Shown here one piece after another: positions 1 through 14,012 of a stretch of DNA of 14,012 nucleotides. The stretch is from Candidatus Bathyarchaeota archaeon. Its GTDB lineage: Archaea; Thermoproteota; Bathyarchaeia; Bathyarchaeales; SOJC01. Each line of letters begins with the position of its first letter. The stretch's first letter is position 1. The DNA lies in NCBI GenBank assembly GCA_030608925.1, contig JAUWDF010000005.1, forward strand, positions 1-14,012. The letters are read 5' to 3'. Under the pieces are notes generated by a model. That model did no database searches. It saw only the letters and a list, made by a program, of their open reading frames with translations, and was not told the DNA's origin. The translations under genes and the position numbers were made by a program.

Positions 1-1
1 C

Positions 2-109
2 GAGCAAGTAATCGATCTTGCCTTGGACGGCTGTGGACAATTATACGAGATTCAGAAAGAAGCTTTGAGGTCCAAGTATGTGGTTGCGAAGGAGGAAGTG
101 GAAGAATAA
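2..109 (+). CDS. rrp41: Exosome complex exonuclease Rrp41, C-terminal fragment
   Basis: This is the 3' end of a gene entering from the left edge. The frame starting at base 2 reads 35 codons and stops at TAA 107-109. The visible tail is mostly helical and charged (a GQLYEIQKEALRSKY-type segment, then a Glu-rich end), which matches the C-terminal helix of archaeal Rrp41. Rrp41 is the catalytic RNase PH-type subunit of the archaeal exosome, degrading or tailing RNA phosphorolytically in a hexameric ring with Rrp42. Its stop codon overlaps the rrp42 ATG by one base (TAATG), and rrp41-rrp42 adjacency is the usual archaeal order. The tail alone is weakly diagnostic, so the identification leans on context. 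Confidence 0.8.
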   Translation, partial: EQVIDLALDGCGQLYEIQKEALRSKYVVAKEEVEE

Positions 110-900
110 TGTCAATCGTTGAACGAGTAAAGCAGAAGCAAATCGCTGAACTTATGAATAAAGGAAAGAGGTTGGATGGTAGAAGCCTCGATGATTATCG
201 CGAAATTAAGGTGGAGAGGGGAATTATCGAAAAAGCCGAAGGCTCAGCACGTGTTCTTTTGGGTAAGACAGAAGTTTTAGTTGGTGTTAAGATTCAAGTT
301 GGGGACCCCTTTCAGGATACGCCAAATGCAGGAGTATTAACAGTAAATTGCGAGCTGGTTCCTTTAGCGTCACCGAGATTTGAGCCAGGTCCACCTGGAG
401 AAGATGCTATAGAGATTGCAAGAGTTGTTGATAGAGGAATACGCGAGTCAAAGGCTATAGACACGGAAAAACTCTGCTTGGTTCCAGGGAAAAAAGTACT
501 CGTCGTCTTTGTGGATCTTTACGTGTTGAACCATGATGGAAACCTTATAGACGCTTCAGCCATCGCTGCCTTAGCGGCCTTACTGAACGCAAAGATGTTC
601 AAGTACGAAGTTGTTAATGGAGAAGTCGAGGTTAAGCCTGGTTACATTCCATTACCCATGCAGAACTATCCAATTCCAGTGACTTTCGCTAAGATAGATG
701 ATAAGTTCGCAGTTGACCCTTGGCTGGAAGAGGAACAGGTGATGGATGCTAGATTGACAATGACCTTTGAAAAGGATGGAAAGATTTGTGCCATTCAGAA
801 GAGCGGAACTGGTTATTTAACGAGAGAGCAGATTTCTCAACTGACGAAGCTAGCAGCTGAGAAAGCATCAGAAATAAGAAAGCTTGTGGTGAAGGACTGA
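109..900 (+). CDS. rrp42: Exosome complex component Rrp42
   Basis: A 263-residue RNase PH-fold protein of normal archaeal Rrp42 length. Seen directly: an N-terminal helix, the family signature KRLDGRSLDDYREI (about residues 20-33), a GSARVLLGKTEVLVGVK strand region (about 45-61), a SPRFEPGPPGEDAIEIARVVDRGIR-type block (about 88-112) and the LNHDGNLIDASAIAALAAL core (about 139-157). In the archaeal exosome Rrp42 is the catalytically inactive partner that alternates with Rrp41 in the hexameric ring and helps bind RNA. The ATG overlaps the rrp41 stop by one base and lies about 10 nt after a strong GGAGG site in the rrp41 tail. Its own TGA overlaps the rpl37ae ATG by one base (TGATG), so all three genes should be co-transcribed and translationally coupled. 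The assignment is secure. Confidence 0.96.
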   Translation: MSIVERVKQKQIAELMNKGKRLDGRSLDDYREIKVERGIIEKAEGSARVLLGKTEVLVGVKIQVGDPFQDTPNAGVLTVNCELVPLASPRFEPGPPGEDAIEIARVVDRGIRESKAIDTEKLCLVPGKKVLVVFVDLYVLNHDGNLIDASAIAALAALLNAKMFKYEVVNGEVEVKPGYIPLPMQNYPIPVTFAKIDDKFAVDPWLEEEQVMDARLTMTFEKDGKICAIQKSGTGYLTREQISQLTKLAAEKASEIRKLVVKD

Positions 901-1199
901 TGGGGAGAACCAAGAAAGTCGGGTTGGCTGGCGGGTTCAAAGCAAGATATGGTGCAACAGTCAGGAAAAGATATGTTGAAGCCACAGTGGAGTCTAGGAA
1001 GCGGCATTCTTGTCCTAAATGCAGGAATCTGACAGTTAAACGTCAGAGTATAGGAATTTGGAGTTGTGGGAAGTGTGGTTTCACATTCACGGGGGGAGCG
1101 TATACTCCTTCTACGAAAACCGGGATCACAGCAAAAAGAACTGCTAGTGGGCTCACGAGAGCAAGTTTAGGAACTAATGAAATGGACAATCAAGTGTAG
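900..1199 (+). CDS. rpl37ae: Large ribosomal subunit protein L37Ae (eL43)
   Basis: A 99-residue basic zinc-ribbon protein of the large subunit. The family opening GRTKKVGLAGGFKARYG is followed by the zinc site C38-x2-C41 ... C56-x2-C59 and the FTGGAYTP segment typical of L37Ae/eL43. The length matches archaeal members, with a somewhat extended polar tail after residue 80. It binds 23S rRNA and is structural. The ATG overlaps the rrp42 stop by one base, so it is the third gene of the rrp41-rrp42-rpl37ae operon. In many archaea rpoP (RNA polymerase subunit P) follows rpl37ae. Here only 23 bases separate the stop from a convergent minus-strand gene, so rpoP is not at this locus. Confidence 0.96.
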   Translation: MGRTKKVGLAGGFKARYGATVRKRYVEATVESRKRHSCPKCRNLTVKRQSIGIWSCGKCGFTFTGGAYTPSTKTGITAKRTASGLTRASLGTNEMDNQV

Positions 1200-1222
1200 A
1201 ACTGGGATTTCCTTAGCTTCCT

Positions 1223-1465
1223 TCAGGTATTCTTAATTAGTTCCACTCGTCGTTTGCCTTTTGTCAATGCAGACACATGAATCAAGCCTTCTATCTCTAA
1301 ACGCATGAGTTCCTTATTGTAGGAACTGAAAGACAAGTCGCTATAGACTTCCTTAATCATTTTGAATAACTCTGAGTCAGTTGCGGGACCCTTGCGTTGC
1401 AGTAACTCAAGAATTACCGTGTGAAGCGGTAGAGTTTTCCATGTTTTACTTGTTATCTCAAACAC
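1223..1465 (-). CDS. Small winged-helix protein downstream of cdc48
   Basis: An 80-residue protein. The first third predicts a helix containing LLQRKGPATDSELFKMI, which looks like a winged-helix recognition unit. It is followed by a second helix (SYNKELMRLEIEGLIHV) and a short basic wing (LTKGKRRVEL), the standard arrangement of small archaeal DNA-binding domains. There are no cysteines and no other domain. The start is GTG at 1465, 12 nt after the cdc48 stop, with only a weak purine stretch (GCGGAA) before it, so it probably relies on coupling to cdc48. It could be a transcription factor or a winged-helix adaptor. Nothing in the sequence decides between these, and I do not recognise a named family. 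Confidence 0.75.
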   Translation of the reverse strand: MFEITSKTWKTLPLHTVILELLQRKGPATDSELFKMIKEVYSDLSFSSYNKELMRLEIEGLIHVSALTKGKRRVELIKNT

Positions 1466-1477
1466 TTCCGCGGGTGC

Positions 1478-3649
1478 TTAAGCTACAGGAGTTGTGGGCT
1501 TACGAAGCTTCCTCACTTGTTTGAGAAAACCCTTATACCAAGTTTCCATGTCGGGTGAAATCGTTGGACCTATTTGCGCTGCAGCATCCTTAAAATCAGC
1601 TGATGTCACTGTTTTTGACCCGATATTTTTCCGGAGAGCATTCAATGCAGCTTCCCGACAGAATGCTTGAATGTCTGCACCACTGTACCCCTTTGTCGTT
1701 TTAGCAAAAGATTTGACATCAATCTCTTCTTCCAAAGGCATATCTTTGGTGTAAATCTTGAAAATCTCCATTCGAGCTTCCTCGCCTGGCTCAGGCACGT
1801 AGATAAGCCTGTCGAATCGACCTGGTCTCAAAACTGCACTGTCAATGAGGTCGGGACGATTTGTGGCTGCAACTACAACTACGTCTTCTAAGCTGATAAT
1901 GCCATCAATCTCCGTTAAGAGTTGACTGATGACACGTTCAGCAACGCCACTATCTCCAAATCCCATACCTCTTCGAGGTGCCAGTGAATCAAATTCATCG
2001 AAGAAAATCACGGAGGGTGAAGCCATTCTTGCCTTTCGAAACACTTCTCTTATTGCTTTTTCCGATTCCCCAACCCATTTGCTGAAAACTTCTGGACCTT
2101 TTATAGTAATGAAGTTCGCTTCACTTTCCGTGGCAACTGCCCTTCCGAGCATGGTTTTACCGCAGCCTGGAGGGCCAAACAAAAGGATCCCCTTTGGTGG
2201 TGTGATTCCCAGTCGATTGAAGATTTCAGGGGTTTTCAGAGGCCATTCAACAGCTTCAATCAGTTGCTGCTTTACAGCCTTCAATCCACCAATATCAGTC
2301 CATTTCACCGTGGGTGTTTCTATATACACTTCACGCATAGCTGTGGGAGTAATTTCTTTGAAGGCATTAAGGAAATCTTCCATGCGCACATCCATCTTCT
2401 CTAAAACACTGGGTGGAATGTGCTCTTCCTCCAAGTTGATTTCAGGGAGATATCGTCTCAAAGATTTCATAGCAGTTTCTCTGCCTAATGCAGCAAGATC
2501 TGCTCCCGTATAGCCATGTGTCGTATCCGCAAGCTTCTTCAAATCAACTGATTCCGCTAAAGGCATTCCCCGTGTATGGATCTGCAAGATTTCATGGCGT
2601 GATTGTTTGGTGGGGACACCTATCTCTATTTCTCGATCAAAGCGACCAGGTCTTCGAAGTGCAGGATCTAGAGCACCGGGTCGGTTTGTGGCTCCAATGA
2701 CAATTACATTTCCCCTTCCGCTTAGACCATCCATTAATGCCAAAAGTTGAGCGACTACTCTCCTTTCAACTTCACCTGTGACCTCTTCCCTTTTAGGTGC
2801 AATTGCATCTAATTCATCTATGAAAATTATGCCTGGAGAGTTTTGCTGAGCTTGCTTAAAAATCTCCCGTAGTCTAGCTTCAGATTCGCCATAGAACTTG
2901 CTCATTATTTCAGGTCCATTTATCGATAAGAAGTTAGCCTCCGACTCGTTAGCTACGGCTCTTGCAAGTAAAGTCTTACCACACCCTGGAGGACCATGGA
3001 GGAGAACACCCTTTGGTGGATCAATTCCTAATCGTTGGAAGAGCTCAGGATGTCGCAAGGGTAGCTCCACCATCTCCCTTACACGTTGCATCTCTTCATG
3101 AAGCCCTCCTATGTCTTCATAAGTAGTTCTAGGGACACCCTTCACTTCAGGAGCTGGCTCGTTGAGAATCTGAAAGTGCGTGTCTTTAGTAATGCGGACT
3201 ATACCATGTGGTCGACTTTTTGTTACGGTGAAAGGAATCGCGTGACCTAACATCATGACAAGTGTTGTATCGCCTTCAACAAAGGTTCGTTCCATCAGTC
3301 TATTCTTAACGAAATTTGTAAAGTCTTCGTCAACATTTAGACGCATATCAACAGGTGCTAGAACAACGTTTGTAGCGTTCTTGACCTTGACAGGTTTAAT
3401 CGTGACGTACTCGTTTATAACGCCACCTGCATTCTTACGAGTGAACCCATCAATTCTGATAATGCCGCGATTTTGGTCTTCGCTGTAAGCTGGCCACGCG
3501 ATTGCGCTAGTAGTGCGTTTTCCTGTAATTTCAATTACATCACCTGCACTTATTTCCAGTTTTTGCATGGTGCTTTGGTCTAAGCGTGCAATGCCACGCC
3601 CTACATCTCTTTGTTTTGCATCGCCAACTCGAAGCTGCATTTCGCTCAT
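1478..3649 (-). CDS. cdc48: CDC48/VCP-type AAA+ ATPase (VAT)
   Basis: A 723-residue double-ring AAA+ unfoldase, full length for archaeal CDC48. Domains in order: N-terminal double-psi barrel plus CDC48_2 (about 1-165), D1 (about 175-400) and D2 (about 445-680). D1 has Walker A GPPGCGKT at 219-226, Walker B IIFIDE at 274-279 and arginine fingers in [10 protein letters not shown] (331-340). D2 has Walker A GPPGCGKT at 492-499, Walker B VIFFDE at 547-552 and LRPGRFDR (607-614). It extracts and unfolds proteins in the cytosol, feeding the proteasome in archaea. The C-terminus ends in ...TTPVA and has no HbYX tripeptide. The ATG at 3649 is preceded by AGGAAAGTGAG and by a TATA element about 60 nt upstream, so it has its own promoter despite lying 84 nt after aEF1B. 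The small winged-helix gene follows. Confidence 0.97.
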
Positions 3650-3705
3650 TTTCTCACTTTCCTGTTACAGTTAAAAGTTATTTGAAGTCGAAAAGCTTCG
3701 GGTGA

Positions 3706-3713
3706 CTTATAAA
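3706..3713 (-). promoter_or_regulatory. TATA element for cdc48
   Basis: The minus strand reads TTTATAAG, close to the archaeal TATA consensus, about 60 nt before the cdc48 ATG. Archaeal initiation about 25 nt downstream would give a leader of roughly 35 nt containing the GTGAG ribosome-binding region. A short CGAA/TTCG hairpin (3689-3700) lies between the TATA and the predicted start of transcription. Confidence 0.55.
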
Positions 3714-3733
3714 TGTTACAAGAAAAACGGAAA

Positions 3734-4009
3734 TTACCGTGTCCTTCTCACCATGAGCGTTTGGATCCTGCTCACACCTGGGATCTGCTCTATGCTCTGC
3801 TCTGTTTTGTCTAAAATCCCTGTTTCATCCTCGGGGATTTGTATATGGGCAATCAGAGCGTTCAAACCAAAAGCTATCGGTTCAGTCTGAAAATCTGTGT
3901 AAATCTTCGCTTCGGCAGGGAGAGCTTTTTCGATCTGTTTTTGTAGCTGGTTGAAATCTACTTCTATGCCCTTTGGTAGGATTTTGAAGCTTATTACGAT
4001 GTTTGCCAA
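3734..4009 (-). CDS. ef1b: Archaeal elongation factor 1-beta (aEF1B)
   Basis: A 91-residue single-domain protein, the normal size for archaeal EF-1 beta, which is only the C-terminal guanine-exchange domain of the eukaryotic factor. Seen: the N-terminal strand IVISFKILPKGIEVDF, a central AEAKIYTDFQTEPIAFGLNA region carrying the conserved EPIAFGLxAL motif (about 43-52), and the closing PGVSRIQTLMVRRTR. It catalyses GDP-GTP exchange on aEF1A during translation elongation. The start is TTG at 4009, 2 nt after the stop of the upstream Zn-ribbon gene, with AGGGGA in that gene's tail about 8 nt before it. The Zn-ribbon/aEF1B pairing is widely conserved in archaea. Confidence 0.93.
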   Translation of the reverse strand: MANIVISFKILPKGIEVDFNQLQKQIEKALPAEAKIYTDFQTEPIAFGLNALIAHIQIPEDETGILDKTEQSIEQIPGVSRIQTLMVRRTR

Positions 4010-4011
4010 GT

Positions 4012-4209
4012 CTATGGTCCCCTAAATCCACATTTTGGACACTTGAAGTAGCGTCCGAATTTGCGACACTTTTGGCATCTCCAGATTACTATTTCACCAC
4101 AGCTAGGGCAATTGAGTTTCGTGGCTCTTGCGCCTGGTGGTATTGTACGATTGCAGCTTGTGCAAATTGGTGTTTGCAGCTTACTCAGGGGTTTGCCTGT
4201 GTCACTCAT
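4012..4209 (-). CDS. Zn-ribbon RNA-binding protein linked to translation (COG2888-type)
   Basis: A 65-residue protein with four CxxC pairs: C16/C19, C34/C37, C45/C48 and C57/C60, so it can bind two zinc ions as interleaved zinc ribbons. It is basic and ends ...CPKCGFRGP, characteristic of the small archaeal Zn-ribbon family often annotated as an RNA-binding protein with a role in translation and found next to aEF1B. The precise role is not established. The ATG at 4209 lies about 46 nt downstream of a TATA-like element. aEF1B follows 2 nt later, so the two form a bicistronic unit. The family assignment is solid from the cysteine pattern plus context; the molecular function is inferred. Confidence 0.88.
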   Translation of the reverse strand: MSDTGKPLSKLQTPICTSCNRTIPPGARATKLNCPSCGEIVIWRCQKCRKFGRYFKCPKCGFRGP

Positions 4210-4251
4210 GCCATTTTCCTTTCCAAACTTGAGCTTCTATATTGAACGGTT

Positions 4252-4259
4252 ACTTATAT
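4252..4259 (-). promoter_or_regulatory. TATA element for the Zn-ribbon/aEF1B operon
   Basis: The minus strand reads ATATAAGT, centred about 46 nt before the ATG of the Zn-ribbon gene. Initiation about 25 nt downstream would leave a leader of roughly 20 nt. It sits in the 4210-4365 spacer, which otherwise shows no gene and no clear terminator for the upstream series. Confidence 0.5.
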
Positions 4260-4365
4260 CTGCTACGTACAATTGATTAAAACTGTAGATGCGTAAAACG
4301 AGTCATGAGACTAACCAGCTCTTACATGGAACGTTAGGATTTCACTTCCCCAATTCACAAGAACT

Positions 4366-5118
4366 CTACTTCCCAGAGAGTGTAACGGCTCTTAGAACTT
4401 CGCGTGGGGAAAAGTTAGATAAACTTGCCTTAGGCATTCGTCTACCAATTTTTGGAATCAATCCCGCAGCATCTGTCCCCATCTTACAGATAAGAATTTG
4501 CTCAAACGTACCTAGGGACTCGAATCCAATGATGTCACGTTTCAGATTCGCCCTTCTGACAGCTTCCCTCACCTTTCTATTTGTGGCTCCAAGAACGATT
4601 AGACGATCAACCATGTAGCTTAACCATGAGCGAAAAAGATCTATTTGTCTTTCCGTGAATTCCACCCCAACATTGCTTTCTCCAATACTAATTACTCGAA
4701 TCTCTACTGGAAAATTATCGACTAGAGAGTACAATCTGACTAGTTTTTCATGCGCTAATCCTCTACCATCAGCTAATTGTCTCCGCAAATCTTCGACATC
4801 AAACACACCGTAGACAATCTCCGGAGAAATAATCCCAATGTCGACAAAGGTCTTTGACCCCTTGTCTGAAAATGCCACACGTCCATTCAGTACAGAAAAA
4901 CGACTAATCTTTTCCATGTTAACGGGTGCAATACCGATTTCTCTATCCAAAAAACGCATTGCAACTTTGGCATCCGTGCCGCTTACTTTAACTTTCACCC
5001 AATCACTTTCTCCAATCTCCAGGTCCCTAAAGGTAACCTTTAAGCCTTCACATAGATGCGCTAAGACTCGATCAAACTCCCCTAGAGACGCTTCTCCATA
5101 AATCTTCTGCAGCAACAT
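4366..5118 (-). CDS. DUF2110-like conserved archaeal protein
   Basis: About 250 residues with no transmembrane segment or signal peptide. The opening MLLQKIYGEASLGEFDRVL, the DWVKVKVSGTDAKVAMRFL segment, a central GSKTFVDIGI...VYGVF strand region (an S1- or OB-like barrel) and a C-terminal basic helical part (LGATNRKVREAVRRANL) resemble the archaeal family known as DUF2110, which is commonly encoded near TFE. The nucleic-acid-binding look is an inference from the central barrel and basic helix; no catalytic motif is visible. I chose ATG 5118 because homologous openings begin near here. An in-frame TTG at 5130 would add four residues. It is the last gene of the series beginning with MBF1, 16-28 nt after the HD gene. 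Confidence 0.75.
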   Translation of the reverse strand: MLLQKIYGEASLGEFDRVLAHLCEGLKVTFRDLEIGESDWVKVKVSGTDAKVAMRFLDREIGIAPVNMEKISRFSVLNGRVAFSDKGSKTFVDIGIISPEIVYGVFDVEDLRRQLADGRGLAHEKLVRLYSLVDNFPVEIRVISIGESNVGVEFTERQIDLFRSWLSYMVDRLIVLGATNRKVREAVRRANLKRDIIGFESLGTFEQILICKMGTDAAGLIPKIGRRMPKASLSNFSPREVLRAVTLSGK

Positions 5119-5146
5119 TATCTGACACAAGTAATTGATGTTCCCC

Positions 5147-5674
5147 CTATTTCATGCAATCCAAGAATTCTTCATGCCACAGCCTGAAGCGTTCAACTGC
5201 ATTTTCAGGTATCCTATCCCCTCTACATAGTCGATCTAGAGCCCCAATAATAGGCATCCTTATTGTGCCAGCTATAAGTTTATCAGCATAAGCTACAATC
5301 CGTTCCTCCAATGATTCAGGAACATAGCTCTTTATAGGCCACCCTAGTTTCCGCGCTTCATTTTCATCAATTCCAGTGCCAACATGATTTTCAATTATCT
5401 TAACAAGAGAATTTGGTAACCTTAACTCTCTGGCGATTTGAGCCCCAATAATCCCATGGTCAACAGTGTGGGTTCTAGCCCGACCGATATCATGTAAGAG
5501 AGCCCCTATTCGCACAATTTCGACATTGGCATCAATACCCTTCTTTCTACATGATTTAGCTATTTGCACTGCAAAGTGTGATACTCGAGCACAATGTTCC
5601 ACTACTTTCTTAGAACAACCAGCTTTTCTCAGGAGATTAAGCGCCATCTTCTCAGACGGCACACCCTTATTCAC
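5147..5674 (-). CDS. HD-domain phosphohydrolase (TIGR00295-type)
   Basis: A 175-residue HD-superfamily protein. Candidate metal residues visible are H33, H61-D62 in LLHDIG (59-64), H73 in VDHG, H97 in ENHVG and D131 in AYADKL, so the metal site appears intact. The opening LLRKAGCSKKVVEHCARVSHFA matches the small archaeal/bacterial uncharacterised HD family (TIGR00295). The substrate is unknown; HD enzymes usually hydrolyse nucleotides or phosphodiesters. The start is GTG at 5674, overlapping the TFE stop by 8 nt, and GAGGAAGGAG sits just before it in the TFE tail, which favours the GTG over the in-frame ATG at 5647. Its position between TFE and DUF2110 suggests a role tied to RNA or nucleotide metabolism, but that is only context. 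Confidence 0.85.
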   Translation of the reverse strand: MNKGVPSEKMALNLLRKAGCSKKVVEHCARVSHFAVQIAKSCRKKGIDANVEIVRIGALLHDIGRARTHTVDHGIIGAQIARELRLPNSLVKIIENHVGTGIDENEARKLGWPIKSYVPESLEERIVAYADKLIAGTIRMPIIGALDRLCRGDRIPENAVERFRLWHEEFLDCMK

Positions 5675-6176
5675 CCAACTCCTTCCTCAGCTGGTCAACC
5701 TTTCTAGATAAAATCTCAATCAACTCACCGTTCTCTAAGTGCATCATAGATTCATTACAAGTAGGACACCGAAAGATCAGCTCCAAAGCTTCCTCAAAGG
5801 GAACCTTTTTGCATCCAGGATTACCACAAGAATAGAACTCATGATTCTTCTCATAACTAAGACGAGTATCAAGTTTCTTTAACACATGCCTCTTCTGATT
5901 TAGGATAAATCCTGCAAGCTGATCGGGCTCAAATTTCCAGTGAAATATGAACCATCCTGTGTTTTGATCTCTCGACCTTCGTAGCGATACTAGAGAATGG
6001 TCGTAGAACCTATAAAGTATCTTGCGCACACAATTAAGACGATAGCCTGTTTTGCTTGCTATTTGATCATCGGTGATCTCGCCCGTATCTTTTAAAATGT
6101 AGATTATATCTATTGCTTCTTCCTCACCCAATGCTTCGGCAACTTTACGTAGAGTTACATCGTCTACAAAGGCCAA
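5667..6176 (-). CDS. tfe: Transcription factor E alpha subunit (TFE)
   Basis: A 169-residue homologue of the N-terminal half of eukaryotic TFIIE-alpha. An extended winged helix (about 1-95) includes EEEAIDIIYILKDTGEITDD and a recognition region RLNCVRKILYRFYDHSLV. A zinc ribbon follows with C117-x4-C122 and C137-x2-C140, then a short coiled C-terminal helix (DQLRKELGE). TFE stabilises the open complex of RNA polymerase with TBP/TFB and helps melt promoters. The start is TTG at 6176. A GAGGT site lies 8 nt before it, and an AT-rich TATA-like run (6197-6209) lies just upstream, so it may be transcribed both from its own promoter and from the upstream series. Trm56 is 56 nt upstream and the HD gene overlaps downstream. 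Confidence 0.94.
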   Translation of the reverse strand: MAFVDDVTLRKVAEALGEEEAIDIIYILKDTGEITDDQIASKTGYRLNCVRKILYRFYDHSLVSLRRSRDQNTGWFIFHWKFEPDQLAGFILNQKRHVLKKLDTRLSYEKNHEFYSCGNPGCKKVPFEEALELIFRCPTCNESMMHLENGELIEILSRKVDQLRKELGE

Positions 6177-6196
6177 TATGCGATACCTCGATCAAC

Positions 6197-6209
6197 AAAT
6201 ATATAATAT
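6197..6209 (-). promoter_or_regulatory. TATA-like run upstream of tfe
   Basis: The minus strand reads ATATTATATATTT, centred about 28 nt before the tfe TTG. If used, it would give an essentially leaderless tfe mRNA and exclude the GAGGT site at 6185-6189. That conflict leaves two readings: a true internal promoter, or merely AT-rich spacer with tfe read from upstream. Confidence 0.35.
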
Positions 6210-6232
6210 CTAGGTGATGAATAAATTCTTTA

Positions 6233-6796
6233 TTAGGTAATTTTTAGTTTTTCCAGGTTTTTCGAAACCAGATTTTTCCCATTTCTGCAAGGAATGATGA
6301 CTAATTTAGCGTCTTTGAATTTTCTTGAAAGCTCGCTTCCTTCATAAAATCGATCGAGGAAAACTGCTAAGCTAGCACATTCAGAATGGGGTTGGTTTCC
6401 TATCGCCACATTGAAATCTGTCCATTCGCTTGAAAAGAAGCCACTGGGGACCTTCTGACTGCCCACAATTAATAAAATATCTCTGTGTGTTGCTTTGATT
6501 CGCTGCATTACGTCGCTTTCCTGGATGTTTTCCCCATAGGCAGTGAGGTGAACAACTACCCCTCCTCGTGTTCTCCAGTTGCTCAAAGCTGTTTTCCACG
6601 GAGTACCCATTTCGAGAAAGAAAGAGCCTCCCCAATTTTTCACTACCGAATTTATTGTCTTCTGGATTTTCTCATCTTTCACGTCTGCGAGAATCATTCC
6701 AGTAGCATTTAACGCTCGTGCAGCTAGAGCTACATGGGTTGTCAATCGTTCATCTCTGATTCTATGACCCCATCTCAAGACTATAATCTTGGTCAA
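6233..6796 (-). CDS. trm56: tRNA (cytidine(56)-2'-O)-methyltransferase Trm56
   Basis: A 187-residue SPOUT-class enzyme that 2'-O-methylates C56 in the T-loop of archaeal tRNAs using S-adenosylmethionine. Family signatures are clear: the N-terminal VLRWGHRIRDERLTTHVAL (about 6-24), VVHLTAYGENI (about 80-90), and the knot region IVGSQKVP followed by FNVAIGNQPHSECASLAVFLDR (about 110-149), which forms the cofactor-binding trefoil. The length is typical. The start is TTG at 6796, 18 nt after the hflX stop, and no ATG/GTG near the conserved N-terminus offers a better choice. It lies between hflX and tfe in the same direction and is probably co-transcribed with hflX. It is an archaea-specific marker for the window. 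Confidence 0.93.
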   Translation of the reverse strand: MTKIIVLRWGHRIRDERLTTHVALAARALNATGMILADVKDEKIQKTINSVVKNWGGSFFLEMGTPWKTALSNWRTRGGVVVHLTAYGENIQESDVMQRIKATHRDILLIVGSQKVPSGFFSSEWTDFNVAIGNQPHSECASLAVFLDRFYEGSELSRKFKDAKLVIIPCRNGKNLVSKNLEKLKIT

Positions 6797-6814
6797 TTCG
6801 ATTCCACTGTCGGG

Positions 6815-8062
6815 CTAAACTAATTCCTTCACTGTTCCATCATATTTCTTTATTCGCGCTAAGACTTTTTCCGAAAACTCAGGTAGCACTTCAATTACAA
6901 GGTCAGCATAATTGTGTTCATAGTTTAGCTTCTTCACAATTGTTTCCTTGAAGAGCCATGATATAAAGGACATTGTTTCGTTTGAAATCGGTATAGAAAA
7001 GCATACACGTACGTAACTTTTGAAGTGCTTCGCAAGCTCTTCTTTCAGAAGATCAAGGTTTTCACTCTCAAGAGCGGATATTGGAACAATGTTTAGTGCG
7101 AATTCCTTTAGAGCCTCTTTCTGTTCTTCAACCTCATTTCTAGACAGCAAGTCAATCTTGTTTAGGGCAGTAACGATCGGAATTCCGTACGCTCCAATTT
7201 TCTGGATAGTATCAAGGTTTATTGAAAGCTTTCTCTTGATTTCCTCAAGAGGTTGGTTGGCATCTATGACCAAGAGGATAAGATCGGAAAAAATCGTTTC
7301 TTCCAGGGTTGACTGAAATGCCTTTATTAATTCTAATGGCAGTTTATCTATGAACCCAACAGTGTCTGTTAAGAGAGTTCGTTTTCCAAACAATTCAAAT
7401 GCTCTTGTCGTCGTTGAAAGTGTTGTAAACAATCCTTTCCCTATAGGAACAGCTTCGTTCACTAGTGTATTAAAAAGAGTACTTTTTCCAGCGTAAGTGT
7501 ACCCTGCCAATGAAATCGAAGCAAAACCAAGTTCTTTCCTCCGTGTTCTGTGTAAGCTTCTTTTTCTTTTAGTGCTCTCTAGCTTGTCTTGTATTGTCTT
7601 TACTTGCCTACGGATAGATTCATGATATACGTCAACTTCGTATGCTCCTAATCCCCCGAAGCCCGGCTGTTCTTGTTTTCGTGCAAGGCGCACTTTTTCC
7701 CTTGCATGAGCCATTTCATAGCGAAGTCTTGCAAGCTGGATTTGAAGTTTTGCCTCTGTTGTTGATGCTCTGTGTGTGAACATTTCAAGAATGAGTTGAA
7801 ATCTATCTATTACTTCAACGTTTGTTTCTTTTGCCAGATTGTATACTTGAACAGTTTTCAGCCTATTGTCGAAAATCACCTTCTGGGCATTTTTCTCTTT
7901 TACAAGACGAGTGAGTTCTTCTACTTTGCCTCTTCCTATTTGAAAACGAGAACTCGGTTTCCGAATTTGTTCAATTGCTGCAACAGTAACATATCCCGCC
8001 GCTTCGCCCAGACTCTTGAGTTCTTTCAAGCTGTTGAGTTCGCCTTTTAGTCGTCGTTGCAC
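6815..8062 (-). CDS. hflX: GTPase HflX
   Basis: A 415-residue HflX-family GTPase (TRAFAC, OBG-HflX group). An N-terminal HflX domain contains FQIGRGKVEEL (40-50) and EVIDRFQLILEMFTHRASTTEAKLQIQLA. A coiled linker carries a reduced glycine patch GFGGLGAYEVDVYHESI (134-150) instead of the bacterial GGxGxRGPGE motif. In the G domain, G1 is GYTYAGKST (187-195), G3 is DTVG (233-236) and G4 is NKID (301-304). HflX binds the large ribosomal subunit and in bacteria splits stalled or heat-damaged ribosomes. The listed start is GTG 8062. However, the frame stays open upstream and reads IIRAILVQRR, matching the usual HflX N-terminus, with GGAGGA placed correctly for an ATA at 8080. The real protein may therefore be six residues longer. 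Confidence 0.94.
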   Translation of the reverse strand: MQRRLKGELNSLKELKSLGEAAGYVTVAAIEQIRKPSSRFQIGRGKVEELTRLVKEKNAQKVIFDNRLKTVQVYNLAKETNVEVIDRFQLILEMFTHRASTTEAKLQIQLARLRYEMAHAREKVRLARKQEQPGFGGLGAYEVDVYHESIRRQVKTIQDKLESTKRKRSLHRTRRKELGFASISLAGYTYAGKSTLFNTLVNEAVPIGKGLFTTLSTTTRAFELFGKRTLLTDTVGFIDKLPLELIKAFQSTLEETIFSDLILLVIDANQPLEEIKRKLSINLDTIQKIGAYGIPIVTALNKIDLLSRNEVEEQKEALKEFALNIVPISALESENLDLLKEELAKHFKSYVRVCFSIPISNETMSFISWLFKETIVKKLNYEHNYADLVIEVLPEFSEKVLARIKKYDGTVKELV

Positions 8063-8076
8063 AAGGATTGCTCTTA

Positions 8077-8601
8077 TTATTTCGCTTCCTCCGATGGCTT
8101 CTTCTTAATCAGATCACCTAATGTTAGTATCTTTGATGGAGTTATTTTTGAAGGCTCGTGGGATGTGAAGCTTTCGTCAGTTCTTGGAACTAATAGCTGT
8201 ATTTTTAGTGCACGTTGAAGTTTCTCCACTAGTCTGTCGTCGGGTTTCATTTTTTGGTTTTCTAACTTTTTAAGTACTGAAATTTTTTCATTGATTCTCC
8301 GACCCAAATCTTCATGAGTGGAAGCTGACTTTTCTCTTGCTTTTTTTATTCGAATTCCGTAATCCTGAGCCAGTTCCATGGAGGATTCTAGAGGAGATTT
8401 CTGCCCTTTGGTCGATTTCTGCAGTCTCCTTCTTTGTTGTTTCTGAACGTTTCTCCTTGGTAGTTTCAACTTTGGGATTTTCAGTTCCCAGCTTATTGAG
8501 CCCAAGACTGAACAATCCTGACATACGACAAGTCGTGCTCCCTCAATAATAGTCTTGTACGGTTTACCTATTATACCCTTACCGCAAACTTCGCATTGCA
8601 A
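8077..8601 (-). CDS. mbf1: Multiprotein bridging factor 1 (archaeal MBF1)
   Basis: A 174-residue archaeal MBF1. An N-terminal zinc ribbon has C3-x2-C6 and C27-x2-C30, followed by a basic flexible linker (about 40-75, rich in K/R/Q) and a Cro/XRE-type helix-turn-helix (about 78-138, including YGIRIKKAREKSASTHEDLGRRI and KISVLKKLENQKMKP). A polar tail ends LGDLIKKKPSEEAK. In archaea MBF1 associates with ribosomes and may also act in transcription. The start is TTG at 8601, because a GGTGAT ribosome-binding site lies exactly 6 nt upstream and the next upstream in-frame codons run into a stop. Its 3' end contains the GGAGGA that appears to serve hflX. The 238-nt spacer upstream carries repeated TGTGCA motifs. 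Confidence 0.92.
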   Translation of the reverse strand: MQCEVCGKGIIGKPYKTIIEGARLVVCQDCSVLGSISWELKIPKLKLPRRNVQKQQRRRLQKSTKGQKSPLESSMELAQDYGIRIKKAREKSASTHEDLGRRINEKISVLKKLENQKMKPDDRLVEKLQRALKIQLLVPRTDESFTSHEPSKITPSKILTLGDLIKKKPSEEAK

Positions 8602-8747
8602 ATTGACATCACCATATTACGGATCTAGCACACACTTCAATTCTTTTGAATTATGTTTTCTGATAAATGTGGTTAGAGACTGCCTAGACCTGTTAAGATT
8701 GAGAGATACACGGTTGCTTATAGCAATTCCTCAAGTCAATCAAGCGA

Positions 8748-8826
8748 TGTGCAACATTATGAAAGTATACATGTGCATATTGACTCTGCGATCGCGTATT
8801 TGCACATACAGTCCGCTGTTTGTGCA
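8748..8826. repeat. Cluster of four TGTGCA/TGCACA motifs
   Basis: TGTGCA occurs at 8748-8753, 8772-8777 and 8821-8826, and its complement TGCACA at 8801-8806. Three copies share the longer form ATGTGCA. The second and third are inverted relative to each other (ATGTGCA ... TGCACAT) and flank an 8-bp palindrome, GCGATCGC (8788-8795). The cluster lies just after bshA and 150-225 nt upstream of the MBF1 start. It could be an operator for the MBF1 series or a structured bshA 3' end. No coding gene is supported in 8602-8839. Confidence 0.4.
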
Positions 8827-8839
8827 TGAATGACTCGGA

Positions 8840-9937
8840 TTATTGGTTGTTGAGGATCTTGTTATAAATATCTTCATATTGGGGGACGATTTTTTCCGGA
8901 GTGTATTTTTCAAGAACCTTCCGTCTTGCGTTTCTGCCAAAATCCTCTTGAAGGTTTGGATCACTTAAGATTCTGAGCGAGTGTTCCGCGAGCTCTTCTG
9001 TATCACCGACTTCGACTAGGTAGCCATCTTCTCCATGAGAGATCAACTCACGAAGTCCGCCAGTATCGCTTGCTACAACTGGAACCTGGCAGCTCATAGC
9101 TTCTAGCGCAGCCAGTCCAAAGCTTTCATCCTCTGAAGGTAAGAGAAACAAATCTGACTTTCCAAGAATATCGTGAACGTTCTTCATATTTCCCAAGAAT
9201 TGAGTCCTATCGTGAACTTTGAGGTTCTTGGCGAGTTTCTCAGCCCTGGGGCGTTCAGGGCCATTTCCAATTAGGAATAAACTACACTTGATCTCCTCAG
9301 AGATTATCTTAAAGGCTTTGATAATGTCTGGGATTCGTTTTATGGGTCTAAAATTAGAGGAGTGACATATAATCTTCTGTGTTCTGTCTTTTCCAAGTTT
9401 CTTGAAACGTTTTGGATTAACAAAGTTCGGGATTACTGTTATCTCCCTTTGAATGTCGAATTTTGTCAGTGTAAGTTTTTTCAAATATTCAGAAACTGTT
9501 GTCAATTCATCACTTTGTTGCATACTAAACTGGGTGACTTCTTTATATGACGGATGGCTTCCAACAAGATACGAATCTGTGCCATGAAGAGTCGTAACCA
9601 GCTTCAAAGAGTCTTTACATATCTTTTTAGCTAGGTAGGCTGACACCGCATTAGGAACAGCATAATGAGAATGAACTATGTCAAGAGCATAATCCCTAGT
9701 TACTTCCACTAATTTTGAAATCAAAGCTAGAGAATAACAACATGGAACTCGCTTGAAAAGGGGATAGCTGAGCAACTCTACTTTGTGGAAGAAGAAATCT
9801 GTCTTCTTTTCGAATCTAACAGGCTTATCATAACTGACCAGGTGCAACTCATGTTTCTTAGATAATAGATGAGCTAATTCTGTAGCTATTATCCCGCTCC
9901 CACCATACGTGGGAAAGCAGACAATACCTATCTTCAT
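8840..9937 (-). CDS. bshA: BshA: N-acetyl-glucosaminyl L-malate synthase (bacillithiol step 1)
   Basis: A 365-residue GT-B fold, GT4-family glycosyltransferase, close in length to bacterial BshA (about 377). The match to BshA is specific rather than generic GT4: the opening KIGIVCFPTYGGSGIIATEL (2-21), DIVHSHYAVPNAVSAYLAKK (86-105), TTLHGTDSYLVG (115-126), SNFRPIKR (194-201), LIGNGPE (222-228) and the retaining-GT motif E271-x7-E279 in ESFGLAALE. BshA transfers GlcNAc from UDP-GlcNAc to L-malate in the cytosol, giving GlcNAc-malate. It is the last gene of bshC-bshB-bshA, and its ATG overlaps the bshB TGA by 4 nt (ATGA). Alternatives would be another GT4 acting on a different hydroxy-acid. The neighbouring bshB and bshC make that unlikely, although acceptor identity cannot be read from sequence alone. 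Confidence 0.88.
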   Translation of the reverse strand: MKIGIVCFPTYGGSGIIATELAHLLSKKHELHLVSYDKPVRFEKKTDFFFHKVELLSYPLFKRVPCCYSLALISKLVEVTRDYALDIVHSHYAVPNAVSAYLAKKICKDSLKLVTTLHGTDSYLVGSHPSYKEVTQFSMQQSDELTTVSEYLKKLTLTKFDIQREITVIPNFVNPKRFKKLGKDRTQKIICHSSNFRPIKRIPDIIKAFKIISEEIKCSLFLIGNGPERPRAEKLAKNLKVHDRTQFLGNMKNVHDILGKSDLFLLPSEDESFGLAALEAMSCQVPVVASDTGGLRELISHGEDGYLVEVGDTEELAEHSLRILSDPNLQEDFGRNARRKVLEKYTPEKIVPQYEDIYNKILNNQ

Positions 9938-10611
9938 TTTAACGCTACCACCGGATCATCTATCATCAATGGGCCATCAAAGAAATATGGTTCACCCCGC
10001 TCAACACCTATCTGCAAACCAAAAAACTGATCTCTCAGTTTTACTCTTTCGAGAAGGCCTCCACGTTTGAGAACTAGGTTTGTCTGGGATTTGTAGGCTT
10101 TGATAGATTCTAATTTCTTTTCATAGCATCCACTGACATCAACTATAAAAGAAATATCAAATACCTTGTGAAGCATATAATAGACAACGATTCCAACCGA
10201 GTATGCTTCATGATCCGTTTTTATTTTGGGGAGTTTTGCAAGAAATAAAGCTTTTTTCGCCAATATATTTGCTATCGCATGGTCAGGATGATGACCATCC
10301 CCATAGGGAGCAATAATGAAGGGGGGTCTATATTTTCGAATCATATCAGCCAGTCTGGTAGACTTGCTAAAGCTTGAATCTAGGTGACAATCTCCGAAAT
10401 CTAGATTTTCACGAACTTCTACTCCTAGAATCTCAGCTGCTTTTCTAGCTTCTTGAATTCGCACTTCTCCTGTCCCCTCTGTCCCCATCTCGCCCTTTGT
10501 CAGATCTATAATCCCAACCCGATATCCTTTCTGATTCATCTTCGCAATGAGACCACCACAAGATAACTCAATATCATCAGGGTGAGGACTCAGACCAAGA
10601 ATGTCTAGCAT
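9934..10611 (-). CDS. bshB: BshB-type Zn deacetylase (bacillithiol step 2)
   Basis: A 225-residue PIG-L/LmbE-superfamily metal-dependent N-deacetylase. Zinc and catalytic residues are all visible: H10-P-D12-D13 in SPHPDD (H10 and D13 as ligands, D12 as general base) and H108-P-D-H111 in HHPDHA (H111 as third ligand). The segments GYRVGIIDLTKGEMGTEGT and the C-terminal SFIVDVSGCYEKKLESIKAYKSQ are typical of BshB1 and relatives, the latter containing the conserved VDVS...K..A..AYKSQ block. BshB removes the acetyl group from GlcNAc-malate to give GlcN-malate. Its ATG overlaps the bshC TAG by 7 nt, and its stop overlaps the bshA ATG by 4 nt. The superfamily also includes mycothiol MshB and GlcNAc-PI deacetylases; the operon decides for BshB. 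Confidence 0.87.
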   Translation of the reverse strand: MLDILGLSPHPDDIELSCGGLIAKMNQKGYRVGIIDLTKGEMGTEGTGEVRIQEARKAAEILGVEVRENLDFGDCHLDSSFSKSTRLADMIRKYRPPFIIAPYGDGHHPDHAIANILAKKALFLAKLPKIKTDHEAYSVGIVVYYMLHKVFDISFIVDVSGCYEKKLESIKAYKSQTNLVLKRGGLLERVKLRDQFFGLQIGVERGEPYFFDGPLMIDDPVVALK

Positions 10612-12176
10612 TCAATCACTTTATGTATCCCATATCGAGACTTCGAGAATTCCTCGTGAACTGTTCTTAAGAACCTATCTCCGAATTTTATCAGGTATTC
10701 TAAGACGTTTATTTGTCTTTCCTGTAGATGCTGGTTTGGAAAAAGATTATTAAAAGTTTTGTAGATTTGTTGCCTAGCCAGTAAATTATTTTCTTTTAAT
10801 TGGGCAGCGACCTTGTTTTCTAAAGCTTCTACTTCTCGCAATATCTTTCCTCTAGTCAGATAAGATGGAGCTAAGAGTGTTTTATCGATGGTTACAGCTT
10901 TTTTAGTTATTTTATCCATACTTAATAAAATCCTATTCTTGAATGATTTGAAGACATCTTCGATTCGCCCTTTGGCCAATTTTTTCAATAGTTTTTCTGG
11001 ATTCTTGAACTCCAGTATTTCCGCATTATACTTCTTTATGACCTTCCGTATTTTTTTCTCAACTATAGTGGCTCCAAACCTAGGGAAAATTACAGGCATT
11101 TCCATCGAGAAGAAATTATACATTCCAGTTAGTTGTGCAAAGTACTCTATCTCGCTTGACCCAGCTACATAGCCAAATGTTGGGAAAAGGAGATCTTGTG
11201 TTATAGGTCGTATGATAGCATTTGCGCTGAATGCAGAAGGATTTTCGTTTAGAAGTTTGAGTAACTCCTTTTGAGAGTAAGTGTCTCTTGCACAGTGAAA
11301 GTCTCCTTTATGTGTGACCTGCAACCGTTTTCCTTTGTCGTTGATAATGAAAAAATTACAGATGTTGGATTTTTTGTGAATTTTCGGTTTATAGCCGAAC
11401 TTACTAAGTTTGGCACTGGTTTCTGCCAAGATACGTGTACACTCAATGGGGTTTCTGATTAATCTTGCGAAAATCGGAGTCATTAATTCCCTCACAAATC
11501 CAGGCTCAATCATGATTAACCCAAATTTGCCTAGAATATGTGTCATAAATCTTGAGAAGAATTCGCCCATAGTGTCTGAGGTATGAATGAGACCCTCGAT
11601 TTCAATCAACAGCTTTCGCTTGAATTCCGAGCGGGGAGTGACGAGGTCTATTTCTGACAGCATTTTCTTGGCAGCGGTTTTATTAAGGCGCAAGTGCGAA
11701 AAAGCCACGCCTTTTGATTTTCTAGTGTAATAGATGTTGATTGGCTCATTTTGCTTAAAAATTGTGACGTGATTGATTTCAGCAAAATCATGGTCTTCGG
11801 ATGCATTCCAGAATATGGGAACGAGTGGATGTTTCGGGTTGGATAGTTTTTCGCACAGAGTGATGGCAGAGATAGCTTTGTAAATCGTGTATAGGGGGCC
11901 AGAGAATATGCCAGGCTGTTGGCCAGTTATAATTGCGTAGGTGTTGGTTTGTGAAAGTGAGTGGATGTTTTTCATTACTGTCTTTGGGGCGTTTATTCTC
12001 TTGTTATAATCAAATAATTTGTCTATAATTTCTTCTCTATTTCCACTGAATTCTCTTATTTTTGGTTCCCTAAAATGGTTATGAAATACTTCTCTGATTG
12101 GACCAGTATAATTCAGGTAATCAACAGCTATTTTTCCTGAAGCTACGAAGCTGTAGGGTAATTCATCAATGCTCAA
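10605..12176 (-). CDS. bshC: BshC: putative cysteine ligase of bacillithiol synthesis
   Basis: A 523-residue protein, near the about 540 of Bacillus BshC. Diagnostic blocks are in order: AIITGQQPGIFSGPLYTIYK (81-100), PIFWNASEDHDFAEINHV (120-137), GLIMIEP (219-225), the IIRPITQDLLFPTFGYVAGS block (321-340) followed by EIEYFAQL, MPVIFPRFGATIVE (360-373), and a C-terminal coiled-coil with NLFPNQHLQERQIN (477-490). BshC joins cysteine to GlcN-malate, completing bacillithiol, and is the family unique to this pathway, so it anchors the identification of the whole cluster. The start is TTG at 12176. A stop lies three codons upstream and GTGA is correctly spaced, so no ATG option exists. It is the first gene of the operon. 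Oddly, the last residue is a cysteine. Confidence 0.9.
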   Translation of the reverse strand: MSIDELPYSFVASGKIAVDYLNYTGPIREVFHNHFREPKIREFSGNREEIIDKLFDYNKRINAPKTVMKNIHSLSQTNTYAIITGQQPGIFSGPLYTIYKAISAITLCEKLSNPKHPLVPIFWNASEDHDFAEINHVTIFKQNEPINIYYTRKSKGVAFSHLRLNKTAAKKMLSEIDLVTPRSEFKRKLLIEIEGLIHTSDTMGEFFSRFMTHILGKFGLIMIEPGFVRELMTPIFARLIRNPIECTRILAETSAKLSKFGYKPKIHKKSNICNFFIINDKGKRLQVTHKGDFHCARDTYSQKELLKLLNENPSAFSANAIIRPITQDLLFPTFGYVAGSSEIEYFAQLTGMYNFFSMEMPVIFPRFGATIVEKKIRKVIKKYNAEILEFKNPEKLLKKLAKGRIEDVFKSFKNRILLSMDKITKKAVTIDKTLLAPSYLTRGKILREVEALENKVAAQLKENNLLARQQIYKTFNNLFPNQHLQERQINVLEYLIKFGDRFLRTVHEEFSKSRYGIHKVIEC

Positions 12177-12253
12177 TAAAACTCACATTCTATTGTCCAA
12201 AGTGGTTTCGAAATTATTTAGTTTATGGAGGCTCTTTGAGAGTGAGTTGTCGG

Positions 12254-12263
12254 ATTAAATATA
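12254..12263 (-). promoter_or_regulatory. Candidate TATA element for the bshCBA operon
   Basis: The minus strand reads TATATTTAAT about 80 nt upstream of the bshC TTG. Initiation near 12232 would leave a leader of about 55 nt. The 190-nt spacer between the amidohydrolase and bshC holds nothing else beyond a 23-codon open frame (12274-12345) that I do not accept as a gene. Confidence 0.4.
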
Positions 12264-12366
12264 GAGAAGCCCTCTAAGGATTTTCCTCTTCATGGACACA
12301 AAATATTTTCAGTGCTTTTAGTATTGATTCCTCGGCTATTTTCATGGTTAAAATGAGTTTTCTGTT

Positions 12367-13332
12367 TCACACATCGATTTTTAGTAGTTTCGCTGCATTT
12401 TTTTGAAAAATCTTTTCTATACTCTCTTCTTCAAGTCCAATAGATCTACAGATTCTAAGTTGTTCTCTCAGATATGAGAGACTGAATCCCCGTGGGAAAT
12501 AGCTTGAATCGCTGCCAAAGATTAAACGATTAGGGCCAATGGTTTCAATAGCTTTTCTAAAAAGGAGCTTCAGATTGATTTCGAATGGCATCCAACGCAT
12601 CCATCGATTCGATCCGGATGTGTCTACGTAAATATTAGGACATGACCAGCATAGTTGAAGAAGCTCTCTAAGATATCCAGCGCCGAAGTGTGGGATAACA
12701 AAGGGTATTCTTGGAAACATTTTAGCTACCTCCCAGAGAGTCAAGGGGTTCATGTTCCTTAAATCCAAGGCCATTCCTCCACCTCCGCCTAATATACCAA
12801 AATGAATTAATATTGGAATTTCGAGTTTCTCTGCCATTTCCCAGACGGGATATATAGATTTCTCATCAATTGGTTCCCTCTGAGAGGAAGCTATAATTTT
12901 ATAGCCCTTCAACATTAGCTTCTTGACTGCGTATTCCAGTTTGATAGCTGCATCATTTGAGAATATATTGTGATGAGCGAACCCTGTAAACTTCTCTGGG
13001 TACTGTTTGATTATCGTAGCTAGATTCTCATTTCCACCTCCTGTAACAAAGTTCACTCTGCTCACACCTTTTTCAATGAGATCTGTGGCCCACTTGGATG
13101 CTTGCTCTTCATCTGAGCGAATTTCGGGTTCGGGGGGTTTAAATCCCCAGAGTTTTCTCATTTCTTCGCCATTTCGAGCTGATTGTTCCATTAGCATCTG
13201 GGTATTTTTTTCGCCGTACCGTTCAACTAGTCTCTGTCTCCATGAGACTCTCCAATCCAGCCAGTTAGCAGTTGGAAAATGAGCGTGGAAGTCTATCACT
13301 TTCAATCCATTAAATATCGTGTGTCCCTCCAT
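12367..13332 (-). CDS. Amidohydrolase-2 family metal-dependent TIM-barrel hydrolase
   Basis: About 321 residues from the ATG at 13332, of the ACMSD/amidohydrolase-2 family (COG2159-like). Seen: DFHAH at 14-18 (H16 and H18 as metal ligands), LIHFG with H177, IPHFG with H215, NIYVDTSG (233-240) and FGSDSSYFPRG (272-282) with the family aspartate D275. This full metal site implies an active hydrolase or decarboxylase; the substrate is unknown. A GGGGG run (182-186) follows H177. An in-frame TTG at 13350 would add six residues, but a TATA element at 13371-13380 places transcription start close to 13350, so the ATG is preferred. It precedes bshC by 190 nt on the same strand, which raises but does not show a link to thiol metabolism. 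Confidence 0.85.
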   Translation of the reverse strand: MEGHTIFNGLKVIDFHAHFPTANWLDWRVSWRQRLVERYGEKNTQMLMEQSARNGEEMRKLWGFKPPEPEIRSDEEQASKWATDLIEKGVSRVNFVTGGGNENLATIIKQYPEKFTGFAHHNIFSNDAAIKLEYAVKKLMLKGYKIIASSQREPIDEKSIYPVWEMAEKLEIPILIHFGILGGGGGMALDLRNMNPLTLWEVAKMFPRIPFVIPHFGAGYLRELLQLCWSCPNIYVDTSGSNRWMRWMPFEINLKLLFRKAIETIGPNRLIFGSDSSYFPRGFSLSYLREQLRICRSIGLEEESIEKIFQKNAAKLLKIDV

Positions 13333-13370
13333 TATTGTTATGTTAAGCAATTCATTCAGTAGTTTAACTT

Positions 13371-13380
13371 TTTTATATAC
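13371..13380. promoter_or_regulatory. Bidirectional TATA element between divergent genes
   Basis: The plus strand reads TTTTATATAC and the minus strand GTATATAAAA. Both orientations fit archaeal TATA boxes. On the minus strand it lies about 43 nt before the amidohydrolase ATG. On the plus strand it lies about 80 nt before the PUA gene TTG. One element could serve both genes. Confidence 0.5.
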
Positions 13381-13391
13381 CGCGCGTAACT

Positions 13392-13407
13392 CCTAAAATG
13401 CTTTAGG
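13392..13407. promoter_or_regulatory. Perfect palindrome, candidate operator
   Basis: CCTAAA-ATGC-TTTAGG is a perfect 6-bp inverted repeat with a 4-nt spacer, located 12 nt from the shared TATA element and over the predicted plus-strand initiation region. It could be a repressor site acting on one or both divergent genes, or a small hairpin at the 5' end of the PUA mRNA. Confidence 0.4.
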
Positions 13408-13456
13408 TGTCCTCTCCCAAGTATTCTTCTCAACCCAATCGATTGATGGTGAATCT

Positions 13457-13939
13457 TTGTTAGACAAGTTTCTACTTAAGATCCGTTCCATCGCAGATTA
13501 TCAGTTTGGACGACACGCAGGAGAAAGCCTTTTCCCAAATAATGTAGACATATTATTCTCTAGACGAACGGGTAGAATTCGACATGTTTATTGGAAAGGT
13601 AAGTTACTCGCAACCTTGCGACCTACTGATGGTTTTTTTTCATTAACACTTGAAGGCGCTCGTAGCTTGTCTAAGCTTGTACCTCAACGTTTGTGGGTGA
13701 AAGTTCAGAACGATGTAACAGGTTTTATCTCTAAGGGTAGAACGGTCTTTGCGAAACATGTTATTAACTGTGACATTGAAATTCGACCTGGAGAAGAAGT
13801 TGTTGTTTTGAATAATCAAAACACTGTTATAGCTGTAGGCAGAGCTGTCTTAAGTGGAGAGGAAATGAAAGCATTCAATCATGGTGCTGCTGTCCGTGTT
13901 CGATGGGGGAATGCGGAAAAAAGAGAAGAAGAAAGATGA
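13457..13939 (+). CDS. Stand-alone TGT_C2/PUA-domain RNA-binding protein
   Basis: A 160-residue protein resembling the C-terminal part of archaeal tRNA-guanine transglycosylase without the catalytic barrel. A TGT_C2-like region (about 1-72) contains SRRTGRIRHVYWKGKLLATLRPTDGFFSLT, and a PUA domain (about 78-152) contains VFAKHVINCDIEIRPGEEVVVLN and AVGRAVLSGEEM. Archaea encode such free-standing PUA proteins, presumed to bind tRNA or rRNA and possibly linked to archaeosine modification; the exact role is not visible here. The start is TTG at 13457 with GGTGA 4 nt upstream, and no in-frame ATG fits. It is transcribed divergently from the amidohydrolase. A TATA-like GTTTATAG follows its stop and probably serves the next gene. 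Confidence 0.82.
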   Translation: MLDKFLLKIRSIADYQFGRHAGESLFPNNVDILFSRRTGRIRHVYWKGKLLATLRPTDGFFSLTLEGARSLSKLVPQRLWVKVQNDVTGFISKGRTVFAKHVINCDIEIRPGEEVVVLNNQNTVIAVGRAVLSGEEMKAFNHGAAVRVRWGNAEKREEER

Positions 13940-13947
13940 AAGATTAA

Positions 13948-13956
13948 GTTTATAGT
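13948..13956 (+). promoter_or_regulatory. TATA element for the gene at the right edge
   Basis: GTTTATAGT is centred 23 nt before ATG 13975 and 29 nt before ATG 13981, the spacing expected for a leaderless or nearly leaderless archaeal mRNA. Confidence 0.45.
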
Positions 13957-13974
13957 CAACCCTATTTGGTGTGA

Positions 13975-14012
13975 ATGAAAATGCGTAAAGGTGTTAGTCC
14001 CCGAGATACTAG
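13975..14012 (+). CDS. 5' end of an unidentified gene running off the window
   Basis: ATG at 13975, or the in-frame ATG at 13981, opens a frame without a stop through the last base, encoding MKMRKGVSPRDT. The TATA element positioned for a leaderless start supports it being a real gene. Twelve residues are too few to identify a family. MRKGVSP recalls archaeal pilin leaders, but the following RDT does not continue as a hydrophobic segment, so I do not make that call. Confidence 0.45.
   Translation, partial: MKMRKGVSPRDT

Follow-up and report, generated by a model that had tools for sequence, protein, structure and literature searches.

A complete bacillithiol-type bshCBA operon in Bathyarchaeia with conserved amidohydrolase and DinB-family partners

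Bacillithiol is a protective sulfur compound of bacteria, and the appearance of its biosynthetic genes in an archaeal genome raises the question of which thiol would be made there and for what use. The window analysed here is a stretch of 14,012 nucleotides (positions 1 to 14,012 of contig JAUWDF010000005.1) from a metagenome bin of 246 contigs, 64.7% complete, whose host is, judged by its relatives, a member of the Bathyarchaeia. A preliminary description of this DNA proposed that the lineage makes bacillithiol or a variant of it, no well-described archaeal producer being known. The idea itself is not new because the 2020 review by Rawat and Maupin-Furlow, in its available text (PMC7278568), noted archaeal homologues of BshA and BshC (39 InterPro matches each, mostly Asgard), bacillithiol being undetected in any archaeon as of that review. 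The complete pathway was, however, found in no archaeon by a 2025 RefSeq survey using BLAST. NCBI records of Bathyarchaeota already carry the name BshC, as seen among the best 120 of 687 matches. Set against the same families in the available text of PMC7278568, what is added here is a complete operon, BshB included, in Bathyarchaeia, together with conserved amidohydrolase and DinB-family partners, neither of which that text mentions. The features concerned are the following.

8077..8601, minus strand: aMBF1, archaeal flank (TIGR00270, 126.1 bits against a cut-off of 110)
8840..9937, minus strand: bshA, GT4 glycosyltransferase, N-acetylglucosaminyl malate synthase, 365 aa (TIGR03999, 465.3 bits against 273.7)
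9934..10611, minus strand: bshB, LmbE/PIG-L deacetylase of the BshB1 type, 225 aa (TIGR04001, 224.8 bits against 182.5)
10605..12176, minus strand: bshC, putative cysteine-adding enzyme, 523 aa, TTG start (TIGR03998, 414.2 bits against 265.8)
12177..12366, minus strand: gap of 190 nt between the amidohydrolase gene and bshC, with no DinB gene in the window
12367..13350, minus strand: metal hydrolase family protein, Amidohydro_2 (PF04909, 121.7 bits)
13369..13381, minus strand: TATA-box-like GGTATATAAAAAA, picked out by eye, which may serve the amidohydrolase-bshCBA unit as promoter
13457..13939, plus strand: archaeal flank, stand-alone protein with TGT_C2 and PUA domains (PF14810, PF01472), similar to the C-terminal part of archaeosine synthase
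Just upstream of bshC, antisense, in eight related loci (L002-L006, L027, L089 and L090) and not in the window: DinB-family gene

The three overlapping minus-strand genes encode BshA, BshB1 and BshC, as had been proposed: all three assignments exceed the NCBIfam cut-offs, the family motifs quoted for them are present in the translations, and the coordinates bear out one overlapping unit, in which bshC and bshB share 7 nt and bshB and bshA share 4 nt. BshA finds its closest solved match in 2jjm (E 2.1e-92, phmmer) and reads ESFG; H118, G119, D121, N195, F196, R197, K200, E271, S272 and E279 are identical in 41 of 41 BshA sequences, so the GT4 E-x7-E pair (E271, E279) is kept. Loss of acceptor-binding residues had been named as a possible objection; the residues invariant across the set are all retained, malate being the putative acceptor. 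BshB, with solved relatives 1uan (E 1.5e-36) and 6p2t (E 4.4e-34), keeps the metal ligands H10, D13 and H111, the base D12, and also R51, H108 and D110, the roles of these residues and of Arg109 being taken from the available part of PMC4101496. The equivalent of the substrate-binding Arg109 (Bacillus numbering) is His107 in the window, the arginine thus not being kept; the position holds R, H or Q in other loci of the window's type (type I) and I, L or E in L015, L038, L039 and L029. To judge from the alignment, Arg109 is not strictly defining, and the position also varies in the bacteria of the set. BshC falls inside the TIGR03998 family, where a placement outside it would have spoken against the assignment; it matches PF10079 and PF24850 (Rossmann-like and coiled-coil) and has a solved relative in 4wbd (E 1.6e-50). 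According to the available text of a 2015 review (PMC4360819), BshC activity had never been demonstrated in vitro.

The window is like the bacillithiol biosynthesis of Bacillus, Thermus and Bacteroidota in having three families over their cut-offs with the checked catalytic residues kept, and differs from the bacterial pathway in its archaeal host and in the C-B-A order with overlaps; its product is a predicted one. Where bacillithiol or a variant had first been suggested, a bacillithiol-type thiol remains the best inference.

Operons of type I were found in 14 of 256 Bathyarchaeia genomes, 13 of them over the BshC cut-off and one truncated. Wherever the contigs extend far enough, the order is C-B-A (14 of 14 loci), with the 7-nt overlap at 13 of the 14 (the exception being L089) and the 4-nt overlap at 13 of the 13 loci holding both genes. 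In all, 33 genomes were counted as bsh carriers, namely the 14 of type I, a further 15 that match type-II BshC and four in which BshA alone is over the cut-off (G243, G247, G249 and G251); the count leaves out G069, G099 and G151, which have a third, more distant BshC-like protein, and G172, G173 and G175, whose BshA matches are below the cut-off. The protein searches listed the best 120 of 687, 1228 and 404 matches, and L033 is absent from alignment A2.

An assembly chimera or bacterial contamination might be suspected from a bin so fragmented and incomplete, from Aerophobetes as the source of the nearest bacterial BshC (42-46% identity) and from an incomplete BshC sequence, 61% identical, that carries the label Aminicenantes (P0105, among the best 120 of 687 matches). 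Archaeal genes nevertheless lie on both sides of the operon on a single 14-kb contig, as had been stated of the flanks: among the flanking genes checked by model, aMBF1 and CDC48 are over their cut-offs, TFIIE-alpha and DUF2110 domains were also matched, and the protein at 13457..13939 aligns to positions 445-573 of 575 of NF040592, below the cut-off. The operon is shared with 13 further genomes of the class, which makes a chimera unlikely and upholds the archaeal host, and the amidohydrolase-bshCBA order is also found in four genomes of the same family that each consist of a single contig (G181-G184, 1.7-1.9 Mb). The BshC tree, moreover, groups the window with 12 other Bathyarchaeia rows and with P0002 (counted among its 14 'Bathy' rows) in one clade (100/100). 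On these three grounds contamination was rejected as highly improbable. The sister of this clade comprises Aerophobetes and three unlabelled proteins (99/97), the tree leaving out L037 (outside the ORF cluster), L101 and the type-II and third-type BshC. A transfer between domains, as earlier proposed, fits this topology; its direction, said to be from bacteria, is not given because the trees are unrooted. The best BshA tree, from which rows below 330 aa and the third type are left out, separates type I from type II, a single clade being unrejected by the AU test (p 0.067). An Rfam scan of the window gave 0 matches, BshC and the amidohydrolase matched 0 PHROGs families, and a plasmid search with BshA gave one reference only, a bacterial one.

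The preliminary description was right on bshCBA and missed a fourth gene in the same neighbourhood, the amidohydrolase, whose conservation beside bsh is new here. It begins at a TTG (13350), an in-frame ATG at 13332 better matching the length of its relatives, among which D20, H22, H24, H183, H221 and D281 are invariant. Eleven of the 14 type-I loci carry it on the strand of bshC and upstream of that gene, four with nothing between and seven with only the antisense DinB-family gene between; a chance neighbour was rejected on this recurrence and on that in type-II clusters. Across the 256 genomes, bsh genes are present in 25 of 26 amidohydrolase carriers (Fisher p 1e-26, kinship uncorrected), matches of at least 59% identity being counted and six more genomes with only 34-36% identity (E <= 1e-40) left out; 8 of the 33 bsh genomes lack it. 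The copy of G231 is not in the ORF table at L079 and was shown by other searches (as L062). A relative at 73% identity is labelled Hodarchaeota (P0186, among the best 120 of 1228 matches), by which either the limit to Bathyarchaeia is broken or a binning error is revealed.

The first DinB subfamily, counted at E <= 1e-8, is accompanied by bsh genes in 27 of its 27 carriers (256 genomes; Fisher p 5e-31, kinship uncorrected) and absent from G000, G181, G182, G184, G186 and G245; H48, E132, H135 and H136 are identical in 23 of 23 full rows, and the L002 copy matches DinB_2 at 49.9 bits (cut-off 24.8). Amidohydrolase and DinB are also paired away from the bsh genes in G055, G250 and G253. In the available text of PMC4360819, the DinB-family BstA and the mycothiol S-transferase Mst are thiol S-transferases, and Bca and Mca cut the conjugates; the mercapturate pathways of mycothiol (Mst and Mca) and bacillithiol (BstA and Bca) share with the system proposed here a Cys-GlcN thiol and a DinB-family S-transferase. 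Unlike Mca and Bca, the amidohydrolase belongs to PF04909 and not to the LmbE/PIG-L fold, and it is a candidate S-conjugate amidase by functional analogy only. The conjugate amidases known so far have the LmbE fold, and that part could instead be taken by BshB. The activity is a guess from context because no solved relative is closer than 3irs (uncharacterised, E 3.9e-9), others including decarboxylases.

A second, strongly diverged type of cluster (type II) occurs in another Bathyarchaeia family (f27; L070-L085). It resembles the window in a BshA over the cut-off (40% identical to type I), in the same amidohydrolase family (59-68% identical to the window's) and in the DinB family, both partners being mostly retained, and differs in gene order and in a BshC far below the cut-off, the best matches per genome reaching 26-61 bits against 265.8. 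This BshC is barely alignable with type I, is about 580 aa long and shows by eye a cysteine-rich, Zn-ribbon-like insert; BshB is strongly altered as well, and BshA has ESAP where the window has ESFG (two sequences, L072 and L079). The genes usually run bshB, amidohydrolase, bshC, followed by bshA and DinB on the opposite strand, with the amidohydrolase between bshB and bshC at 8 of the 9 loci where the ORF table holds all three.

The reading towards which we lean, at a little better than even chance, has bacillithiol, or some very close Cys-GlcN-hydroxyacid, as the product of the operon, which would serve mainly for conjugation and detoxification together with the DinB transferase and the amidohydrolase. 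BshA would couple UDP-GlcNAc with malate, BshB would take off the acetyl group and BshC would attach cysteine; a DinB-family S-transferase would then couple the thiol to electrophiles, and the amidohydrolase would cut the amide bond of the conjugate, so that GlcN-malate is recovered and a cysteine S-conjugate set free for export in a mercapturate-type cycle. The stress on electrophiles stems from the tie of both partners to bsh and from the redox partners sought in 19 genomes, 14 with bsh. YpdA exceeded its cut-off in none of the 19 (3 of 14 control genomes did), matches below the cut-off occurring in all 19 and, at least weakly, in all 14 controls, and the bacilliredoxin PF06491 was found in none of the 19 and, among the controls, in B. 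subtilis only. In both respects these archaeal genomes depart from the bacterial bacillithiol system, although the absences are weak because completeness reaches 90% in only 9 of the 19 genomes, the window's own standing at 64.7%. The bsh genomes that lack the amidohydrolase or the first DinB subfamily also count against this reading.

The earlier description of the product "as its redox thiol" accordingly finds no support. The alternative in which bacillithiol acts as a general redox buffer, as it does in Bacillus, and the neighbours are accessory or incidental is weakened as the main role by these absences (YtxJ-type proteins lie outside the PF06491 search) and by the strong association of both partner genes with bsh; we keep it as an unlikely rival, in view of the complete bshCBA above cut-offs and of distant flavoprotein reductase matches in all 19 genomes, among which a thioredoxin-reductase-like protein could act as the bacillithiol disulfide reductase. 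Just as doubtful is a variant thiol, with another hydroxy-acid, another amino acid or a modification by the amidohydrolase, in place of bacillithiol itself. The histidine at the Arg109 position of BshB and the altered type-II enzymes, which show that the class tolerates change, would suit it, yet that position varies among bacteria too, the window's three proteins pass equivalog cut-offs and its BshA keeps ESFG and the invariant residues. A stronger contender, though still the lesser chance, is that the amidohydrolase and DinB act on other substrates, for instance as a decarboxylase or lactonase of a pathway using the thiol as cofactor: decarboxylases are among the solved relatives of the amidohydrolase, and a DinB copy weakly matches the mycothiol maleylpyruvate isomerase domain (PF11716, E 0.058, below the cut-off), but the sequence gives no pointer to a substrate of this sort.

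Bathyarchaeia might possess an archaeal system of detoxification by thiol conjugation, composed of bacillithiol-type biosynthesis, a DinB S-transferase and, in place of the LmbE-fold conjugate amidase, an amidohydrolase of PF04909, a proposal that we hold tentatively and at somewhat less than even chance. Both partners would serve two bsh clusters, one of which was probably replaced or remade, perhaps for a variant thiol, because the biosynthetic enzymes differ so much (BshA 40%, BshC barely alignable). Archaeal small thiols are poorly known, and a complete operon with tightly linked candidate detoxification genes points to the exact proteins of interest. Cleavage of bacillithiol conjugates by the amidohydrolase, if true, would bring a new class of enzyme into mercapturate-type detoxification. 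The question of how thiol pathways pass between bacteria and archaea is touched by the operon as well.

Another DinB_2 subfamily is represented in the genome of the window by one gene (C147:53-568, scoring 47.7 bits where the cut-off is 24.8), for which no solved relative was found at E <= 0.1. An H-x-x-x-H stretch can be picked out in it by eye; the metal-ligand histidines of BstA are H67, H160 and H164, in the available text of PMC5815605. The gene adjoins one for a LysE-type exporter (81.7 bits), and a 54% identical relative adjoins the amidohydrolase in G184, which favours the conjugation reading; against it, G184 is the only one of the f1 genomes examined in which this other subfamily stands beside the amidohydrolase.

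The bacillithiol (BSH) operon claimed in the preliminary description is real, encoding BshA (a GT4 glycosyltransferase), BshB (an LmbE/PIG-L deacetylase) and BshC (the putative cysteine-adding enzyme). The window, 14,012 nt long, constitutes one entire contig (C47) of a 1.19-Mb metagenome bin that comprises 246 contigs and is 64.7% complete; the following features are considered:

8840 to 12176, minus strand: bshC, bshB and bshA, three overlapping genes, in that order from 12176 downwards
12367 to 13350, minus strand: amidohydrolase (PF04909), upstream of bshC
13457 to 13939: free-standing protein of 160 aa with matches to TGT_C2 and PUA, C-terminal domains of archaeosine synthase

All the motifs that had been cited for the three enzymes were found in the sequence, and each assignment proved right, with BshC, BshB1 and BshA scoring 414.2, 224.8 and 465.3 bits against curated NCBIfam equivalog cut-offs of 265.8, 182.5 and 273.7, respectively. 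Pfam returned both BshC domains, PIG-L and the GT4 domains, and sequence matches to solved structures were consistent with all three assignments. BshA residues H118, G119, D121, N195, F196, R197, K200, E271, S272 and E279 are identical in all 41 sequences of a bacterial and archaeal set; the window BshA also holds the ESFG stretch, reported in Staphylococcus BshA to contact GlcNAc (PMC10361700). The GQQ, SEDHD and QD residues of BshC are invariant in 19 aligned sequences. The window BshB retains the zinc ligands and the base, while the equivalent of Arg109, whose replacement by Lys in Bacillus BshB lowers activity (PMC4101496), is His107 in the window and R, H or Q across the other window-like (type I) loci.

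The amidohydrolase (121.7 bits) lies on the same strand upstream of bshC in 11 of the 14 type I loci, window included, with no gene between the two in the window, L007, L008 and L009, and with an antisense DinB gene (putative thiol S-transferase family) as the sole intervening gene in L002-L006, L027 and L089. It is reduced to its last 75 residues upstream of bshC in L010 (7671-7895; genome G186), lies away from bsh alongside a DinB gene in the genome of L101 (G055), and was not found in that of L090 (G059, 63% complete). Residues D20, H22, H24, H183, H221 and D281, the likely metal ligands, are invariant across 20 full-length rows and 26 aligned sequences. Since the fetched bsh loci of Aerophobetes, Asgard, TA06 and Thermoproteota gave no match, and the 15 genomes reached through them gave matches in only seven (at best 33% identical), the association with bsh is confined to Bathyarchaeia among the genomes searched, with one contrary label: P0186, 73% identical among the matches listed, is named Hodarchaeota, reflecting either a wider spread or a binning error.

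The antisense DinB gene, of about 160 aa, stands directly upstream of bshC in eight of the 14 type I loci. BstA-H, which are bacillithiol S-transferases, and Mst belong to this superfamily (PMC4360819, PMC5815605). The copy in L002 scored 49.9 bits against DinB_2 and weakly (27.8 bits, cut-off 27) against PF04978, the mycothiol S-transferase family, which the copy in L072 matched at 41.9 bits. The window is without a DinB gene beside bshC; elsewhere in its genome, contig C147 carries a DinB_2 gene from a different subfamily (L122, 53-568, 47.7 bits), of which a 54% identical relative adjoins the amidohydrolase in G184 and another relative is located elsewhere in G182. A LysE-type exporter gene (670-1341) adjoins the C147 copy; putative efflux genes flank yfiT in B. 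subtilis (PMC4360819). Within family f1, DinB_2 exceeded its cut-off in four of the five bsh-carrying genomes searched (G186 falling just under) versus one of six lacking bsh.

By the definition used here (14 type I genomes, 15 with matches to the type II BshC described below and four with BshA over cut-off only), bsh genes occur in 33 of the 256 genomes of the class. They are carried by 25 of the 26 genomes with an amidohydrolase orthologue, G233 being the exception, and by every one of the 27 genomes in which the first DinB subfamily is present; the corresponding Fisher p values, which ignore kinship, are about 1e-26 and 5e-31. The amidohydrolase is present in 12/14 type I versus 13/19 other bsh genomes, the first DinB subfamily in 9/14 versus 18/19, and the two lie side by side, away from bsh, in G055, G250 and G253.

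Family f27, also within this class, has a second, diverged cluster (type II; L070-L085). The type II BshA exceeds the cut-off (393-419 bits), that of L079 being 39.7% identical to the window's, and the best BshC match per genome reaches just 26-61 bits. At about 580 aa and with a cysteine-rich insert, this BshC has diverged strongly, and profile comparison (probability 98.6, E 1e-15, 410 columns) shows it to be a true BshC relative in which the SEDHD stretch is not retained. The cluster usually runs bshB (its product BshB-like), amidohydrolase, bshC; bshA lies on the opposite strand, often accompanied there by one or two DinB genes. The amidohydrolases of f27 share 59-68% identity with that of the window. 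That such different biosynthetic enzymes have these downstream genes in common suggests that the amidohydrolase and DinB act on the shared thiol product or its conjugates. In L086, L087 and L088 a PIG-L deacetylase adjoins a third BshC-like protein that is more distant again, and L106-L108 and L110 (phylum families f61 and f30) gave weak BshC-like matches of 20-28 bits to part of the model.

The operon is proposed to make a bacillithiol-type thiol chiefly for electrophile conjugation, the DinB S-transferase would serve that conjugation, and the amidohydrolase is, from gene context, a candidate conjugate amidase. A classic redox buffer could operate with reductases other than YpdA; neither YpdA over cut-off nor any bacilliredoxin of family PF06491 was found in 19 genomes, 14 with bsh and nine at least 90% complete, which fits conjugation better.

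A 2020 review counts 39 archaeal InterPro hits for BshA and as many for BshC, mostly Asgard, with BSH at that time undetected in archaea (PMC7278568), and a 2025 paper reports the complete pathway in no RefSeq archaea (PMC12719100). NCBI already applies the name BshC to Bathyarchaeota proteins. From earlier hints, a complete pathway in archaea was to be expected. Literature searches on bacillithiol, BshA or BshC in archaea, Bathyarchaeia and Asgard, most subscription papers lying outside them, met the operon in no title or abstract opening; as far as they show, neither the second cluster type nor the conserved association with amidohydrolase and DinB genes has been described, and it is these features that render the claim testable.

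The window's gene order recurs in Candidatus Bathyarchaeota archaeon records. BshC exceeded its cut-off in 13 of the 256 genomes of the class, G055 being a fourteenth with a truncated protein (249.4 bits); their distribution is patchy across families f1, f4 and f5, all in one order, and six of 13 f1 genomes are without any BshC match. In L089 (G190 C1:9138-10636) bshC has a disrupted reading frame close to the 3' end and lacks the usual 7-nt overlap, through sequencing error or decay. Of 398 sampled genomes from the phylum, seven gave some match, and only the window's own was over cut-off. In the phylum to which G585 (a Heimdallarchaeota record) belongs, 108 of 195 genomes gave matches at E <= 0.001, some surely by chance in much longer frames, and eight were over cut-off; many of the sub-cut-off Asgard matches occupy 540-610-aa frames, possibly representing a diverged kind. 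The genes also run bshC-bshB-bshA in Heimdallarchaeota/Asgard contigs L016, L018, L019 and L022-L025; their conserved neighbours differ, one resembling undecaprenyl-diphosphate synthase by eye, and the amidohydrolase orthologue is missing from these loci. In L015, a contig from Thermoproteota, bshC is separated from bshB by an OrfB/IS605-type transposase gene (7417-8559).

Among the matches listed, P0002 (source jgi) is closest to the window BshC (85% identical); another close relative, P0105, is labelled Aminicenantes, through wider spread or binning error. In the BshC tree a single clade (100/100) unites the window with P0002 and with 12 further Bathyarchaeia rows; its sister group (99/97) comprises five rows from Aerophobetes and three without a label, one of these being Patescibacteria according to a source, and the Asgard sequences form a separate clade (100/100). 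Type I BshA groups with Aerophobetes, Asgard and one Thermoproteota sequence (99/93) and apart from type II (100/100 each); a single clade of both types was not rejected (p 0.067). Transfer between bacteria and archaea, in either direction, is likely.
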